From: Bacteroidales bacterium
GTDB lineage: Bacteria; Bacteroidota; Bacteroidia; Bacteroidales; F082
Assembly: GCA_017651645.1 (NCBI GenBank)
Contig: JAGCCO010000008.1
Span: forward strand, 101,381-165,380
Length of the DNA stretch: 64,000 nucleotides
Reading direction: 5' to 3'
The translations under genes and the position numbers were made by a program. Of the stretch, positions 1 through 64,000 are shown one piece after another; position 1 is the first letter of the stretch, and every line of letters starts with the position of its first letter. A model generated the notes under the pieces. That model had not been told where the DNA came from. It was given only the letters and a program-made list of their open reading frames with translations, and did no database searches.

Positions 1-261
1 GGAGAAGGAATAGGCCAATACTTCATTCATTGCGGAGACGATGACATAGCCTTTCGGCTCAATGGCGAAAACAAACAGATTGGTTTGTCCCGATGTCTCG
101 CTTTTGATTTCCTCGCTTAGTGACAGTATTTGCTTGACTTGTTTCCCTTGCTGCAACACGAACTGCTCAGCGGTGGCACGTGCTTCTTTTTCCCCAATCC
201 TCACTTGCGCTTGAAGATGGAGGGCAAATAATAGCCATACTATGGTGAGAAGCCTTTTCAC
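1..261 (-). CDS. Secreted C10-type (streptopain/interpain-like) cysteine peptidase, N-terminal fragment
   Basis: Only the first 87 codons are in the window; the gene runs off the left edge. The start is a GTG at 261-259: it gives a clean signal peptide (MKRLLTIVWLLFALHLQAQ), while the only nearby upstream ATG is out of frame and hits a stop at once. The mature part, with TAEQFVLQQGKQ and FAIEPKGYVIVSAMNEVLAYS, resembles the Spi/propeptide domain that precedes C10 peptidases and also occurs in other T9SS-secreted Bacteroidetes proteins. A -7 box TATTTTTG on the minus strand at 290-297 would give a leader of about 20 nt and supports the GTG. The catalytic domain is not visible, so the peptidase call is inferred from the pro-domain. 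Confidence 0.6.
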   Translation of the reverse strand, partial: MKRLLTIVWLLFALHLQAQVRIGEKEARATAEQFVLQQGKQVKQILSLSEEIKSETSGQTNLFVFAIEPKGYVIVSAMNEVLAYSFS

Positions 262-289
262 TGGTCAAACAAAACCATATATGATTCAG

Positions 290-297
290 CAAAAATA
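290..297 (-). promoter_or_regulatory. Promoter -7 box TATTTTTG for the C10-like gene
   Basis: TATTTTTG on the minus strand fits the Bacteroidetes TAnnTTTG -7 element. A TTG lies about 21 nt upstream. The predicted transcript would start about 20 nt before the GTG at 261. Confidence 0.45.
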
Positions 298-361
298 GAA
301 ATAATATCATTTCAACTGCAATTAATCCGTTTTATATTGTTTTTTATTTGAAACCAGCACA

Positions 362-393
362 CAAAAAAACAGCCTCCGAAATTTCGGAGGCTG
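362..393 (-). terminator. Rho-independent terminator after the T9SS cluster
   Basis: A perfect palindrome at 370-393 (arms CAGCCTCCGAAA / TTTCGGAGGCTG) is followed on the minus strand by seven T. It lies downstream of the T9SS gene ending at 488. Nearly the same stem is used after ppdK at 11723-11754. Confidence 0.8.
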
Positions 394-487
394 TCAATTT
401 CAAATTTTGAATTAATCCAAAACCGTTGTGCTCACCACACATGCCGCTATTAACTATTCATTTCCACTCCATTCCACAAGAGGAATC

Positions 488-2404
488 TCATCGTCTCACC
501 ACGAATTTCCGTGTTTCGCTACCAATGCTTATGAAATACATGCCCTTGGGCAACCCTGACACATCTATCTGCTGCGTTTCAGCAGTAATGTTGCCTAAAA
601 GGACAGTCTGGCCCATCAGGTTGGAGATACGGTAGGTCTGGTTCGATAGAGACGCACGACCGTGCGTCTCAACGAACAAGACACCATTGGTAGGATTAGG
701 ATAAACCACCAGTCCCTCCGAAAGTGTCGAAGGACCGTCCTCATCTAGTCCATGCAATTCCTCATAGATGGCATCGCAGTCCTCGTCACCATATTTGAAC
801 ACCAATTCATCTTCAACCCAGTAGCAACGAAGGCCTTCAACCCGTATGCCGTCGCCGTTGTCTATCAACCTTTCGGGGAAGAAGCTGGTGAGGTGGCCGA
901 TGCCACACACGATGTCGCCGCTGAAGAGATCATCAGGGTCGCTTACGTGCAGCATCCGATAGGTTCTGCCTTCGTATTCAATAGTCTCCACTGCATCCAC
1001 GTGCATCACGAGGCTCTCGTTCCCCACTTTGATTTCCCATTCGTCGCCCACCTGGGCGTTGAAATCATAGAGTACAGTGAACTCCTCCAAGGTCTTGTTC
1101 CACCAGTACACCTTGCCGTTGCGCTCAAAGACATACTCATGCGTTATCTCTTCATGAAAATCCTTGTCATAAAGTGTGTTGATTTTCACAAGGATATGCG
1201 TCGGCTCGTCTTGGACAACAGTGTCGCCAGCTTGATACATATATTGATAGGTGATGCTGCCGTTCTCGTTCTGGATTTCGTAGTACCATTCGTTGCCGAT
1301 GAGGAATGGAGCATCGATTTCGTTGATCTCCAGAATATTAATGCCGTTGAAATAGAAGTATTCATAATAATCGTCGTAATACCTGAACACCTCTCCGGTG
1401 GCGGTGAATGAATCGCCCACAGCAATCGTGTCTTCGCCAAAGACGAGTTCATCGTATTCCGCATAATTAACGAAATAAGGCTCAATCAGATAACGCTCGT
1501 CATCGTCTGTGATGATGGCGTACATTGTGTTGTATGGCTCCTCTACGATGGCCAGCCTGCCGTGCAACGTTTCCAAATGTTCGTAATACTCCGCATGGTT
1601 AAGCGTGACACGATAATTGGGTCTCAAGTAATTGTCAATACGCATGGTGGAGGTGGTGAATTGGGCGGTCACCTCTTTGCCGACAATCAAGGTGTCGTTG
1701 TCGAGTTCATACAACAAAATATACTGATAATTAGTCCCGCCTAGGGGATAATAGATTTCTTCAATGTAAGGCGAGAAGTAATACTCGATGCCGTTATGAT
1801 AGAAAGCGAGTTCCATACCCAACGGAGGGAAGGGGCCTATGTTCGGATTACCTGTGGAAACTACAGGACCCACTAACGTTTGCTCAACGGCGGCCTCCAG
1901 CTCAAGGATGTCAAGGGTTTGGAAAGGTGCTCCGAAGAGGTCGTAATGCGTGGCTTCAAGGCCGTTGATTTGTGCCTGAACGCCTTCGTTGAAGATGGAG
2001 TCGTTGATATAGTTGTGCCGCATTTCGCCCACAAGGGTGAGGTAATGACGGTCAGTGCCCTCGTCCAACGACAAATAGGCTGTCTCACCGCAGGGAGAGG
2101 AGAGGCAAAGGTCGCCTTGCAGGCTAAGGAGGCCGTTGACGGTGAAGCTGGGTTCGTAAGGGATGACGCTGGTCAGTTCAAGCACATTGATTGGGTTGCC
2201 GTAGTAGTCGTGAATGGTATCAGCGATGCCGACGACAATATAACGGACGGAATCGGTCAGCATTGTTCCATCAGGGAGAATAGGAAGCTCGGTCTGAAGC
2301 GCCCCATTAACGGTCAGAAAATAATTGCCGTGTAGCGTTTTTTGGTCGTAAACTGACCAGGCATAAGTGTACTGAGGACCCGCAAATATGGCAAATTGAC
2401 TCAA
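488..2404 (-). CDS. T9SS surface protein, C-terminal part (separated from its N-terminal part by an in-frame TAA)
   Basis: The open frame begins directly after the TAA that ends the 2405-3634 gene and is in the same frame. It has no signal peptide and begins with TTG, so it is best read as the second half of one protein. The first in-frame ATG is at 2263, so any independent product would lack secretion signals. Residues 1-370 are a run of beta-rich repeats of about 90 residues (for example LTDSVRYIVVGIADTI and VGDSFTATGEVFRYY), perhaps OB-like; I do not recognise a named family. Residues about 372-560 are a module beginning EWYYEIQNENGS, shared almost word for word with the two upstream paralogues. 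The last 75 residues are a T9SS type A sorting domain (VVYPNPTNGVLFVET...GMYFISIG...KFVVRR). Probably a cell-surface protein if ever expressed whole. Confidence 0.7.
   Translation of the reverse strand: MSQFAIFAGPQYTYAWSVYDQKTLHGNYFLTVNGALQTELPILPDGTMLTDSVRYIVVGIADTIHDYYGNPINVLELTSVIPYEPSFTVNGLLSLQGDLCLSSPCGETAYLSLDEGTDRHYLTLVGEMRHNYINDSIFNEGVQAQINGLEATHYDLFGAPFQTLDILELEAAVEQTLVGPVVSTGNPNIGPFPPLGMELAFYHNGIEYYFSPYIEEIYYPLGGTNYQYILLYELDNDTLIVGKEVTAQFTTSTMRIDNYLRPNYRVTLNHAEYYEHLETLHGRLAIVEEPYNTMYAIITDDDERYLIEPYFVNYAEYDELVFGEDTIAVGDSFTATGEVFRYYDDYYEYFYFNGINILEINEIDAPFLIGNEWYYEIQNENGSITYQYMYQAGDTVVQDEPTHILVKINTLYDKDFHEEITHEYVFERNGKVYWWNKTLEEFTVLYDFNAQVGDEWEIKVGNESLVMHVDAVETIEYEGRTYRMLHVSDPDDLFSGDIVCGIGHLTSFFPERLIDNGDGIRVEGLRCYWVEDELVFKYGDEDCDAIYEELHGLDEDGPSTLSEGLVVYPNPTNGVLFVETHGRASLSNQTYRISNLMGQTVLLGNITAETQQIDVSGLPKGMYFISIGSETRKFVVRR
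649..670. repeat. 22-bp palindromic repeat inside the T9SS linker
   Basis: Arms GAGACGCACG and CGTGCGTCTC surround a central AC. It encodes the linker around ETHGRAS just before the sorting domain. A perfect copy is at 7100-7125, and a different palindrome sits at the equivalent place at 3919-3938. Confidence 0.75.
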
Positions 2405-3634
2405 TTATCCGATGGATGATGTGTAAACTGGATGGGCAAGACGCTTGATATCAAATACCTTAAAACTGTCGCCGTTATCGTCTTCCATCAGGGAATAGGT
2501 GCCGCCAACCTCGATTTGTGAACCAATCGGGATAGTGTCGAAACCGACGATGAGGGCATCGCCATCGGGATTGGGCCAGTAGCCATCTACAGTCGTATAG
2601 TAAGTCTCTTCGCCCGTGACGATGGCCAGACGGTTGTCGCTGGCATTGCTCTCGAAATAGGGAGCGGGAACGCGGGTCAATATGCCATCCAAAGGAATGG
2701 AAATCTCATCGGCAAGATGGAAGCTCTTGTAATACTGTACATCTGTGATAGTTCCTCCGCTCCAGACATCACCATGACAGTACAAATGTTGATCGCCACC
2801 CTTAAAAAGTCTCAAACCTGTTTCGGGAACCGTCTGTGTGGAAGGTAGACCTTCGCCAATCGGTGTGTAATTCACGCCGTGGTCAGTGGAATAGACCAAT
2901 ACCATATGTTCGCCGTCAATCCTTTGGGTCGAGAAGAAGATACCGTTGTTGGCAATGGCTGGGCAATTTATTACTAGATTTCCTTCTGGGTCAAAAACTA
3001 AGCTTTGAACGTAACTGTCAGACAAAATCAACGTCCAATCATCCATATTATCCAAATTCGCTTGGAAAACTCCCGACTCTGGAGGTGCCCAACCCCATGT
3101 GCCGATATATACATTACCAGCTGTATCTGCAAGCATGGCTCCATACCATGGTCCCAAGGCACTCTGATCATGGTCAAGAAAGTCCAAACATGTTCTGTCC
3201 CAAGTGTAACCACCATCTAAAGTCCAAAGCAAGGTGTCACCCTCGGCTTGATACAAGAAGAGCGTGTCATCCGAGACAGCATACATAGGTGCATTTTCGA
3301 GATGGGTGTAAAGGAAATCAGGGCTGTTGTACCATGTGTCACCTCCATCATCCGATATACAGAGGTGGCTTTGGTTGTATGGAAGGTCGAAGATGCGTCC
3401 ATTCGGGCTGATGGTGAAGCCGTCATAGCCGTTGTAGGTTCCTTCCAGAACAATCTGCCATGTTTCGCCCTCATCTTGCGAACGTTGGATTCCCATTTCG
3501 CCGATAAACAAATCGCCGTTGGCAGCCACGCCTTTTAGCGTTCCTGGAATGTTGATAGGTTTCCAGATGTTTTGTGCCTCCAAAAAGCCAAAGCAGCCGA
3601 GGCAAACGATGATGATTGATAATAGCTTTTTCAT
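2405..3634 (-). CDS. T9SS surface protein, N-terminal part with BNR/sialidase-type repeats
   Basis: 409 residues. A signal peptide (MKKLLSIIIVCLGCFGFLEAQ) is followed by BNR-like repeats with Asp-box features (RSQDEGETWQIV, ISDDGGDTWYN, STDHGVNY). These are typical of beta-propellers in secreted Bacteroidetes proteins. Residues about 340-409 begin a beta-rich repeat that continues without a frame change into 488-2404 after the TAA at 2405-2407. The N-terminus (AQNIWKPIN...RSQDEGETWQIVL) is clearly paralogous to the 3760-6918 protein, which is a single 1052-residue chain of the same plan. The intact parent would have been about 1048 residues. Either this is a nonsense mutation, an assembly error, or a truncated product that would not be anchored because it lacks the sorting domain. 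Confidence 0.8.
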   Translation of the reverse strand: MKKLLSIIIVCLGCFGFLEAQNIWKPINIPGTLKGVAANGDLFIGEMGIQRSQDEGETWQIVLEGTYNGYDGFTISPNGRIFDLPYNQSHLCISDDGGDTWYNSPDFLYTHLENAPMYAVSDDTLFLYQAEGDTLLWTLDGGYTWDRTCLDFLDHDQSALGPWYGAMLADTAGNVYIGTWGWAPPESGVFQANLDNMDDWTLILSDSYVQSLVFDPEGNLVINCPAIANNGIFFSTQRIDGEHMVLVYSTDHGVNYTPIGEGLPSTQTVPETGLRLFKGGDQHLYCHGDVWSGGTITDVQYYKSFHLADEISIPLDGILTRVPAPYFESNASDNRLAIVTGEETYYTTVDGYWPNPDGDALIVGFDTIPIGSQIEVGGTYSLMEDDNGDSFKVFDIKRLAHPVYTSSIG

Positions 3635-3679
3635 ATTATCTGTGTTTTAATTATTTATTCATCTGTTTTTGGTTCCAGT

Positions 3680-3753
3680 CTGTAAGGCTGTCGTACCACG
3701 GCAGCCGCTGTGCCGTTTCAGCGTGCGGCTGCCACGGTGTGACAGCCCTACAG
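3680..3753. repeat. Imperfect 29-bp inverted repeat (REP-like hairpin)
   Basis: Left arm 3680-3708 and right arm 3725-3753 pair over 29 bp with a few mismatches (both contain GGCTGTC and GGCAGCCGC); the loop is 16 nt. It lies between two T9SS genes on the minus strand. No T-tract follows on that strand, so it is not a standard terminator. Confidence 0.7.
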
Positions 3754-3759
3754 TCCCAA

Positions 3760-6700
3760 TTATTTCACCACAAATTTCCGCGTCTCACCTCCAATGCTAA
3801 TGAAATACATACCCTCGGGCAAATTCGTCACATCAATCTGCTGGGTCTCAGCGGTGATTTGGCCTTGCAGCAAGATTTGGCCAATCAGATTGGTGATACA
3901 ATACGTTTGGGTGTGTAGAGACGTTGCGTGCAACGTCTGTACAAACAAAACGCCATTGGTAGGATTAGGATAAACCACCAATCCCGTCGAAGGAGACGAA
4001 GGACCGTCCTCCTCAATGCCATGCAGGTCACTGTATATCGCGTCGCAGTCCTCATCACCATATTTGAACACCAGTTCATCATCAACCCAATAACAGCGCA
4101 TACCTTCCACGCGCACACCGTCGTCATTGTCCATCAGTCTTTCAGGGAAAAAACTCGTAAGATGGCCGATGCCACAAACGATGTCGCCACTGAAGAGGTC
4201 ATCCGCATCGCTGACGCGTAGCATCCGCCAAGTACTGCCTTCGTACTCAATGTCTTCCACCGCATCCACATGCATGACAAGGCTTTCGTTACCTACCTTG
4301 ATTTCCCACTCGTCGCCTTCTTGAGCTACAAAGTCATACAGCACAGTAAATTCTTCCAAGGTCTTGTTCCACCAATACAGTTTGCCGTCGCGCTCATAAA
4401 CATATTCATGTGTCACATCAGTATGTACATCCTTGTCGTAAAGCGTATTAATCCTCACAAGAATATGCGTCGGCTCATCCTGGATGATGGTGTCGCCAGC
4501 CTGATACAAATATTGATAAGTGATTGAGCCGTTCTCATTTTGGATTTCGTAGTACCATTCATAATGGATGATATCATCGATAAAGTTCTGGAAGTATTCC
4601 CAATTAGGAGCATTTTGATAGGCTTCCTTGCTGCCGATCGGCACATGGATGGGAATATTGGGGTCGTAGAAATAAACAGAGGCATAGCCATTGAAGGCTT
4701 GCTCATCCAACTGCGGAGGGATGGGATTGTAAGAATAGATTTCGGCGAAACGAGTGTTTCTGAAAGCATGGTCTTCGATACGGGTGACCGAAGCTGGGAT
4801 CCGCAGAGTTCCGGTAAAATTCTCACAACCAGAGAAAGCGGCGGCGCCAATGTACTCCAGATTGTCGCCCAAAACGAGGTCTGAAAAATAGCAATCGTAA
4901 AACGCCCAAAGGTTTATGGTTATCACCGAGTTTGGGATGACCAATGTGCCTGTGAAGCCAGAACCATAAAACATGGTATGCTCTATTTCGGTCAGGGATT
5001 CGGATATTTTGAGTTCGCCAGTCATGTTTTGGCAATGGTCGAACGCCCTCAGGCCCACCGAAGTCACAGTGTTAGGCATTATCAGCGATCCTGAAAACTC
5101 GCTGTTGGCGAAAGCAAATGTACCAATGGTGGTCAGCGAGTCAGGCAATGTGAGCGTGCCCGTGAAGTGGCACGACTGGAAGGCATAATCACCGATGGTC
5201 CTTACAGAGTTGGGGATCACGAGGTCGCCGCCATCGCCCGCACCGTGAAAGGCATTTCCTCCGATAGTGACAACATCATCGGGGATGACCGTGGTTTTAC
5301 AACCCAAAAAAAGCGTTTTGTCGTCCCTTTTGATGATGGCGTTGCTTTCAGCATAGTACAGCGGATGGTTTTCGTCAACGGTGATGCTTTCCAAAGCGGG
5401 GTCGTTGGTGAAGACGGATGGAAACACAGTGGTCACAGATGAAGGAAGATGCAGTGACGTCAACGAAGAACATCCACTGAAAGCATTATGGAAGATAGAG
5501 GTAAGGGTGTTGGGTAAACTTAGCGATGTCATGCCGCTGCTTGAGTTAAAAGCATTGTGCCAAATGGTGGTAACGCCTTCTTGCAATTCAACAGCATTCA
5601 ACCCAGAACAAGCATAAAAGGCCTGTTCGTTAATATCCGTGATGCTACCCGGGACAATCAACGTTCCCGTCAAACCGTCACATTCGTAAAATGCAGCGAC
5701 GTCAACTTCCGTTAAAGTATAGTTCTCGCCTTGGTATGTGACCGTTGAGGGCAAAGTCATGCTGCCTTGAGGTTTCTCGTAACCTTCCCAATAGGTACTC
5801 TCCCAAGGGTTCTCTGGTTCATGGGGAAAAGTCACTTTGACGGTCTTTTGTTCCTCGTCAGTGATGATGTAATAAAGCGTCTGACCCGTTTCGCATACTG
5901 CCGAGAAGTCGTAATGCTCCGTGCCAGGAGCTTGGTTAACGATTTCGTCAGCATTGGCATAGCTCTTGTAAAATTGGTCAATACCACTGTAATACAGGTG
6001 GTTGTCGAATCCTTTGAAGAGGAACTTCATAGGTATACAACAACCTGGAAGCGGACGCACCCCAAAGAACCTTTCCCCTATCTCGGTGAAATGCTCGCCA
6101 TGATCTAGAGAATAAGTCAAAACTTCCGTGTCATCCTCATCGTTATAGATTATTGTATAGACGATTCCGTTGTCGGAGATGCTAATGTATTTGGTCTCAA
6201 AAGCATAGTATCCGGGAAGCTGTTCAAATCCGGAAAACCCATCGCCATAGCCTGCACAAACCACATTGCCATCCGGGTCAAACTCCATATCCCAAATCTC
6301 CAGACTTTCAAAAGCGACGAGCTCCCAGTTTTGCATGTCCGAAAGGGTTGAATGATAGAGGCCGCTGCCATAATAATACAAACTGATATAGACATCTCCG
6401 TTTTCATTGACCATAATATCGCTGATGGTATATTCATTTTCAAAAACATCGGTGTTCGCCTCCCACGTGGTACCGCCATCAGTGGTCCAGAAAACGCTGC
6501 CATAATCAGTCGAGCCCACTATGATGTCGTTGTTCAAGGCGTACAGATTCCATGCTTTATCTCCATTGCTCAAAGGAGCTTCTGAAGTCTGCTGCCAAGT
6601 GTCGCCGTAGTCGTCGGAATACCATGCCCTAAACGGATTGTCTTCAAAAACGAATATTCTTCCCTCAGGGCTTACGGTGAAACAGTATTCATTGAAGTAA

Positions 6701-6918
6701 TAATCGTAGCCTGTTTCGTATCCCAGAACGATTTGAAGTGTTTCGCCTTCGTCCTGCGAGCGGCCAATTCCGCTGTAACCGCAATTGAAATAAAGGCTTC
6801 CGTCGGGAGCGGCACCTAAAAAAACAGCTGATACATCTATAGGGTTCCAAATGTTTTGTGCCGTCAGCGTCCCAAACCAGCCGAGGCAAATCGCTAAAGC
6901 TAATACTAATCTTTTCAT
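3760..6918 (-). CDS. T9SS surface protein: BNR repeats, BspA-type leucine-rich repeats, sorting domain
   Basis: 1052 residues. Signal peptide MKRLVLALAICLGWFGTLTAQ; residues about 25-340 are BNR/Asp-box repeats (RSQDEGETLQIV, YSDDYGDTWQQT, TTDGGTTWEA). Residues about 385-770 are BspA-type (LRR_5) leucine-rich repeats of about 23 residues (pattern LxLPxSLTxIxxxAFxxCxxLT). Residues about 786-975 form the EWYYEIQNENGS module shared with its neighbours. A T9SS type A sorting domain ends the protein (VVYPNPTNGVLFVQT...GMYFISIG...KFVVK). BspA repeats in this phylum often serve in adhesion, so a surface adhesin is likely but not shown. It shares its N-terminal region with 2405-3634 and its C-terminal module with all three cluster members; the LRR block is unique here, suggesting domain exchange. 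Confidence 0.85.
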   Translation of the reverse strand: MKRLVLALAICLGWFGTLTAQNIWNPIDVSAVFLGAAPDGSLYFNCGYSGIGRSQDEGETLQIVLGYETGYDYYFNEYCFTVSPEGRIFVFEDNPFRAWYSDDYGDTWQQTSEAPLSNGDKAWNLYALNNDIIVGSTDYGSVFWTTDGGTTWEANTDVFENEYTISDIMVNENGDVYISLYYYGSGLYHSTLSDMQNWELVAFESLEIWDMEFDPDGNVVCAGYGDGFSGFEQLPGYYAFETKYISISDNGIVYTIIYNDEDDTEVLTYSLDHGEHFTEIGERFFGVRPLPGCCIPMKFLFKGFDNHLYYSGIDQFYKSYANADEIVNQAPGTEHYDFSAVCETGQTLYYIITDEEQKTVKVTFPHEPENPWESTYWEGYEKPQGSMTLPSTVTYQGENYTLTEVDVAAFYECDGLTGTLIVPGSITDINEQAFYACSGLNAVELQEGVTTIWHNAFNSSSGMTSLSLPNTLTSIFHNAFSGCSSLTSLHLPSSVTTVFPSVFTNDPALESITVDENHPLYYAESNAIIKRDDKTLFLGCKTTVIPDDVVTIGGNAFHGAGDGGDLVIPNSVRTIGDYAFQSCHFTGTLTLPDSLTTIGTFAFANSEFSGSLIMPNTVTSVGLRAFDHCQNMTGELKISESLTEIEHTMFYGSGFTGTLVIPNSVITINLWAFYDCYFSDLVLGDNLEYIGAAAFSGCENFTGTLRIPASVTRIEDHAFRNTRFAEIYSYNPIPPQLDEQAFNGYASVYFYDPNIPIHVPIGSKEAYQNAPNWEYFQNFIDDIIHYEWYYEIQNENGSITYQYLYQAGDTIIQDEPTHILVRINTLYDKDVHTDVTHEYVYERDGKLYWWNKTLEEFTVLYDFVAQEGDEWEIKVGNESLVMHVDAVEDIEYEGSTWRMLRVSDADDLFSGDIVCGIGHLTSFFPERLMDNDDGVRVEGMRCYWVDDELVFKYGDEDCDAIYSDLHGIEEDGPSSPSTGLVVYPNPTNGVLFVQTLHATSLHTQTYCITNLIGQILLQGQITAETQQIDVTNLPEGMYFISIGGETRKFVVK
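3919..3938. repeat. 20-bp palindromic repeat in the T9SS linker
   Basis: Arms AGACGTTGC / GCAACGTCT around a central GT, encoding part of the linker QTLHATSLHTQTY. It occupies the place taken by the GAGACGCACG palindrome in the two paralogues. Confidence 0.7.
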
Positions 6919-6937
6919 GGTCGTATGTTTTTGATTT

Positions 6938-9900
6938 TTATTTATTTACCACAAATTTCAACGTTTCACCCGCAAAAGTAATGAAATACATCCCTTCGGG
7001 CAAATTGGCGACATCAATCTGCTGGGTTTCAGCTGTGATATTGCCTGAAAGGACAGTTTGGCCCATCAGGTTGGTTATTCGATAGGTTTGGTTCGATAGT
7101 TGAGACGCACGGCCGTGCGTCTCAACGAACAAGACACCGTTGGTAGGATTAGGATAAACCGTCAAAGCTCCCGAGCCTGTCGAAGGGCCGTCCTCATCTA
7201 GTCCATGCAATTCATCATAAATCGCATCGCAGTCCTCATCGCCAGGTTTGAACACCAGTTCATCCCCAACCCAATAGCAGCGTAGACCTTCCACGCGTAG
7301 GCCGTCTCCATTGTTCATTAATCTTTCGGGGAAGAAACTCGTCAGGTGACCGATGCCGCACACGATGTTGCCGCTGAAGATGTTGCCTGCATCGCTCACG
7401 CGCAACATCCGATAGAAACTACCCTCGTATTCAACGGTTTCCACGGCATCCACATGCATGATGAGGCTCTCCGTCCCTACCTTGATTTCCCATTCGTCGC
7501 CCACCTCGGCTTCAAAGTCATACAGCATGGTAAACGCCTCCAAGGTCTTGTTCCACCAATACACCTTGTTGTTACGTTTATAGACATATTCGTGTGTCAC
7601 TTCGTCACGCAATCCCTTGTCGTAAAGCGTATTAATCCTCACAAGGATATGCGTTGGCTCATCCTGGACAATGGTGTCACCAGCTTGATACATATATTGA
7701 TAGGTGACGCTGCCGTTCTCGTTCTGGATTTCGTAGTACCATTCTGAACCCATCAAGAAATTATTCCCTCCGAGAGGTATCATCGCCGTCTTGTAAATGT
7801 AACCATTTTCAGCGGCAATGAAGAAAGTCGTATCTATGCCGTCAATGTCGTACAAATCCCTGCAATGCGTCACGCCATCGTTATAGCAATATGGGATTCC
7901 CACATGAATGTATTCGCAATGCTCCCAGCCATCCTTCAAGATGAAAGGATTCGTTTCATTTGAGCCTTTATCCAAAGTCATGCCCATAAGGACACAACCG
8001 TAAGTGTCTGAAGTGAATTTGGAGTGGCTCACATTACCGAAACCATACGCTGTCATGATGGGGGTTGCAACATGCAAATAGGAAACAGTTTCAAAACCGT
8101 CTTCAGTCACCATCAAGTTATATTGATATAAATTGAAATTACCAAAGAGTTCCACATGATTCTCGTCAAAGAAATGCGTGGCAACCGTATGATCGATATA
8201 TTCATTAAAGTACACCTCGTCCCAATTCTGTCCTGAATCGGTTGTTTTATAGATATGCATTCCTGGTGTGACACAATCTGAATTAATGGCAACAAGATAC
8301 CCTGTTTCGTCCTTAAAATACAACTCACAATGCACGATTCTCCCCAACGGTTCAAAAGAGGCCGAACAGAAGAAACTCTGTCCGCCGTCAGTGGTCTTCC
8401 AAAGGAGATTGTCAGCGGTAAGAAGGTAGAACGTTTCAGCATCAACCACAAACAAGTCATTGGTACGCTGAAAATCAGGATGTTCCAAATAAACGAAATT
8501 AGTGTTGGGGAGTTCCTGCCAGGTCTCGCCGCCATCGGTGGTCTTCACGATGATGCCTTTGTGGTGGTAGACATCCCAATAGCAGGAGTCGCCGCAAGCG
8601 TAGCCCACTTGTTCGTTGGCAAAGGCCACATGCATCATGTCGTAGCCTTCTTTCTCGAACTTGACCGTCCATGAGTCGCCGCCATTGGTGGTTTTCAGGA
8701 TTTTGCCGTTCTCGCCACAAGCAACCACTTCGTGCTCGTTAAGGCAAGCCACACCATAAAGGTTCTCGGTGGCACCCGTCGGGATTTCCAGCCAGCCTTC
8801 CACAAAGCTTTGAGATGGTGTGGGTGGTGTCGGGTAGACCATATAGCACTCATTATACCCCGGAGTGGTGTTCTGCCAAACCAAGTCACCGTCCTCGTAA
8901 TAGCAAAGGAGATTGGTCGAGCCTCCCATCAAGAAAAGCGAACCCGAATCGATGATTCCATAAAGGCTGCCTATTCCCTCAATCCACACTTCCTGGTCTC
9001 CCCAAGAATATTCCAACACAATCTGTTTCCTTGGCTCGCCATTAATAAGAATTTCATTGGTTTCAACGACGAACATCCAGTCTGGATAAAACCCACTGCC
9101 ATTCATAATAATGGTGTCTCCGACTTCCATTGAGAAATCATAAAGAATCTCATCGTAAGAGGAGCCGTCTCTACGATAGAGAACTTGCCTGTCTTCGGTT
9201 TCTCTGATAACGCCACAAACGCTCCAACCAGTAAGGTCTTCGTTTCTTGTCGTGTACATCACTTTGTACGACACACCGTCCACCAGCGAATCACCCTCGA
9301 TTTTGTATATGTCGGTGTACATGTGTTGTGGCTCCGGCGGACTCCACGGATAAGAAAACAGCACATTCCATTGTTTTCCTTCAGCAACAATCGGTTCGTA
9401 TTGGTGCGGTTCAACAATCTCGCCTTCAATATAGATGTCATCAACGCAAATGGCAGACATTCCAGAACTGTAATAGTGACGAATGGCCAAATAGACCTCT
9501 TGACCTGCATAAGCAGAAAGATCGGTCGTGTAGTTGTACCAATTACGAGGTCCTTGCATGGTCCATTCTTGAAGTGCCGTCCAGTCATGAATGCCATCGT
9601 AGGAGATAAATACGCCAAAGTGCTCTGCTACGTATACTTCATCCAAAGCGCAAGCCCAAAAATCGATTGTTGAAAAGGCTTCTGTCAATGCCACTCGTGG
9701 AGAAACAAGATAGTTGCAGGGAGTCAGGGAGTCGCCAGTGGCATAGTCTCTGGAATACGACATCATCATTCCTTCAGAGTTGTTGAAGCCCATTCCGTCA
9801 GAAGAAAGTTCCCAATCATGCCCATCACCGTCGGCATCAATGGTTGTCCAACCTTGAAGGGTGCCGTCGTCAAAGTTGTAGTTAAGGCTTTGTGCTACGC

Positions 9901-9952
9901 CTCCAAGGGCGAAGCTGGCCAAAATCACTAAAGTTAATACTAGTCTTTTCAT
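6938..9952 (-). CDS. T9SS surface protein: cleaved-adhesin-like domain, YCF48/BNR repeats, sorting domain
   Basis: 1004 residues. Signal peptide MKRLVLTLVILASFALGGVAQ. Residues about 22-180 (YNFDDGTLQGWTTIDADGDG ... LSAYAGQEVYLAIRHY ... ICVDDIYIEGE) look like the cleaved-adhesin/MAM-like jelly-roll domain found in gingipains and haemagglutinins. Residues about 395-560 contain YCF48/BNR-type repeats (KILKTTNGGDSWTV, IIVKTTDGGETWQEL, LLWKTTDGGQSFF). Residues about 737-930 are the shared EWYYEIQNENGS module, and the tail is a T9SS sorting domain (LTVYPNPTNGVLFVET...GMYFITFAG...KFVVNK). It is the first of three consecutive minus-strand paralogues and lies 32 bp after the TPR regulator, so co-transcription is plausible. 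Likely a surface adhesin; the ligand is unknown. Confidence 0.85.
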   Translation of the reverse strand: MKRLVLTLVILASFALGGVAQSLNYNFDDGTLQGWTTIDADGDGHDWELSSDGMGFNNSEGMMMSYSRDYATGDSLTPCNYLVSPRVALTEAFSTIDFWACALDEVYVAEHFGVFISYDGIHDWTALQEWTMQGPRNWYNYTTDLSAYAGQEVYLAIRHYYSSGMSAICVDDIYIEGEIVEPHQYEPIVAEGKQWNVLFSYPWSPPEPQHMYTDIYKIEGDSLVDGVSYKVMYTTRNEDLTGWSVCGVIRETEDRQVLYRRDGSSYDEILYDFSMEVGDTIIMNGSGFYPDWMFVVETNEILINGEPRKQIVLEYSWGDQEVWIEGIGSLYGIIDSGSLFLMGGSTNLLCYYEDGDLVWQNTTPGYNECYMVYPTPPTPSQSFVEGWLEIPTGATENLYGVACLNEHEVVACGENGKILKTTNGGDSWTVKFEKEGYDMMHVAFANEQVGYACGDSCYWDVYHHKGIIVKTTDGGETWQELPNTNFVYLEHPDFQRTNDLFVVDAETFYLLTADNLLWKTTDGGQSFFCSASFEPLGRIVHCELYFKDETGYLVAINSDCVTPGMHIYKTTDSGQNWDEVYFNEYIDHTVATHFFDENHVELFGNFNLYQYNLMVTEDGFETVSYLHVATPIMTAYGFGNVSHSKFTSDTYGCVLMGMTLDKGSNETNPFILKDGWEHCEYIHVGIPYCYNDGVTHCRDLYDIDGIDTTFFIAAENGYIYKTAMIPLGGNNFLMGSEWYYEIQNENGSVTYQYMYQAGDTIVQDEPTHILVRINTLYDKGLRDEVTHEYVYKRNNKVYWWNKTLEAFTMLYDFEAEVGDEWEIKVGTESLIMHVDAVETVEYEGSFYRMLRVSDAGNIFSGNIVCGIGHLTSFFPERLMNNGDGLRVEGLRCYWVGDELVFKPGDEDCDAIYDELHGLDEDGPSTGSGALTVYPNPTNGVLFVETHGRASQLSNQTYRITNLMGQTVLSGNITAETQQIDVANLPEGMYFITFAGETLKFVVNK
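7100..7125. repeat. 26-bp perfect palindrome inside the T9SS linker
   Basis: Perfect self-complementary sequence, half-site TTGAGACGCACGG, at the same protein position as 649-670. It encodes the ETHGRAS linker. Confidence 0.8.
7170..7188. repeat. Interspersed repeat of the CCTGAGCCTGTCGAAGGG type
   Basis: CCCGAGCCTGTCGAAGGGC, read on the minus strand as PSTGSG in the linker before the sorting domain. Related copies lie at 20368, 35983 and 43496. Confidence 0.7.
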
Positions 9953-9984
9953 ATATCTAATTATTTGATTGTTAATTGCTTTGT

Positions 9985-11463
9985 TTATACTGCATTGACG
10001 ATTTCCTCAAAGGAGCGTTTGTCGTCGCCAAGATCCATCTTCATCTGTTTGATACGGGTCTTGCGTTTGTAGTAAGAGTCAGTCTGCGTATCTAACAGGA
10101 TGGAAATCACCTGGTTGGAGAAGCCGTTTTTCGAGAGGCAGCAGATGCGCACGTCCCATTGGCAGAGTTTGGGATAGAGTTGCAGCAGGCGTTGCGAGAA
10201 GCCGTCGAAAATCAGGTCCGTCAGGCTGATGAAGTCCTTCCAGTCGTTGTCGGTCAGCTCGAAGTCCAGCGAGTCTGCGTTGATCTCTTCGCTGAGGGCT
10301 TGGGCGGTGGCCATAATCTTGTTGCGCGTCATGATTCTCTCAATCATCATGAAATCCTTCTGCGAGAGGGTCTGCTGGCTGCGCCGCAGCTCGTCGTTGG
10401 TGCGGATGAGCGTCTCCATGTCGCTCACCAACTCGTGGATGCGGTTCTGGTCGCGTTCCACCTGCCGCCCGAAGTGTTCCATCTCCAATTTATGGTCGCT
10501 TATTTTCTTCCTCACAATCAGCAGGATGACCAGCAAGGCAATCACTGTCAGGGCGATGATCAGATACAGCTTCAGGTCACGTGTGCGGTGCAGGCTCTCC
10601 AGCTCGCTCTGCTGCGCCTTCAGCTCATATTCTGCTTTGATGCGCTGCATGGTCTCATGCGAGTGCTCCGCTTCGGATTGCACCAGGTTATCCGAAAACA
10701 GCGTATGATATTGCACCGCCTGCTGGTAGTCACCCTCGCTGTAGGCGATGGCGTAAAGTGTCTGATACACCGACATCTTCAGTCCGGCGCGTTCGCTGCG
10801 AAGCGCCTCTTTCAGAAAGCCCTTCGCCTTGTCGTACTCATGTGTATAATAATGAAGGATGCCCAGTGTCATGTGGGCGATGTCCGTGTCGTTGTCGTTC
10901 AGGCCGCATTCCAGTGCTCGGTTCACGCTCTCGATGCCTTTTGCGAAGTTACCCGTCTCCATGTAGTAGTCGCGTCCCATCTCCAGATGGAGGTCCGCCA
11001 GCATGGCCGTGTCCTTCACAAAGGTGGCGATGCGGAAGGCCGAGTCGTAGTATTGCTTGGCCTGCGTGTATTGCTCCTGCGCTCGCACGGCACGCCCGCT
11101 GTTGCGGTAGGCGTTCATCATGCCGGTGGAGTCTTCCGTCTGCTTGAAGCAATGCAACGCCTGTTGGTGTTGCTTGAAGGCATCCTCGAAGAGGCCGTGT
11201 TTCAGGTACATAGCCCCGAGGTTATCGCAGAGCAGGCCTTCCAGCTGAATGGCTTCATCGGTTTTGTTGGAACGTTGCACGATGACCAGTCCCTGTAGGA
11301 ATTTTTCGGCAGCTTCTTCGGAGTGGCGTTGCTCACGCAGCTGCACACCTTCTTTATATAGGGCTTGCGCCTGTTCCATCCGCTTCGACTGGCTGTCGCA
11401 AGCAGACATCATTATGCCGATGATGAATGTCGCTAGGATGAGTGTTTTTAGTGTTGCTTTCAT
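9985..11463 (-). CDS. TPR lipoprotein with one membrane helix and a C-terminal helix-turn-helix-like region
   Basis: 492 residues from the ATG at 11463. This start gives a lipoprotein signal (MKATLKTLILATFIIGIMMSAC, lipobox MSAC); the frame stays open upstream but that stretch looks noncoding. Residues about 30-300 are tetratricopeptide repeats, including DNLGAMYLKHGLFEDAFKQH. A membrane helix (LYLIIALTVIALLVILLIV) lies near 315-335, then a coiled coil. The C-terminus contains a LuxR-like HTH pattern (VISILLDTQTDSYYKRKTRI). This plan (lipidated periplasmic TPRs, helix, cytoplasmic HTH) is common in Bacteroidetes one-component regulators. Its position 32 bp before the T9SS cluster suggests it controls those genes; that is inference. 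Confidence 0.75.
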   Translation of the reverse strand: MKATLKTLILATFIIGIMMSACDSQSKRMEQAQALYKEGVQLREQRHSEEAAEKFLQGLVIVQRSNKTDEAIQLEGLLCDNLGAMYLKHGLFEDAFKQHQQALHCFKQTEDSTGMMNAYRNSGRAVRAQEQYTQAKQYYDSAFRIATFVKDTAMLADLHLEMGRDYYMETGNFAKGIESVNRALECGLNDNDTDIAHMTLGILHYYTHEYDKAKGFLKEALRSERAGLKMSVYQTLYAIAYSEGDYQQAVQYHTLFSDNLVQSEAEHSHETMQRIKAEYELKAQQSELESLHRTRDLKLYLIIALTVIALLVILLIVRKKISDHKLEMEHFGRQVERDQNRIHELVSDMETLIRTNDELRRSQQTLSQKDFMMIERIMTRNKIMATAQALSEEINADSLDFELTDNDWKDFISLTDLIFDGFSQRLLQLYPKLCQWDVRICCLSKNGFSNQVISILLDTQTDSYYKRKTRIKQMKMDLGDDKRSFEEIVNAV

Positions 11464-11478
11464 AGACTGTATCTTTTT

Positions 11479-11540
11479 GACGCGGGACTTCGGGACGCGG
11501 GACGCTAGACATCCAGTCGTCCCGTGTCTCGCAGTCTCGT
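11479..11540. repeat. Inverted short-box array (GGGAC/GAGAC, 7-8-7 spacing) in a 5' leader
   Basis: On the plus strand GCGGGAC, TTCGGGAC, GCGGGAC and GCTAGAC follow one another at 11481-11510. The opposite arm at 11519-11540, read on the minus strand, is ACGAGAC, TGCGAGAC, ACGGGAC. Both arms use 7-8-7 spacing. It lies between the promoter at 11552 and the ATG at 11463, so it would be transcribed in the TPR gene leader. Confidence 0.7.
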
Positions 11541-11551
11541 ATCCGACATCG

Positions 11552-11580
11552 CAAAAATATACAGAAAAACCGTTTGTCAA
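11552..11580 (-). promoter_or_regulatory. Promoter of the TPR regulator (TTG, 18 nt, TATTTTTG)
   Basis: Minus strand TTG at 11580-11578, 18 nt, then the -7 box TATTTTTG at 11559-11552. It predicts a leader of about 80 nt. Confidence 0.55.
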
Positions 11581-11722
11581 GAGGCAAAGGGTACTCCACG
11601 GGGCCATGTCCCTACTTTTTTGAAATGTCCGTATTGTACTATACTGAAAATCAGATGAATAATGATTGACAGCTAAAGGGCTTGTCCCTACTTTTTTTGA
11701 TGATCGTGGTTGCCAAAGACAC

Positions 11723-11754
11723 AAAAAAAACAGCCTCCGAAACCTCGGAGGCTG
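11723..11754 (-). terminator. Rho-independent terminator of ppdK
   Basis: Stem CAGCCTCCGA / TCGGAGGCTG at 11731-11754 followed on the minus strand by eight T. The stem nearly matches the terminator at 362-393. The rest of the 323-bp gap to 11463 holds the TPR promoter and leader array. Confidence 0.85.
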
Positions 11755-11786
11755 TAATTTTAAATTTTGAATTTTGAATCCAAAAT

Positions 11787-14504
11787 TTACTTGGCGCGTT
11801 CTTCTTCAATAGCGGCCTGAGCAGCAGCCAGACGTGCGACGGGCACGCGGAACGGCGAGCAACTCACGTAGTTCAAACCAGCTTTGTAGAAGAAGTGGAC
11901 CGAAGCGGGGTCACCGCCGTGCTCACCGCACACGCCGCACTTCAGGTTGGCGCGTTGGCTACGGCCACGCTCCACACCGAGTTTCACCAACTGACCAACG
12001 CCTTCTTGGTCGAGGGTGTTGAATGGGTCGGCAGGGATGATCTTCTCGTTGATGTAGTCCTTCACGATGGCGTTGACGTCGTCGCGGCTGAAGCCGAAGG
12101 TCATCTGGGTGAGGTCGTTGGTGCCGAAGCTGAAGAACTGGGCCACACCGGCGATCTTGTCGGCCACGAGAGTGGCTCTCGGGATTTCAATCATCGTACC
12201 GTAGAGGTAGCTGATCTTCACGCCGAACTTGGCCTCGATTTCAGCCTGCACGCGGTCGGCGATCTTCTTCTGGTGTTCAAGCTCCTTGACGTTGATGGTC
12301 AGCGGGACCATGATTTCCAGATGCGGGTCGAAGCCTTCCGTCATCAGTTCAGCGGTGGCCTGGAACAGGGCACGGAACTGGGTCTCGGTGATTTCGGGAT
12401 AGACGATGCCGAGGCGGACGCCACGCAGACCCATCATCGGGTTCACTTCGTTGAGGGCGTCGATGCGCTTCTTGATCTCCTCGAAGGTGATGCCACGCTC
12501 CTTAGCAAGGGCGCGCTGCTTCTCTTCGGTATGAGGCACGAACTCATGCAAGGGCGGGTCCATCAGACGGAAGGTCAACGGCTTGCCGTTCAAGACCTTC
12601 AGTGTGCCCTTGGCAGCGTTCTTGATGTAAGGCTCAAGCTCGGCCAGAGCAGCCACGCGCTCTTCGGTGGTGTTGGCAAGGATCATGTTGCGCAGCTTGG
12701 CCAGCGGCTCTTCGCTGTTCTTGCCGTAGAACATGTGCTCGATACGGAACAGGCCGATACCCTCGGCGCCGAAGTTGACGGCGTTCTGGGCATCTTCCGG
12801 GTTGTCGGCGTTGGTGCGGACACCCATCTTGCGATACTTGTCGACCAGAGCCATGAACTGCTGGAACAGCGGGTTCTCGGTGGCGTTGATCATGCCGACG
12901 GGCTCGTCGTAGACCCAGCCCTTCGAACCGTTCAAGCTGATGATGTCGCCTTCCTTGAACTGCTTGTCGCCGATTTTCACGATGCCCTTCTCGAGGTCGA
13001 TCTTCACGGCGTCACAGCCTACGATGCAGCACTTACCCCAGCCACGGGCCACAAGGGCGGCGTGTGAGGTCATACCACCACGGGCGGTCAGGATACCGTC
13101 GGCGGCACGCATACCTTCGACGTCTTCGGGGTTGGTCTCCTCACGGACGAGGATGTTGGCCACCTTGGCGGCGCGGTATTCCTTAGCCTTCTCGCTGGTG
13201 AGGGCGATCTTACCGACAGCGCCACCAGGACCTGCGGGCAGACCCTTGGCGATGACGGTGTGCTTCTTCTCATCGGCAGCGTCGAGGATGGGGTGGAGCA
13301 GTTCGTCGAGTTGCTCAGGAGTGAGGCGCATGACGACTTCCTTCTCGTCGATGAGGCCTTCCTTCAGCATGTCGAGGGCCATGGTCAGGGCGGCGACGCC
13401 GGTACGCTTACCAACGCGGCACTGCAGCATGTAGAGCTTGCCATCCTGGATGGTGAACTCGATGTCGAGCATGTCGTGGTAGTTCTCTTCGAGGATGCGG
13501 CGCACCTCGCAGAGTTCCTTATAGGTCTCGGGCATCAAAGCCTGCATGGAGGGCATGTGCTTGTTCTGCTCGTTCTTGGTGTCGTCGTTCAACGGGTTGG
13601 GGGTACGGATACCAGCCACCACGTCTTCACCTTGGGCGTTGATGAGCCATTCGCCATAGAACTGGTTGTCGCCGGTGGCGGGGTTACGGGTGAATGCCAC
13701 ACCGGTAGCGGAGCCTTCGCCCATGTTACCGAACACCATGGTCTGCACGTTGACGGCAGTGCCCCAATCGTCCGGGATACCCTCGATACGGCGGTAGGAG
13801 ATGGCCTTCTTGCCGTTCCAGCTCTTGAACACGGCCTTGATGCCGCCTTCCAGCTGGGCCTCGGCGTCGTCCGGAAACTCGGTGCCAAGCACTTCCTTGA
13901 TGCGGACCTTGAAATCTTCAGCCAGTTGCTGGAGCTCCTCGGCCTTCAGCTCGGTATCTGATTTGTAGCCTTTAGCTTCTTTGTAAGCGTCGAGCATGTC
14001 GTCCAACTGCTTGCGGATGCTCTTGCCGTCGGCGGGTTCGATGCCCTCGGCCTTCTCCATGACGACGTCGGCGTACATCATGATGAGGCGGCGGTAGGAG
14101 TCATAGACGAAACGGGGGTTGTTGGTCTTCTTGATTAGGCCAGGGATGGTCTTGGAGCAGAGACCGATATTCAGCACGGTGTCCATCATGCCGGGCATCG
14201 ACTTGCGCGCGCCGGAACGGCAGCTGACGAGCAGCGGGTTCTCGGGGTCGCCATATTTCATGCCCATGATGCTTTCCATGTTCTTCATTCCAGCGTGGAC
14301 CTCGTTCATGAGGCCTGCGGGCAGTTGGCAGTTGTTCTGATAATAAGCGGTGCAGCATTCCGTGGTGATGGTCAAGCCAGCCGGTACGGGCAGCTTGAGC
14401 AAGCACATCTCGGCCAAGTTGGCGCCTTTGCCGCCCAACTCGTTCTTCATCGAAGCATTACCTTCAGCGGTCTTTCCACCAAAGGTGTAAACGTACTTTG
14501 TCAT
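11787..14504 (-). CDS. ppdK: Pyruvate, phosphate dikinase
   Basis: 905 residues, the usual bacterial length. It interconverts pyruvate, ATP and phosphate with PEP, AMP and pyrophosphate in the cytoplasm. The N-terminal ATP-grasp region starts with KNELGGKGANLAEM; the phosphohistidine swivel motif GGMTSHAALVARGWG is near residue 480; the C-terminal PEP/pyruvate barrel ends with the conserved CGVCGEHGGDP. The start ATG at 14504 gives MTKYVYTFGG, typical for the family. It stands alone, with its own promoter (14563-14593) and terminator. In anaerobic Bacteroidetes this enzyme commonly works with PEP carboxykinase and oxaloacetate steps in glycolytic PEP balance. Confidence 0.97.
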   Translation of the reverse strand: MTKYVYTFGGKTAEGNASMKNELGGKGANLAEMCLLKLPVPAGLTITTECCTAYYQNNCQLPAGLMNEVHAGMKNMESIMGMKYGDPENPLLVSCRSGARKSMPGMMDTVLNIGLCSKTIPGLIKKTNNPRFVYDSYRRLIMMYADVVMEKAEGIEPADGKSIRKQLDDMLDAYKEAKGYKSDTELKAEELQQLAEDFKVRIKEVLGTEFPDDAEAQLEGGIKAVFKSWNGKKAISYRRIEGIPDDWGTAVNVQTMVFGNMGEGSATGVAFTRNPATGDNQFYGEWLINAQGEDVVAGIRTPNPLNDDTKNEQNKHMPSMQALMPETYKELCEVRRILEENYHDMLDIEFTIQDGKLYMLQCRVGKRTGVAALTMALDMLKEGLIDEKEVVMRLTPEQLDELLHPILDAADEKKHTVIAKGLPAGPGGAVGKIALTSEKAKEYRAAKVANILVREETNPEDVEGMRAADGILTARGGMTSHAALVARGWGKCCIVGCDAVKIDLEKGIVKIGDKQFKEGDIISLNGSKGWVYDEPVGMINATENPLFQQFMALVDKYRKMGVRTNADNPEDAQNAVNFGAEGIGLFRIEHMFYGKNSEEPLAKLRNMILANTTEERVAALAELEPYIKNAAKGTLKVLNGKPLTFRLMDPPLHEFVPHTEEKQRALAKERGITFEEIKKRIDALNEVNPMMGLRGVRLGIVYPEITETQFRALFQATAELMTEGFDPHLEIMVPLTINVKELEHQKKIADRVQAEIEAKFGVKISYLYGTMIEIPRATLVADKIAGVAQFFSFGTNDLTQMTFGFSRDDVNAIVKDYINEKIIPADPFNTLDQEGVGQLVKLGVERGRSQRANLKCGVCGEHGGDPASVHFFYKAGLNYVSCSPFRVPVARLAAAQAAIEEERAK

Positions 14505-14562
14505 TTTCTTAATTGATTATTAGTGATTTAACTGATATTCTTTGGTCTGAAAAATTAAGGTG

Positions 14563-14593
14563 CAAAAATAGGGATTTGCGAATAACTATGCAA
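14563..14593 (-). promoter_or_regulatory. ppdK promoter (TTG, 20 nt, TATTTTTG)
   Basis: Minus strand TTG at 14593-14591 and TATTTTTG at 14570-14563 with a 20-nt spacer, a good match to the Bacteroidetes promoter. The leader would be about 50 nt. Confidence 0.6.
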
Positions 14594-14622
14594 TAGGGAA
14601 AACGGATTTTTTTAGGGGAGAT

Positions 14623-14656
14623 AAGAAAAAAGCCTCGAGACCACAATCTCGAGGCT
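14623..14656 (-). terminator. Terminator after the first C25 protease gene
   Basis: Stem AGCCTCGAGA / TCTCGAGGCT at 14631-14656 with a T-rich run following on the minus strand. It lies 24 bp past the stop at 14680. Confidence 0.8.
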
Positions 14657-14679
14657 TCTCTTTGCTCTTTGAAGCGTTC

Positions 14680-17600
14680 TTATTCCTTCACAAACTTCAA
14701 AGTGCTGACAGCCTTCTTAGATTTCACTGTGACGAAATACATGCCGCTGTCTAAACCTTCAAGGTTGAGTGTAGTCAAGCCCTTGGCCTGTTGGCTGTAG
14801 ACTTGCTGACCGAGGCTGTTGAGAATGGTAATCTCGCAGTCTTCTTCAGGCAGGTTGATGCTAAACTGTCCCTTGTTCGGGTTGGGGAAGAGGGTGATGC
14901 CGTCTGTCGTGGTCTCTTGAATGACGGTGATGACATCGCTAGGCGGGAAGACGATGTTGTCCAACCAGGCGCAGTCGCTACCGCTACTGACATAGCCGTC
15001 TTTCTTATAGGACCACTTCAATTGGTGATTTCCAGGTGTGAGTGAATAGCGTTCTTGGCTCCAGCCTAACTCACCTGACCACTCGTCTTTGCTGTCACCG
15101 TCGATGTAGAAGTAAAACATGTCAAAACCATCTTCTGTCGACACTTTTCTGTAGAAGCTGATCTCACCTTCGTTAAACACTTCAATGTTGATGATGAGCG
15201 AAGTGAGTCCATTGTTGCCAATGGTGCCCGTCTTGACGCAATAGTCGCCTTCGTACGGGTTCTCTGTGACTACGGTCCAAGGCCTATAAGCATCGTTCTC
15301 CCAATCGAACTTGCTGAAGTCGCCCGTCTCCCAGTCTTCCATGACGGTGCCGATAGAGAAGACGAAACTGCCTTCTGTGGTGTAGTTGCCTGAGGTAACA
15401 GTGAAGCCGATTTCGTAGGCAACGCCAAGCTCCACCTCATCGGAAAGAGTGAAAACGAAGTCGACAGTGAACTCTTCGTCGGGGTTCACACTGCCTTGCG
15501 GGAAGTCGCTCTGATCGAAGGTAATCTCGGGCAGGTCACAGATGATGCTGAGACGGGTGTCGGGGGCAGCGGTCATACCAGCGTTCTTGACGGTAATGTG
15601 TGCCGTAACGGTCTCACCGGGGTCAATCTGACCGTTACCATCGCCGTCTTCGATGTCGGTGCTGACCACAGTGAGCTCGGGCGCATGGAGACGGATGTCG
15701 AACTTGCTCTCCCAAGTTTCGGTGCCATCGGTGCAAGTCAAGGTGAAGTCGGCCTTGGTCATGTTGGGCACATCGTCGGCGATGTCCATGGCAAAGGCTT
15801 CGGCAAGGATGACCGTGGCGCCGCCTTCAATAGTGGCAATGGTTTCGGTGGCATCGGTGAGGGTGAGATAGTCGCAGTCGGTGCTGAGGGTGACGGTGAC
15901 GTTGTCGGCAGTCACGGTACCTACATTCTTGATCTGCATGTCGAGTGCGATGCTTTGGCCGAAGTCGGGTTGTGCACCACCGCTGATTTCATAGCTGTCG
16001 TAGATGACGTATGCGCAGTTGCCAGGCAGGCTGAGGACGGGCAAGGTCTGAGGCCAGGCATCGCAACCTGTTACGATGAGGCTCATCTCGCCGACAAAGT
16101 CGATAGGCTCAGCAAATTCGATAGTGGCGTTGCCATCTTCGTCAGTGTAACCTACACCAATCAAGTCTTCACCATGGAAGAGGGCGCAGCGGAAGTTCTT
16201 CAGTCCGTCAACGTTGGTAACCATGACATCCATCGAGGTCATGCCGACAAGGATTTCAGAGGCATAGCTGACTTCAGGCGTGAAAGGCTCGTCGTGCCAA
16301 GGGCTGCAAGCCACGTCGCCCATCATGTTGAGGTCGTAGAAGTTCCAGCGCAGGGCGCCTTCTTCCCATTGTCCAGGGGCGTTGACCCATGGCGCGGTCT
16401 CGATCTTTCCTTCCCTTAAAGCCATGCCGCCGTAGGGGATGCGGTCGTTGTAGTAGGCATCTTCCGTCTCGCGGGCGAGGTGGATAGCTGGACCCTCGGT
16501 CTGGCCCTCGTTGAACCAGCCATAGCGTGAGTTGCCGAAAGTAGCCACAGCGAAGTTGGCGATCTTGGTCATGCGTTCCAGGATGCAGTCGCTGCTAAAG
16601 TCGCCGCAGATGCAGCCCGAGGTGTGGAAGAAGGTGTAGTTGTGGTCGACTCCGTTGACGCCACTGAATTTGTTGTCGGTGATGTCGCTGTTGTTCCAAC
16701 CAGCCACATAGCTGGTGTTGGCGTGACCGTCGTGGTGCACATATTGTGTGCCTTGGTTGATGGCGTTGCGGAGCAGGGTGCCGCTCCAGTTGCCTTCCTC
16801 TTCGTAGAGGCGGGTGAAGTTGTAGTCTTCAGGGATGCAGGTGGTGGTATAGCCGTTGTCGTCGTGCGTGCCGATGAGTAATTCAAGGTATTGGCTGCCG
16901 TTGGTGTTAGGGTTATCGTAGAGATGCTCGCCAGCCAAGATAACATCACGGAACTCTCCAAGGATGGGCTCGGTCTGATAAGTCATCGACTTGTGGAGCA
17001 TATTGTCGAGTTCGCTCTGGTTGCTGAAGCACATGCGGCCGATGCCCAGCTCAGGCAGCAGGTCATCTTCACCGATTTCGCCCCAGTGGTTGTCGCCATC
17101 GTCGTTCCAGTCACCGTCCAAAGCGGCATAATAAAGGTCGGCAGGGATGTCATTGTCTTCATAGCCACTGCCGCTGTCTGCAAAGCAGTAAAGGCCGCGA
17201 TAGGGGATGCCAGGCACGTCACCGGCGAGGTTCACCATCATGATGCCGTTTTCTTCGTATTCCTGGATGATGTAATTGCGCAGCTTCTCTGGGTTGTCGC
17301 GACCATCCATGGTGCTGAGTATGGTCTCAAGGTCGACGACACGGGTGCGGAGGCCACGGGCTTGATAGAAGTTTACATAGTCGTCGAACGAATCAACATA
17401 TTGCTGTTTAGTGATGACCAATAGGTCATAGCCGCCCACGGTGCGACCTCTGTAGTTATAGGTCTGGAGCATCTCTGGGTTTTGGGCCAGCTTCATGGCA
17501 CGTTCGGCATTACCGCCGTTGAGCCATAGCTTACGGCTGTGATCGGCTTTTGAGGCAGCCGTCATGATGCGGACAGTAGCCTTGGTGGCATAGCGCACTT

Positions 17601-18066
17601 CACCAGTGGCAGGCACATACTGCACGGGCGTGAAGGTCGAGAAGGCGAAACCGATGCCGTTCATGTAGTGCGTGCTGAGGTTGCCATAGGCTTGAGCGGG
17701 GTAGACGCTCTTCGAGGCATAGAGGGCTTCATCCTTCTCAAACTGCTTACGCACAGGGTCGGAGTAGGTGAGGGCAGACTGGTAAGGATAAAGGCTGTGG
17801 CTGCCTTCCACCGTCTGGAAATCGGAGAGTTCCACCTCAATGGACACGGCTTCCATGCCTTGGGGCAGCATCAGACTGACGCTCTGCCAAGGCAGCGAGG
17901 GCTGACCTTTGAGGGCGCTCTGCATGCAGTTGGTGAACTGGATTTGCTCGTAGCCTTGGATCCGGGCTACACTCGGTTCACCAAAGTAATAGGTCTTCTC
18001 GATGGTCTGCGCCGAAGCGAACAGGGTGACCATCAGGCAAAAAATGAATAAACTAGTTTTCTTCAT
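14680..18066 (-). CDS. Gingipain-like C25 cysteine peptidase with T9SS sorting domain
   Basis: 1128 residues. Signal peptide MKKTSLFIFCLMVTLFASAQ, then a propeptide-like region (to about residue 200). A C25 catalytic domain follows (YDLLVITKQQYVDSFDDYVN; GIPYRGLYCFAD; ELGIGRMCFSNQSELDNML). The catalytic His is expected in YVHHDGHANTSYVAGWNN (about 445) and the catalytic Cys in HTSGCICGDFSSDCILERM (about 483). Further on are Ig-like/CARDB-type repeats, a carbohydrate-binding-like jelly roll (MEDWETGDFSKFDWEND), and a T9SS domain (LFPNPNKGQFSINLP...GMYFVTV...LKFVKE). It should be exported across the outer membrane and degrade proteins; its specificity cannot be told. It is a close paralogue of the 20152-23535 protein. 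Confidence 0.9.
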   Translation of the reverse strand: MKKTSLFIFCLMVTLFASAQTIEKTYYFGEPSVARIQGYEQIQFTNCMQSALKGQPSLPWQSVSLMLPQGMEAVSIEVELSDFQTVEGSHSLYPYQSALTYSDPVRKQFEKDEALYASKSVYPAQAYGNLSTHYMNGIGFAFSTFTPVQYVPATGEVRYATKATVRIMTAASKADHSRKLWLNGGNAERAMKLAQNPEMLQTYNYRGRTVGGYDLLVITKQQYVDSFDDYVNFYQARGLRTRVVDLETILSTMDGRDNPEKLRNYIIQEYEENGIMMVNLAGDVPGIPYRGLYCFADSGSGYEDNDIPADLYYAALDGDWNDDGDNHWGEIGEDDLLPELGIGRMCFSNQSELDNMLHKSMTYQTEPILGEFRDVILAGEHLYDNPNTNGSQYLELLIGTHDDNGYTTTCIPEDYNFTRLYEEEGNWSGTLLRNAINQGTQYVHHDGHANTSYVAGWNNSDITDNKFSGVNGVDHNYTFFHTSGCICGDFSSDCILERMTKIANFAVATFGNSRYGWFNEGQTEGPAIHLARETEDAYYNDRIPYGGMALREGKIETAPWVNAPGQWEEGALRWNFYDLNMMGDVACSPWHDEPFTPEVSYASEILVGMTSMDVMVTNVDGLKNFRCALFHGEDLIGVGYTDEDGNATIEFAEPIDFVGEMSLIVTGCDAWPQTLPVLSLPGNCAYVIYDSYEISGGAQPDFGQSIALDMQIKNVGTVTADNVTVTLSTDCDYLTLTDATETIATIEGGATVILAEAFAMDIADDVPNMTKADFTLTCTDGTETWESKFDIRLHAPELTVVSTDIEDGDGNGQIDPGETVTAHITVKNAGMTAAPDTRLSIICDLPEITFDQSDFPQGSVNPDEEFTVDFVFTLSDEVELGVAYEIGFTVTSGNYTTEGSFVFSIGTVMEDWETGDFSKFDWENDAYRPWTVVTENPYEGDYCVKTGTIGNNGLTSLIINIEVFNEGEISFYRKVSTEDGFDMFYFYIDGDSKDEWSGELGWSQERYSLTPGNHQLKWSYKKDGYVSSGSDCAWLDNIVFPPSDVITVIQETTTDGITLFPNPNKGQFSINLPEEDCEITILNSLGQQVYSQQAKGLTTLNLEGLDSGMYFVTVKSKKAVSTLKFVKE

Positions 18067-18159
18067 AGGATTATTTAGGATTGATTTCTAATTCTTGAAT
18101 TGTTCTGGTGCAACAAATAATGGTATTATAACTCAATAATATTGTAATTGTAGAAAGGA

Positions 18160-18471
18160 TTATTTCAGTTCATCTATTAATGATTTAGGCTCACGACGTG
18201 TGTCCCAAAGGACAACGATTTCCAATGTGTTTTCATGGATGTAATAAACGAGTTTGTTGATGTGGTTAACCACAATGCTTCTATATTCAACTTCTGCTTC
18301 GTCCAACAAAGACTCAACTTGACCTAAATAAGGATTGTTTTCCAATAAACCAGCAACATGTAGTATTTCATTGATGAATTTTTGCTTTGACCTCTTACCA
18401 TACTCTCTTCGAATGTAATTGGAAGTTTGTTGTAAGGTCTCTTTCGCTTGAACGGACCAAATTACTTTCAT
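18160..18471 (-). CDS. ParE/RelE-family toxin
   Basis: 103 residues. The sequence VIWSVQAKETLQQTSNYIRREYGKRS, the central LLENNPYLGQVE and the C-terminal YRSIVVNHINKLVYYIHENTLEIVVLWDTRREP match the ParE/RelE fold, in which toxins either cleave ribosome-bound mRNA or poison gyrase. Which of the two this is cannot be decided by eye. It begins 5 bp after the stop of the upstream small gene at 18477-18722, the usual antitoxin-then-toxin order. The pair sits between two large C25 protease loci on the minus strand. Confidence 0.8.
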   Translation of the reverse strand: MKVIWSVQAKETLQQTSNYIRREYGKRSKQKFINEILHVAGLLENNPYLGQVESLLDEAEVEYRSIVVNHINKLVYYIHENTLEIVVLWDTRREPKSLIDELK

Positions 18472-18476
18472 GAGTT

Positions 18477-18722
18477 TCAGTTATAGTTAGGCTCTTCAGC
18501 GCAGGCGGAAATAACCTCTTCAGTTGTATAATAATAACCGTCAGCAATTTGTTTTCGTCCCGTTTCTGCCATTTGAAGTAATTCTTCTTTTGTGTAAGGC
18601 CGCATAGGGTCTTCCACCTTTTCGGCATGTTCAATTAAATGTTCGCCCAACCACTTCATATTGTTTGGCGTAAGGGTTGCATATAGGTATTCAAGTAAGT
18701 TTGTTAAGGTTGCGGTACTCAT
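18477..18722 (-). CDS. Probable antitoxin of the ParE/RelE pair
   Basis: 81 residues from the ATG at 18722 (MSTATLTNLLEYLYATL). The frame extends upstream to 18764 but that part looks noncoding. The protein is acidic and helical, with KWLGEHLIEHAEKVEDPMRPYTKEELLQMAETG and GYYYTTEEVISACAEE; the second half resembles short Bacteroidetes antitoxins that precede RelE/ParE toxins. I see no clear DNA-binding motif. The call rests mainly on its place just before the toxin and its size. Confidence 0.65.
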   Translation of the reverse strand: MSTATLTNLLEYLYATLTPNNMKWLGEHLIEHAEKVEDPMRPYTKEELLQMAETGRKQIADGYYYTTEEVISACAEEPNYN

Positions 18723-18812
18723 TTTGATTAAATTATTTGTTCGCAAAAGTACACATTTCCACAATTACAGATGAAATAATGGCCCTATTTTTTCGTTTTT
18801 AAGGAAAAGAAT

Positions 18813-18820
18813 TACTTTTG
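18813..18820 (+). promoter_or_regulatory. -7 box TACTTTTG for the TSP3 protein gene
   Basis: An exact TAnnTTTG element 26 nt before the ATG at 18846. No convincing -33 element. Confidence 0.45.
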
Positions 18821-18845
18821 CACAATAGTCCAAAACAATAATACC

Positions 18846-20078
18846 ATGAAAAAATATCTGAGTTTATTGCTGCTGCTTTTGATTCCTGCGGTTATGTTTG
18901 CACAGAAGGATGATTCTAAATACGAAAACTATAAGAAAAAATTTCATGCTTTTATGGATGAGAATAAGAGCACGGAGGAAGACGAGTATTACAAAAACAG
19001 GAAATTTAAGGAGTTTGAACCACTTAGTAAAGAAATCGTTTGTAACTATTACGACGACTTCTTCAAGTTCGTGGAGGTAGACGACTATACGCCTTACAAC
19101 GATACTTTGTACTTTACGCCTTATCAGGATTCGGTATTCCATTCACCAACGTTTTTCGAAGATTATTTTAAAATTGGTTATTATGCCACGATTGATAGGT
19201 GTAAAATTCTCAAACAAGAGAAAAAAGGAAATAAAGAAGCATTTATTTATCAAAGTGCTGAATTTGAGAATATGTTCTTTGGAGAGAATGGAATTTGGGT
19301 CGCCTATTCTGGTGACAATGGGGAAACATGGTCGTATTACTATACGGGCATCGTCCAAAAACAACCTTTGTTTGTCAAGTGGTATTCGTCGTGTCCCTTG
19401 ATTAACGAAAAGGGTGATTTGCAAATAGAGGCTTGTCTGCTTCGGCAGGGATCGAATTTCATTCATCCAGGTCCTGGACCTTCCTATCAACTTGTGAAAG
19501 ACGGTCTGTTGTTAACCTTGGATTTAGAAACCTTACGCAAGGATTCCGATGGCGATGGCTTGACGGACATTGTCGAGGCCAAGTTCCGCACCGACCCAAC
19601 CAAGGCAGATACGGATGGCGACGGCATTCCCGACAATTTGGATTTGAATCCTCGTTTTGCTTCAAATAGGACAGATAAAAGTGCCATTTTCGAGGCAATA
19701 TTGGATGATGATGTCTTGATTAATTCTTGGTCCAGTGAAGAAGAGGGAACAATCCTTCCCATTGACAAAACGACCGAAACGCACTATGTGGTGGATACCA
19801 CCGAAACCATTTTGATTGTGACGGATGAACCAGGTCTGCAAAACATCCAGCCGAAATCATGTCGCGTAATCATCCTAACCAAGGAAGAATACGAAAATGA
19901 GCCGCATTATTTCCAAAATGATTTGAACGATATGAATTTTTCACCGTTCTTTAAGGTGGACGGTAAAAAGGATACTTATTTCTTGCGCTATAATTTCAAT
20001 ACTTGGGGAGCTGAGTATTGGATGACAAAAACGGATAAGGGCTGGAAAATCGTTATGATTTCCCAATGGATTTCATGA
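18846..20078 (+). CDS. Secreted protein with thrombospondin type-3 calcium-binding repeats
   Basis: 410 residues. Signal peptide MKKYLSLLLLLLIPAVMFAQ, then an unrecognised N-terminal region rich in Tyr, Lys and Glu (residues 21-230). TSP3-type repeats (DSDGDGLTDIVEAKF and DTDGDGIPDNLDLNP) at about 233-275 should bind calcium. The C-terminal third (VVDTTETILIVTDEPGLQ ... WGAEYWMTKTDKGWKIVMISQ) is unrecognised but beta-rich. No T9SS sorting domain is present, so it may stay in the periplasm or be released. It is the only plus-strand gene among minus-strand neighbours and shares a bidirectional terminator with the second C25 gene. Confidence 0.8.
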   Translation: MKKYLSLLLLLLIPAVMFAQKDDSKYENYKKKFHAFMDENKSTEEDEYYKNRKFKEFEPLSKEIVCNYYDDFFKFVEVDDYTPYNDTLYFTPYQDSVFHSPTFFEDYFKIGYYATIDRCKILKQEKKGNKEAFIYQSAEFENMFFGENGIWVAYSGDNGETWSYYYTGIVQKQPLFVKWYSSCPLINEKGDLQIEACLLRQGSNFIHPGPGPSYQLVKDGLLLTLDLETLRKDSDGDGLTDIVEAKFRTDPTKADTDGDGIPDNLDLNPRFASNRTDKSAIFEAILDDDVLINSWSSEEEGTILPIDKTTETHYVVDTTETILIVTDEPGLQNIQPKSCRVIILTKEEYENEPHYFQNDLNDMNFSPFFKVDGKKDTYFLRYNFNTWGAEYWMTKTDKGWKIVMISQWIS

Positions 20079-20097
20079 TATGAAGTACAATATAACT

Positions 20098-20127
20098 CAG
20101 CCCGCCTGAATTTCTTCAAGCGGGCTG
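20098..20127. terminator. Bidirectional terminator between convergent genes
   Basis: Stem CAGCCCGC / GCGGGCTG with an inner TGAA/TTCA extension lies between the stops at 20078 (plus) and 20152 (minus). Confidence 0.75.
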
Positions 20128-20151
20128 ATTTCGTTTATGGCCTAATAGAAT

Positions 20152-23100
20152 TTACTCTACAATAACCTTCTTCACTTCAACACTATTTCCATTGCTGATA
20201 CGGACAAAGTATATACCCGTCTCGCTCAACTGGAGATGCTGCAAACCGTTCACCTCATTGAGGCTGAGAATTTGCTGTCCCATGGCGTTGAACACGCTGA
20301 CTTGTGAGGTCTGGCGCAACGACAAGGTGAAGTCGCCGTTTGAAGGATTGGGATATATTGAGAAGGCCCCTGAGCCTGTCGAAGGGCAGTCTTCCTCTAT
20401 ATTGAGGACGACCTCCGTGGGCGGCAGCACGATGTAATCCACCCAGACGCAGTCCTGTCCGCCCGTGGCGCCACCGTCTTTTATATAACTCCAGGTGAGG
20501 GTATGGCTGCCCTGCGGAATCATGTAGCTGACCAAAGTCCAGCCTGACTCACCAGCCCAACGACCCATGCGCTCGTCGTCGACGTAGAAGTTGAGGAAGT
20601 CGTAGCCCGTCTCAGTGGAGGTCCTCACATAGAAACTGATTTCGTTGTCGCAGGCGAAGTCGTAGTCGAGGCTAATCACGGCCTGACAGTTGTGACCCAT
20701 CTCTGTGGTGTGGGCGCAGTATTGGCCTTCGTAGACACCATGGGAAACGATCTCCCAGCCGCCTTCGCCCTCAAACTGCCAGTCGTACTTGCTGAAGTCT
20801 CCCGTCTCGAAGTCTTCCATCTCGCTGTTCACGTTGACGTAATAGGAGTCATAAATAACATAGCTTCCTGAATAAGTTGCCAGGATGAGTTCAAAGGCGG
20901 TAGCGTTCCGGATGTCCGAAATGCTGAAGAGGAAATCAACGGTGAAGGTGTCGTCGACGGCCAAGTCGCCTATGTCGAAGGTGTTCTGGTCAAAGACAAT
21001 CTCAGGCGCGGAGCAGAACACACCGAAATGAGTGTCGGGAGAGAGGCTGTGCCCCGTGTTCTTGCCCGTGAAGTGCAGCATGAGGGTCTCACCCGTGTCG
21101 GCATGGCCGTTGCCGTTGCCTTCCACTTCCTCCATGACGGTCGCGATAGGCCCAAAATCGGGGGCGTTGATGGGAATCTCGAACTGGCTCACCCATGTGT
21201 CAACGTCATCAGTGCAAGTCAGGGTGAAGGTGGCCATGAACTGGTCTGGTACATCATCGCTGACCGTAAAGGCAAAGGCGTTTTCGCGGGTTGTAGTGCT
21301 GTAGGCGTCGACAATGAGGAAGTCTGTATACCCGTTTGTGATATCGATGTACTGAGGTTGCTCGCAAGTCAAGGTGGCCGAAACGGCGTATGCACTGTAA
21401 TTGCCAACATTGCGGAAGGTCATATTAAGGTTTTGGCTCTCGTTGAAGTCCACCTGACCGTCGGGGTCGTTGAGAGTGTAGCTATCGAAGAGCACATGGG
21501 CGCAGTTGGGGTTGTCGAAGCCGATTTCGAGGTGCTGCGGCCAGCCATTCATGCCAGTGACATAGAGGTCTAGGATATCGTTGTTATTGACGGCAGCAAA
21601 GCTCAGTTCAGCCTCTCCGTTTTCATCGGTGGAGGCCATGGCAATCAGCTCCTCGCCCTTGAACAGGCGGCATTCGAAGTGGTAGACGCCATTGCCGTTT
21701 TCATCCTTCACGGTGACAGGGATGCGGTTGGTGCCGACAGGTAAGGTTGTGGCGCAGTCGATGTTGGGCGTGAAAGGCTCGTCGAACCAAGCACTGAGAC
21801 CGACATCGCCCATGGCATTGAGAGCGTAAAATGTCCAGCGCAGCACACCGATTTCGCCGTCCATGGTGATAAAGGGCGAGGTCTGTATCTTACACTCTTT
21901 CAAGGCATCGCCGAGACCAGCCAAGCGTTCATGGCAGTAGGCATCGATGAGTTCGCGGTGGTAATGTGCCGAAGGGCCGTCGCCCATTTGGTTGTACCAG
22001 CCATAGCGCGAGTTGCCGATGGCGGCCACGGCACCCGTTTGGTTCACGACCATGCGCTCTAAGATGCAGTCGTCAGCGAAGTCGCCGCAGATGCAGCCTT
22101 GGCTCTTGAAAATGAAATAGTTGTGGTCGGTACCATTGGCACCAGCAAACAGGCTCGGTGTGATGTCCCAATTGCTCCAGCCCGCCACATAACCCGTATT
22201 GGCATGGCCGAAATGGTTCACATATTGGCAGCCGTCGTTGATGGCAGCGGCTAGTTCTTCGGGATCCCACCAATGTGTAGGGGTCTCGTAGACACGTACA
22301 AAGTCGTAGTCTTCAGGGTAGCCATAAGTTGTGTAGCCATTGAAGTTGACTTCACCGATGAGGCGTTCAAGGTCTTGGCTGGCATACACGCCGTCGCCGA
22401 GGTGCTCGCCTGCCAGAATAGGTCTGCGGAACTCGCCCAAAACGGGAGAGGTCAGGTAGCTGAAGGTCTTGGAAAGGATAACCTCCAACTGGTTGGCGTT
22501 GTTGAATGGCAGGCGGGCGATGGAAAGTTCGGGCAGCAGGTCGTCCTCCCCGACTTCGCCCCATTTGTTGTCACCATCATCGTTCAAGGTGCCATCTAGG
22601 CAAGCATAATAAGAATCAGAGGGTACTTGGTCGTCGTAGCCTTCTTGGGCGTGGCACCAGAGGTTACGGTGGGGCACTAGGTTGACATCGCCGCCGAGGA
22701 GTACCATCGAGATGCCGTTGTTTTCGTATTCTTGGATGATGTAGTTACGGATTTTTTCTTTGTTGTCGCGGCCTGTCATGGCAGCGTAGATGTCTTGCAA
22801 TGAGGCGATATGGACACGAATGCCACGACCGGCATAAAGGGCCACATAATCAGCGAAGCTCTCTACATAGTTCTGCGGTGTGATAAGCAGCATCTCGTAT
22901 TCCGGTAGGTTGCCATTGCGGCGGACGTAACTGTTGAGCATCTCGGCATTTTGGGCCAAGCGGTTGATGCTGTTTCTCGTCTCAGGACGCAGCCAGAGTT
23001 TGCGGCTGTTGTCAACACGTGAGGCCTGATACTCAACCGTGACCGATACGGTCTGAGCATAACTGACCTGACCCGATGCAGGTTTGTATTTCACTGGAGT

Positions 23101-23535
23101 GAAACCACCAAAGGCAAAGGAGACCCCATTGAGTATCTGTGTGCTGATCGTGTTGAACTCTTTATTGGGATAGGCTTCGTTGGAGCGGTACAATGCCTCG
23201 TTTTTCTCGAAAACCATCGGGCTGTCATCGGAGATGGGGCGTGACTTTTGCGCAGGAATGAGGTTGTATTGGCCTTCAAGTTCGGTGAAGTCACTCAATG
23301 TCACATGGATGGCCGTGGCTTCGGTGTTGGGCGGCAACATGAGGCTGATGCTTTGCCAAGGCAATTGTGGCTCGCCGACGGTGCCGTTTTGGACGGATTG
23401 CTCAAACGAAAGCGTTTGATATTCACCGACTTGTTGAACAGCGGGCTTGCCGAAATGATAAGTGTGTGTAATGTTTTGCGCTGAAGCGAAAACACAAGCT
23501 ATTGATAGCAATAAGGTAAGGATAGGTCTTTTCAT
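20152..23535 (-). CDS. Gingipain-like C25 cysteine peptidase with T9SS sorting domain (paralogue)
   Basis: 1127 residues with the same layout as the 14680-18066 protein. Signal peptide MKRPILTLLLSIACVFASAQ; propeptide region; C25 catalytic domain (YEMLLITPQNYVESFADYVA; LVPHRNLWCHAQEGYDDQVP; ELSIARLPFNNANQLE). The catalytic His is likely in YVNHFGHANTGYVAGWSN (about 443) and the Cys in KSQGCICGDFADDCILERM (about 480). Ig-like repeats, a jelly-roll segment (MEDFETGDFSKYDWQFEGE) and a T9SS domain (YPNPSNGDFTLSL...GIYFVRI...VKKVIVE) follow. The linker before the sorting domain (CPSTGSGA) is encoded by an interspersed repeat. The strong similarity points to duplication of an ancestral gene, with the toxin-antitoxin pair and TSP3 gene now between them. 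Confidence 0.9.
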   Translation of the reverse strand: MKRPILTLLLSIACVFASAQNITHTYHFGKPAVQQVGEYQTLSFEQSVQNGTVGEPQLPWQSISLMLPPNTEATAIHVTLSDFTELEGQYNLIPAQKSRPISDDSPMVFEKNEALYRSNEAYPNKEFNTISTQILNGVSFAFGGFTPVKYKPASGQVSYAQTVSVTVEYQASRVDNSRKLWLRPETRNSINRLAQNAEMLNSYVRRNGNLPEYEMLLITPQNYVESFADYVALYAGRGIRVHIASLQDIYAAMTGRDNKEKIRNYIIQEYENNGISMVLLGGDVNLVPHRNLWCHAQEGYDDQVPSDSYYACLDGTLNDDGDNKWGEVGEDDLLPELSIARLPFNNANQLEVILSKTFSYLTSPVLGEFRRPILAGEHLGDGVYASQDLERLIGEVNFNGYTTYGYPEDYDFVRVYETPTHWWDPEELAAAINDGCQYVNHFGHANTGYVAGWSNWDITPSLFAGANGTDHNYFIFKSQGCICGDFADDCILERMVVNQTGAVAAIGNSRYGWYNQMGDGPSAHYHRELIDAYCHERLAGLGDALKECKIQTSPFITMDGEIGVLRWTFYALNAMGDVGLSAWFDEPFTPNIDCATTLPVGTNRIPVTVKDENGNGVYHFECRLFKGEELIAMASTDENGEAELSFAAVNNNDILDLYVTGMNGWPQHLEIGFDNPNCAHVLFDSYTLNDPDGQVDFNESQNLNMTFRNVGNYSAYAVSATLTCEQPQYIDITNGYTDFLIVDAYSTTTRENAFAFTVSDDVPDQFMATFTLTCTDDVDTWVSQFEIPINAPDFGPIATVMEEVEGNGNGHADTGETLMLHFTGKNTGHSLSPDTHFGVFCSAPEIVFDQNTFDIGDLAVDDTFTVDFLFSISDIRNATAFELILATYSGSYVIYDSYYVNVNSEMEDFETGDFSKYDWQFEGEGGWEIVSHGVYEGQYCAHTTEMGHNCQAVISLDYDFACDNEISFYVRTSTETGYDFLNFYVDDERMGRWAGESGWTLVSYMIPQGSHTLTWSYIKDGGATGGQDCVWVDYIVLPPTEVVLNIEEDCPSTGSGAFSIYPNPSNGDFTLSLRQTSQVSVFNAMGQQILSLNEVNGLQHLQLSETGIYFVRISNGNSVEVKKVIVE
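20368..20387. repeat. Interspersed repeat CCCTGAGCCTGTCGAAGGGC in a coding linker
   Basis: On the minus strand it encodes PSTGSG just before the sorting domain of the second C25 protease. Related copies are at 7170, 35983 and 43496. Confidence 0.75.
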
Positions 23536-23560
23536 GGAAAAAGGTGCTTAATTTGAGCCG

Positions 23561-23568
23561 CAAATGTA
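23561..23568 (-). promoter_or_regulatory. -7 box TACATTTG for the second C25 protease
   Basis: An exact TAnnTTTG on the minus strand, 26 nt before the ATG at 23535, with a TTG about 16 nt further upstream. The rest of the 272-bp gap up to 23807 contains no gene I can support. Confidence 0.45.
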
Positions 23569-23807
23569 AATATAATAATTGAACCAAGAAAAAAAAAACG
23601 TGTCTCCTGTAATAATATCTTTCCTTTGTTGTCTAACATGGTGAATGCTGCATCGAAATTGAACGCTTGATGAACGACGACAAAGAATATCATTTTGAAC
23701 TTTTTCGGGGTGAAATCAAATGTTTCTTTGTAATTTGGCGGCTTCAAAAGAGAAAACGGATTTGACAAAACCAAAAGTTGTGCCCGACACGGATAAGGGC
23801 CTGAACC

Positions 23808-25136
23808 ATGGAAGAAATGACTGGACAAATTGAACAGAAAACAAAAGAGCCAAAGCTTTTCAAGTGGGCCTTATGGTGGGGTCTTGGTATCGTTGTGTTT
23901 TGCCTTACTATTTTGATGATTAAAGGTGAGAGCTTGGAAGATCTTGGCGCTCCGATGATAGATGCCTTTTATAGAAGGATCTATCAGTTCGGCCTTTTAC
24001 CCGTCATTCTGTATGTTGGCTTAGTGGGCCCTATTATGGAGGAGTTTGTATTCAGGTCATGGGGAAACGGAAAATTGTGGACCGGCATAACATCCATATT
24101 GCTGATGGCTTTATTTGTTGCTCCTATTGGATGGTGGGTATCTTTATTGACACTGTTTTTCGGAGCCATTATTCTCATCTGTTTTAATGACGACAGGAAA
24201 AAGAAGCTGTTTTGTCTGATGATACTCTCATCCATACTTTTTGCAGTAGCTCATGCGGGCAATTACGATGGTGAGGGTCGCTGGTTTATGTTGTTCATTT
24301 CTGTTTTGCACAAATTCGGTTTTGGCCTAGTGGCTTCGTATCTGGTTATCAATTATAGTCTTTTCTGGTCGATGGTGTTACATGCGGTGCATAATTCATT
24401 GTTCGCCATACCCTTCTTCGTGGGTCTCAATGCCGTAAACAAAGAGGTGAAAGTATTTGAAAACGAGGATTTCCATCTTGAAACGCGCACGGTGTTGGTT
24501 GAAGACAAGCAGTTGGACATGTCGAACAGGTTTTATACAAATGCTGTCAAGAACACATATTTCGGGAATGCGGCTGGCTTTGCCAACCAAGCCATGTATT
24601 ATGATGTTTGGAATCAAGGTACGGATCCCAATTACGACACGGTGCTGCTTGCCAATGTAAACTATAACGAATTCCCCAAATGTCATTTCAACCTGTCGTT
24701 TAAGCAGGAACCCATAAATTATCATAGGCTTCTCAACACCCTTGTGGAAGAGGGTATGATAGAAATAGACACTACGGTGACGCAAGCGTATAGGATGTAC
24801 ATCACCGACACGACGAAGCTTGTTTATGGTCAACCGGGAGGCTTGATCAGCTATAAGATGTTGATTGGTCTGGTCCGACAGAATATCGGACTGCCTATCT
24901 ATGCGGAGATTCCGAATGACGCAAAAGGCAGCGGCAGTAATGCTTATGCGGGAAACAGCTTGTACGATAGCTTATATGTGAAGGATATAAGTTATACGAA
25001 TTACAGGCGTGATTACACCATTAACGATTTGAGGACAATCCTTGGGCCGCAAGGCATCGCCTTTGAGCCGACAGATAGGAAAATGACCGTTATTGCTGTT
25101 AAGAATACATACAATCCTTTGGAGGAGTTGGAATAA
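23808..25136 (+). CDS. CPBP-family intramembrane glutamic endopeptidase with an extra C-terminal domain
   Basis: 442 residues. The first 220 contain several membrane helices and the CPBP (Abi/Rce1-like) motifs: EEFVFRSW (EExxxR) near residue 77, FAVAHAGN, and HAVHNSLFA. These proteases act inside the membrane, for example in CAAX processing or bacteriocin immunity. Residues about 225-442 are soluble and not part of the usual family; the end (DLRTILGPQGIAFEPTDRKMTVIAVKN) recalls DUF3738, where a short domain ends in a similar LGLxLEPxxxxxxVxVID pattern. The fusion is unusual. The gene is convergent with the GH3 gene, 29 bp apart. The ATG at 23808 was kept because it precedes the first helix; the ATG three codons later is possible. 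Confidence 0.8.
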   Translation: MEEMTGQIEQKTKEPKLFKWALWWGLGIVVFCLTILMIKGESLEDLGAPMIDAFYRRIYQFGLLPVILYVGLVGPIMEEFVFRSWGNGKLWTGITSILLMALFVAPIGWWVSLLTLFFGAIILICFNDDRKKKLFCLMILSSILFAVAHAGNYDGEGRWFMLFISVLHKFGFGLVASYLVINYSLFWSMVLHAVHNSLFAIPFFVGLNAVNKEVKVFENEDFHLETRTVLVEDKQLDMSNRFYTNAVKNTYFGNAAGFANQAMYYDVWNQGTDPNYDTVLLANVNYNEFPKCHFNLSFKQEPINYHRLLNTLVEEGMIEIDTTVTQAYRMYITDTTKLVYGQPGGLISYKMLIGLVRQNIGLPIYAEIPNDAKGSGSNAYAGNSLYDSLYVKDISYTNYRRDYTINDLRTILGPQGIAFEPTDRKMTVIAVKNTYNPLEELE

Positions 25137-25165
25137 GGTATCAAGAACCTTAATTGAATCTGCAA

Positions 25166-27415
25166 TTATTCTCCAACAGCCTTAGCCCAAACATCGTGCA
25201 CTTTCCACGACTGCGCCTTCATCTTGCAGGTGGCTGTGCAACGGATGTCAGTAACGGAAGCACCAAATTGAACCTGATAAGTGCCGGCGGCTGTCTCCCA
25301 TGCCGAATGTTCATCGTTAAATGAAGCCAACTCGTATGCACTGACCTTCATAGTTATGGTTTCGGACTCACCTGGAGCCAAAAGCTTGGTCTTGGCGAAG
25401 GCTTTTAACTCGCGGGCGGGTTTCTCAAGGCCACCGTCAGGAGCAGCAACATATAACTCTACTACTTCGCGACCTGCTACTTTTCCGGTGTTTTTCACTG
25501 TAACTGAGGCTGTAAAGCCGTCTTTACCGGCTTTTACCGAAGGTTTGCTGTAGGCGAAAGTGGTGTAACTCAAGCCGTAGCCGAAGGGGTAGGAGACTTC
25601 CACATCGTTGGTTTGGAAATAGCGGTAGCCCACCCAGATGCCTTCAGCATAGTCGGTGAAGTCGACATTCTTGCGGTTGCCTCTACGGCCTTGGGTCATG
25701 TCCCAAGTGTAAGGGAAGTTCTTCGAAGAAGGGGCATCCATATAGTTGACGGGGAAGGTCATGGGCAGCTTGCCGGAGGGATTCACCTTGCCTTTCAACA
25801 GGTCGGCCACGGCGTGAGCACCTTCTTGTCCAGGTGCCCAAGGCAGCACGATGGCATCGACCAGATGTTTCCACGAAGCAGTCTCGATGACACCGACGAT
25901 GTTCAATACCACCACGACTTTCTTGCCCTCTTTGTGGTAGTTCATGCTGATGTTTTGGAGCAGCTCACGCTCGTTGGCGGTCAACTCAAAGTCATCAGGT
26001 AGCACGCGGTCAGCACCCTCGCCCGACATGCGGCCCAACACGAAGACGGCCACGTCGTTGGCTGTGGCCTGCCGCTGTATGGCTTGCAAGGCGATAGTAG
26101 GCTCCATGCGATGACGCTTGTCGATGTCCTTGCCTTCCATCTTTTCTGTCGTGGTCTGTGTGGCTTGGTAATGGCGATAGTACTCGGCTAGGTTTTCGTC
26201 CAACGTAAAACCAGCAGCCGTCATCGCCTCTTGCATGTTGGCGACATGCTCAGTGTGCACATACCCTGAACCCGTGCCGACACTCCAAAAGTCAACGGAA
26301 TTGACGCCATAAAGAGCCACCTTTTCGGCGCCTTTCAGAGGAAGGGTATTATCGTCATTTTTGAGTAAAACAATACTTTCCTCGGCACCTTTACGTGCCA
26401 CGGCGGCATGGGCTTTCAAATCGGGTTTGTTGGAGTAATTATAATGACGGAAATGCGGTGTGCGGACAATGTATTTCAGCATGTTACGCACGTTGCGGTC
26501 GAGTTCCTCTTGACTGATTTCTCCGCTATTGACGGCAGCCAGGATACGGTCAATCTCCACTTGGTTGCCCCATTCCATCAGGTCGTTGCCGGCTTTGGTG
26601 GCTTTCACGGTGTTTTCCTTCACGCCCCAGTCGGTCATCACGATGCCGTCGAAGCCCCATTCATCGCGCAACACGGTGGTAAGGAGGCCTTCGCTTTGTT
26701 GGGTGTATTCGCCATTGAGCTTGTTGTACGACGACATCACCGTCCAAGGTTTCCCTTCCTTAACAGCAATCTCGAAGTTCTTCAGATAGAGTTCCCTTAG
26801 GGTGCGTTCGTTCACACGAGCATCATTCTCTAAGCGGTTGATTTCTTGGTTGTTGGCGGCGAAGTGTTTGGCAGAAGTACCCACGCCGTTGGACTGAATA
26901 CCACGGATGTAAGCAGCAGCCATCTTGCCCGAGAGCAATGGGTCTTCGGAGTAGTACTCGAAGTTACGCCCACAGAGCGGGTTGCGGTGGAGATTCATGC
27001 CAGGGGAAAGGAGCACATCAACACCGTATTCCAACACTTCGTTACCCATGGCGGTGGTTACGGTTTCCATCAATTTTGAGTCCCATGAGCTGGCAAGGAG
27101 CGTGCTGGTGGGGAAGCCTGTGCAGTAGAAGGTCTGGTCGGTGCCTTCGCGTGTCGGCTGGATGCGGAGTCCAGCGGGACCGTCGGCAAGAACCGTCATG
27201 GGGATGCCAAGACGTGCTATCTCACGGGTATAGCCTGCGGCTCCCGGCACCAAACTTCCAGGGCCTCCTACTAATAGTTCAACTTTTTCTTCAACGGTCA
27301 TCGCGTTGAGGATCTCTTCGATGTTGTCCTCGCGAAGGGTTAGTGTATTGCTCTGCGCAAAGCTATTGATGCAGCAGGCGAAGCAAAGCATAACGATAAA
27401 GTATGTTCTATTCAT
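25166..27415 (-). CDS. Glycoside hydrolase family 3 (beta-glucosidase/xylosidase type)
   Basis: 749 residues from the ATG at 27415, which begins a signal peptide (MNRTYFIVMLCFACCINSFAQ); the frame runs nine codons further to a TTG. The GH3 N-domain barrel (PMTVLADGPAGLRI; LSPGMNLHRNPLCGRNFEYYSEDPLLSG; KHFAANNQE) carries the nucleophile Asp in GIVMTDWGVKEN. The C-domain (ESIVLLKNDDNTLPL; EGADRVLPDDFELTANERELL) and a fibronectin-III-like end (SYPFGYGLSYTTF ... GREVVELYVAAPDGG) complete the family. Probably a periplasmic enzyme removing beta-linked sugars; the exact substrate is not visible. Divergent from ddh with overlapping promoter regions. Confidence 0.93.
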   Translation of the reverse strand: MNRTYFIVMLCFACCINSFAQSNTLTLREDNIEEILNAMTVEEKVELLVGGPGSLVPGAAGYTREIARLGIPMTVLADGPAGLRIQPTREGTDQTFYCTGFPTSTLLASSWDSKLMETVTTAMGNEVLEYGVDVLLSPGMNLHRNPLCGRNFEYYSEDPLLSGKMAAAYIRGIQSNGVGTSAKHFAANNQEINRLENDARVNERTLRELYLKNFEIAVKEGKPWTVMSSYNKLNGEYTQQSEGLLTTVLRDEWGFDGIVMTDWGVKENTVKATKAGNDLMEWGNQVEIDRILAAVNSGEISQEELDRNVRNMLKYIVRTPHFRHYNYSNKPDLKAHAAVARKGAEESIVLLKNDDNTLPLKGAEKVALYGVNSVDFWSVGTGSGYVHTEHVANMQEAMTAAGFTLDENLAEYYRHYQATQTTTEKMEGKDIDKRHRMEPTIALQAIQRQATANDVAVFVLGRMSGEGADRVLPDDFELTANERELLQNISMNYHKEGKKVVVVLNIVGVIETASWKHLVDAIVLPWAPGQEGAHAVADLLKGKVNPSGKLPMTFPVNYMDAPSSKNFPYTWDMTQGRRGNRKNVDFTDYAEGIWVGYRYFQTNDVEVSYPFGYGLSYTTFAYSKPSVKAGKDGFTASVTVKNTGKVAGREVVELYVAAPDGGLEKPARELKAFAKTKLLAPGESETITMKVSAYELASFNDEHSAWETAAGTYQVQFGASVTDIRCTATCKMKAQSWKVHDVWAKAVGE

Positions 27416-27439
27416 GGCTTTATTATTTTGAAATATGCG

Positions 27440-27447
27440 CAAAAATA
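27440..27447 (-). promoter_or_regulatory. -7 box TATTTTTG for the GH3 gene
   Basis: Minus-strand TAnnTTTG match 25 nt before the ATG at 27415, inside the 91-bp divergent gap shared with ddh. Confidence 0.45.
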
Positions 27448-27460
27448 CAAAAATCCTGTC

Positions 27461-27488
27461 TTGATTTTTTGTTTTTTTTCTACTTTTG
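27461..27488 (+). promoter_or_regulatory. ddh promoter (TTG, 17 nt, TACTTTTG)
   Basis: TTG at 27461-27463 and -7 box TACTTTTG at 27481-27488, 18 nt before the ddh ATG. Confidence 0.55.
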
Positions 27489-27506
27489 CCCTTTTAATTC
27501 AAAACT

Positions 27507-28400
27507 ATGAACAAAATCAGAGCCGCCGTAGTTGGTTACGGCAATGTGGGCCGCTTCGCGCTGGAAGCCTTGGAAGCCGCCCCCGACTTCGAAGTGGCGG
27601 GTATCGTCCGTCGCAATGCTAATAAAACTATTGAACTCTCTCAATACGAGGTTGTTAAAGACATCAAGGAACTGAAAGACGTGGATGTGGCCATCTTGGC
27701 ATGCCCCACGCGCAGCTGTCCCGATTATGCCAAACAAATCCTGCCTTTGGGTATCAACACTGTGGATTCTTTCGACATCCATACTTCCATCGTGGACTAC
27801 CGTCGCGAGCTGATGCCTATTAATAAAGAAACTAACACCGTCAGTGTCATCGCTGCCGGCTGGGACCCAGGCTCGGATTCCATCGTTCGCACTTTGATGC
27901 AGAGTCTGGCACCTAAGGGCTTGTCGTACACCAACTTCGGCCCAGGCATGTCGATGGGTCACAGCGTCTGTGTGCGCTCAAAGAAAGGTGTGAAAAATGC
28001 CCTTTCAGTAACCATCCCGTTGGGCGAAGGCATCCACCGCCGCATGGTGTATGTGGAACTGGAAGACGGTGCCACGCTCGAGCAGGTGACCAAAGACATC
28101 AAGGCTGACCCGTATTTTGCCAGCGACGAGACCCATGTGTTCGCCGTCGACAGCGTGGATGCAGTGCGCGATATGGGCCATGGAGTGAACTTGGTGCGCA
28201 AAGGTGTCTCGGGCAAGACCCAGAACCAACGCATGGAGTTCAACATGAGCATCAACAACCCCGCTTTGACGGGTCAGGTGCTGGTCAATGTGGCCCGTGC
28301 CTCGATGCGCCTGCAACCAGGCTGCTACACGATGGTTGAGATCCCTGTCATCGACATGCTGCCTGGCGAAAGGGAAGACCTGATCGCTCATTTGGTATAA
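27507..28400 (+). CDS. ddh: meso-Diaminopimelate D-dehydrogenase
   Basis: 297 residues. An NAD(P)-binding Rossmann start (IRAAVVGYGNVGRFALEAL) is followed by ILACPTRSCPDYAKQIL, TVDSFDIHTSI, VIAAGWDPGSDSIVRTLMQ, and the C-terminal substrate-binding part (FGPGMSMGHSVCVRS; EDLIAHLV). These are hallmarks of Ddh, which reductively aminates tetrahydrodipicolinate to meso-DAP in one NADPH-dependent step, bypassing the succinylase/acetylase routes of lysine and peptidoglycan synthesis. Length is normal. It lies between two GH3 genes, and a structured repeat element begins 7 bp after its stop. Confidence 0.95.
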   Translation: MNKIRAAVVGYGNVGRFALEALEAAPDFEVAGIVRRNANKTIELSQYEVVKDIKELKDVDVAILACPTRSCPDYAKQILPLGINTVDSFDIHTSIVDYRRELMPINKETNTVSVIAAGWDPGSDSIVRTLMQSLAPKGLSYTNFGPGMSMGHSVCVRSKKGVKNALSVTIPLGEGIHRRMVYVELEDGATLEQVTKDIKADPYFASDETHVFAVDSVDAVRDMGHGVNLVRKGVSGKTQNQRMEFNMSINNPALTGQVLVNVARASMRLQPGCYTMVEIPVIDMLPGEREDLIAHLV

Positions 28401-28407
28401 AAGGAAA

Positions 28408-28536
28408 CAAAACCTTCAAAACTTGCAAAACCAAAGGGAAACGTGGGCGGCTACACAACCGTGTCGCCGCCGGAAAGCCGCCGGTTGGCAGGCTTTCCCT
28501 AACCGAAAAGTGGTTTTGATGGTTTTGCAAGTTTTG
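28408..28536 (+). repeat. Structured intergenic element, copy 1 (triple CAAAAC boxes plus two hairpins)
   Basis: Three CAAAAC boxes start at 28408, 28417 and 28426, exactly 9 bp apart. Hairpin A at 28446-28471 has stem GGCGGC/GCCGCC plus ACAC/GTGT with loop AACC. Hairpin B at 28472-28498 has stem GGAAAGCC/GGCTTTCC plus GCC/GGC with loop GGTT, complementary to loop A. Three inverted GTTTTG boxes start at 28513, 28522 and 28531, again 9 bp apart. The element begins 7 bp after the ddh stop and ends 14 bp before the GH3 ATG. A second copy is at 61947-62078. It could be an intercistronic RNA structure or a small mobile repeat. Confidence 0.85.
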
Positions 28537-28550
28537 TGATAAAAAAAGAA

Positions 28551-30863
28551 ATGGATAGAAGACTACCTGTATTGTTAATTATCATGGTCTTGTTCTGTTC
28601 GTGCAACAAGAAGCAAGACAAGGTTGAGACTTTGCTCTCCCAAATGACCATTGAGGAAAAATGCGGTCAACTGAGCTGCCCCATAGGCTTCAACTTTTAC
28701 GGCAAGGATGGCGACTCCCTCTGGCTTGCCGACGATTTCCTTAGCATGATGGACACGATGCCGCTCGGTTCCTGCTGGGCGGTGCTTCGTGCCGACCCTT
28801 GGTCGCGGAAAACAGTGGAAACAGGTCTTCATCCAAAGGAATCGGCGAGGCTGTTGAACATGATGCAACGCCATGCCATGGAAAGCACCCGACTCGGCAT
28901 CCCCTTGCTGTTTTGCGAGGAAACGCCCCACGGCCACATGGCGGTGGGCACGACCGTTTTCCCGACGGGTATAGGCCAAGCTAGCACTTGGCACCTTGCC
29001 TTGCTTGAACAGATGGGTGAAGTAATGGGACAAGAGGTACGTCTGCAAGGCGCACAAATAGGCTATGGCCCTGTCTTAGACATTGCCCGCGACCCGAGGT
29101 GGTCGAGGGTGGAGGAGACGTATGGCGAAGATCCATATCTTTCAGGTGTTCTGGGTGCAGCAGTGGTGAAAGGCATGCAAAAACACGTCTGTGCCACTTT
29201 GAAACATTTGGCGGCATACGGCATTCCCCAAGGCGGACACAATGCCGCTACAGCAGAAGTCGGTCAGAACCGCTTGATGACAGATTACTTGCCTTCCTTT
29301 GAGAAAGCAATTGTTGAAGGCGGTGCCAAAACCGTGATGACTTCCTACAACACTATTGATGGTGTGCCATGTTCAGCCAATCAATGGCTACTTCAAGAGG
29401 TGTTGCGCAACTCTTGGGACTTCAAAGGTGTCGTTTTCTCCGACCTAAATGCCGTCAACGCCATTTATGCAACGCAACACGTGGCCGCCGACCCAGCTGA
29501 AGCCGCTGCCATGGCCTTGAAATCAGGTGTCGATATTGACTTGGGCGGTTACAACTATGGTGGTTTCTTGAAAGAAGCCCTGCAGCGTGGTCTCGTCACC
29601 GAAGCCGAAATCGATCGTGCGGTGCGTCATGTGCTGCAATTGAAACATGACCTAGGATTGTTCGACAACCCCTATGTTGACGAAGCCTTGGCTGAGGCTG
29701 AAGTCGGCACAGAGGAGAACGCTCATTTGGCCAAACAAGTCGCTTTGGAGTCCACAGTACTGCTGAAAAACGACGGTATTTTGCCCTTTGGCGATAAAAT
29801 AAAAAAGGTGGCCGTTATCGGGCCGAATGCCGACAATATGTACAACCAACTAGGCGACTACACTGCACCGCAAGACCCCGAGCGTATTGTCACCATGCTC
29901 GAAGGCATCCGTGAAAAGGGCAGGGCAGAGGTGCTGTATGCCAAAGGTTGTGCGGTGCGTGATGAGAACAATGCGAATATTGAGGAAGCGGTGAGAACGG
30001 CCCAAAAGGCTGATGTTGTGGTGCTTGTTGTGGGCGGTTCCTCAGCCCGTGATTTCAAGACAAGTTATGAAGACACAGGTGCCGCCATCGTTGACGAGCA
30101 TGTTTCCGACATGGACTGTGGAGAAGGCTACGACCGATCGACATTGAAACTATTGGGCAAGCAAGAGGAACTGATGCAACGCATCTACGCCACAGGTAAA
30201 CCCGTCGTGACGGTCTACATCCAAGGCCGACCTTTGGACATGAACCTCTCTGCCGAAAAGTCCAATGCCTTGCTGACGCTGTGGTATCCAGGCATGGAAG
30301 GCGGTTCCGCTTTGGCCGAGATTCTTTGGGGCGACTACAATCCCGCAGGCCGTCTGCCCATCTCGGTGCCGCGCTCGGTGGGACAGATTCCCGTGTATTA
30401 TTCCCAACCCGCCACAGGCGATTATGTGGAGGAATCCGCCAAGCCTTTGTTCCCCTTCGGCTATGGATTGAGTTATACTCAATTCGAATACAACGATTTG
30501 ACTGTAGAGACGCCGATTTATCGCGTCTCGAAAGGAAGAGATATTTCGAAATCCAACGATACCATTTGCAAAGTTACCTGCACGGTGAAAAACATCGGTT
30601 CTTTTGATGGCGATGAAGTCGTCCAACTCTACATTCGCGACGAGGTAGCCAGCATCGCACCTGCCTCAAAGTTGTTGAAAGGCTTCCAAAGAGTGTTTAT
30701 TAAAATAGGTGAGACCAAACAAGTCGTTTTCTATCTCACTGCGCGAGATTTCTCTGTCTATTCAAAGGAAAAAGGCTGGCATGTTGAGCCAGGCGAATTC
30801 ACTGTTATGGTAGGTGGAAGCTCGGAAAACACTGTGCTTTCCCAACGTTTCGAAGTGAGATAA
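28551..30863 (+). CDS. Glycoside hydrolase family 3 lipoprotein
   Basis: 770 residues from the ATG at 28551; an in-frame GTG at 28536 exists but falls in the repeat element. The N-terminus is a lipoprotein signal (MDRRLPVLLIIMVLFCSCN). The GH3 barrel has QIGYGPVLDIARDPRWSRVEETYGEDP in two parts, KHLAAYGIPQGGHN, and the nucleophile Asp in GVVFSDLNAVNA; the second domain has ESTVLLKNDGILPF, and an FN3-like end has FPFGYGLSYTQFEY. It differs clearly from the other GH3 here, so the two probably act on different linkages. It should be anchored in the outer membrane or facing the periplasm. It is convergent with the next gene, with no space between the stop codons. Confidence 0.92.
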   Translation: MDRRLPVLLIIMVLFCSCNKKQDKVETLLSQMTIEEKCGQLSCPIGFNFYGKDGDSLWLADDFLSMMDTMPLGSCWAVLRADPWSRKTVETGLHPKESARLLNMMQRHAMESTRLGIPLLFCEETPHGHMAVGTTVFPTGIGQASTWHLALLEQMGEVMGQEVRLQGAQIGYGPVLDIARDPRWSRVEETYGEDPYLSGVLGAAVVKGMQKHVCATLKHLAAYGIPQGGHNAATAEVGQNRLMTDYLPSFEKAIVEGGAKTVMTSYNTIDGVPCSANQWLLQEVLRNSWDFKGVVFSDLNAVNAIYATQHVAADPAEAAAMALKSGVDIDLGGYNYGGFLKEALQRGLVTEAEIDRAVRHVLQLKHDLGLFDNPYVDEALAEAEVGTEENAHLAKQVALESTVLLKNDGILPFGDKIKKVAVIGPNADNMYNQLGDYTAPQDPERIVTMLEGIREKGRAEVLYAKGCAVRDENNANIEEAVRTAQKADVVVLVVGGSSARDFKTSYEDTGAAIVDEHVSDMDCGEGYDRSTLKLLGKQEELMQRIYATGKPVVTVYIQGRPLDMNLSAEKSNALLTLWYPGMEGGSALAEILWGDYNPAGRLPISVPRSVGQIPVYYSQPATGDYVEESAKPLFPFGYGLSYTQFEYNDLTVETPIYRVSKGRDISKSNDTICKVTCTVKNIGSFDGDEVVQLYIRDEVASIAPASKLLKGFQRVFIKIGETKQVVFYLTARDFSVYSKEKGWHVEPGEFTVMVGGSSENTVLSQRFEVR

Positions 30864-32327
30864 TCAACTCACCTTCACATTCACAATACCGTTTCTGTCG
30901 CAGCGCACCACGATGCGCTTGTATTCGGTCTTGCCCTCGTAGACGCATTGGATGACGAAGGTGATGTGGTAGACCTTCTTGCCTTCGATGGGCTTGTAAT
31001 TGTTGTCTTCCCAGGTGCCCGAAAGCGGGAAGCTCGGGTTATCCATCTTACGCGTGTATTCCGTAAGGTTGTAACGCAAGATGTCATTGATACCCCTGAG
31101 CGGATAAGGGCTGGCCTTGGCCAATTCGCTGGGCCAGAGCTGCACCTTTTTGCGGAAGAGCAGCACCTTCTCGTCCTTGCCGCTCACCTCGGCGAAGAGA
31201 GGGTTGCGGCTGCGCAGTTCAATCACCTCGGGGATGATCTTGTCGCTGTCAATGAAGTCGACACTGTCCTTGCTCCAGCCGATGTACTTGTTCTTGACGC
31301 GGAAATCGGTACGCGTGTCAAATACCTTGTTGCTGACACGTTTGGCAAAGAAAAGCCGCAGCCAGTCTTTCAGCCTGTCCTTGAACATATAGCTGATCAC
31401 CAAAGCGATAAGGAAAGGCAAGGTGAAGTTGCCGTATCGTTGCTGGAAGAAGAACGACGACAATGTGGCCACAACCATGGCGGCACCTGCAGCAAGGCTG
31501 TATAAGATTTGTTCCACCAAGAAAGTGTTCTTGCGTTTGGTGGCATTGAGGTAAAGGTCGCTCTCGGTAAATTTCTTCAGCAGGCTGGCACGAAAGACAA
31601 AGTCCTCGTTGCCTTTTTCGTCGTCAGTTTTCACGCATAGGTATCCTTTTTGTTCCCTATATGATCTTTCGTTGAATAGTACTTCTTTGAAAAGTGTTTC
31701 AAGTCGTGGATAATCCTCAGGATGCTTCATCCTGATGCTGTCGCGGAGACGGTAGGCATATTTCTCCATGACATTGCTCAGGAACTCATCGCCGTACGCA
31801 AAGACTTGCCGTGTCCTGTCGGTCGCGTTTTGGTCGTTCAGCTGATGCATCAATCCACGGAATCGATTAAGTATTATACAACCATCATCAAGGAATTGAT
31901 GGCATGAAGTCATCCTTTGGGTTGCATCAGTCTGTTGAGAGATGGCAAGACACTCATCGCGGAAAGCGCTTTTGGAAATGGCGCAATACATCCTGATGGA
32001 ATGGATGAGGTCTTGCGTATCGTCAGGCGCGATGTGCAGGTCTCTGAAATTGGTGATGAGTGATTTGTTTGGCAGCAGTTCCTCGTCGTTGGCCAATTCG
32101 TGGAGGCTATATGAAGGTGTGATCAACCTGACGCCCGACTTGAGGTCACGGTAGAAGTCATCTTTGCTGTACTTGGCCGCGTTGATGTCGAGACTGTTAG
32201 GCACAAAAATCCATGTGTTCATCACGAAGTCACAGTATTTCATGGGTTTTGTGGCTTTTTCTGTGTTGAATCCTACCTTAAACTCTAAGGTGAACTTGTC
32301 GTGGATTTTTGTGATCAGGTCAATCAT
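30864..32327 (-). CDS. Uncharacterised membrane protein with two helices
   Basis: 487 residues, family not recognised. No signal peptide; residues about 1-265 look soluble and alpha-rich with charged segments (DYPRLETLFKEVLFNERSYREQKGYLCVK). Two membrane helices follow near 277-320 (VEQILYSLAAGAAMVVATLS and FTLPFLIALVISYMF). The C-terminal 165 residues are soluble with beta strands (KVYHITFVIQCVYEGKTEYKRIVVRC). Such N-in hairpin proteins are common in Bacteroidetes as uncharacterised cytoplasmic-membrane proteins. Its start overlaps the end of the PlsC-like gene by 4 bp, so the two are probably translated together. Confidence 0.75.
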   Translation of the reverse strand: MIDLITKIHDKFTLEFKVGFNTEKATKPMKYCDFVMNTWIFVPNSLDINAAKYSKDDFYRDLKSGVRLITPSYSLHELANDEELLPNKSLITNFRDLHIAPDDTQDLIHSIRMYCAISKSAFRDECLAISQQTDATQRMTSCHQFLDDGCIILNRFRGLMHQLNDQNATDRTRQVFAYGDEFLSNVMEKYAYRLRDSIRMKHPEDYPRLETLFKEVLFNERSYREQKGYLCVKTDDEKGNEDFVFRASLLKKFTESDLYLNATKRKNTFLVEQILYSLAAGAAMVVATLSSFFFQQRYGNFTLPFLIALVISYMFKDRLKDWLRLFFAKRVSNKVFDTRTDFRVKNKYIGWSKDSVDFIDSDKIIPEVIELRSRNPLFAEVSGKDEKVLLFRKKVQLWPSELAKASPYPLRGINDILRYNLTEYTRKMDNPSFPLSGTWEDNNYKPIEGKKVYHITFVIQCVYEGKTEYKRIVVRCDRNGIVNVKVS

Positions 32328-32896
32328 TTTTCAGCGTTTCTGTTTTGTTCGTCAAGGTTGAAGCCTTCGGGATGCTTGGCTTTGATGTCTTTGTAATAGT
32401 CCCAAATCTCAGCCAGGTCTTTTTCGTAATCACCTGTGGGATAGAAAATTCTTTCAATGCCGCAATACCTCTTTTTGTAGTCGATAAAGCCAAGCACAAT
32501 CGGCACCTTTGCGCCTTCAGCAATGACATAGAAGCCTTTCTTCCAATGGTTGACGGCTTTTCTAGTGCCTTCAGGACAGATGACAAGATGTGTGTCCTTG
32601 TTTTGGCTGAACATGTCTATCATTTGTTCCACGAGGTGGTTCTGATGGCCACGGTTGACGGGGATGCCGCCCATTTTCTTCAGAATCCAGCCGATTACAG
32701 GCTTGAAGAACTCCTTCTTCATCATCACCTTGAACTTGATGCCGTAAGACCAATAGAATCCCAATCCGACAAAGAAGTCTTCAATCGCGGTGTGGGGTGC
32801 CACAATGCAGACCGCGTTACCTAAGTCGGAAGGGGCCTTGTTTACTGTTTTCCAGCCACCTAGTTTGAGTCCAATTTTACCAAGTAGTTTTTTCAT
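32324..32896 (-). CDS. PlsC-like 1-acyl-sn-glycerol-3-phosphate acyltransferase
   Basis: 190 residues. The acyltransferase motif HX4D is seen as APHTAIEDFF near residue 33, and the later motif as VICPEGTRKAVNHWKKG near 110-125, with GGIPVNRG between them. These proteins move an acyl chain to lysophosphatidate or a similar acceptor at the inner membrane. The short length and missing N-terminal helix fit the small Bacteroidetes versions, which may instead acylate ornithine or other lipids. An operon with the 487-residue membrane protein is likely because the genes overlap. A heptamer array begins right at the upstream edge of the ATG. Confidence 0.88.
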   Translation of the reverse strand: MKKLLGKIGLKLGGWKTVNKAPSDLGNAVCIVAPHTAIEDFFVGLGFYWSYGIKFKVMMKKEFFKPVIGWILKKMGGIPVNRGHQNHLVEQMIDMFSQNKDTHLVICPEGTRKAVNHWKKGFYVIAEGAKVPIVLGFIDYKKRYCGIERIFYPTGDYEKDLAEIWDYYKDIKAKHPEGFNLDEQNRNAEK

Positions 32897-32898
32897 AA

Positions 32899-32926
32899 TT
32901 AAGAATGTAGAATTAAGAATGCAGAA
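32899..32926 (-). repeat. Tandem heptamer array (TTCTNNA x4, minus orientation)
   Basis: Read on the plus strand: TTAAGAA, TGTAGAA, TTAAGAA, TGCAGAA in perfect 7-bp register. It is the inverse orientation of the arrays at 33310 and 35451. Confidence 0.75.
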
Positions 32927-32951
32927 TGATTTAAAGGTTAGCTTCTGATGT

Positions 32952-33293
32952 TTACCGGTTTTTCAGAATTGCGACTAAAATACTGATTATTTCTTCGCAC
33001 TTATTGTTCAATTCTTCAAATCTCTCATCTGTTAAATAATCTGTTGCATGCAAAATATCTAACCAAAAACTTGTTTCACTTGCCTCTTTTAAAGCAATAT
33101 TCATCTTTGCATAGAAATCTGCTTTGCTTTGTCCTCTTACACCTTCAGCAACATTTGCTCCAACACTAGTTCCTGAACGCAGAATTTGTTTTGACATAAT
33201 AAACTCATGCTTTTCTTCGCATAACCATTGATAAGTCCTGACAATATCAATTGCAAAATCCCTACTTTTCCTTTTAATCACATTATCTTCCAT
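32952..33293 (-). CDS. Four-helix-bundle protein (23S rRNA intervening-sequence type)
   Basis: 113 residues. The order KSRDFAIDIVRTYQWLCEEK, ILRSGTSVGANVAEGVRGQS, FYAKMNIALKEASETSFWLD and a last helix LNNKCEEIISILVAILKNR is typical of the widespread four-helix-bundle family first noticed in rRNA intervening sequences. The molecular role is not known. No rRNA is near, as is usual for chromosomal members in this phylum. The gene is flanked on both sides by inverted TTCTRCA-type heptamer arrays. Confidence 0.88.
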   Translation of the reverse strand: MEDNVIKRKSRDFAIDIVRTYQWLCEEKHEFIMSKQILRSGTSVGANVAEGVRGQSKADFYAKMNIALKEASETSFWLDILHATDYLTDERFEELNNKCEEIISILVAILKNR

Positions 33294-33309
33294 AAATGCT
33301 TAAGTTTTA

Positions 33310-33351
33310 TTCTACATTCTGCATTCTGCATTCTACATTCTACATTCTACA
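33310..33351 (+). repeat. Tandem heptamer array (TTCTRCA x6)
   Basis: TTCTACA, TTCTGCA, TTCTGCA, TTCTACA, TTCTACA, TTCTACA in perfect register fill the gap between the four-helix-bundle gene and the M13 peptidase stop. Confidence 0.85.
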
Positions 33352-33358
33352 TAAATAA

Positions 33359-35404
33359 TTACCAAATTGCTGCACGCTCTTCCGGAGCAATATACATTTT
33401 GTTTCCAGGTTGGATGTCGAAAGCCTCATAGAAGTGCGGCATCGAGCCGAGGGTACGGTTTACACGGGCTTCAGCGGGTGAGTGCACGTCGGTCTTCACT
33501 TGGCGTTCGATGTACTTGTCGCGCGAGTTGTTGCGCCAGATGGTACCGTAGCTGATGAAGAAGCGCTGAGCAGGAGTGTATCCGTCGATGCTTTGGTTGG
33601 CCTTGGCCTCATCGGTCATCTGGTAAGCATCCCATGCCACATTAAGACCACCGAGGTCAGCGATGTTCTCGCCGAGAGTGAGTTGACCGTTGATTTGATA
33701 GCCTCTCACATTGAATTCGTCGAAGAGCTTCACAAGTTGTTGGGTGCGTTCGGCAAACTTGGCAGCATCTTCTTCGGTCCACCAGTTGTTGAGGTTGCCC
33801 TTCTCGTCGTACTTGCAGCCTTGGTCGTCGAAGCCGTGGGTCATCTCATGGCCAATCACCACACCGATGCCACCGTAGTTGACAGCGTCGTCTGCATCCA
33901 TGTTGAAGAAGGGAGGTTGAAGGATGGCGGCGGGGAACACGATTTCGTTCATTTCGGGGCTGTAGTAGGCATTAACAGTCTGCGGGGTCATGAACCATTC
34001 TTCCTTGTCGACGGGCTTGCCGATTTTGGCCATTTCCCTCTCGTTTTCGAAACGGATGGCGCGGTGCACATTCTCGAAATACGAATCAGGTGTGACTTCA
34101 TACTTGCTGTAGTCCTTCCACTTGTCGGGATATCCGATTTTCACGTTGAAGGCATCGAGCTTGACGAGAGCCTTGGCTTTGGTTTCTTCGCTCATCCAGT
34201 CGAGGTTCTTGATGCGCTCACCAAGAGCAATACGAAGGTTGCCAACAAGGTTCAGCATACGCTCCTTGGCCTCGGCAGGGAAGTGCTTTTCCACATAGAG
34301 TTGACCGATGGCTTCGCCCAGGCAACCCGAAGTGGCGTCAAGGATGCGGCGCCAACGAGGCTGCTGCACTTCCTGACCGTAGAGGTAGTTGCCATAGAAG
34401 CTGAAGTTCTCAGCATCGAGGTCGCTGCTCAACATGGAGGCACTGCCGTGGATGACCTTCCAACGCAGGTAGTCCTTAAGGGTATTGAGGTCAGTGTTGA
34501 GGATGATTTTGTCCATAGCGGCCATGAAGTCGGGCATACCCACGTTAAGGCTTTCGATCATCGGGGCTCCAGCGTTCTTGAAATAGGTGTTCCAATCGAA
34601 GTTGGGCGTTGTCTTCTGCAATTCGACAAGCGTCCTCATGTTGTAAGTCTTGTCGGGGTCGCGGCGTTCCACGCGGGTCATTGAGTTGGTGGCTAGTTTG
34701 GTCTCAAGGGCAAGGATGCGCTTGGCCTTGTCGGCAGCGGCTTCCGGTTCGGTGCCGGTGAGTTCAAACATCTTGGCGACATGTTCGACGTATTTGTCGC
34801 GCATCTCTTGCGACTCTTCAACGAGATAGTCGTCACGGTCGGTCAGGCTCAAGCCACCTTGATAAAGGTGCATGATGACCATTTCGGCATTTTTCGGGTC
34901 GGGGCTACCGCCTGCTCCAAAGAAACCACCGATGCCTTCGCTGTGGAGCTTGCCTAAAAGCTCAGCCAGTTGGGTCTTGTCGTTAAGGTTGTCGATCATC
35001 TCGAAATAGGGCTTCAGCTCGCTGTAGCCGCGCTCGTCGATGGCGACGGTGTCCATGCCAGCGTTGTAGAAGTCACGGATTTTCTGAGCCACGCTACCTT
35101 GTTGTGCTGTGGTGTCTTGTGAAACCTCATCGATGATACCTTGGATGAGAAGCTCGTTGTGTTGGTCGATTTCCGTGAAGGCTCCGTAGGTGGAGTATTC
35201 TTCTGGAATCGGGTTGTTCTTCAACCACTCGTTGTTGACGAAGCGGAAGAAATCCTCAGCCGGGTTGATTTCGGTGTCCATGTTGCTCAGCTCGATGGCG
35301 GGAACAACTTCTTTCTTGGGTTCAGGTGTTTCGGCTGTCTTTTGTCCACAGCCTGCTGCCACTGTACAAATAATCGTCATGGCTACAATGTGTTTTTTCT
35401 TCAT
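33359..35404 (-). CDS. M13-family zinc metallopeptidase lipoprotein (PepO/neprilysin-like)
   Basis: 681 residues. A lipoprotein signal (MKKKHIVAMTIICTVAAGCGQ, lipobox AAGC) leads to the M13 N-terminal domain (NPAEDFFRFVNNEWLKNNPIP). The zinc-binding HEMTH in GVVIGHEMTHGFDDQG lies near residue 520, the third ligand in ENIADLGGLNVAWDAY near 580, and NAYYSPEMNEIVFPAAILQPP precedes them. Length is normal. It probably degrades peptides in the periplasm or at the cell surface. The gap upstream holds octamer and heptamer repeat arrays rather than a clear promoter. Confidence 0.95.
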   Translation of the reverse strand: MKKKHIVAMTIICTVAAGCGQKTAETPEPKKEVVPAIELSNMDTEINPAEDFFRFVNNEWLKNNPIPEEYSTYGAFTEIDQHNELLIQGIIDEVSQDTTAQQGSVAQKIRDFYNAGMDTVAIDERGYSELKPYFEMIDNLNDKTQLAELLGKLHSEGIGGFFGAGGSPDPKNAEMVIMHLYQGGLSLTDRDDYLVEESQEMRDKYVEHVAKMFELTGTEPEAAADKAKRILALETKLATNSMTRVERRDPDKTYNMRTLVELQKTTPNFDWNTYFKNAGAPMIESLNVGMPDFMAAMDKIILNTDLNTLKDYLRWKVIHGSASMLSSDLDAENFSFYGNYLYGQEVQQPRWRRILDATSGCLGEAIGQLYVEKHFPAEAKERMLNLVGNLRIALGERIKNLDWMSEETKAKALVKLDAFNVKIGYPDKWKDYSKYEVTPDSYFENVHRAIRFENEREMAKIGKPVDKEEWFMTPQTVNAYYSPEMNEIVFPAAILQPPFFNMDADDAVNYGGIGVVIGHEMTHGFDDQGCKYDEKGNLNNWWTEEDAAKFAERTQQLVKLFDEFNVRGYQINGQLTLGENIADLGGLNVAWDAYQMTDEAKANQSIDGYTPAQRFFISYGTIWRNNSRDKYIERQVKTDVHSPAEARVNRTLGSMPHFYEAFDIQPGNKMYIAPEERAAIW

Positions 35405-35412
35405 TACTATTT

Positions 35413-35442
35413 ATTTAAAGATTTAGGATTCAAAGATTTAAA
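35413..35442 (+). repeat. GATTYAAA-type octamer array
   Basis: ATTTAAAG, ATTTAGG, ATTCAAAG, ATTTAAA follow at 7-8 bp intervals between the M13 gene and the heptamer array. A similar array is at 47796-47826. Confidence 0.65.
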
Positions 35443-35450
35443 ATTCCCCA

Positions 35451-35499
35451 TTCTACATTCTTAATTCTGCATTCAGCATTCAGCATTCTACATTCCACA
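35451..35499 (+). repeat. Tandem heptamer array (TTCNNNA x7)
   Basis: TTCTACA, TTCTTAA, TTCTGCA, TTCAGCA, TTCAGCA, TTCTACA, TTCCACA without a break; the array ends 2 bp before the dnaX stop. Confidence 0.85.
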
Positions 35500-35501
35500 T
35501 T

Positions 35502-37337
35502 TTATAAATCTCCCTCCAGTTTCAGTTCCGTCAGCAATGTCCTCAAATAAGGCCGTTCTTCCACCATCTTTTCAAACTTATCTTTGTCGGTGTAGGCCTC
35601 GATTTCGGCGGGACGCTCCATCACCTCGGGCTTGAGTTGGTATTGGTTGTTATGCAAACTTTGCTTCAGATGATGCTTCAAGGCGCTCATGCCTTCTGTG
35701 TCGTGCTCAAAGAGCAGATTGTCGACGCTGAAATGAATTTCAGCTTTACCCATTAATTTAGGAGTATACTTCCCCAATGCCGCTGCGAAGTTTGGGGAGA
35801 CATTCTTGTAACGGTTAACAAAATCAGCCCAAGCCGCAGTGAGTTGTTCTTGGGTGAATGGGGTATCCCAAGTCTCCTCTTTTTCTTCAGACTTCTTTTC
35901 GGCTTGCTGCATGGCCTTGTTGACGCTGATGCTGCTGGTGGTGCCGCGAGGCCGGACGACGGGTTGGGCAGGTGTCGCGGACGTTGAGCCCGTCGAAACA
36001 GGAGCGGCTTGTTGCTGAATTGTTGAATTGTTGGGCTGAACGGTGGTCTGTTGGACAGAAGGTTTAGGTGTCGGCCCTAATGCGGGCTCAGGTACCTTGG
36101 TTGTTGTTGACTGTGGTGCAGCAGCTGCAGGAGAAGGATTATGACCTGTTACTCCAGCTGCTGCTTGGGTAGGGTTTGGCTGTTGAGGCCTATTCTGCGG
36201 CATTTGCACGGGCTGCGCCTGGGCAGTAGGCATATTCAAGGCTTGGCTGCACAAGGCACACATTTTCAACAAAGCAATTTCCAAATGCAGGCGTTTGTTG
36301 TTGGCAGCACGATAGTCAATGTCACATTTATTGTTGATTTCCAATGCCTTAATCAAGAAGGGCAGGGGACAGGTCTGTGATTGCATCAGATACCTTTGCC
36401 TCAACTGCTCGCTGACCTCCAAAAGCTGCACTGTGACAGGGTCCTTGCACACCATAAGGCTTCTCAAATGGTTGCCCATGCCGCTGACAAAATGCTGTGG
36501 TTCAAAGCCCTTGCTAATGATGTCGTTGAGGATGAGCAGGATATCGCTCGTGTTTCCTCTCAAGATATAGTCGACGATTTGGAAATAATAGTCGTAGTCC
36601 AGCACATTCAGGTTGTCGATGACATCCTTGTAGGTGATGTTTTTACCCGAGAAACTGACCATTTGGTCGAAGATGGAGAGCGCGTCACGCAAGGCGCCGT
36701 CGGCCTTTTGGGCGATAATGTTCAGGGCCTCGGGTTCGGCAGCAACGCCTTCGCTTTGAGCGACAAAAGCCAAATGCTTGGCGATATCGTCTACCGTAAT
36801 TCGCTTGAAGTCAAAGATTTGGCAGCGTGAAAGAATGGTGGGGATGATTTTGTGCTTTTCTGTCGTGGCAAGGATGAACTTGGCGTACGCCGGGGGCTCT
36901 TCCAAAGTCTTCAGGAAAGCGTTGAAAGCCGCTGCAGAAAGCATGTGAACCTCGTCGATGATGTAGACCTTGTACTGACCGATTTGAGGAGGAATCCTCA
37001 CTTGGTCGACCAGACTGCGGATGTCTTCTACCGAGTTGTTGGATGCCGCGTCCAACTCATAGATGTTGAACGAAGCATTGTTGTTGAAGGCACGGCACGA
37101 TTCGCATTCGTTGCAGGCCTCCATGTTCTCCGTAGGGTTGAGGCAGTTGATGGTCTTGGCCATAATACGGGCGCAGGTGGTCTTGCCCACGCCGCGTGGA
37201 CCGCAAAACAAGAAGGCCTGTGCCAAGGTATTGTTGCGGATGGCGTTTTTCAAGGTAGAGGTAATGGAGCCTTGACCCACGACAGTATCGAAGGTTATCG
37301 GCCTGTATTTTCTTGCGGATACGACGAAATTTTCCAT
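35502..37337 (-). CDS. dnaX: DNA polymerase III subunit gamma/tau
   Basis: 611 residues. The clamp-loader ATPase start RKYRPITFDTVVGQGSIT, Walker A GPRGVGKTTCARIMAKT (about 45), a zinc-binding Cys cluster (NCLN...ACNECESCRAF), Walker B YIIDEVHML (about 125) and sensor region LATTEKHKIIPTILSRCQIF identify it. It loads the sliding clamp on DNA at the replication fork. Residues about 385-490 are a low-complexity linker rich in Pro, Gln, Thr and Ala, before a C-terminal tau-like domain. The linker includes VSTGST, encoded by an interspersed repeat at 35983-35999. Divergent promoters separate it from the deacetylase gene. Confidence 0.96.
   Translation of the reverse strand: MENFVVSARKYRPITFDTVVGQGSITSTLKNAIRNNTLAQAFLFCGPRGVGKTTCARIMAKTINCLNPTENMEACNECESCRAFNNNASFNIYELDAASNNSVEDIRSLVDQVRIPPQIGQYKVYIIDEVHMLSAAAFNAFLKTLEEPPAYAKFILATTEKHKIIPTILSRCQIFDFKRITVDDIAKHLAFVAQSEGVAAEPEALNIIAQKADGALRDALSIFDQMVSFSGKNITYKDVIDNLNVLDYDYYFQIVDYILRGNTSDILLILNDIISKGFEPQHFVSGMGNHLRSLMVCKDPVTVQLLEVSEQLRQRYLMQSQTCPLPFLIKALEINNKCDIDYRAANNKRLHLEIALLKMCALCSQALNMPTAQAQPVQMPQNRPQQPNPTQAAAGVTGHNPSPAAAAPQSTTTKVPEPALGPTPKPSVQQTTVQPNNSTIQQQAAPVSTGSTSATPAQPVVRPRGTTSSISVNKAMQQAEKKSEEKEETWDTPFTQEQLTAAWADFVNRYKNVSPNFAAALGKYTPKLMGKAEIHFSVDNLLFEHDTEGMSALKHHLKQSLHNNQYQLKPEVMERPAEIEAYTDKDKFEKMVEERPYLRTLLTELKLEGDL
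35983..35999. repeat. Interspersed repeat GTTGAGCCCGTCGAAAC in the dnaX linker
   Basis: A variant of the CCTGAGCCTGTCGAAGGG family with different closing bases; on the minus strand it encodes VSTGST within the low-complexity linker. Confidence 0.6.
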
Positions 37338-37364
37338 ATCGGGATAGCCTTTGTTTTAAACCGA

Positions 37365-37372
37365 CAAAGTTA
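37365..37372 (-). promoter_or_regulatory. -7 box TAACTTTG for dnaX
   Basis: An exact TAnnTTTG on the minus strand, 27 nt upstream of the dnaX ATG at 37337. Confidence 0.5.
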
Positions 37373-37444
37373 CAACTTTTCGGCGATGATTTCGCGAAGT
37401 TGGAACAATTTTCGGTTTTTTGCCTTTTGTATCGAAAATCATCC

Positions 37445-37452
37445 TATTTTTG
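37445..37452 (+). promoter_or_regulatory. -7 box TATTTTTG immediately before the deacetylase ATG
   Basis: The box ends 5 nt before the ATG at 37458, so the transcript would start at or near the initiation codon (leaderless). Confidence 0.4.
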
Positions 37453-37457
37453 TGGCA

Positions 37458-38768
37458 ATGAAAATGCTGATTCTTGTACCGAAAGTCACAGGGCGCGTGA
37501 TGTATGTCTTCGATTTGATGCTCAGGCAGTTGCTTGGGCTTGAATACGAATTGACTACCGATGCCGAGTCGTTCAAGTCATTCGACGGACCGAAGTTGCA
37601 TTATGGCATGCAACGCCTTGACGATGAACCTTTTGTAAAAGCATCGGACATGCTTTTCGAACGGCATATTCATGAACAATCGTTTCGCACGATTGATTTC
37701 GAAGGCACAGAGGCTCCGTTTGCGGTCTTCGGCCAGGGTAACCTCATGCCTTTCGATGTGTTTGCCGCCTCCTTTTTCTTGGTTTCCCGTTATGAGGAAT
37801 ACCTTTCACAAGTGCGTGATCAATACGGTCGTTTCCGCGCTGAATCGTCATGGATGTACGAGAACAGCATGCTTCAGAAGCCTCTGGTCAACATCTGGGC
37901 TATTGCTTTGGGCAAACGCTTGAAAGCTTTGTATCCTGTCTTGTCACTTAAAAAGCCGAAGTTTACTTTCGTCCCGACTTACGATATCGATGCGGCCTGG
38001 TCGTACAAGCATAAGGGCATTTATAGAACCGTGGGCGGTTTCCTCAAGGATTTGGCTTCAGGCGACCGCGAGCGTATCCGCGAAAGGCATCAGGTGTTGC
38101 GTGGCAAACGGAAAGATCCTTTCGATTCCTTCGATTTCCAGTTCGAATTGCAGAAAGAGTTCAAACTCAAGCCGATATACTTCATTCTTTGCGGAGAATA
38201 CGACACCAATGACAAGAACATCTCGCTCCGCAAGGAGGCTTTCCGCAACCTTATCAAACATCTCGGCGACTATGCCGATGTGGGCATTCATCCTTCGTTT
38301 TCCTCCTATCTCGACATTGAAAAGATGCGGACGGAAATCAACAACCTATCGGAAGTCCTGCATCGTCCGTTGACTAAAAGCCGCCAGCATTTTTTGAGGA
38401 TGAACATGCCGCGTAGTTATCAGAAACTCATCGAGTTGGATATCACCGACGACTACACCATGGGCTTTGCCTCGCAGGCAGGGTTCCGTGCGGGCATTGC
38501 CGATACTTTCCGTTTTTATGACCTCGAAAACGACATGGTCACCAACTTGCGCGTGCATCCTTTTGCCCTCATGGATGGCACCATGCGTGATTACCTTAAC
38601 CTTGACCTGGAGGCTTCATTCCAACTCGCCAAACAACTTGTCGACGAAGTGAAAGCAGTAGGGGGGACCTTCATCTATTTGACACATAACGAAACCCTTG
38701 GCGGCGAGAAGCGTTGGGTCGGTTGGCCCGAGATGTACCGTCGCCTTTTAGACCATATTAGCACTTAA
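37458..38768 (+). CDS. Polysaccharide deacetylase family protein
   Basis: 436 residues from ATG 37458 (MKMLILVPKVTGRVMYVFDL); the frame extends far upstream but that part is antisense to dnaX. The N-terminal 150 residues resemble the domain that precedes a NodB-like barrel in Bacteroidetes proteins (GNLMPFDVFAASFFLVSRYEEYL). The barrel part has FVPTYDIDAAWSY, where the DxD-like acids may bind metal, then YADVGIHPSFSSYLD with the conserved His, and GFASQAGFRAGIADTF and RVHPFALMDGTM. These enzymes remove acetyl groups from N-acetylated sugars in cell-surface glycans. The downstream FemAB/GNAT-like gene is in the same direction, 82 bp later, pointing to a role in surface polysaccharide. Confidence 0.85.
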   Translation: MKMLILVPKVTGRVMYVFDLMLRQLLGLEYELTTDAESFKSFDGPKLHYGMQRLDDEPFVKASDMLFERHIHEQSFRTIDFEGTEAPFAVFGQGNLMPFDVFAASFFLVSRYEEYLSQVRDQYGRFRAESSWMYENSMLQKPLVNIWAIALGKRLKALYPVLSLKKPKFTFVPTYDIDAAWSYKHKGIYRTVGGFLKDLASGDRERIRERHQVLRGKRKDPFDSFDFQFELQKEFKLKPIYFILCGEYDTNDKNISLRKEAFRNLIKHLGDYADVGIHPSFSSYLDIEKMRTEINNLSEVLHRPLTKSRQHFLRMNMPRSYQKLIELDITDDYTMGFASQAGFRAGIADTFRFYDLENDMVTNLRVHPFALMDGTMRDYLNLDLEASFQLAKQLVDEVKAVGGTFIYLTHNETLGGEKRWVGWPEMYRRLLDHIST

Positions 38769-38850
38769 TGAATTACTTGAAATCCATATCCATAATTCCA
38801 ATAAATTCAACGAAATACAATTCTGAAAATCTCTAATTCCTGATAAATAA

Positions 38851-39780
38851 ATGATTCAATACCTCACCCATAACCAAATCAATCTGAATAAATGGGACGC
38901 CACCATCGCCGAATGCGGTAACATCTATGCCTATTCCTGGTATCTCGACATCGTCCATCCTGGCTGGGATGCCCTGGTTGAGGACGACTATCAGTCCGTC
39001 ATGCCCCTGACCGGTGGAAAGAAGTTCGGTGTCAATTATTTATTTCAGCCCTATTTTGCACAACAGTTAGGTGTTTTCTCAAGACAATTTCTGACGCCTG
39101 AAAAAACGGAGGCGTTTTTGAAAGCCATACCTTCGAAGTACCGTTTTGCTGAAATCAGATTGAATGAAAGTAATATATTAAGTAAAGACATTGAAGGTAT
39201 TGAATATCATCGCAATGTGCTTCTGGATTTGAATCAGGATTACAGTGCTATTAAGGAGAACTACCATACCAATACCAAACGCAACCTTGCCAAGGCTGGG
39301 GAGCATAATCTGCAACTGATCTTTAATGTGATTCCTTATCATGTGGTGGCCTTGTTCAGGGACAACCGTGGCGCCACGCTCGACAAATGGGGTGATGCCG
39401 AATACGGTAACCTGATAAGTCTGGGGAAAACTGCCCAAAACCGTAAGTCTGCCTTTATCCTCGGGGTAAACGAAATGGGTGACGGCGAAATACTCTGTGC
39501 CGCGCTGTTCATGAAAGCCAATAACCGTATCACGTTCCTTTTCTCCGGCCTCAACGAGAAAGGCAAAGAGCGGCAGGCCATGACCTACATGCTCGACCAA
39601 GTCATCCAAAAATATGCAGGTCAGCCCGTTACCCTCGATTTCGAAGGCTCCGATGATGAGAATCTGGCGCGTTTCTATCTCGGCTTCGGAGGGGTGGAGA
39701 CCAAATATCCTTCTTACTCCTTCAACAGACTATCTGGGTTAGAAAATAAGGTGTTGAAGCTTTGGAAGAATAGGAAATAA
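38851..39780 (+). CDS. FemAB/GNAT-like acyltransferase
   Basis: 309 residues. The pattern YSWYLDIVHPGWDALVEDDY, then LLDLNQDYSAIKENYHTNTKRNLAKA, and a second half with LGVNEMGDGEILCAALFMKA and FLFSGLNEKGKERQAMTYML is that of the BioF2/GNAT (FemAB-like) fold. DFEGSDDENLARFYLGFGG ends the domain. Such proteins add acyl or amino-acyl groups to sugars or peptidoglycan peptides. The donor and acceptor are unknown here. The deacetylase just upstream suggests a joint role in modifying surface glycans. Cytoplasmic; no signal peptide. Confidence 0.75.
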   Translation: MIQYLTHNQINLNKWDATIAECGNIYAYSWYLDIVHPGWDALVEDDYQSVMPLTGGKKFGVNYLFQPYFAQQLGVFSRQFLTPEKTEAFLKAIPSKYRFAEIRLNESNILSKDIEGIEYHRNVLLDLNQDYSAIKENYHTNTKRNLAKAGEHNLQLIFNVIPYHVVALFRDNRGATLDKWGDAEYGNLISLGKTAQNRKSAFILGVNEMGDGEILCAALFMKANNRITFLFSGLNEKGKERQAMTYMLDQVIQKYAGQPVTLDFEGSDDENLARFYLGFGGVETKYPSYSFNRLSGLENKVLKLWKNRK

Positions 39781-39858
39781 GTGTCTGAGGACCAAACTAA
39801 TTGGTGAAATCAAATCTGTCTATTGAGGCTACTCAACTTGTACGAGAATTATATGTAA

Positions 39859-39892
39859 AATCGCCCGCCAGGATTGTTTCTAACGGGCGATT
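39859..39892. terminator. Bidirectional stem-loop between convergent genes
   Basis: Stem AATCGCCCG / CGGGCGATT with a 16-nt loop between the stops at 39780 (plus) and 39914 (minus). T-tracts are weak. Confidence 0.6.
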
Positions 39893-39913
39893 ACAGGATA
39901 ATATATCCAGCGA

Positions 39914-42064
39914 TTATTTCGCGTCCTTAGGATAATTCACTCCCATATTGTAGAGAATGAACGAATAGATGTCGGCCTGCTCTTCCAAAACCTTGGAGAT
40001 GGGCTTGCCACCGCCGTGTCCGGCCTTGGTGTCGATGCGGATGATCTTGGGCTGGTCGCCGGTTTGGGCGGCCTGCAAGGCTGCGGCATACTTGAACGAG
40101 TGAGCGGGCACAACACGGTCGTCGTGGTCGGCAGTGGTGACCATGATGGCGGGATAGTGCACGTTTTCACCGCTTTGGACGGTATGCAGCGGCGAGTAGG
40201 CATACAATGCCTTGAACATGGCCTCGTCGTCTTCGCTGGTGCCGTAGTCGCTGGCCCAGTTCCAGCCGATGGTGAAGAGATGGTAGCGCAGCATGTCCAT
40301 CACGCCGACTTGCGGCACGGCCACGGCAAAGAGGTCGGGACGCTGGTTGACGACAGCACCGACGAGCAGACCGCCGTTTGAGCCACCATTCAAAGCCAAG
40401 TACTTCGGCGAGGTGTAGTTATTCTTAATAAGGTACTCGGCACAGGCGATGCAGTCGTCGAAGACGTTCTGCTTCTGCAACTTGGTGCCGGCGATATGCC
40501 AGTCCTCACCATATTCGTTGCCACCGCGCAGGTTCATTTGGGCATAGATGCCGCCATTCTCGAGGAAGGGCAGACGCGAGGTGCTGAAACCTGGGTTGAG
40601 GGTGATGTTGAAGCCACCGTAGCCATACAGGAAGGTCGGGTTGGTGCCGTCTTTCTGCATGCCTTTCTTGTAGGTCAGGAACATCGGAACCTTGGTGCCA
40701 TCCTTCGAGTCGACGAAGACCTGCTCGGTGACGAAATCGTCCGACTTGAAGTCAATGGCGGGAGCACGGAACACCGTTGAGGTGTTGTCATCGATGTTGT
40801 ACTGGTAAATCGTGGTGGGGAAGGCGAAGGAGGTGAAGGCGTAGAACACCTCGGGCTCCTCGTATTTGCTACTGAAACCGACGGCGCCGTAAGTAGGCAA
40901 AGCGATTTCATGGAGTTGCTTGCCGTCCATGGTGTAGACATAGGCGTGGTTGGAGGCATCTTGGTCGTAAGTGACGATCATCTTGCCCTTAGCTAAGCTG
41001 ATGCCAGCGATGACGTTCTCGCTTTCGGGAATCACGTCCACCCAGTTCTCCATCTGCGGGGCTTTGGCCGACACGCGGCAGATGCGGCCCTTGGGCGCGT
41101 TGTAATTGGTGAAGATATAAAGCACATCGTCAATCACGTCGATGGGCATGTATTGGTAGTCCATATCGTCTGCAATCTGCACGAACTTGCCGTTTGGGTC
41201 TTCCATGTCTCTGATCCACAGCGTGCTGCCTGCACCTTGACCGCTCTCGAAGAGGAACATGTAATGCTCGTCCTCGGTGAGGTCTACCTGGTGGAAATAG
41301 CGCGGCTGGGCGGGGTTGCTATAGAAGAGTTCATCTTGTTCTTGAGGCGTGCCGAGTTTGTGGTAGTAGATCTTGTGGTTCTCGTTCACGTTGCTGAACT
41401 CCTTGCCTTCGGTGGGGCGGTCGTAGGCGGCATAGAAGAAGCCGTCCTTGTACCACGAGGCACCGGTGAACTTGGCCCATTCGATATGGTCGGGGAGGAG
41501 TTCGAGGGTCTCCATGTCCTTCACGTAGATCTCGACCCAGTCAGAACCGCTGCGTTGGATGGTGTAGGCCATGTATTTGCCGTCTTTGTCGAAGCTGATG
41601 CCGCCTAATGAGACGGTGCCGTCGTCGGAGAGGGCGTTGGGGTCGAGGAGCACGGTAGGCTCGCCGTCAAGCGTCTCCTGCATGTAGATGACGTTTTGGT
41701 TTTGGAGGCCGTCGTTCTTCGAGTAGATGTAACGGCCGTGTTTCTTCGAAGGCATGCCGTAGCGCTCGTAGTTGACGAGTTCCGTCAGGCGGTCCTTGAG
41801 GGCGTTGCGGAAGGGGATGTGGCTCAGGTAGTCGTAGGTGACTTCGTTCTGTTCCTTGACCCATTGTGCGGTCTCGGCGGAGGTGTCGTTTTCGAGCCAA
41901 CGGTACGGGTCGGCGACCAGCGTGCCGAAGTAGTCGTCAACGACGGTGTCTTTTCTCGTCTCGGGGTAAGCCTTGACGGAATAGCGTTCAGCGGGCTGCG
42001 GTTTCGGGTTGCAGCCCATTAGGGTGATGATACTGCCCATAATCAGTAAAGTGGATTTTTTCAT
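39914..42064 (-). CDS. Prolyl oligopeptidase family serine peptidase (S9A) lipoprotein
   Basis: 716 residues. Lipoprotein signal MKKSTLLIMGSIITLMGCNP; a seven-bladed propeller (DPYRWLENDTSAETAQWVKE; YTIQRSGSDWVEIYVKDME); then the hydrolase domain. The catalytic Ser lies in ALNGGSNGGLLVGA (about 560), Asp in TTADHDDRVVPAHS, and His in DTKAGHGGGKPISK. The propeller limits access to short peptides, with cleavage after proline. It probably digests peptides released by the secreted proteases at the cell surface or in the periplasm. Length and motifs are normal. Confidence 0.95.
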   Translation of the reverse strand: MKKSTLLIMGSIITLMGCNPKPQPAERYSVKAYPETRKDTVVDDYFGTLVADPYRWLENDTSAETAQWVKEQNEVTYDYLSHIPFRNALKDRLTELVNYERYGMPSKKHGRYIYSKNDGLQNQNVIYMQETLDGEPTVLLDPNALSDDGTVSLGGISFDKDGKYMAYTIQRSGSDWVEIYVKDMETLELLPDHIEWAKFTGASWYKDGFFYAAYDRPTEGKEFSNVNENHKIYYHKLGTPQEQDELFYSNPAQPRYFHQVDLTEDEHYMFLFESGQGAGSTLWIRDMEDPNGKFVQIADDMDYQYMPIDVIDDVLYIFTNYNAPKGRICRVSAKAPQMENWVDVIPESENVIAGISLAKGKMIVTYDQDASNHAYVYTMDGKQLHEIALPTYGAVGFSSKYEEPEVFYAFTSFAFPTTIYQYNIDDNTSTVFRAPAIDFKSDDFVTEQVFVDSKDGTKVPMFLTYKKGMQKDGTNPTFLYGYGGFNITLNPGFSTSRLPFLENGGIYAQMNLRGGNEYGEDWHIAGTKLQKQNVFDDCIACAEYLIKNNYTSPKYLALNGGSNGGLLVGAVVNQRPDLFAVAVPQVGVMDMLRYHLFTIGWNWASDYGTSEDDEAMFKALYAYSPLHTVQSGENVHYPAIMVTTADHDDRVVPAHSFKYAAALQAAQTGDQPKIIRIDTKAGHGGGKPISKVLEEQADIYSFILYNMGVNYPKDAK

Positions 42065-42088
42065 TATTTGTTGATTTTGAGATTGTTA

Positions 42089-44038
42089 TCACATCTTATC
42101 CATCTCCGAATCATCCTCAATCCGCAGATTGTCGATGATGAACTTCTGGCGTTCCATGGTGTTCTTGCCCATGTAGTATTCCAGCAGCTCTTTGATGCCG
42201 AAGTCGTAACGCAAGATGACGGGCTCGAGCCTCATATTGGGACCGATGAAGCCGCGGAACTCATCAGGGGAGATTTCGCCCAATCCTTTGAAACGGGTAA
42301 TCTCGGCCTGCTTGCCGCATTTCTCCTTGGCATTAATGCGTTCTTCGTCGCTGTAGCAATAGTAGGTCTCCTTCTTGTTGCGCACGCGGAACAGGGGCGT
42401 CTGTAAGATGTAGACATGACCGTTACGCACTAGGTCGGGGTAGAACTGCAGGAAGAAGGTGAGCATCAGCAGGCGGATGTGCATGCCGTCGACATCGGCA
42501 TCGGTGGCGATGACAATGTTGTTGTAGCGCAGGTTCTCGATGTCCTCGTCGATGTTCAAGGCGGCTTGCAGCAGGTTGAATTCCTCATTCTCGTAGCACA
42601 CTTTCTTGGTCATGCCCAAGCAGTTGAGCGGCTTGCCCCTCAGGCTGAACACGGCCTGGGTCTGCACGTCGCGGCTCTTGGTGATGCTTCCCGAGGCGGA
42701 GTCTCCCTCGGTGATGAAGATGGTGCTCTCGAGGCGTTTCTCGTTAGTTGTATTGAGGTGGATGCGGCAGTCGCGGAGCTTCTTGTTGTTCAGGCTGACC
42801 TTCTTGGCACTCTCGCGGGCGGCCTTCTTGATGCCTGCAATTTCCTTGCGCTCTTTTTCATTGGCTTGGATCTTTGCTTGCAAAACGCTGACCGTCTCAG
42901 GGTTCTTGTGCAGGTAGTTGTCCAAGTGGCGCTTCAAGATGTCGAAAACGTAGGTTTTTAGGAAGGGGCTATCATTAGTGCCATCGGGGTTGTTGGGCGC
43001 AAGATGGGTGGAGCCAAGTTTGGTCTTGGTCTGTGCCTCAAACACAGGCTCTTGAATCCTTACGCACAAGGCGCAAACCAAGCCTTGGCGGATGTCGGCG
43101 GGCTCGTATTCCTTTTGGTAGAACTCGCGCACCACGCGGGCATAGCCCTCGCGGAAAGCGGACTGGTGTGTACCGCCTTCAGTGGTATGCTGTCCGTTGA
43201 CGAAGGAATAGAAATAGTCGCTCGACTGACCGTTCACGTGGGTGAAAGCGGCCTCAAAGTCGCCGTCCTTGATATGGATGATGGGGTAGAGGCCTTCGCC
43301 TTCCATGTTGTTCTGCAAGAGGTCGAGAAGGCCGTTCTTGGAGTAATAGCGTTTGTCGTTGTATATCAGGCTCAAGCCACGGTTGAGGTAGGCGTAGTTC
43401 CACACGCGTTTCTCAATATATTCATCCACATAGTGAAAGTTGCCGAAAAGAGCAGAATCCGGGATGAACTCAGTTAAAGTTCCAGTATCCAAGGTCCCTG
43501 AGCCCGTCGAAGGGCCGACCTCAATGATCCCTGAATCATTAATCAACTTTCCCTGCGAAAATTCCACAATCCTCGTCTTGCCCTCGCGGACCGACTGCAC
43601 CTTGAAATAAGATGAAAGCGCATTGACGGCCTTGGTACCCACACCGTTCAAGCCGACCGACTTTTGGAACACTTTGCTATCGTATTTCGCGCCTGTATTA
43701 AGTTGCGAGACGGCTTCCTTCAGCTTGCCCAACGGGATGCCGCGGCCATAGTCGCGGATGCTGACTTTTTTCTCTGCCTTGTTGACCGTCACCTCGATTT
43801 TCTTGCCGAAGCCCGAAGTGAACTCGTCGATGGAGTTGTCGATCACTTCTTTGATGAGTACATAGATGCCGTCATCCTGCGAGGCGCCGTCGCCGAGCTT
43901 GCCGATATACATACCCGGACGGCGACGGATGTGCTCCATGTCCTCAAGGTGGACAATGCTGTCGTCGTTATAGTTTTCTACAGTAGGAGTGGGGTCTTCG
44001 TTTTGATTGAAGATATCGTCGTCGTTGATTTCGCTCAT
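42089..44038 (-). CDS. parE: DNA topoisomerase IV subunit B
   Basis: 649 residues. GHKL ATPase motifs ([38 protein letters not shown]) are followed by the transducer domain and Toprim domain ([31 protein letters not shown]), ending with [17 protein letters not shown]. The short form and the Toprim sequence fit ParE better than GyrB. It decatenates chromosomes with ParC. An extra peptide [11 protein letters not shown] lies between the GHKL and transducer parts (residues about 180-190), encoded by an interspersed repeat at 43496-43515; family members usually go directly from the strand to GTxxxFxPD. The promoter is in the 35-bp gap before the flippase stop. Confidence 0.92.
43496..43515. repeat. 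Interspersed repeat CCCTGAGCCCGTCGAAGGGC inside parE
   Basis: On the minus strand it encodes PSTGSG in frame within an essential topoisomerase gene. It differs by one base from the copy at 20368-20387. Confidence 0.75.
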
Positions 44039-44054
44039 AAATGTGGATTTTGCG

Positions 44055-44062
44055 CAAAATTA
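44055..44062 (-). promoter_or_regulatory. -7 box TAATTTTG for parE
   Basis: Exact TAnnTTTG on the minus strand, 16 nt before the ATG at 44038. The -33 element is not clear. Confidence 0.4.
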
Positions 44063-44073
44063 CTAAAAAATCG

Positions 44074-45357
44074 TCAAAATAGGCTCTTAACTGTTGTTTT
44101 CACCCATTCCCAATCTTCGCGGTTTGGAATCAGCTGCCCAAACCGACTTCCTGTGTGTTTGTGGAAGACAATCCATTGGTAAACGAACAAGGTCGCATAG
44201 GTCAATGTTGTGGTGATGGCAGCGCCTCGTATGCCCAGCAAGGGAATCAAAACGAAAGCGGAAACAAGGGTTACCGAAAGGCCAATCAGCGAGGCGTAGA
44301 GGTTGTATTTGGGTTTGCCCGTGCCTGAGAAATAATTGGCCAAAATAGTGTGCGCCGAGAAAAACACAATACCAGGTGTAATTAAAAGGATTACGGTGTG
44401 GATGCCGCTAAACTCTCCAGAAAACAGCCATTCGAAAAAGCGGGATGGTAGCAAGCAAATTATTAGCAATGCAGTGAAAGTCAGTATGATGGATAGTTTC
44501 ATGAAACGCAGTGTAAGCTGTGAGGCTCGTTCTTTCTTTTCAGTGTTGCTTAATGCAGAGAACTCCACCAGCCCAATGCTTTGGCCCACGATATTCACGC
44601 CTTCGGTAACCTGCGTTCCAGAGGCATAAACACCAAGGGATCTCTCGTCGCAATGCGTCTTCAAAAGATAAAGGCTCAGACGTTTGTTGAGTGTGCTGAC
44701 CAAGGTGGAGAGTTGTATGAAAGCACCGTAGTGGAACAATTCCTTGAAACTGCTTTTCAAAGGCTCGTGGCCTTCGCGTTTCATAGTGGGGAAGAGCAAC
44801 ACCCATCCGATAAGGGTGGCCAACGAATAGCCGCATAACTGGGAATATAACAAGGCTTTGGCTGTTCGGATATTCAAAGCAAATATCAAGACGGCCATCA
44901 TCGTGACTTGTGTCAATATTTGTATGAGAAACAGCCAGTTATAAGTCGCCACTTTTTCTTTTCCGAGGAAATGGTTGAGATTGAACTCATGGAAGCTGTA
45001 GATGAAGGTCATCAGCAGAACGAGCCAAGCATAGCCTTCAGGTACGATGGTGTGATAGAAGTTTGGGAAGAAATGTAAGACATTGAACAACAGGAGGTAA
45101 ATTAGCATCACGAAGGCAATCCAACCGTACGAAATCTTCATCAGCGTGGCGAGTTTCTTGCGAGGTGTGAAATACACCAATCCGCTGCCTGCGATGAGTT
45201 CGATGCCTATTAATAAAAAGGTGATGTCTGTCTGGGCGATGAAAGCCTTGCCCCATTCAGCGGCACCGAGGTATCTCGTACCCATGATGAGTGTGGCCAA
45301 CTGCGTCAGCACATTGACCGCTCTTGCCGCTCCCGTTCCCAGAATTTTTTTGAACAT
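44074..45357 (-). CDS. Wzx-type polysaccharide flippase
   Basis: 427 residues with about twelve membrane helices. The start KILGTGAARAVNVLTQLATLIMG and the repeated helix pairs (for example LLITPGIVFFSAHTILANYF and LYASLIGLSVTLVSAFVLIP) are those of the MATE/MOP polysaccharide exporter family. It should flip lipid-linked oligosaccharides across the inner membrane. The glycosyltransferases that would complete a locus are not adjacent, so the particular glycan is unknown. A good promoter lies upstream at 45381-45410. Confidence 0.85.
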   Translation of the reverse strand: MFKKILGTGAARAVNVLTQLATLIMGTRYLGAAEWGKAFIAQTDITFLLIGIELIAGSGLVYFTPRKKLATLMKISYGWIAFVMLIYLLLFNVLHFFPNFYHTIVPEGYAWLVLLMTFIYSFHEFNLNHFLGKEKVATYNWLFLIQILTQVTMMAVLIFALNIRTAKALLYSQLCGYSLATLIGWVLLFPTMKREGHEPLKSSFKELFHYGAFIQLSTLVSTLNKRLSLYLLKTHCDERSLGVYASGTQVTEGVNIVGQSIGLVEFSALSNTEKKERASQLTLRFMKLSIILTFTALLIICLLPSRFFEWLFSGEFSGIHTVILLITPGIVFFSAHTILANYFSGTGKPKYNLYASLIGLSVTLVSAFVLIPLLGIRGAAITTTLTYATLFVYQWIVFHKHTGSRFGQLIPNREDWEWVKTTVKSLF

Positions 45358-45380
45358 TCCTTCAACTCCTTTTGAACCTG

Positions 45381-45410
45381 CAAATATACAAAAAAAGGCT
45401 ATGTCTCAAA
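45381..45410 (-). promoter_or_regulatory. Flippase promoter (TTTG, 18 nt, TATATTTG)
   Basis: Minus strand TTTG at 45410-45407, an 18-nt spacer and TATATTTG at 45388-45381, 24 nt before the ATG. Confidence 0.6.
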
Positions 45411-45466
45411 TCTGAAATAAAAATTGGTTGATGCAATAAGAGCAATTATGCTGCGTTATCCATTTT

Positions 45467-46417
45467 ATGAAAAAATTATGGACGCTTTTATTATGCCTTT
45501 TGCCGTTGTTCGCTTCGGCCCAACAACTGATTGCGCATCGGGGTTGTATCAAGGATGGTTATGACTTTTGGCTTTATGTTCCAGAGGATTACAACCCGAA
45601 CGACCATTCAAAACCTTTGGTGATGTTTCTACATGGAAGGACGTTGTGTGGCAATAACCTGAATCTTGTACGCAACTATGGGTGTATCAATGCGGTTGAA
45701 CGGGGTGTCGGTATTGATGCCTTGATTGTAGCCCCTCAAGCACAAGGGGCATGGAATCCTCAAAAAGTGCACGAGGTTTACGAATGGGTGAAAACGCATT
45801 ACAGCGTCAATACCAGAAGGTTTTATGTGATTGGCATGAGCATGGGCGGCTATGGTACGCTGGATTATGCTGCGACTTATCCCAATGAAGTGGCTGCTGC
45901 TATGGCCATGTGTGGTGGTGCTACGGTGAAATCACTTTGTGGTTTGAATGATCTGCCTTTATGGATTATCCATGGCACAGCGGATAGTGCAGTTTCGGTC
46001 AATTGTTCCCAAAAAGTTGTTGACGAAATGCGTGCTTGTGGCGATACGAGCAGACTCATTTTCAATAAGATGAAAGGCGTCAACCACACTCGTTTGGCCC
46101 GCGTCTTCTATCTGGATCAGACCTATGAATGGCTTTTCTCCCATTCCTTGTCCGATTCGGCAAGGGTGGCCAACAAGTCGTATTCCATGACCAATGCCAT
46201 ATTGAAAGATGCCTATGCGAATTTGGAGAGAAGGCCTGGCATAAAAATCATTGACAACAATTCGCAAGCTAATGCGAAATACTATACAGTGAAAAAAGGT
46301 GACACCCTCAGTAAGATCGCTGTCGAGAACGACACCACGGTTTCCCTTCTTTGCAAACTCAATAAGATAAAGAAAACCGACAAACTAAAAGTTGGAAGAA
46401 AGGTCAGGGTGAAGTAA
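45467..46417 (+). CDS. Secreted alpha/beta-hydrolase (esterase) fused to a C-terminal LysM domain
   Basis: 316 residues. Signal peptide MKKLWTLLLCLLPLFASAQQ. The hydrolase (FWLYVPEDYNPNDHSKPLVMF in two parts; nucleophile in VIGMSMGGYGTLDYA near residue 127; acid in IIHGTADSAVSV; His in KGVNHTRLAR) resembles the PHB-depolymerase/feruloyl-esterase type. Residues about 270-316 (YYTVKKGDTLSKIAVENDTT ... LKVGRKVRVK) are a LysM domain, which binds peptidoglycan or chitin-like glycans. The combination is unusual and suggests an esterase held at the cell wall, perhaps removing ester groups from peptidoglycan or bound polysaccharide. That role is inference. Confidence 0.85.
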   Translation: MKKLWTLLLCLLPLFASAQQLIAHRGCIKDGYDFWLYVPEDYNPNDHSKPLVMFLHGRTLCGNNLNLVRNYGCINAVERGVGIDALIVAPQAQGAWNPQKVHEVYEWVKTHYSVNTRRFYVIGMSMGGYGTLDYAATYPNEVAAAMAMCGGATVKSLCGLNDLPLWIIHGTADSAVSVNCSQKVVDEMRACGDTSRLIFNKMKGVNHTRLARVFYLDQTYEWLFSHSLSDSARVANKSYSMTNAILKDAYANLERRPGIKIIDNNSQANAKYYTVKKGDTLSKIAVENDTTVSLLCKLNKIKKTDKLKVGRKVRVK

Positions 46418-46430
46418 CCTATTAATACAC

Positions 46431-46469
46431 AACAGCCCGTCAAACTTGGTTTGGCGGGCTGTTTTTGTT
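46431..46469 (+). terminator. Rho-independent terminator of the esterase-LysM gene
   Basis: Stem ACAGCCCG(t)CAAAC / GTTTG(g)CGGGCTGT followed by TTTTTGTTTT. It lies between convergent genes. Confidence 0.85.
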
Positions 46470-46483
46470 TTAGGATCAGAGGA

Positions 46484-47785
46484 TTAATCCACAGGGATGT
46501 CCTTGTTGACATTCTTCGAACCCCAAAGGGCGTAGAAGAGCAGGAAGGCGAGGCCGATGACGATCACCCAGTAGCTCTGGAGGTAACCGACACCGCCCAG
46601 GCCGTCGACGATGGCGTTTTGGAGCAGAGGCAGGATGCCACCGCCGCAAACCAAGGCCATGAAGATACCTGAAGCTTTCTCGGTGTACTTACCCAGACCT
46701 TCAACAGCCAAATTGAAGATGCCGCCCCACATCACCGAAGTGCAAAGACCGATGCAGACCAAGAAGGCTGCGTTGAGCGGGATATTCACCATGCCGAAGC
46801 CATGAGCGCCATTGAAAGCGGGGAACTTGACCATTGTGGAAGGACCAAACATGGCCAGCATGGTAAGGATGATGCCGATAGCTGACACCACTGTAAGCAT
46901 TGATTTGGCCGACACTTTGCTGCCGACGATGCCACCAACCAGACGGCCGATGAGCATCAGAAACCAATAGGTGGCCGCCACTGAGCCAGCGATGGCCTCG
47001 GCATTGACACCGCTTCCCAACACGTTGAGTTCGGGATTTTGGAGCCATTTGTTCAGCACATTCGGGACGCCCACTTCAACACCGACATAGATGAAGATGG
47101 CGATAGCACCCAATACGAAGTGACGGAACGCCATGGGGCCTTTGCCCGTTTCCGTCTTCACGGAAGCGACATTCTGTTGCTCGTTTTCCGGAATCTTGGT
47201 CAACAAGATGACGATGAAAGCGAAGGCGAAGATGCCCAATGCCGTGTACATCAGCGGGAACACATCGCTGATCTTGGCATCCATGATGCTGGGGATGAGC
47301 AAGCCCGTGATGATGATAACGGCAGTGCCGCACAACGAATTGAAGGTGCCGCCAATCTGGATGAGCTGGTTGCCCTTGTTGCCGCCGCCACCCAATTTGT
47401 TCAGCATCGGGTTGACGACCGTGTTGAGCAAGCACATGCTGAAGCCAGCGACGAAAGCGCCAAGAAGATAAACGCCGAAGCTGCCAAACACGCCCGAGAG
47501 CGTCTGGATACCCACGCCGACAAAGCCGACGATGACAGCGATGAGAGCGGTCTTCTTATAGCCGCGTTTTTGCAGGAGGTTACCTGCAGGGATGCCCATC
47601 ACAGCATAGGCGATGAAGTTGGCGAACACGCCCAAGGTGCCTTGCCAGTTGGGAATGTTGAACTGGTTCTTCAGGATGTCACCCATGGGTGAGGCCAAAT
47701 TGGTGACAAACGAAATCATACCGAACAATAGGATCATAACTATGATCGGAATGGTGTAGTTCTGTTTCTTAACGGTTGTTTCCAT
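46484..47785 (-). CDS. Sugar MFS transporter (FucP/GluP family, glucose/galactose type)
   Basis: 433 residues, twelve membrane helices. The start TIPIIVMILLFGMISFVTN with NWQGTLGVFANFIAYAVMG, then LGAFVAGFSMCLLNTVVNPM (carrying the conserved N and P), and the second-half SAIGIILTMLAMFGP and CIGLCTSVMWGGIFNLAVE, are typical of the FucP/GluP branch. It should bring a hexose into the cell with protons. As the last gene after galK, the nucleotidyltransferase and galM, galactose is the most likely substrate. The gap of 36 bp to galM contains an octamer repeat array, and transcription probably continues across it. Confidence 0.9.
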   Translation of the reverse strand: METTVKKQNYTIPIIVMILLFGMISFVTNLASPMGDILKNQFNIPNWQGTLGVFANFIAYAVMGIPAGNLLQKRGYKKTALIAVIVGFVGVGIQTLSGVFGSFGVYLLGAFVAGFSMCLLNTVVNPMLNKLGGGGNKGNQLIQIGGTFNSLCGTAVIIITGLLIPSIMDAKISDVFPLMYTALGIFAFAFIVILLTKIPENEQQNVASVKTETGKGPMAFRHFVLGAIAIFIYVGVEVGVPNVLNKWLQNPELNVLGSGVNAEAIAGSVAATYWFLMLIGRLVGGIVGSKVSAKSMLTVVSAIGIILTMLAMFGPSTMVKFPAFNGAHGFGMVNIPLNAAFLVCIGLCTSVMWGGIFNLAVEGLGKYTEKASGIFMALVCGGGILPLLQNAIVDGLGGVGYLQSYWVIVIGLAFLLFYALWGSKNVNKDIPVD

Positions 47786-47795
47786 AGATATGTTA

Positions 47796-47826
47796 GATTT
47801 AAAGATTTAAGATTCAAAGATTTAAA
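47796..47826. repeat. GATTYAAA octamer array between galM and the transporter
   Basis: GATTTAAA, GATTTAA, GATTCAAA, GATTTAAA; the last unit runs into the galM stop codon. Similar to 35413-35442. Confidence 0.7.
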
Positions 47827-48883
47827 AGGTTGAGAACTTGAAGATAATGGTCTCGTTGTATTCCTCGCCTGAACGGAGGAAGGTGTTGGGGAAGTTGCGT
47901 TTGTTAGGCGAGTCGGGGAGGGCTTGGCACTCTAAAGCGACTCCAGAATAGTCTTCGTAGATGTGGCCGTTCTTGCCCTTCGGACAACCCGAGAGCCAGT
48001 TGCCAGTATAGACTTGCACGCCAGGTTGTGTGGTGTAAATCTTTACCATACGACCCACGCCTTCATGAGAAAGCTCGGCAGCAAGGCAAAGTTTGTCTTT
48101 CTCAACGCCGTCGATGACCCAACAACTGTCGTAGCCCTTACCATTAATGAGGTCGGGGAAAGGCTCTTTGATGTCGCGACCAATGGGTTTCGCTATCGTG
48201 AAGTCCATAGGCGTGTTGGCTACGGGGGCCATTTCGCCAGTGGTAATTAGCTCGTTAGTGGCAGGCAGAAAACGAGATGCGTTCAGCCGCAACTTGTGGT
48301 CGAGGATGTCGCCATTGCCTTCGCCTTTCAAGTTAAAATAGGTGTGGTTGGTCAGGTTAACGATGGTGGTGTCCGACGAATAGGCACAGAGGCGAATGTT
48401 TAGCTCGTTCTCGTCGTTGAGGGTGTAATACACCTTCGACACCAGCTCAGCAGGATAGCCTGCCTCGCCATCGGCACTGAGGTAGGTGAACACGACGCTC
48501 TCGCCGTTGATGCGACTGGCCCATTTCTGGTTGGCAAAGCCGATGCTGCCACCGTGGAGGTGGTGCTTGCCGTCGCCTGTATTGATTTCAAGCTGATACT
48601 CCTTGTCGTCAATCATGAAGCGGCCATTGGCGATGCGGTTGGCGTAACGTCCTGGCGTCTTGCCCGCGCAGGGACCGTCACCATAATAATCCGTGGCGTT
48701 AGGGTAACCCAGCACGATGTCATCCATATGGCCGTCACGGTCGGGCGTAACAATACTCACGATACCCGCACCAATGTCGCTCAACTGCACCTTGATGCCG
48801 TTGGCATTGGTCAGGGTGTAGAGCTTGATGTCTTTGCCGTCGGGGGTCTTGCCCCAGACTTTAACGTCTATTTTCATTGCCAT
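47822..48883 (-). CDS. galM: Aldose 1-epimerase
   Basis: 353 residues. KIYTTQPGVQVYTGNWLSG, VVNLTNHTYFNLKGEGNGDI (as TIVNLTNHTYFNLKGEG) and GRYANRIANGRFMIDDKEY are the core GalM motifs; the catalytic His and Glu are expected in NHTYFNL and near ECQALPDSPN. It interconverts the alpha and beta anomers of galactose or glucose. The start overlaps the nucleotidyltransferase stop by 10 bp if ATG 48883 is used (ATG 48877 is the alternative), so the two are translationally linked. No signal peptide, so it acts in the cytoplasm. Confidence 0.93.
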   Translation of the reverse strand: MAMKIDVKVWGKTPDGKDIKLYTLTNANGIKVQLSDIGAGIVSIVTPDRDGHMDDIVLGYPNATDYYGDGPCAGKTPGRYANRIANGRFMIDDKEYQLEINTGDGKHHLHGGSIGFANQKWASRINGESVVFTYLSADGEAGYPAELVSKVYYTLNDENELNIRLCAYSSDTTIVNLTNHTYFNLKGEGNGDILDHKLRLNASRFLPATNELITTGEMAPVANTPMDFTIAKPIGRDIKEPFPDLINGKGYDSCWVIDGVEKDKLCLAAELSHEGVGRMVKIYTTQPGVQVYTGNWLSGCPKGKNGHIYEDYSGVALECQALPDSPNKRNFPNTFLRSGEEYNETIIFKFSTF

Positions 48884-49779
48884 AAGTTATTGGGGTACAC
48901 ACCCTTGTCAATCAGTTCGCGGATCTTGCGCATCACCTCGGGCTTGTCTTGCTGGTAAGTAACGCCGAACCAAGAGGCATTGCTCGACAGCACCTTTAGT
49001 TTGGCTGTGCCGTCGTTGATGGCTTGGTTCACCATCAGTGGGATGAAGAACTCGGCTTTGATGTTGGTTTGGGCAGGGCCTTTCAGGAACTCAACGAAGC
49101 CCTTTTCGGAATAAGCGAAGAAATCGGGCGTGAAGCCGAAGAAGTTCATGGAGACCAAGGAATCCATATCCAGCGGATGGCTGCCCGTCTCATCGGTATA
49201 GGCCGCGCCGCCGTCCTCGGTATGACCGATGGCTGTGCGCTCGACGATAGTCTGGAGATAATCCTCTTCATCGGCGGTGCAGATGCCGCGGCTCACTGTG
49301 CCGAAATCTGACATGGTGTTGCGCAGTTTGTAGGCCACCATGCTGTAGGCGCCTGTTTTGCCTTCACATTCCATGAGATACTTGGCTAATACCTCGTAGG
49401 CTTCCTTGCCATAGAAATCGTCGGCGTTGATGGCAGCAAAAGGCTCGTGGATCACGTCCTTGGCCATCAAGACGGCGTGGCAGGTGCCCCAAGGTTTCAC
49501 GCGACCTTCCGGGATACTGAAGCCTTCTGGCAACTTGTCGAGTGACTGATACACGTATTCAACGGGGATGCCGAATTTCTCCGTGTTGTTGACTTTCTTG
49601 AACGCTTCGGCGAAGTCCTCGCGGATAACAAAGACCACCTTGCCGAAGCCTGCGCGCTTGGCGTCGAAAATGGAATAATCGAGAATGGCTTCATTGTTAG
49701 GCCCGACGCCATCCATCTGCTTCAGGGCACCGTATCTGGAACCCATTCCAGCGGCTAATACTAAAAGTGTTGGTTTCAT
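48874..49779 (-). CDS. Sugar-1-phosphate nucleotidyltransferase of the galactose operon
   Basis: 301 residues from the ATG at 49779 (MKPTLLVLAAGMGSRYGALKQ). This NTP-binding start, the metal-binding AINADDFYGKEAYEVL, and MVAYKLRNTMSDFGTVSRG are nucleotidyltransferase features. It resembles proteins annotated simply as nucleotidyltransferase in Bacteroidetes; the second half (MNFFGFTPDFFAYSEKGFVEFL) is specific to that group. It sits between galK and galM where galT might be expected. A role converting galactose-1-phosphate to UDP-galactose is a fair guess, but it might make UDP-glucose or another nucleotide sugar. It is 31 bp after galK, in one operon. Confidence 0.75.
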   Translation of the reverse strand: MKPTLLVLAAGMGSRYGALKQMDGVGPNNEAILDYSIFDAKRAGFGKVVFVIREDFAEAFKKVNNTEKFGIPVEYVYQSLDKLPEGFSIPEGRVKPWGTCHAVLMAKDVIHEPFAAINADDFYGKEAYEVLAKYLMECEGKTGAYSMVAYKLRNTMSDFGTVSRGICTADEEDYLQTIVERTAIGHTEDGGAAYTDETGSHPLDMDSLVSMNFFGFTPDFFAYSEKGFVEFLKGPAQTNIKAEFFIPLMVNQAINDGTAKLKVLSSNASWFGVTYQQDKPEVMRKIRELIDKGVYPNNLWQ

Positions 49780-49810
49780 ATATTCAAAATTAATATTCAA
49801 AATTCAAAAA

Positions 49811-50956
49811 TTATAGTCGGTGAGCACCATCGGAGATGACCACATCATAAACCTTAGGTTCATGACCGAACTTGTCAGCAAATTTCTGTTTGGCTGTGGC
49901 GATGAAGGCGTCATACAGTTCTTCTTTCACCAGGTTGATGGTGCAGCCGCCGAAGCCACCGCCCATCACACGCGAACCGGTCACGCCGCATTCCTTGGCG
50001 ATGTCGTTGAGGTAATCCAGCTCTTCGCAGCTTACCTCGTAGAGTTTGCTCATGCCGTAGTGGGTGCCGTACATGCGGTCGCCAACGGTCTCGTAATCAC
50101 CTTTTTCCAAGGCGTCGCAGACATCGAGGACACGCTGCTTTTCACCGATGACATATTCCGCGCGCATGTAATCCTCTGTAGGAATCTCCACATCGATTTC
50201 ATTCAGCATGGTCATCGTGGCATCGCTCAGATATTTCACCTCGGGATGCTTGGCGGCGATATGGGCACAGGCATTCTCACATGACTCACGACGACGGTTG
50301 TAGGCCGACGAAGCCAACTCGTGTTTCACCACGGTGTCAAGCAACACCACCTTGTAACCTTTGGGATTGAAGGGGAAGTATTCAAATTCCATCGTGGCGC
50401 AGTTGAGGCGCATCAGGTGGCCCGCCTTTCCGAAGAGGGAGGCGAACTGGTCCATGATGCCGCACTTCACGCCGACATAATTGTGCTCCGTGGCCTGACC
50501 AATACGAGCAAGTTCAAACTTGTCGATGCCAAGGTTGAGTAATTCGTTGAGTGCAAAAGCGAAAGTGCTTTCCAAGGCTGCCGACGACGACATGCCTGCA
50601 CCAATCGGAACATTGCCGTAGAACACGGTGTCAAAGCCTTGCAGCTTGTAGCCTCGTTTGATAATTTCGCGGCATACGCCAAAGATGTAATTGGCCCAGT
50701 GCAAGTGTGGATGGTCTTCCTCGTTCATGCCAAACTCGCAATAGTCTTCCTTGTCGATGGAGTAGGCGCGAACCTTTTCAGTGCCGTTAAGGCGGATGCA
50801 GGCGTAGATGCCCGAGTCGATGGCACCGGGGAAAACAAAGCCACCATTGTAGTCAGTGTGTTCGCCGATAAGGTTGATGCGTCCGGGCGATGTGTAAACA
50901 ACGCCCTCATTTCCAAATCGTTGCTTAAATAGAGATTTTAATTCTTCGATAGTCAT
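49811..50956 (-). CDS. galK: Galactokinase
   Basis: 381 residues. The GHMP galactokinase signature GRINLIGEHTDYNGGFVFPG, the ATP motif VPIGAGMSSSAALESTFAFA and the C-terminal GSRVMGGGFGGCTINLV are clear. It phosphorylates alpha-D-galactose at C1 in the cytoplasm. It is the first gene of a minus-strand operon with a nucleotidyltransferase, galM and a FucP-type transporter. Only a degenerate -7 element (TAATTTG) is seen upstream. No galT or galE is present in the window. Confidence 0.96.
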   Translation of the reverse strand: MTIEELKSLFKQRFGNEGVVYTSPGRINLIGEHTDYNGGFVFPGAIDSGIYACIRLNGTEKVRAYSIDKEDYCEFGMNEEDHPHLHWANYIFGVCREIIKRGYKLQGFDTVFYGNVPIGAGMSSSAALESTFAFALNELLNLGIDKFELARIGQATEHNYVGVKCGIMDQFASLFGKAGHLMRLNCATMEFEYFPFNPKGYKVVLLDTVVKHELASSAYNRRRESCENACAHIAAKHPEVKYLSDATMTMLNEIDVEIPTEDYMRAEYVIGEKQRVLDVCDALEKGDYETVGDRMYGTHYGMSKLYEVSCEELDYLNDIAKECGVTGSRVMGGGFGGCTINLVKEELYDAFIATAKQKFADKFGHEPKVYDVVISDGAHRL

Positions 50957-51024
50957 AGTGTAAGGTTAAATTTGGGCGCAAATTAGGAAAAAAATCGATT
51001 GCGTGACTTAGATTTTTGATTTGG

Positions 51025-52140
51025 TCACGTTTTTTTCTCCGTCAGGTATTGTGATGGTGTTTGCCCATACTTTTTCTTGAACGATCGCAGGAAGGTGGCG
51101 TATGAATTGAAACCTGCCATCATGGCGATATCTTCCAAAGAGTGTTGGTTCTCAGAGCTTTGACCATCTAACATACCTTTGGCTTCCTCCAAACGAAAGT
51201 CGTTGATGTAGTCGTAGAAGGTCGTATGAAGTTCTTGATTGATATGGTTGCTGAGGTATTGCCGATTGGTGCCCAAATGCTGGGCCAACTTCTGCAAAGT
51301 CAGCGTGTTGTCAAGATAATATCGCTTTTCCTTCATTACCTTATCGATATCGCAGCCAATCAGGGACTTGCCAACATTGGGTTGGGGCATGGTAGTGGCT
51401 GGTTCTTGAGATTCGTTTTCACATTCGTCGGCAGAGGAGAGGGTGAACACCTGCTGATATATCAGTTTGTGCATGACATATAAAGCAATGCCGATGCAGA
51501 TGAAGCAATAGAGCGTGTCGAAAAGCAAGTTGCGTCCGGCAGAGGGTTCTGAAAACCACGACTGTTGCGACATGCCTTCAATAGTCCATAACAGTTGGAA
51601 AGCGAAATAGAGGACAATCAAAATGTTGCTCCATCGTAGGTCAAAAAACTCCAAGTCTCCCACATTGTCCAGTAACATTCGCGTATATTTCCTGATGGAA
51701 AGAGCCAAATACACTAGCAAGGCCAACGAAACCGCCAAAGTGTATAGTTGCACGACTGCCAAAACCATGGGACTTCGGCTAATAGCAAACAAGAGCAGGG
51801 CAATTATATAAGCTACTTCCAAAAGCAGAAGCTGATGAATCTTATATCGATTAGGAAAAACCAATGAGACCGCAAACATCATGTAACCGCCAACGATGAT
51901 GTAGTCGAAAAGTACCAAAAAAGTGTTGAGGAACACGGAGTAAGGCTGATGGCGACAAGCCAATACCACAAAGTTATTGAAAAAGCAGATGCCATGCAAG
52001 ATTAAGACAACAGCAAAAATCCTTTGAAACTGGTAGTTACGGTGTTTCAAGAGCATATAAATGCCGCATAACGTCAACAAACATTGCGTCATGCCCGACA
52101 CGAAGCATAGTAACAATATGTAAAGCGAGTCGGTGTCCAT
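51025..52140 (-). CDS. Membrane-bound AraC-family regulator
   Basis: 371 residues from the ATG at 52140 (MDTDSLYILLLCFVSGMTQC); the frame stays open upstream but crosses the divergent gene. The first 230 residues form about seven membrane helices. The C-terminal 110 residues are an AraC-type DNA-binding domain: first helix-turn-helix LQKLAQHLGTNRQYLSNHINQ in two pieces, second IAMMAGFNSYATFLRSFKKKYG with the usual ending TPSQY. The signal sensed is not visible. Three direct repeats upstream at 52191-52259 may be its binding sites. The -7 box lies only 5 nt before the ATG. Confidence 0.88.
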   Translation of the reverse strand: MDTDSLYILLLCFVSGMTQCLLTLCGIYMLLKHRNYQFQRIFAVVLILHGICFFNNFVVLACRHQPYSVFLNTFLVLFDYIIVGGYMMFAVSLVFPNRYKIHQLLLLEVAYIIALLLFAISRSPMVLAVVQLYTLAVSLALLVYLALSIRKYTRMLLDNVGDLEFFDLRWSNILIVLYFAFQLLWTIEGMSQQSWFSEPSAGRNLLFDTLYCFICIGIALYVMHKLIYQQVFTLSSADECENESQEPATTMPQPNVGKSLIGCDIDKVMKEKRYYLDNTLTLQKLAQHLGTNRQYLSNHINQELHTTFYDYINDFRLEEAKGMLDGQSSENQHSLEDIAMMAGFNSYATFLRSFKKKYGQTPSQYLTEKKT

Positions 52141-52145
52141 GTCGG

Positions 52146-52153
52146 CAAAGGTA
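52146..52153 (-). promoter_or_regulatory. -7 box TACCTTTG immediately before the AraC gene ATG
   Basis: Exact TAnnTTTG on the minus strand, separated from the ATG at 52140 by 5 nt; would give a leaderless mRNA. Confidence 0.4.
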
Positions 52154-52190
52154 CGGTTATTTCGCAACAAACTATGCCAATTACCTGCCA

Positions 52191-52259
52191 TTTTACGCAT
52201 TGCAAACCGAAATTTTACGCAATGATGAAAGCGAACCGTTGTTTTTACGCATTGCAAAC
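52191..52259. promoter_or_regulatory. Direct repeats TTTTACGCATTGCAAAC, possible AraC operator
   Basis: Identical 17-bp copies at 52191-52207 and 52243-52259, with a partial copy (TTTTACGCAATG) at 52213-52224. They lie in the 241-bp gap between the AraC-type gene and the divergent lipoprotein gene. Confidence 0.55.
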
Positions 52260-52381
52260 TGCTTTTTGGGCGAATGAAAGACCGATGCAAGGAATTATGG
52301 TGACATTTGTTCCAATTTAATTTCATTCCAACAATTAACCCCGACGAGCCATAATGGGTAATAACCGTGGCACAAACGACA

Positions 52382-53119
52382 ATGAAGAAGAAAAGACTTA
52401 TGACAATCATGTTTTGCACAGGCTTTTTTGCTGTAGCGCTTCTTCTCACCTCATGCGGAGGTAGTGGAGGCGAAACCGAAGGAGGAAAAACAGAAGCGAA
52501 TTTCAAGAAATCGCCCAAGAACGAGTTCCTCGGCGACTTGGTGAACATCGCAGGAGAGACTAGAGCCAAAATTGCAGCTAGCAATTCCCAATATGAGGAA
52601 GCAAGAGCCAAAAACAACGAAAAGTACGCTGACAATTCCGACAAGAGAGAGCAGAACTGGAGAAAACTCTATAATCAAAACGATGAGAAGCAAAAGAAAA
52701 TCGTGGAAGAGGCTACAGCTGCTATAGAGAAGGAAATGACCACTCTCAATGGCAAAGACCTTCCTTATGAATGTGAAGATAACTTGGGAGTCGAGTTCAC
52801 GGACTGCAAAATTTCTAGCGTGAATAAACCCAGTTATGATTATCTTACGCTTACTTTCACATATAAAGTGAAAGCCTCTGATCCTGCCATCCTTAAGAAC
52901 ATCAGCCCATTGACCTATCCAATCAGATCCAGTTTCGTTGATGCGAACGGGAATGCTTTGTTGGACAACAGTGGCAATGCGATGTCCCAGAATATCAGTT
53001 TCAACTACGATATGCTGAAACAACTGAAAAATGGTGAGACCATAGAAAGGGAAGGCTGGGTAAAGCTTGAACCTGGTATGGCTAATTTCGCGAAGATCAA
53101 GTTTGAAAAGAATGAGTGA
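52382..53119 (+). CDS. Uncharacterised lipoprotein with a coiled-coil region
   Basis: 245 residues from the ATG at 52382; an in-frame GTG at 52367 would spoil the signal. The signal and lipobox are MKKKRLMTIMFCTGFFAVALLL then TSCGG. Residues about 40-120 are highly charged and helical (KYADNSDKREQNWRKLYNQN). Residues 125-245 are beta-rich (YDYLTLTFTYKVKASDPAIL). I do not recognise the family. It is divergent from the AraC regulator and followed after 19 bp by a second lipoprotein, so both may be controlled by that regulator. Confidence 0.75.
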   Translation: MKKKRLMTIMFCTGFFAVALLLTSCGGSGGETEGGKTEANFKKSPKNEFLGDLVNIAGETRAKIAASNSQYEEARAKNNEKYADNSDKREQNWRKLYNQNDEKQKKIVEEATAAIEKEMTTLNGKDLPYECEDNLGVEFTDCKISSVNKPSYDYLTLTFTYKVKASDPAILKNISPLTYPIRSSFVDANGNALLDNSGNAMSQNISFNYDMLKQLKNGETIEREGWVKLEPGMANFAKIKFEKNE

Positions 53120-53138
53120 TAACCAAAAGCATAAAAAT

Positions 53139-54164
53139 ATGAAAAAAGTAAACCTAAACCTGATTCTGGGTGTGTTTTTAGCCTTTGCAGTGTGCATGAT
53201 GACCTCGTGTAAAAAAGAGAAGGCCGTGGGCAAGATCCAGGGCACCGTCACCAATGCCACGACCAACGAACCTATCCAAGGCGTCAGCATCTCACTCAAT
53301 CCGACGGGTGCTTCCGTAGTTACAAGTAACGATGGAAGCTATGAGTTCAGCAACCTCGAAGCAGGGCAATACACCTTGCAAGGAGAGAAATCTGGTTTTG
53401 AGAAAGTTACGAAGACCGTCACTGTTACGGCAGGCAACGTCTTGTCGTGCGATATGCAACTCCAATCCATTATCGGCCCCGACGATCCCGATAATCCAGA
53501 CAATCCAGACAACCCAAACGATGATGTTGTGGTTGACAACGGCTTGTTCTGTTACTTCAACTTCGATGGCGACGAAATTGCGGACTGGGGAGGCAACTAC
53601 ACCGCCGTCAACAATGGTGCCGTGGCTTCGACCGATACGCCGAGCGGCGAAGGAAAATCGATGCAATTCAGCGGTGAGTCGTTCATCGAAGTGAACGACA
53701 ACATCGTTCCTGGAGGCAGGCCATTCTCCATCAACATTTGGTTCAAGACTGGAAGAAACAACCAATATCTGATAGGCAGCAATACCTTCTTCTACGATAA
53801 TCCCAAGTCTGCATTGGGTTTCGATAACCATAGTAAGATTTATTATGCCTCTGGGCATAACAACAACCTGCTTCATTGGACAACCGCTGGCTCGACAATC
53901 GAATATGCCGACAATGGCTGGCATATGCTGACGCTTACCTACGATGAAGCGGTTGCAATGATTTATATCGATGGAGTCTTGTTCGAGACAAAAGAATCTG
54001 TGGATTTGAGATGGGGAACTGATGTGGAGACCATCTACTTAGGCGTCGCCACGACAAAGAGTGGCAAGTTGGGGTACTACAATGGCAAGCTCGACAACTT
54101 CCGGAGCTACAACCGCCCATTGACGGCTTCTGAAATACAAACGCTATACAACGCTAAGCAATAA
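53139..54164 (+). CDS. Lipoprotein with carboxypeptidase-regulatory-like and LamG-type domains
   Basis: 341 residues from ATG 53139; the frame continues upstream inside the previous gene. Lipoprotein signal MKKVNLNLILGVFLAFAVCM then MTSCKK. Residues about 30-105 (KIQGTVTNATTNEPIQGVSI; SNDGSYEFSNLEAGQYTLQG) are a carboxypeptidase-regulatory-like beta-sandwich. A DPDNPDNPDNPNDD linker follows, then a concanavalin/LamG-like domain (GLFCYFNFDGDEIADWGGNY ... FSINIWFKTG ... YNGKLDNFRSYNRPLTASEI). This layout suggests a surface-exposed carbohydrate-binding lipoprotein. A strong terminator follows. Confidence 0.85.
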   Translation: MKKVNLNLILGVFLAFAVCMMTSCKKEKAVGKIQGTVTNATTNEPIQGVSISLNPTGASVVTSNDGSYEFSNLEAGQYTLQGEKSGFEKVTKTVTVTAGNVLSCDMQLQSIIGPDDPDNPDNPDNPNDDVVVDNGLFCYFNFDGDEIADWGGNYTAVNNGAVASTDTPSGEGKSMQFSGESFIEVNDNIVPGGRPFSINIWFKTGRNNQYLIGSNTFFYDNPKSALGFDNHSKIYYASGHNNNLLHWTTAGSTIEYADNGWHMLTLTYDEAVAMIYIDGVLFETKESVDLRWGTDVETIYLGVATTKSGKLGYYNGKLDNFRSYNRPLTASEIQTLYNAKQ

Positions 54165-54190
54165 AAGAACTAGAACGTGACTTTTTTTCT

Positions 54191-54226
54191 GATGGTCTCA
54201 GAGATTATTCTGGGGCCATCTTTTTT
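54191..54226 (+). terminator. Rho-independent terminator after the LamG lipoprotein
   Basis: Stem GATGGtCtCAGA / TCTGgGgCCATC followed by six T. The rest of the 196-bp gap holds the promoter of the M64 operon. Confidence 0.8.
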
Positions 54227-54278
54227 GTCATTCGTCAATTGGACATAAAACCATGTCTTTCAATTTGTGAGATAAAAA

Positions 54279-54319
54279 TTGACAACCAACATTAACTGAG
54301 GGATAATTTTGTATTTTTG
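54279..54319 (+). promoter_or_regulatory. Promoter of the M64-GH29 operon
   Basis: Two overlapping -7 candidates, TAATTTTG (54304-54311) and TATTTTTG (54312-54319), with TTG at 54279-54281, 22 nt before the first. The leader to the ATG at 54361 would be 35-45 nt. Confidence 0.5.
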
Positions 54320-54360
54320 CTTTTTCAAACCTTCAGATTACAAACATAATATCTATCAAT

Positions 54361-55890
54361 ATGAAAAAGACCATTATCCTTCTATTTGCCATAGCGTTTT
54401 CGCTGCTTTCGAGAGCACAAGACATCAGTTTCGACCAGTATTTTCTTGATGAAGGCTCGTTGCGCATGGATGTCTTCCAATGCGGCAATTCCGAAGGTTC
54501 GCACTATGTGTTTGAGCGTTTTGTCATCGAGCCCTATTTCGGTGGCTCAAAGGTCAATCTGGTTGATCCTTTCAATTATGGGACAAACCGAGTGAAAGTG
54601 ATTGACGCTCAAACTAATACTCTCATATATTCGAGAGGTTACAACACCCTGTTCCGTGAGTGGCAAACCACGAACGAAGCGAGGGTGATGGAACGCTGCT
54701 ATGAAGAGTCGGTGAGTATCCCGTTGCCTCGCAATGAGGTGTATATCATTCTCGAAATCAGAAATTTCGATGGCGAGTTTGAAGAAGTTTTCTCAAAGCT
54801 TTATGAGCCTGACGAAATGTTCAATACCACGGAGCAGCGTTATGTATTTCCAGTACATGATGTCATGGTCAATGGCACACCTGAAAGCAAGGTGGACATC
54901 GTAATTCTGCCCGAAGGCTATACCGCAGACGAAATGTCTCAGTTTCAACAAGATTGTCAGAATCTGGCGGCTGTATTTGCCCAGGCGGAACCGTTTGCAA
55001 GCCATATCAACGATTTCAATTTCCGTGCCGTGCTGGCTCCTTCCGAGGAAAGCGGTGTTGACATCCCTGCCTCTCACACTTGGGTGCGTACCATTCTCAA
55101 TTCGCATTTCTATACCTTCTATATCGACCGTTATTGCACCACTCGCGATTATTTCTCGGTGAAAGACGTAGCGGCTAATGCGCCTTACGACCAGATTTAT
55201 ATTTTGGTGAACAGCTCTCAATACGGTGGCGGCGGGTTCTACAACTTCTATTCGATGAGCACAGCGGGCAACATGTCGTCTTCTAGCGTCATTGTACATG
55301 AGTTTGGTCATGCTTTCGCTGGTCTGGCAGACGAATATGAGGAGCCAGATAATCCTTTGGCTTTGCTATACAATCTGAACGTGGAGCCTTGGGAGCCCAA
55401 TATTACTACCTTGGTTGATTTTGAATCGAAATGGGCCGATCTTGTTGCGCCCGGCACACCTATTCCCACACCAAATACCAATCAGTATAACAATACGGTA
55501 GGGGCTTTTGAGGGTGGTGGATATTTGACTGAAGGCATGTATCGGCCGCAGCGTAATTGCATGATGCGTAATTATGCGCCATTTTGTGCCGTGTGCAACA
55601 GGACGATCGAAGCCGTTATAGAAGCACATTCTGATAATCCGCTTGCGGTAAAACCTGAACATTTGCAGCTGGAGACCTCGCTTCGGGTGTGTCCTAATCC
55701 AGCCACGGACTTTATCGATATATTTGTAAATCAAGTAGATGGACAAGCGGAAATCATAGACCTGAATGGAAAAACAGTCATGTCCGTTCAACTCGAAAAT
55801 GAAGTGAACAGAGTCGTAATCAGTAATTTGCCCGATGGCGTATACTTTCTTCGTGCGAATAGGGAAACACGAAAATTTGTAAAACAATGA
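54361..55890 (+). CDS. M64-family (IgA peptidase-like) metallopeptidase with T9SS sorting domain
   Basis: 509 residues. Signal peptide MKKTIILLFAIAFSLLSRAQ, then the M64 N-terminal domain (residues about 25-150, DEGSLRMDVFQCGNSE). The catalytic part starts DIVILPEGYTADEMSQFQQD, and the zinc motif is SSVIVHEFGHAFAGLADEYEE near residue 312 (HEFGH plus a downstream acidic ligand). A T9SS domain ends the protein (RVCPNPATDFIDIFVNQ ... GVYFLRANRETRKFVKQ). In gut bacteria this family includes peptidases that cut immunoglobulin A; whether this one does is unknown. Its stop overlaps the GH29 start (ATGA), so the two are translationally coupled. Confidence 0.92.
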   Translation: MKKTIILLFAIAFSLLSRAQDISFDQYFLDEGSLRMDVFQCGNSEGSHYVFERFVIEPYFGGSKVNLVDPFNYGTNRVKVIDAQTNTLIYSRGYNTLFREWQTTNEARVMERCYEESVSIPLPRNEVYIILEIRNFDGEFEEVFSKLYEPDEMFNTTEQRYVFPVHDVMVNGTPESKVDIVILPEGYTADEMSQFQQDCQNLAAVFAQAEPFASHINDFNFRAVLAPSEESGVDIPASHTWVRTILNSHFYTFYIDRYCTTRDYFSVKDVAANAPYDQIYILVNSSQYGGGGFYNFYSMSTAGNMSSSSVIVHEFGHAFAGLADEYEEPDNPLALLYNLNVEPWEPNITTLVDFESKWADLVAPGTPIPTPNTNQYNNTVGAFEGGGYLTEGMYRPQRNCMMRNYAPFCAVCNRTIEAVIEAHSDNPLAVKPEHLQLETSLRVCPNPATDFIDIFVNQVDGQAEIIDLNGKTVMSVQLENEVNRVVISNLPDGVYFLRANRETRKFVKQ

Positions 55891-57338
55891 AGGATAGACA
55901 GATGAAATGGGCATTAGTCTTAGGCTGTCTGATTGTGGCTTCTTGTGCCCATCAACCTGAGCCCTGCGGTCCTATTCCGACCCGCCAACAACTTGAATGG
56001 CAACAACTTGAAACCTATGCATTTATACACTTCGGTTTAAACACGTTTAGCAACATGGAATGGGGGTTCGGCAACACACCATCCTATACCTTCAATCCCA
56101 CAAATTTGGACTGTGAGCAATGGGTCATGACCTTGAAAGCCGCTGGCATGAAAGGTGTGATTCTCACCGCCAAGCACCATGACGGCTTCTGCCTTTGGCC
56201 AACCGAAACCACGGAGTATTCCATCAGGAACACCTATTATAAGAATGGGGAGGGAGACTTGGTGCGTGAGCTTTCGGATGCCTGTAAGAAACATGGCTTG
56301 AAGTTTGGGCTGTATCTTTCGCCTTGGGACCGCAACCAACCCGAGTACGGCTATAAGGGTTATGTTGATATCTATCATCAACAGATTGAGGAACTTGTGA
56401 GCAACTATGGACCCTTGTTTGAGTTCTGGTTCGACGGTGCCAATGGGGGTACAGGCTGGTATGGTGGTGCCGACGAGATGCGTTCCATTGTGGCGGAGCA
56501 ATACTACGACTATGAGAAGGCGAGGGATATCGTGTGGCAATACAGTCCCGAAGCGAGCATTTTCGGTGGTACCGTGCCGACCTTGCGCTGGATTGGCAAC
56601 GAGGAAGGCAAGGCCGATGCCACGCAATGGTGCATGTATAAAACTGATTTTGAATCGCTTAATGACACAAGAGCATTGCGACAAGGCTATAGTGACGGTG
56701 AGGCATGGTTGCCTGCCGAGGTGGACGTCTCTATCCGTCCAGGATGGTTCTACCATGCCAGTGAAGACAGCCTGGTGAAAACCGTGGACCAGTTGATGGA
56801 TTTGTATTATCAAAGTGTTGGGCATAATACCAATCTATTGCTCAATTTCCCTGTGAATCAAGAGGGTAGGATACCTAGTGTCGACTCGACCAATGCCGTT
56901 CTATGGTATCAAAAGTTGCAAAAGGACTTTTCCAACAACTTGCTGAAAACCTGTAAGGTGACCGCTAGCGATACAAGAGGCTGGCGATTTAAGGCCAAGC
57001 ATGTGCTGTGTGACGAGTACACCCATTACTGGGCAACCCACGATGACATGCAACAGTCAGAACTCGTCTTCGAATTCCCTCAAACCACCGCCTTTAATCG
57101 TTTACTTTTACAAGAGTATATTCCTTTAGGACAGAATGTTGATGCATTTTATTTAGACTATTACTTTAATGGTAAGTGGTTGCCTATTGAAACCAATGAA
57201 CCTACCACGACAATCGGTTACAAGCGACTTGTTCGTTTCCAGACTGTTAATGCTGATAAGTTGAGAATCAGGTTTAAGGTCTTTAAGGGGACTTTATGTA
57301 TCAATCAAGTGGGCGCTTTTTTAGTGGAGAATGAATAA
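55887..57338 (+). CDS. Alpha-L-fucosidase (GH29) lipoprotein
   Basis: 483 residues; the ATG overlaps the M64 stop by 4 bp. Lipoprotein signal MKDRQMKWALVLGCLIVASC. The GH29 barrel has FIHFGLNTFSNMEWGFGNTP, GVILTAKHHDGFCLWPTE, YLSPWDRNQPEYGYKGYVD, and the nucleophile Asp in PLFEFWFDGANGG (about 181). The final 120 residues resemble a beta-sandwich carbohydrate-binding region. It removes alpha-linked fucose from host or dietary glycans. With an IgA-type peptidase in the same operon, attack on fucosylated glycoproteins is a reasonable inference. Confidence 0.93.
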   Translation: MKDRQMKWALVLGCLIVASCAHQPEPCGPIPTRQQLEWQQLETYAFIHFGLNTFSNMEWGFGNTPSYTFNPTNLDCEQWVMTLKAAGMKGVILTAKHHDGFCLWPTETTEYSIRNTYYKNGEGDLVRELSDACKKHGLKFGLYLSPWDRNQPEYGYKGYVDIYHQQIEELVSNYGPLFEFWFDGANGGTGWYGGADEMRSIVAEQYYDYEKARDIVWQYSPEASIFGGTVPTLRWIGNEEGKADATQWCMYKTDFESLNDTRALRQGYSDGEAWLPAEVDVSIRPGWFYHASEDSLVKTVDQLMDLYYQSVGHNTNLLLNFPVNQEGRIPSVDSTNAVLWYQKLQKDFSNNLLKTCKVTASDTRGWRFKAKHVLCDEYTHYWATHDDMQQSELVFEFPQTTAFNRLLLQEYIPLGQNVDAFYLDYYFNGKWLPIETNEPTTTIGYKRLVRFQTVNADKLRIRFKVFKGTLCINQVGAFLVENE

Positions 57339-57349
57339 AACCTAGCTGT

Positions 57350-57703
57350 ATGAAAAAGATAATGATTTTAGCCATGTTCGCACTTCTTGCCTTGCCGATG
57401 ATGGCACAATCGGGGAACAAGAAACCTGGCATCAACAAAGAGAATTGCACATTCACCAACAAGGACGGAAAAACCTTCAACCTTTATGGTAAAGTAAAGA
57501 TCGTAGAGCATTTTCCAGACATCAAAGTGCAGATCGTGGATGCTTTTGAGGACCTCGACGTCAAGATTGTTGAGCATTTTCCTGACCAGTGTGGCAAAGT
57601 GAAACTTGTGGAGCACTTCCCCGATGTTAAGGTTCAGATTGTCAATAGTTTTCCTGATATCAAGGTCAAAATAGTAGATGCCTTTCCGGGAGTGAAAAAA
57701 TAG
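57350..57703 (+). CDS. Small secreted protein with 11-residue tandem repeats
   Basis: 117 residues. Signal peptide MKKIMILAMFALLALPMMAQ. Residues about 48-117 are six 11-residue units: VKIVEHFPDIK, VQIVDAFEDLD, VKIVEHFPDQCGK, VKLVEHFPDVK, VQIVNSFPDIK, VKIVDAFPGVK. The period suggests a small beta-solenoid or stacked strands. Related proteins with VxxVxxFPDxx repeats occur in other Bacteroidetes, to my recollection without a known function. It lies 11 bp after the fucosidase and 3 bp before the next gene, so it belongs to the operon. Confidence 0.8.
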   Translation: MKKIMILAMFALLALPMMAQSGNKKPGINKENCTFTNKDGKTFNLYGKVKIVEHFPDIKVQIVDAFEDLDVKIVEHFPDQCGKVKLVEHFPDVKVQIVNSFPDIKVKIVDAFPGVKK

Positions 57704-57706
57704 GCT

Positions 57707-58282
57707 ATGGTTGAGTATCACCCTTTGAAACCGTTTCTGCCTGCCAATGCTAAAGTGCTGTTTCTTGGCAGTTTCCCGCCGCCAAAGAAGCGTTGGTGCA
57801 TGGACTTTTTCTACCCCAACTTCATCAACGACCACTGGCGCATTGAGGGGCAAATCTGGTTTGACGACAAGAATCATTTCGTGGATGCTGAGCGCAAATG
57901 CTTCAAAATGAATGAAATTATTGCGTTTCTGAATGAGAAAGGCATAGCATTCTACGATACAGCTACAGCGGTCAAACGGTTGAAAGACAACGCCTCTGAT
58001 GCCTTTTTGGAGATTGTGGAGCATACCGACATTGAAGCCCTTCTGAAACAGATGCCACAATGCCATGTCATCGCCACGACGGGCGAAAAAGCTACCCAAG
58101 AAGTCTGTACATATTACAAGGCGGATACGATTCCTTCACTCAATGAACAAATCACGCTTAGGGAAGGATTAACACTTTATAGATTACCCTCATCCTCACG
58201 TGCTTATCCTTTATCATTTGACAAAAAGGTTGAAGCGTATCGCAGGATGTTCGAGGCAGTGTTTGGTGGGACGAATCTCTAA
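57707..58282 (+). CDS. Uracil-DNA glycosylase family protein
   Basis: 191 residues. KVLFLGSFPPPKKRWCMDFF holds the GSFPP form of the first glycosylase motif, and LPSSSRAYPLSFDKKVEAYR the second. Between them is IEALLKQMPQCHVIATTGEK. This is the uracil-DNA-glycosylase-superfamily (Mug/HDG-like) pattern, and these enzymes remove damaged bases from DNA. It is 3 bp after the repeat protein, which is odd company for a repair protein and may simply reflect shared transcription. A box array follows its stop. Confidence 0.75.
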   Translation: MVEYHPLKPFLPANAKVLFLGSFPPPKKRWCMDFFYPNFINDHWRIEGQIWFDDKNHFVDAERKCFKMNEIIAFLNEKGIAFYDTATAVKRLKDNASDAFLEIVEHTDIEALLKQMPQCHVIATTGEKATQEVCTYYKADTIPSLNEQITLREGLTLYRLPSSSRAYPLSFDKKVEAYRRMFEAVFGGTNL

Positions 58283-58345
58283 CCGAAAGAACCCGAAATA
58301 ATCTGAACTCTTTTCTGTTTTTTTCGGATACATTCGGTTAGAGAT
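58275..58345. repeat. Inverted triple-box array (CCGAA, 10-bp period) between convergent genes
   Basis: Outer perfect arms ATCTCTAACCGAA (58275-58287) and TTCGGTTAGAGAT (58333-58345). Left boxes CCGAA, CCGAA, CTGAA start at 58283, 58293, 58303. Right boxes TTCTG, TTCGG, TTCGG start at 58313, 58323, 58333. It may also act as a bidirectional terminator. Confidence 0.75.
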
Positions 58346-58348
58346 AAA

Positions 58349-59122
58349 TCATCGTGTCATCAAAGCATCAATTGCGGGCAGGATCTCACCCGATTTGCCT
58401 TCGAGATAGATGTCCGTGATATAGTTCGTATAAGTCGAAGGCTCCATGTTGATTTCGATGATCTTGGCACCGTTGCGCTTGGCGATGCCAGGAATCATGT
58501 TGGCAGGACTGACCTGTCCCGAAGTGCCGATGATGACAAAGGCGTCGCAGTTCTCGGCAGCACGCACCGAGCCATAGTAAGCGTCCTCAGGGATGCCCTC
58601 GCCGAAGAAGATGAAGTCGGGCTTCATCAGTCCGCCGCATTGGGCGCAACGGGGCGGTTCCTCGGTGAGTGTCAGGCTCTTGGCATCGACCTTGTGGCCG
58701 CATTTGGTGCACACGAAGCGCGACATGTTGCCGTGGAACTCATACACCACGCTGTTGCCCGCCACGGTGTGCAGGTCGTCGATGTTTTGGGTGATGACGC
58801 TGCTCAGGCGACCTTCTTTCTCCCATTTGGCCAAGATTAGGTGCCCGGGATTAGGCTTGATGTCCTTGTTGCTGAAGAAGTTATAGAACACCTCGCGGAT
58901 GATCTTCCACGATTCCTTGGTGTGGCTGTAGTAGAAGTCGATGTCGAGTGAGTTGGGGTCGTACTGGTTCCAGATGCCGCCCTCGCCACGGAAAGGCGGG
59001 ATGCCGCTTTCAGCTGAAGTGCCCGCGCCGGTGAAGCCCACGATGTTCTTCGCCTTGGAGAGGATTTCAGCGGCTTGCTTGATTTTTTCTGAGTTATTCA
59101 TAACAGTGGTGTTTTGTGTCAT
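58349..59122 (-). CDS. cobB: NAD-dependent protein deacylase (sirtuin)
   Basis: 257 residues from ATG 59122 (ATG 59101 is the alternative and gives MNNSEKIKQ). The Sir2 motifs are NIVGFTGAGTSAESGIPPFRG in two pieces, TQNIDDLHTVAG, the catalytic His in YEFHGNMSRF, two zinc Cys pairs (CTKCGHK and CAQCGG), and VIIGTSGQVSPA. It removes acyl groups from lysine using NAD+. The length is close to the family average. The promoter -7 box TAACTTTG (59132-59139) lies in a divergent gap shared with the BRO-N gene. Confidence 0.95.
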   Translation of the reverse strand: MTQNTTVMNNSEKIKQAAEILSKAKNIVGFTGAGTSAESGIPPFRGEGGIWNQYDPNSLDIDFYYSHTKESWKIIREVFYNFFSNKDIKPNPGHLILAKWEKEGRLSSVITQNIDDLHTVAGNSVVYEFHGNMSRFVCTKCGHKVDAKSLTLTEEPPRCAQCGGLMKPDFIFFGEGIPEDAYYGSVRAAENCDAFVIIGTSGQVSPANMIPGIAKRNGAKIIEINMEPSTYTNYITDIYLEGKSGEILPAIDALMTR

Positions 59123-59131
59123 TTACAGATG

Positions 59132-59139
59132 CAAAGTTA
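59132..59139 (-). promoter_or_regulatory. -7 box TAACTTTG for the sirtuin gene
   Basis: Exact TAnnTTTG on the minus strand, 9 nt before the ATG at 59122. Confidence 0.4.
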
Positions 59140-59149
59140 TACAAAAATA

Positions 59150-59180
59150 TTGCAGGATAAGCTGAAAATGCGTATATTTG
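59150..59180 (+). promoter_or_regulatory. BRO-N gene promoter (TTG, 20 nt, TATATTTG)
   Basis: TTG at 59150-59152 and -7 box TATATTTG at 59173-59180, 25 nt before the ATG at 59206. Confidence 0.6.
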
Positions 59181-59205
59181 CAAACTAGATGAATATCAAA
59201 TCGCT

Positions 59206-60069
59206 ATGACACAAAAGCAAGCCATACAACTGTTTGAGCAAAAGAAAGTTCGTACTGTTTGGGATACTGATAAAGAGAAGTGGTACTTCTCTATTGTTGA
59301 TACTGTGGCGGTTTTAACAGATAGTGTTGATCCGCAGGCATATTGGCGCAAATTGAAGCAGAGGCTAAAAAATGAAGGCAATGAAACCGTGACAAATTGT
59401 CACGGGTTGAAAATGCAGGCCCAAGATGGAAAAATGCGCCTGACGGATGTTGCTGATACAGAGCAACTTTTCCGCTTGATTCAATCCATCCCTTCGCCGA
59501 AGGCAGAGCCTTTCAAGCAGTGGATGGCACAGGTGGCGGCCAAACGCATCGACCAGATGCAGGATCCTGAACTGTCTTTCGAGCAGGCAGTGGCAGATTA
59601 CCGTAGGTTAGGCTATTCGGAAGCATGGATTAACCAAAGGATGAGGTCGATAGAGGTGAGGAAGCATTTGACCGACGAGTGGAAACGTGCTGGTTTGGAG
59701 GAGGGACAGCAGTTTGCCTCGCTCACTGACATCATTTATCGCCAGTGGAGCGGCCTCTCCGCTAAGGAATACAAGCTGCTGAAGGGCTTGAAGAAAGAAA
59801 ACCTGCGCGACAACATGACTGATCTTGAGATAGCTATCAATATGCTTGCGGAAGCCACCACGACACAAATCTCAAAGAATGAAAACCCGAAAGGCATGGC
59901 AGAAAGTGTTGGCATTGCCCGACGCGGTGGAGCCGTGGCCAACGATGCCCGCAAAGCCGTAGAGAAAGAAACCGGCCAGCCAGTGGTATCATCGATGAAC
60001 GCCAAACAGATTGCACAGGGAGAAGGGGGGCTTTTGGAGAGAGGAGAGGGAATGAAAGAAACGAACTAA
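59206..60069 (+). CDS. BRO-N/antirepressor-type DNA-binding protein
   Basis: 287 residues. The first 110 residues (RTVWDTDKEKWYFSIVDTVA; DPQAYWRKLKQRLKNEG; MRLTDVADTEQLFRLIQSIP) are a BRO-N/antirepressor domain as found in phages and mobile elements. The centre (LSFEQAVADYRRLGYSEAWI) and later part (NPKGMAESVGIARRGGAVAN) resemble bacterial BRO/DinD-like proteins. The role may be transcriptional control or response to DNA damage. It carries its own promoter, and an AT-rich gene follows 69 bp later. The pair may be of mobile origin. Confidence 0.82.
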   Translation: MTQKQAIQLFEQKKVRTVWDTDKEKWYFSIVDTVAVLTDSVDPQAYWRKLKQRLKNEGNETVTNCHGLKMQAQDGKMRLTDVADTEQLFRLIQSIPSPKAEPFKQWMAQVAAKRIDQMQDPELSFEQAVADYRRLGYSEAWINQRMRSIEVRKHLTDEWKRAGLEEGQQFASLTDIIYRQWSGLSAKEYKLLKGLKKENLRDNMTDLEIAINMLAEATTTQISKNENPKGMAESVGIARRGGAVANDARKAVEKETGQPVVSSMNAKQIAQGEGGLLERGEGMKETN

Positions 60070-60138
60070 TGCAATATGAATAACGACTACACATTTGAGG
60101 GACACTAATAATTTGAAACTAAGAGAAAAGTATTGAAT

Positions 60139-61389
60139 ATGAAAGAATTGACAATTAAGGATTTTATTGCACCATCAATATTAGATGATATTTCATCGTT
60201 TTATTTTAGAATCGAATTTGATATAAATAATAAAAAGAGTATTAGGTTTTATTCTAAAGGAGAAGTATTTGGCGAAATGACTCTAGGTAAAGTATTAGCA
60301 TTTGGAGCAATAGCGAATGCTGTTGTTAAAAGCAATGATATTCCTAGTCCTACATTAGTTGCTCCCTTGGATGGAATATATGACTTTACTGTGATGCGCA
60401 AAAATCTTAATAGTTATGGATTTACTTACACTTCTATTCTTACAGTTAAGCAATTAATTGAGAATAAGATTATAATATGTAATTGGTATGAAGATTATGA
60501 TGACTATGTAGAGAACTACCTAAAGAATACTATTAGTTACAACACTTTGGAAGATGCATACACAAATACAAAACAAATTGTATGGAAATGTGTTTATAAT
60601 AGTTTTGGTATTCAAATCGAGAAAGACGGCTTTCAATTAAGATTTTCACGATCTAAAGGAGGCTGTCTTCATTCTGAAAGTATCCCTTATATAAAATTGA
60701 TGAATTCTAAACAGCAGTTTGTTTTTATATATCACAAAAAAGATTTTTCAACACATAAGTTTAAAAAAGGCGATGTGTTTCACTTTTTGTTCGTTAACGG
60801 CACTCATATAGAATATCAGTTGAAGACTTCTCCGTCTAATACCAATGATGCTGATTATAAGCAAGTTTCTTTTTCTTTATTGCCCCAAGATATTGTTTTA
60901 TTTGCTGCAGAGCAGGTAAACGCCATAAGATGTACCTTTGAAAATGGAGATGAGCCTCTTGATTTATATCCAGAAAACGAGATAGCATCATTATCATTCA
61001 AGTTTTACTTTCAAAAATTCGAACAAGCATTATCAGAATGTGGTGTTGATTTAGAATCATGTTCTTCGGAAGAATCTATAAAAACAGGAGATGACAAAAA
61101 TAATGAGCCTACATGGAAAGACTCCACTTGTTTCGTTTATTTAATGAAGGACGAATCAAATGGTTTCTATAAAATCGGCATTTCAAATAAACCTGAATAT
61201 AGAGAAAGAACTTTGCAAAGTGAAAAACCGACAATTGTTCTTTTAAAGTCCAAAGAATTCCCAACCAGAACTATTGCAGAAGCAATAGAATCTGCCCTTC
61301 ATAAAGCCTATGGTGATAAACGATTAAGAGGAGAGTGGTTTGAATTAGATGAGAAAGATGTAAATAACATTATTGCCACTCTCTCATAA
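60139..61389 (+). CDS. Protein with a C-terminal T5orf172/MUG113 (GIY-YIG superfamily) domain
   Basis: 416 residues from ATG 60139; a TTG two codons upstream is in frame. Residues about 1-315 are unrecognised, beta-rich and hydrophobic (FYFRIEFDINNKKSIRFYSK; VFIYHKKDFSTHKFKKGDVF). Residues about 330-416 (FVYLMKDESNGFYKIGISNK; AIESALHKAYGDKRLRGEWF) fit the T5orf172/MUG113 branch of GIY-YIG nucleases, with the conserved Tyr, Gly, Arg and final Glu-Trp. The DNA is clearly richer in A and T than its neighbours, and codon choice differs, which suggests recent transfer. A defence or mobile-element role is possible but not shown. Confidence 0.75.
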   Translation: MKELTIKDFIAPSILDDISSFYFRIEFDINNKKSIRFYSKGEVFGEMTLGKVLAFGAIANAVVKSNDIPSPTLVAPLDGIYDFTVMRKNLNSYGFTYTSILTVKQLIENKIIICNWYEDYDDYVENYLKNTISYNTLEDAYTNTKQIVWKCVYNSFGIQIEKDGFQLRFSRSKGGCLHSESIPYIKLMNSKQQFVFIYHKKDFSTHKFKKGDVFHFLFVNGTHIEYQLKTSPSNTNDADYKQVSFSLLPQDIVLFAAEQVNAIRCTFENGDEPLDLYPENEIASLSFKFYFQKFEQALSECGVDLESCSSEESIKTGDDKNNEPTWKDSTCFVYLMKDESNGFYKIGISNKPEYRERTLQSEKPTIVLLKSKEFPTRTIAEAIESALHKAYGDKRLRGEWFELDEKDVNNIIATLS

Positions 61390-61405
61390 TCATTACGATC
61401 TTTTG

Positions 61406-61930
61406 TCAATCATACAACTCCACGAACTCATAACTATTCCCCATCGCCTCCAAAAACTTGATAAAGTCCTCCTGGCTAATGATAATTGTCCCCGTGTTGT
61501 CATTGGGATGGAAGCTCAGGCGAGGGGCATTCAATAGGTTTTTGTCGATGAAGAGGTGCACCTCGTGGTTTTCGTCGTTGATGAGGCCGAAGGGGGAGAC
61601 GCTGCCGGGCTTCAGTCCGAGGTATTTCTCCATGCGAGCTTCCGAGGCGAAGGTGAGCTTGCCTTGGTGCAGACGCTGCTCGAGGTCGTGGATGTCCATC
61701 TGATGCATGCACTCGAAGATGACGAGGTAGTGCTTGTTGCCCTTGTGGTTCCTGAAAAACAGGTTCTTGCAGTGCGTGGCCTCGAACTTGCCCCAGTAGG
61801 CCAACGACTCCTCGATGGAGCCTAAAGGCGGGTGGAACTTGATGTCGAAGTCGATGCCGAGGCCGAGCAGGGTATCCACTACCTTCTGCTGCCGCTCACT
61901 CAAAGGTTGGTTTATCTTTGATGGTTTCAT
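61406..61930 (-). CDS. Prolyl-tRNA editing protein (YbaK/ProX-type deacylase)
   Basis: 174 residues from ATG 61930; the frame can be extended to a GTG at 61954, but that lies in the repeat element. The YbaK/PrdX fold is seen in LLGLGIDFDIKFHPPLGSIE, CKNLFFRNHKGNKHYLVIFE, GLKPGSVSPFGLINDENHEV, and the C-terminal NAPRLSFHPNDNTGTIIIS. The conserved Lys that contacts tRNA is probably in CKNLFFRN. It hydrolyses mischarged tRNA, typically Ala-tRNA(Pro). It is downstream of uvrA; the two are separated by a 132-bp structured element. Confidence 0.88.
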   Translation of the reverse strand: MKPSKINQPLSERQQKVVDTLLGLGIDFDIKFHPPLGSIEESLAYWGKFEATHCKNLFFRNHKGNKHYLVIFECMHQMDIHDLEQRLHQGKLTFASEARMEKYLGLKPGSVSPFGLINDENHEVHLFIDKNLLNAPRLSFHPNDNTGTIIISQEDFIKFLEAMGNSYEFVELYD

Positions 61931-61946
61931 TCTTTTTCTTTTTTCA

Positions 61947-62078
61947 CAAAACACTCAAAACCCGACAAAACCTTTTTTCTTACTCAGGGAAAGCCAGCCA
62001 ACCGGCGGCTTTCCGGCGGCGACGCGGTTGCGTAGCCGCCCACGCCCAATGATGGTTTTGTATGTTTTGTCGGTTTTG
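61947..62078 (-). repeat. Structured intergenic element, copy 2
   Basis: Same design as 28408-28536 but on the minus strand. CAAAAC-type boxes start at 61947, 61956 and 61966; inverted boxes start at 62055, 62064 and 62073. Hairpin B is at 61988-62014 and hairpin A at 62015-62040. In hairpin A the ACAC/GTGT stem of copy 1 is ACGC/GCGT here, so one base pair is exchanged with pairing kept. Loops AACC and GGTT are unchanged. It starts 8 bp after the uvrA stop and ends 16 bp before the next ATG. Confidence 0.85.
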
Positions 62079-62086
62079 TGACATAA

Positions 62087-64000
62087 TTATAGCTTGTTCT
62101 TTAAGGCTTTCCCGGTATATGATTGCTTGCATTTCACCAAGTCTTCGGGCGTGCCTTCAAAGACGATCTCGCCGCCCTTGTTGCCGCTCTCGGGACCTAG
62201 GTCGATGACCCAGTCCGCCGACTTGATGACATCCATGTTGTGTTCGATGATGATGACGCTGTGACCATTGGCAATCAAGGCGTTGAACGACTCCAGCAGC
62301 TTGTTCACATCGTGGAAATGCAAGCCCGTGGTCGGTTCGTCGAAGATGAAGAGGGTGGGCTTCTCCACCTGTCCCTTGATGAGGAAATAGGCCAACTTCA
62401 CGCGCTGGGCCTCGCCGCCCGAGAGCGAACTCGACGACTGTCCGAGCTTCAGATAACCCAAACCGACCTCTTGCAAAGGTTTCAGACGGTTGACGATGCG
62501 CCCGACGATGGCAGTCTGTCGCTCGGATGAGTGCTCGAAGAAGTCGATGGCTTCCTCGATGCTCATGTTGAGGATGTCGGAGATGTGCTTGCCGTCGTAT
62601 TTGATCTCCAGCACCTCTTCCTTGAAGCGCGTGCCGTGGCATGCCTCGCAAGGCAGGTAGACATCGGCCATGAACTGCATCTCAATCTTTTGCACGCCCT
62701 CGCCCTCACATTCCTCGCAGCGGCCGCCCGGCACGTTGAACGAGAAGAAGGCAGGCTTGATGCCGCGCAGTTTGGCTAATTTCTGCTCGGAAAACAGCGT
62801 CCGAATCTCATCGTAGGCTTTCAGATAAGTGGCTGGGTTGGAGCGCGATGATTTGCCGATGGGGTTTTGGTCAATGAACTCGACGGCCTGGATGAGGCGC
62901 AGGTCGCCTTCCAAGGCACCGTAACTACCGCATTTCTCGGCGTTCTCGCCCAGCTGCCGTTTCATGGCGGGGTAGAGCACATCCTTCACCAAGGTCGACT
63001 TGCCCGAACCGCTCACGCCCGTGATGACGGTCATCATGTTGAGCGGGAAGCGCACGGTGAGGTTCTTGAGGTTGTTCTGCGTCGCGCCCTTGATGACGAT
63101 GGCGTTGGCGCTCTTGCGTCGGCGGGTGGGGACGGGGATGCTCATCTTGCCCGTGAGGTATTGCGTGGTCAGGCTCTTCTCGCAGTGGACAAGGTCTTTA
63201 ATCTCGCCTTCAAACACGACTTCGCCACCAAAGGCACCCGCCATCGGCCCAATGTCGATGATGTAGTCGGCGGCACGGATGATCTCCTCGTCGTGTTCCA
63301 CCACGATGACGGTGTTGCCGATGTCGCGCAGGCGTTTCAGCACCTTGATGAGTTGCTCGGTGTCGCGGGAATGTAGGCCGATGCTGGGTTCGTCCAAGAT
63401 ATAGGTAGAGCCGACCAGACTGCTGCCCAACGAAGTCGCGAGGTTGATGCGCTGCGACTCACCGCCGGAGAGCGTGTTGGAGAGACGGTTCAGGGTCAGG
63501 TAACCCAAGCCCACCTCGATGATGAAATCCAGGCGGTTGTTGATTTCCACCAGCAGGCGAGAGGCGATTTTGCTGTCGGTCTCGTCGAGTTTGAGGTGAT
63601 CGAAGAAAGCCTTCAACTCGTCCAAGGGCATTAGCACGAGGTCGGTGATGCTCTTGCCGCCCACCTTCACATATTGCGCTTGTCGGCGCAGGCGTGTGCC
63701 ATGGCATTCGGGGCAGACCGTCTTGCCGCGATACCGCGACAGCATCACGCGGTATTGTATCTTATACGACTGTGTCTCAACATAGTTGAAGAAATCCACA
63801 ATGCCTTCGAAATACTGGTTGCCAGTCCAAAGGAGGCTCACTTGTTCGTCGGTGAGTTCGTAGAACGGCTTAAAGATGGGGATGCCCACCTTGTCGGCCA
63901 CGCGGATAAGGGCGTCTTTCCACTCGCTCATCTTCTCGCCGCGCCAGCAGGCGATGGCGTTCTCGTAGATCGACAGGCTCTTGTTGGGCACCACCAGGTC
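62087..64000 (-). CDS. uvrA: Excinuclease ABC subunit A, partial
   Basis: 638 codons are visible; the N-terminal third lies beyond the right edge, since UvrA proteins are about 940 residues. The first visible ATPase half ends with the signature LSGGESQRINLATSLGSSL and DEPSIGLHSRD; the second half has Walker A GVSGSGKSTLVKDVLYPAM, the zinc module CEECEGEGVQ ... CEACHGTRFK, signature LSGGEAQRVKLAYFL and DEPTTGLHFHDV. It finds DNA damage and loads UvrB in nucleotide excision repair. The frame is intact through position 64000. Confidence 0.96.
   Translation of the reverse strand, partial: DLVVPNKSLSIYENAIACWRGEKMSEWKDALIRVADKVGIPIFKPFYELTDEQVSLLWTGNQYFEGIVDFFNYVETQSYKIQYRVMLSRYRGKTVCPECHGTRLRRQAQYVKVGGKSITDLVLMPLDELKAFFDHLKLDETDSKIASRLLVEINNRLDFIIEVGLGYLTLNRLSNTLSGGESQRINLATSLGSSLVGSTYILDEPSIGLHSRDTEQLIKVLKRLRDIGNTVIVVEHDEEIIRAADYIIDIGPMAGAFGGEVVFEGEIKDLVHCEKSLTTQYLTGKMSIPVPTRRRKSANAIVIKGATQNNLKNLTVRFPLNMMTVITGVSGSGKSTLVKDVLYPAMKRQLGENAEKCGSYGALEGDLRLIQAVEFIDQNPIGKSSRSNPATYLKAYDEIRTLFSEQKLAKLRGIKPAFFSFNVPGGRCEECEGEGVQKIEMQFMADVYLPCEACHGTRFKEEVLEIKYDGKHISDILNMSIEEAIDFFEHSSERQTAIVGRIVNRLKPLQEVGLGYLKLGQSSSSLSGGEAQRVKLAYFLIKGQVEKPTLFIFDEPTTGLHFHDVNKLLESFNALIANGHSVIIIEHNMDVIKSADWVIDLGPESGNKGGEIVFEGTPEDLVKCKQSYTGKALKNKL

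Follow-up and report, generated by a model that had tools for sequence, protein, structure and literature searches.

Several described systems share features with the element analysed here. The Coxiella 23S rRNA IVS has been termed a selfish element (PMC4990558), and a 23S rRNA IVS with an S23 ORF resembles our element in that a small ORF is enclosed by inverted ends which fold at the RNA level. REPs and REPINs with their RAYT, together with GTAG- and CGTC-tagged repeats (PMC3733652), are intergenic paired hairpins that occur as inverted pairs in many copies. The BrickBuilt MITE of Porphyromonas gingivalis (PMC4596501) is an intergenic, MITE-like Bacteroidales repeat with tandem repeats and inverted ends and an internal 23-bp minisatellite. 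Cas4 and RecB-like nucleases have the D..ExK..QxxxY residues and the closest fold (4ic1) in common with the protein encoded in the long form of our element.

The present element differs from each of these. In contrast to the IVS, it lies between protein genes, has box arrays and a GxxExxY nuclease gene, and is without rRNA context. It differs from REPs and REPINs in its terminal triple 9-bp box arrays, in the nuclease gene of its long form and in showing no RAYT linkage in the tested loci; to our knowledge REPs have no box arrays and make no target duplication, and likewise none was found for our element. Where BrickBuilt has its minisatellite, our element carries 6-bp boxes, spaced in 9-bp steps, at either end plus two GC-rich hairpins, and the GxxExxY protein, unlike Cas4 or RecB-like nucleases, is a stand-alone protein of 146 aa within a repeat element. 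We analysed a stretch of 64 kb of Bacteroidales DNA (the window) and its relatives, and read the 130-bp form found there, with a probability of roughly 0.6, as a mobile element of GxxExxY type that is itself non-autonomous.

Two copies of the element in the window

The features of both copies are collected in Table 1. A reading made from the sequence alone had described copy 1 as three CAAAAC boxes and three inverted GTTTTG boxes at exact 9-bp steps around two back-to-back hairpins with loops AACC and GGTT, and boxes, hairpins and loops were all found as described. That reading also had the element filling the whole space between ddh (DAPDH_C) and GH3, two assignments that Pfam supports. This is nearly so: copy 1 occupies about 28407-28539 of an intercistronic gap at 28401-28550, so that 6 bp separate it from the ddh stop and 11 bp from the GH3 ATG. 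The ends of copy 1 form a 27-nt inverted repeat that is 81% complementary and includes a perfect 17-nt arm pair. The H1 stem has one T.C mismatch and the H2 stem one bulged A. Both hairpins are part of the minimum-energy fold, whose z is -6.5 when the sequence is folded as RNA and -7.1 when the opposite strand is folded as DNA. Each loop contains the CAACYG motif, inverted in one loop relative to the other. REP hairpins carry an unpaired GTAG-type tag at their foot; here GTGG was frequently seen by eye ahead of H1. Copy 2 is inverted relative to copy 1, with box steps that measure 9 and 10 at one of its ends, and adjoins an aminoacyl-tRNA-editing domain gene that we take to be ybaK-like.

Table 1. 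Coordinates of the two element copies and their parts in the window
Feature	Position	Strand	Remarks
Whole element, copy 1	28407..28539	+	between ddh stop (28398-28400) and GH3 ATG (28551)
Left array, copy 1	28408..28431	+	CAAAAC boxes at 28408, 28417, 28426
Hairpin H1, copy 1	28446..28471	+	GC-rich stem; loop CAACCG; arm covariation among copies
Hairpin H2, copy 1	28472..28498	+	GGAAAGC stem, loop CGGTTG, bulged A; arm covariation (arm-swap test)
Right array, copy 1	28513..28539	+	GTTTTG boxes at 28513, 28522, 28531; ends in family terminus GTTTTGTGA
Whole element, copy 2	61944..62081	-	between uvrA-like stop (62087-62089, -) and start (61930, -) of aminoacyl-tRNA-editing domain gene
Hairpin H2, copy 2	61988..62014	-	blastn alignment to copy 1
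Hairpin H1, copy 2	62015..62040	-	blastn alignment to copy 1

The window was scanned for any 7-mer (near-homopolymers excluded) that occurs three times at 8-11 bp steps with at most one mismatch and with an inverted triple nearby. Exactly two places were returned, 28407-28537 and 61946-62079, and none in each of five second-order Markov shuffles of the window, so the arrays are more than chance. The same scan over the ddh loci of 80 relatives (957 kb) gave 24 places versus 0 in one shuffle per locus. Seven of the 24 are copies of the present element at the ddh junction; the other 17 lie in loci L030-L080, mostly Prevotella-type records, and consist of different words, some of which resemble simple runs. 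Short, gene-less inverted arrays at 9-bp steps are seen in three Prevotella-type genomes at a near-equal distance upstream of ddh (L057:5111-5186, L076:5116-5187 and L077:5107-5188), with boxes that differ (ACGGATT, CACGAATT and CACGGATT, respectively), which looks like motif turnover at apparently one site.

A repeat family in related Bacteroidales

Nearest relatives were located by the ddh protein and are rumen Bacteroidales MAGs. The 25 genomes used below are the sources of loci L001-L025, the nearest 25 among the 80 ddh loci; over a 13-kb ddh region these loci are 73-81% identical to the window in aligned parts, L001 being the best at about 81%. Element matches number at least 237 and occur in 18 of the 25 genomes (the count being a lower bound in three of them). 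The element was found in 40/173 genomes of the GTDB family, scoring 5 candidates per genome, and in 2/247 genomes of an order-wide draw, both in the same GTDB family, scoring 3.

From the 237 matches 30 + 100 loci were retrieved. Among 135 sources parsed, seven (L093, L119, L127, L167, L189, L191 and L199) showed no end pair by the pattern used. Of the copies retrieved, 89 distinct ones of 124-163 bp have both of the usual family termini, TCACAAAAC and GTTTTGTGA; copy 1 itself deviates at the left end (AAACAAAAC). Same-genome copy pairs reach 93-95% identity in three genomes, and in 11 of 14 sets (13 genomes plus the window) the best same-genome pair is just 72-86% alike, a point against the mobile reading. 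Among the options raised by the sequence-only reading, that of a small mobile repeat is thus supported by the number and spread of the matches, by the close same-genome pairs and by gene junctions that are occupied in some genomes and empty in others. The findings that were to count against that reading, no further copies and no covariation, did not materialize: copies are many, and the arms of H1 and of H2 covary by the arm-swap test described below.

A target duplication of at least 3 bp was detected in 4 of the 89 copies, against a shuffled mean of 7.7. Duplication of the start codon was rejected as a general feature, as ATG immediately precedes the terminus at 21 of 178 ends and several of these are, by eye, one orthologous site. 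A coding mini-ORF, in which 9 bp would represent three codons, was likewise rejected: element length modulo 3 is distributed 34/21/34 among the 89 copies, and of the 34 divisible by three, 16 have an open frame on one strand and 15 on the other. In three loci (L202, L210 and L200) the H2 loop is exchanged for a second palindrome with GTTCCGAATCAAGTTCGGAAT, and L098 has a related palindrome; this is a nested repeat inside the element.

Hairpins, loops and boxes

Covariation was assessed on 129 copies, from which 18 without both loop motifs were dropped; the remaining 111 gave 101 distinct cores after removal of duplicates. Swapping arms between these cores weakens the mean fold from -17.9 to -14.1 kcal/mol for H1 and from -17.4 to -14.7 kcal/mol for H2, and the swapped hairpin is at least as stable as the native one in 22% (H1) and 24% (H2) of comparisons. 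One H1 pair is kept in 100/101 cores as GC, AT, CG or TG, versus 47.6 in shuffles, and a second in 87 versus 67.2. Most of the remaining hairpin columns show no clear excess over shuffles, and several H2 columns fall below them where bulges shift the register.

The boxes behave differently from the hairpin arms. A long outer stem was considered as an RNA structure. Copy 1 does pair over 17 nt, yet such a stem was rejected on the three-base spacers between boxes. In the 48 copies whose boxes keep the exact 9-9 spacing left and right, related copies being retained, left and right spacers pair at 0.98 versus 1.26 (chance) and at 0.83 versus 1.49 (chance) of 3 positions. Both values lie below chance, the second as if a perfect long palindrome were avoided. 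Given the covarying arms together with the unpaired spacers, the hairpins look like structures and the boxes like repeated recognition words, not half a stem.

Protein binding to the boxes is possible. The specific proposal of a protein array along one DNA face fits poorly, however, because the helical turn of DNA is about 10.5 bp and a 9-bp step rotates each box relative to it. Pairing of the two loops with each other, also proposed from the sequence, is not supported by the loop variants: in the 111 copies the combinations are AACC/GGTT (81), AACC/AGTT (17), AACT/GGTT (8) and AACT/AGTT (5), without clear covariation.

The strong fold (z of -6.5) and the covarying hairpins would also be expected of the main rival to a mobile element, an intercistronic regulatory or processing RNA kept by selection. 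Its hairpins, within a polycistronic mRNA, would separate the expression of the two genes by acting on mRNA stability, on processing by RNase III or on how the downstream gene is translated. Against it, a known RNA family was sought and none was found in Rfam at the gathering score; three sub-threshold matches were returned, the best at 16.4 bits versus a threshold of 40. A terminator or sigma-70 promoter was also rejected, as no sigma-70 or terminator-like site was found in a search whose scope lies outside Bacteroidetes promoters. The placement of the copies, taken up below, bears further on this alternative.

A long form that encloses a GxxExxY gene

A search for end arrays in two genomes returned pairs about 640 bp apart. 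This long form measures 635-658 bp from first to last box, has the same ends as the 130-bp form and holds, between the two hairpins, one ORF, GxxExxY (PF13366 / TIGR04256). The proteins of L241 and L242 score 128-130 bits versus a cut-off of 35 for TIGR04256 and 125 bits versus 22 for PDDEXK_3 (PF13366). All seven closest GxxExxY homologues across the 25 genomes lie inside such long elements, and an eighth, broken match (L280, genome G016) has the left array only. Among the loci read, no other long cargo (330-3000 bp) occurs between these ends. Intermediate deletion forms of 191-274 bp retain, by eye, pieces of the flanks of the GxxExxY gene; the gene is absent from the window by tblastn.

Purifying selection acts on the GxxExxY gene, as estimated from the 13 of 21 pairs that were computable. 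Its D, E, K, Q and Y residues, which we take to form the motif D..ExK..QxxxY, are kept in 47/47 aligned relatives, and the modelled 146-aa protein has as its closest PDB fold, among the families compared, the Cas4-like 4ic1; a sequence search matched no solved structure. By its modelled fold the protein is a putative Cas4-like PD-(D/E)XK nuclease, a shared fold that in itself shows no function.

The 130-bp form is best read as a deletion derivative of the long form that lost the gene and kept both ends and both hairpins. The full form would then be ordered as three-box array, hairpin, nuclease gene, other hairpin and inverted three-box array. Its nuclease may bind the boxes and cut the folded hairpins, as single strand or cruciform, and the element would thereby be copied into a new junction without a target duplication. 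The stretch from a stop codon to the last ~12 bp ahead of a start would be the main place where insertion is tolerated, and once inserted the element would be co-transcribed and vertically passed on. The element works like a selfish intergenic palindrome, and we infer its movement from the comparisons given here.

The step from a gene within the same ends to a nuclease that moves the element is weakened by several observations. Co-occurrence is patchy, the cognate gene being present in only 7 of the 18 element-bearing genomes. Long-form sites, read by eye, are two junctions only, one in three genomes and one in four, so the full form looks vertically inherited; the former is presumably a galE-like/rfbA-like junction, and the latter lies upstream of one other gene. 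Finally, S23-type genes, of unrelated fold, have similar arrays, and the GxxExxY gene might therefore be cargo and not the mobiliser.

Another candidate is a classical MITE whose 27-bp inverted ends are recognised by a DDE transposase that moves it; it would account for multi-box terminal inverted repeats, small size, many copies and internal deletion of a longer form. We nonetheless regard it as improbable, since the target duplication count does not exceed that of shuffles and the sole gene found between the ends, among the loci read, encodes a PD-(D/E)XK protein. Covarying hairpin arms, moreover, are not needed by such a MITE, and the box spacers pair below chance.

Box arrays around GxxExxY and S23-type genes

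GxxExxY genes occur in 99, and TIGR02436 (four-helix-bundle, S23-type) genes in 147, of 198 sampled Bacteroidota genomes; we know of no established role for either. We looked for inverted arrays of at least three units on each side at 7-12 bp steps, using 6-mers with one mismatch, at gene loci that were the best-scoring ones returned and not a random draw, excluding those below 3200 bases. Arrays were found at 5/5 long elements, 18/20 other GxxExxY loci of the 25 genomes, 19/30 phylum-wide GxxExxY loci and 15/30 TIGR02436 loci, the last providing a link to the IVS; none was found at 26 RAYT control loci. Shuffles gave 0/10 for the long elements and 1/40, 2/60, 2/60 and 0/52 for the other sets. 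These counts are not blind because the test was made after the results of two stricter tests had been seen. A looser threshold of three and two units discriminates poorly, with 9/26 RAYT loci and 12/40 and 22/60 shuffles positive.

The two stricter tests back the wider architecture less. With 6 of 9 columns required to be identical in three units, lag 9 on both sides was seen at 8/21 own-genome paralogs, 1/30 phylum-wide loci and 0/26 RAYT loci, and lags 8 and 10 at 3 phylum-wide loci each. With exact 5-mers, inverted arrays were found at 14/20 own-genome, 5/30 phylum-wide, 9/30 S23 and 0/26 RAYT loci; in the phylum-wide set same-direction arrays were as frequent (6/30), leaving no excess of inverted ones, and in the own-genome set swapped locus pairs gave 20/91. 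All five long elements escaped this test owing to its exclusion of words with four identical letters.

The RAYT loci bear on the possibility that the element is a REPIN, that is, two inverted REPs moved by a RAYT (Y1 transposase). Adjacent hairpins with the CAACYG loop motif inverted do recall inverted REP pairs, a target duplication was not found, and Y1_Tnp genes are present in 22 of the 25 genomes. On the other side, none of the 26 sufficiently long loci among the 30 of 73 Y1_Tnp matches inspected has an inverted 3+3 array; two-box matches somewhere in 8 of the 30 look like chance in the four inspected, and four genomes (G021-G023 and G025) have Y1_Tnp genes with no element match. We consider a REPIN very improbable, and RAYT was rejected as a partner, linkage being absent in the loci inspected. 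For a RAYT-moved REP, a DDE MITE and an rRNA IVS alike, one or more of the features tested did not fit, and the first two are not supported.

Box sequence tracks GxxExxY protein similarity (rho 0.34, 0/2000 permutations; 47 loci, pairs below 75% identity), a correlation in which array words come from one side only in 16 of the 47 loci and taxon is a confounder. We propose tentatively, at somewhat less than even odds for all parts jointly, that GxxExxY elements form a distinct, unnamed class of bacterial mobile element. In this class a Cas4-like nuclease gene, or an S23-type gene in sister elements, would be bounded by inverted box arrays with 7-10 nt steps, and each lineage's own box would be read by its own protein. 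Insertion at stop/start junctions in operons would leave gene-less derivatives, whose box sequence would turn over at fixed sites between species. The box-array architecture was not found described in the literature searched, which comprised neither subscription papers nor preprints.

The shared architecture would give GxxExxY and S23-type genes a testable role in small selfish elements of operon junctions, with the boxes as candidate recognition sites of the encoded protein. The intergenic short-step repeats of these genomes also find a possible explanation in this architecture, and the element copies constitute natural operon insertions whose effect on gene expression can be measured. The downstream flank of one locus (L350) has a TIGR02436 gene followed by a tandem array of ~27 units with a 7-bp box (CTAATCA/CTAACCA), far longer than the arrays at other loci.

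Placement of copies and occupancy of junctions

Both window copies are located between protein genes and the parsed copies beside ORFs, as opposed to the rRNA helix into which an IVS inserts. ORF calling places 96 of 130 parsed copies between co-directional genes, 14 between convergent and 10 between divergent ones, with 10 unresolved. Distances were taken from 98 distinct copies that have a start at one side alone, 17 divergent and 11 startless ones among the 130 having been set aside. The median distance between last box and start codon is 17.5 bp, with quartiles of 15 and 26.5, and 82 of the 98 have a stop on the other side at a median of 7 bp. This narrow spacing to stop and start is what a regulatory RNA would lead one to expect. 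For many short copies the junction is also shared among several species, perhaps because the element is retained for a function. The orientation of the core towards the downstream start is mixed, however (71 versus 27 of 98), and differs at one junction between species (for example, L094/L108 versus L157/L158). The genes downstream are diverse, and the same junctions in relatives hold unrelated elements or nothing. On balance we think a regulatory RNA unlikely; a regulatory effect of the element on the downstream gene is possible.

At the ddh-GH3 junction of the 25 relatives, paired arrays are present in seven, a remnant in L010 and no array pair in 17. In six of the 17 (L009, L012, L016, L022, L023 and L025) the ddh and GH3 genes abut or overlap by eye; at least four others (L004, L006, L008 and L020) show, also by eye, a CAAAAC-like stretch next to a CGTC-type repeat, possibly a further remnant.

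The junction upstream of the tRNA-editing gene was read by eye at 22 loci from 20 of the 25 genomes. The element is present in seven (L352, L354, L357-L359, L370 and L372), its left end is fused to another repeat in two (L353 and L371), inverted arrays of other boxes occur in four (L351, L356, L360 and L361) and short arrays in three (L363, L365 and L366), and an array is absent in six (L355, L362, L364 and L367-L369). The upstream sequence of L355 is, by eye, common to L352, L354, L358 and L359, and L355 is an empty counterpart of their site. In L353 and L371 the left CAAAAC end is joined to a CGTCATTGCGGGC-type repeat, whose tag resembles that of the CGTC-tagged REPs (PMC3733652). The tRNA-editing protein itself (61406-61930 in the window; L351-L372) is 97-99% identical in 14 of the 22 matches, one of them partial, versus 73-81% for the ddh-region DNA of the same genomes relative to the window. 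Two of the genomes (G005 and G013) have two copies each of the tRNA-editing gene.
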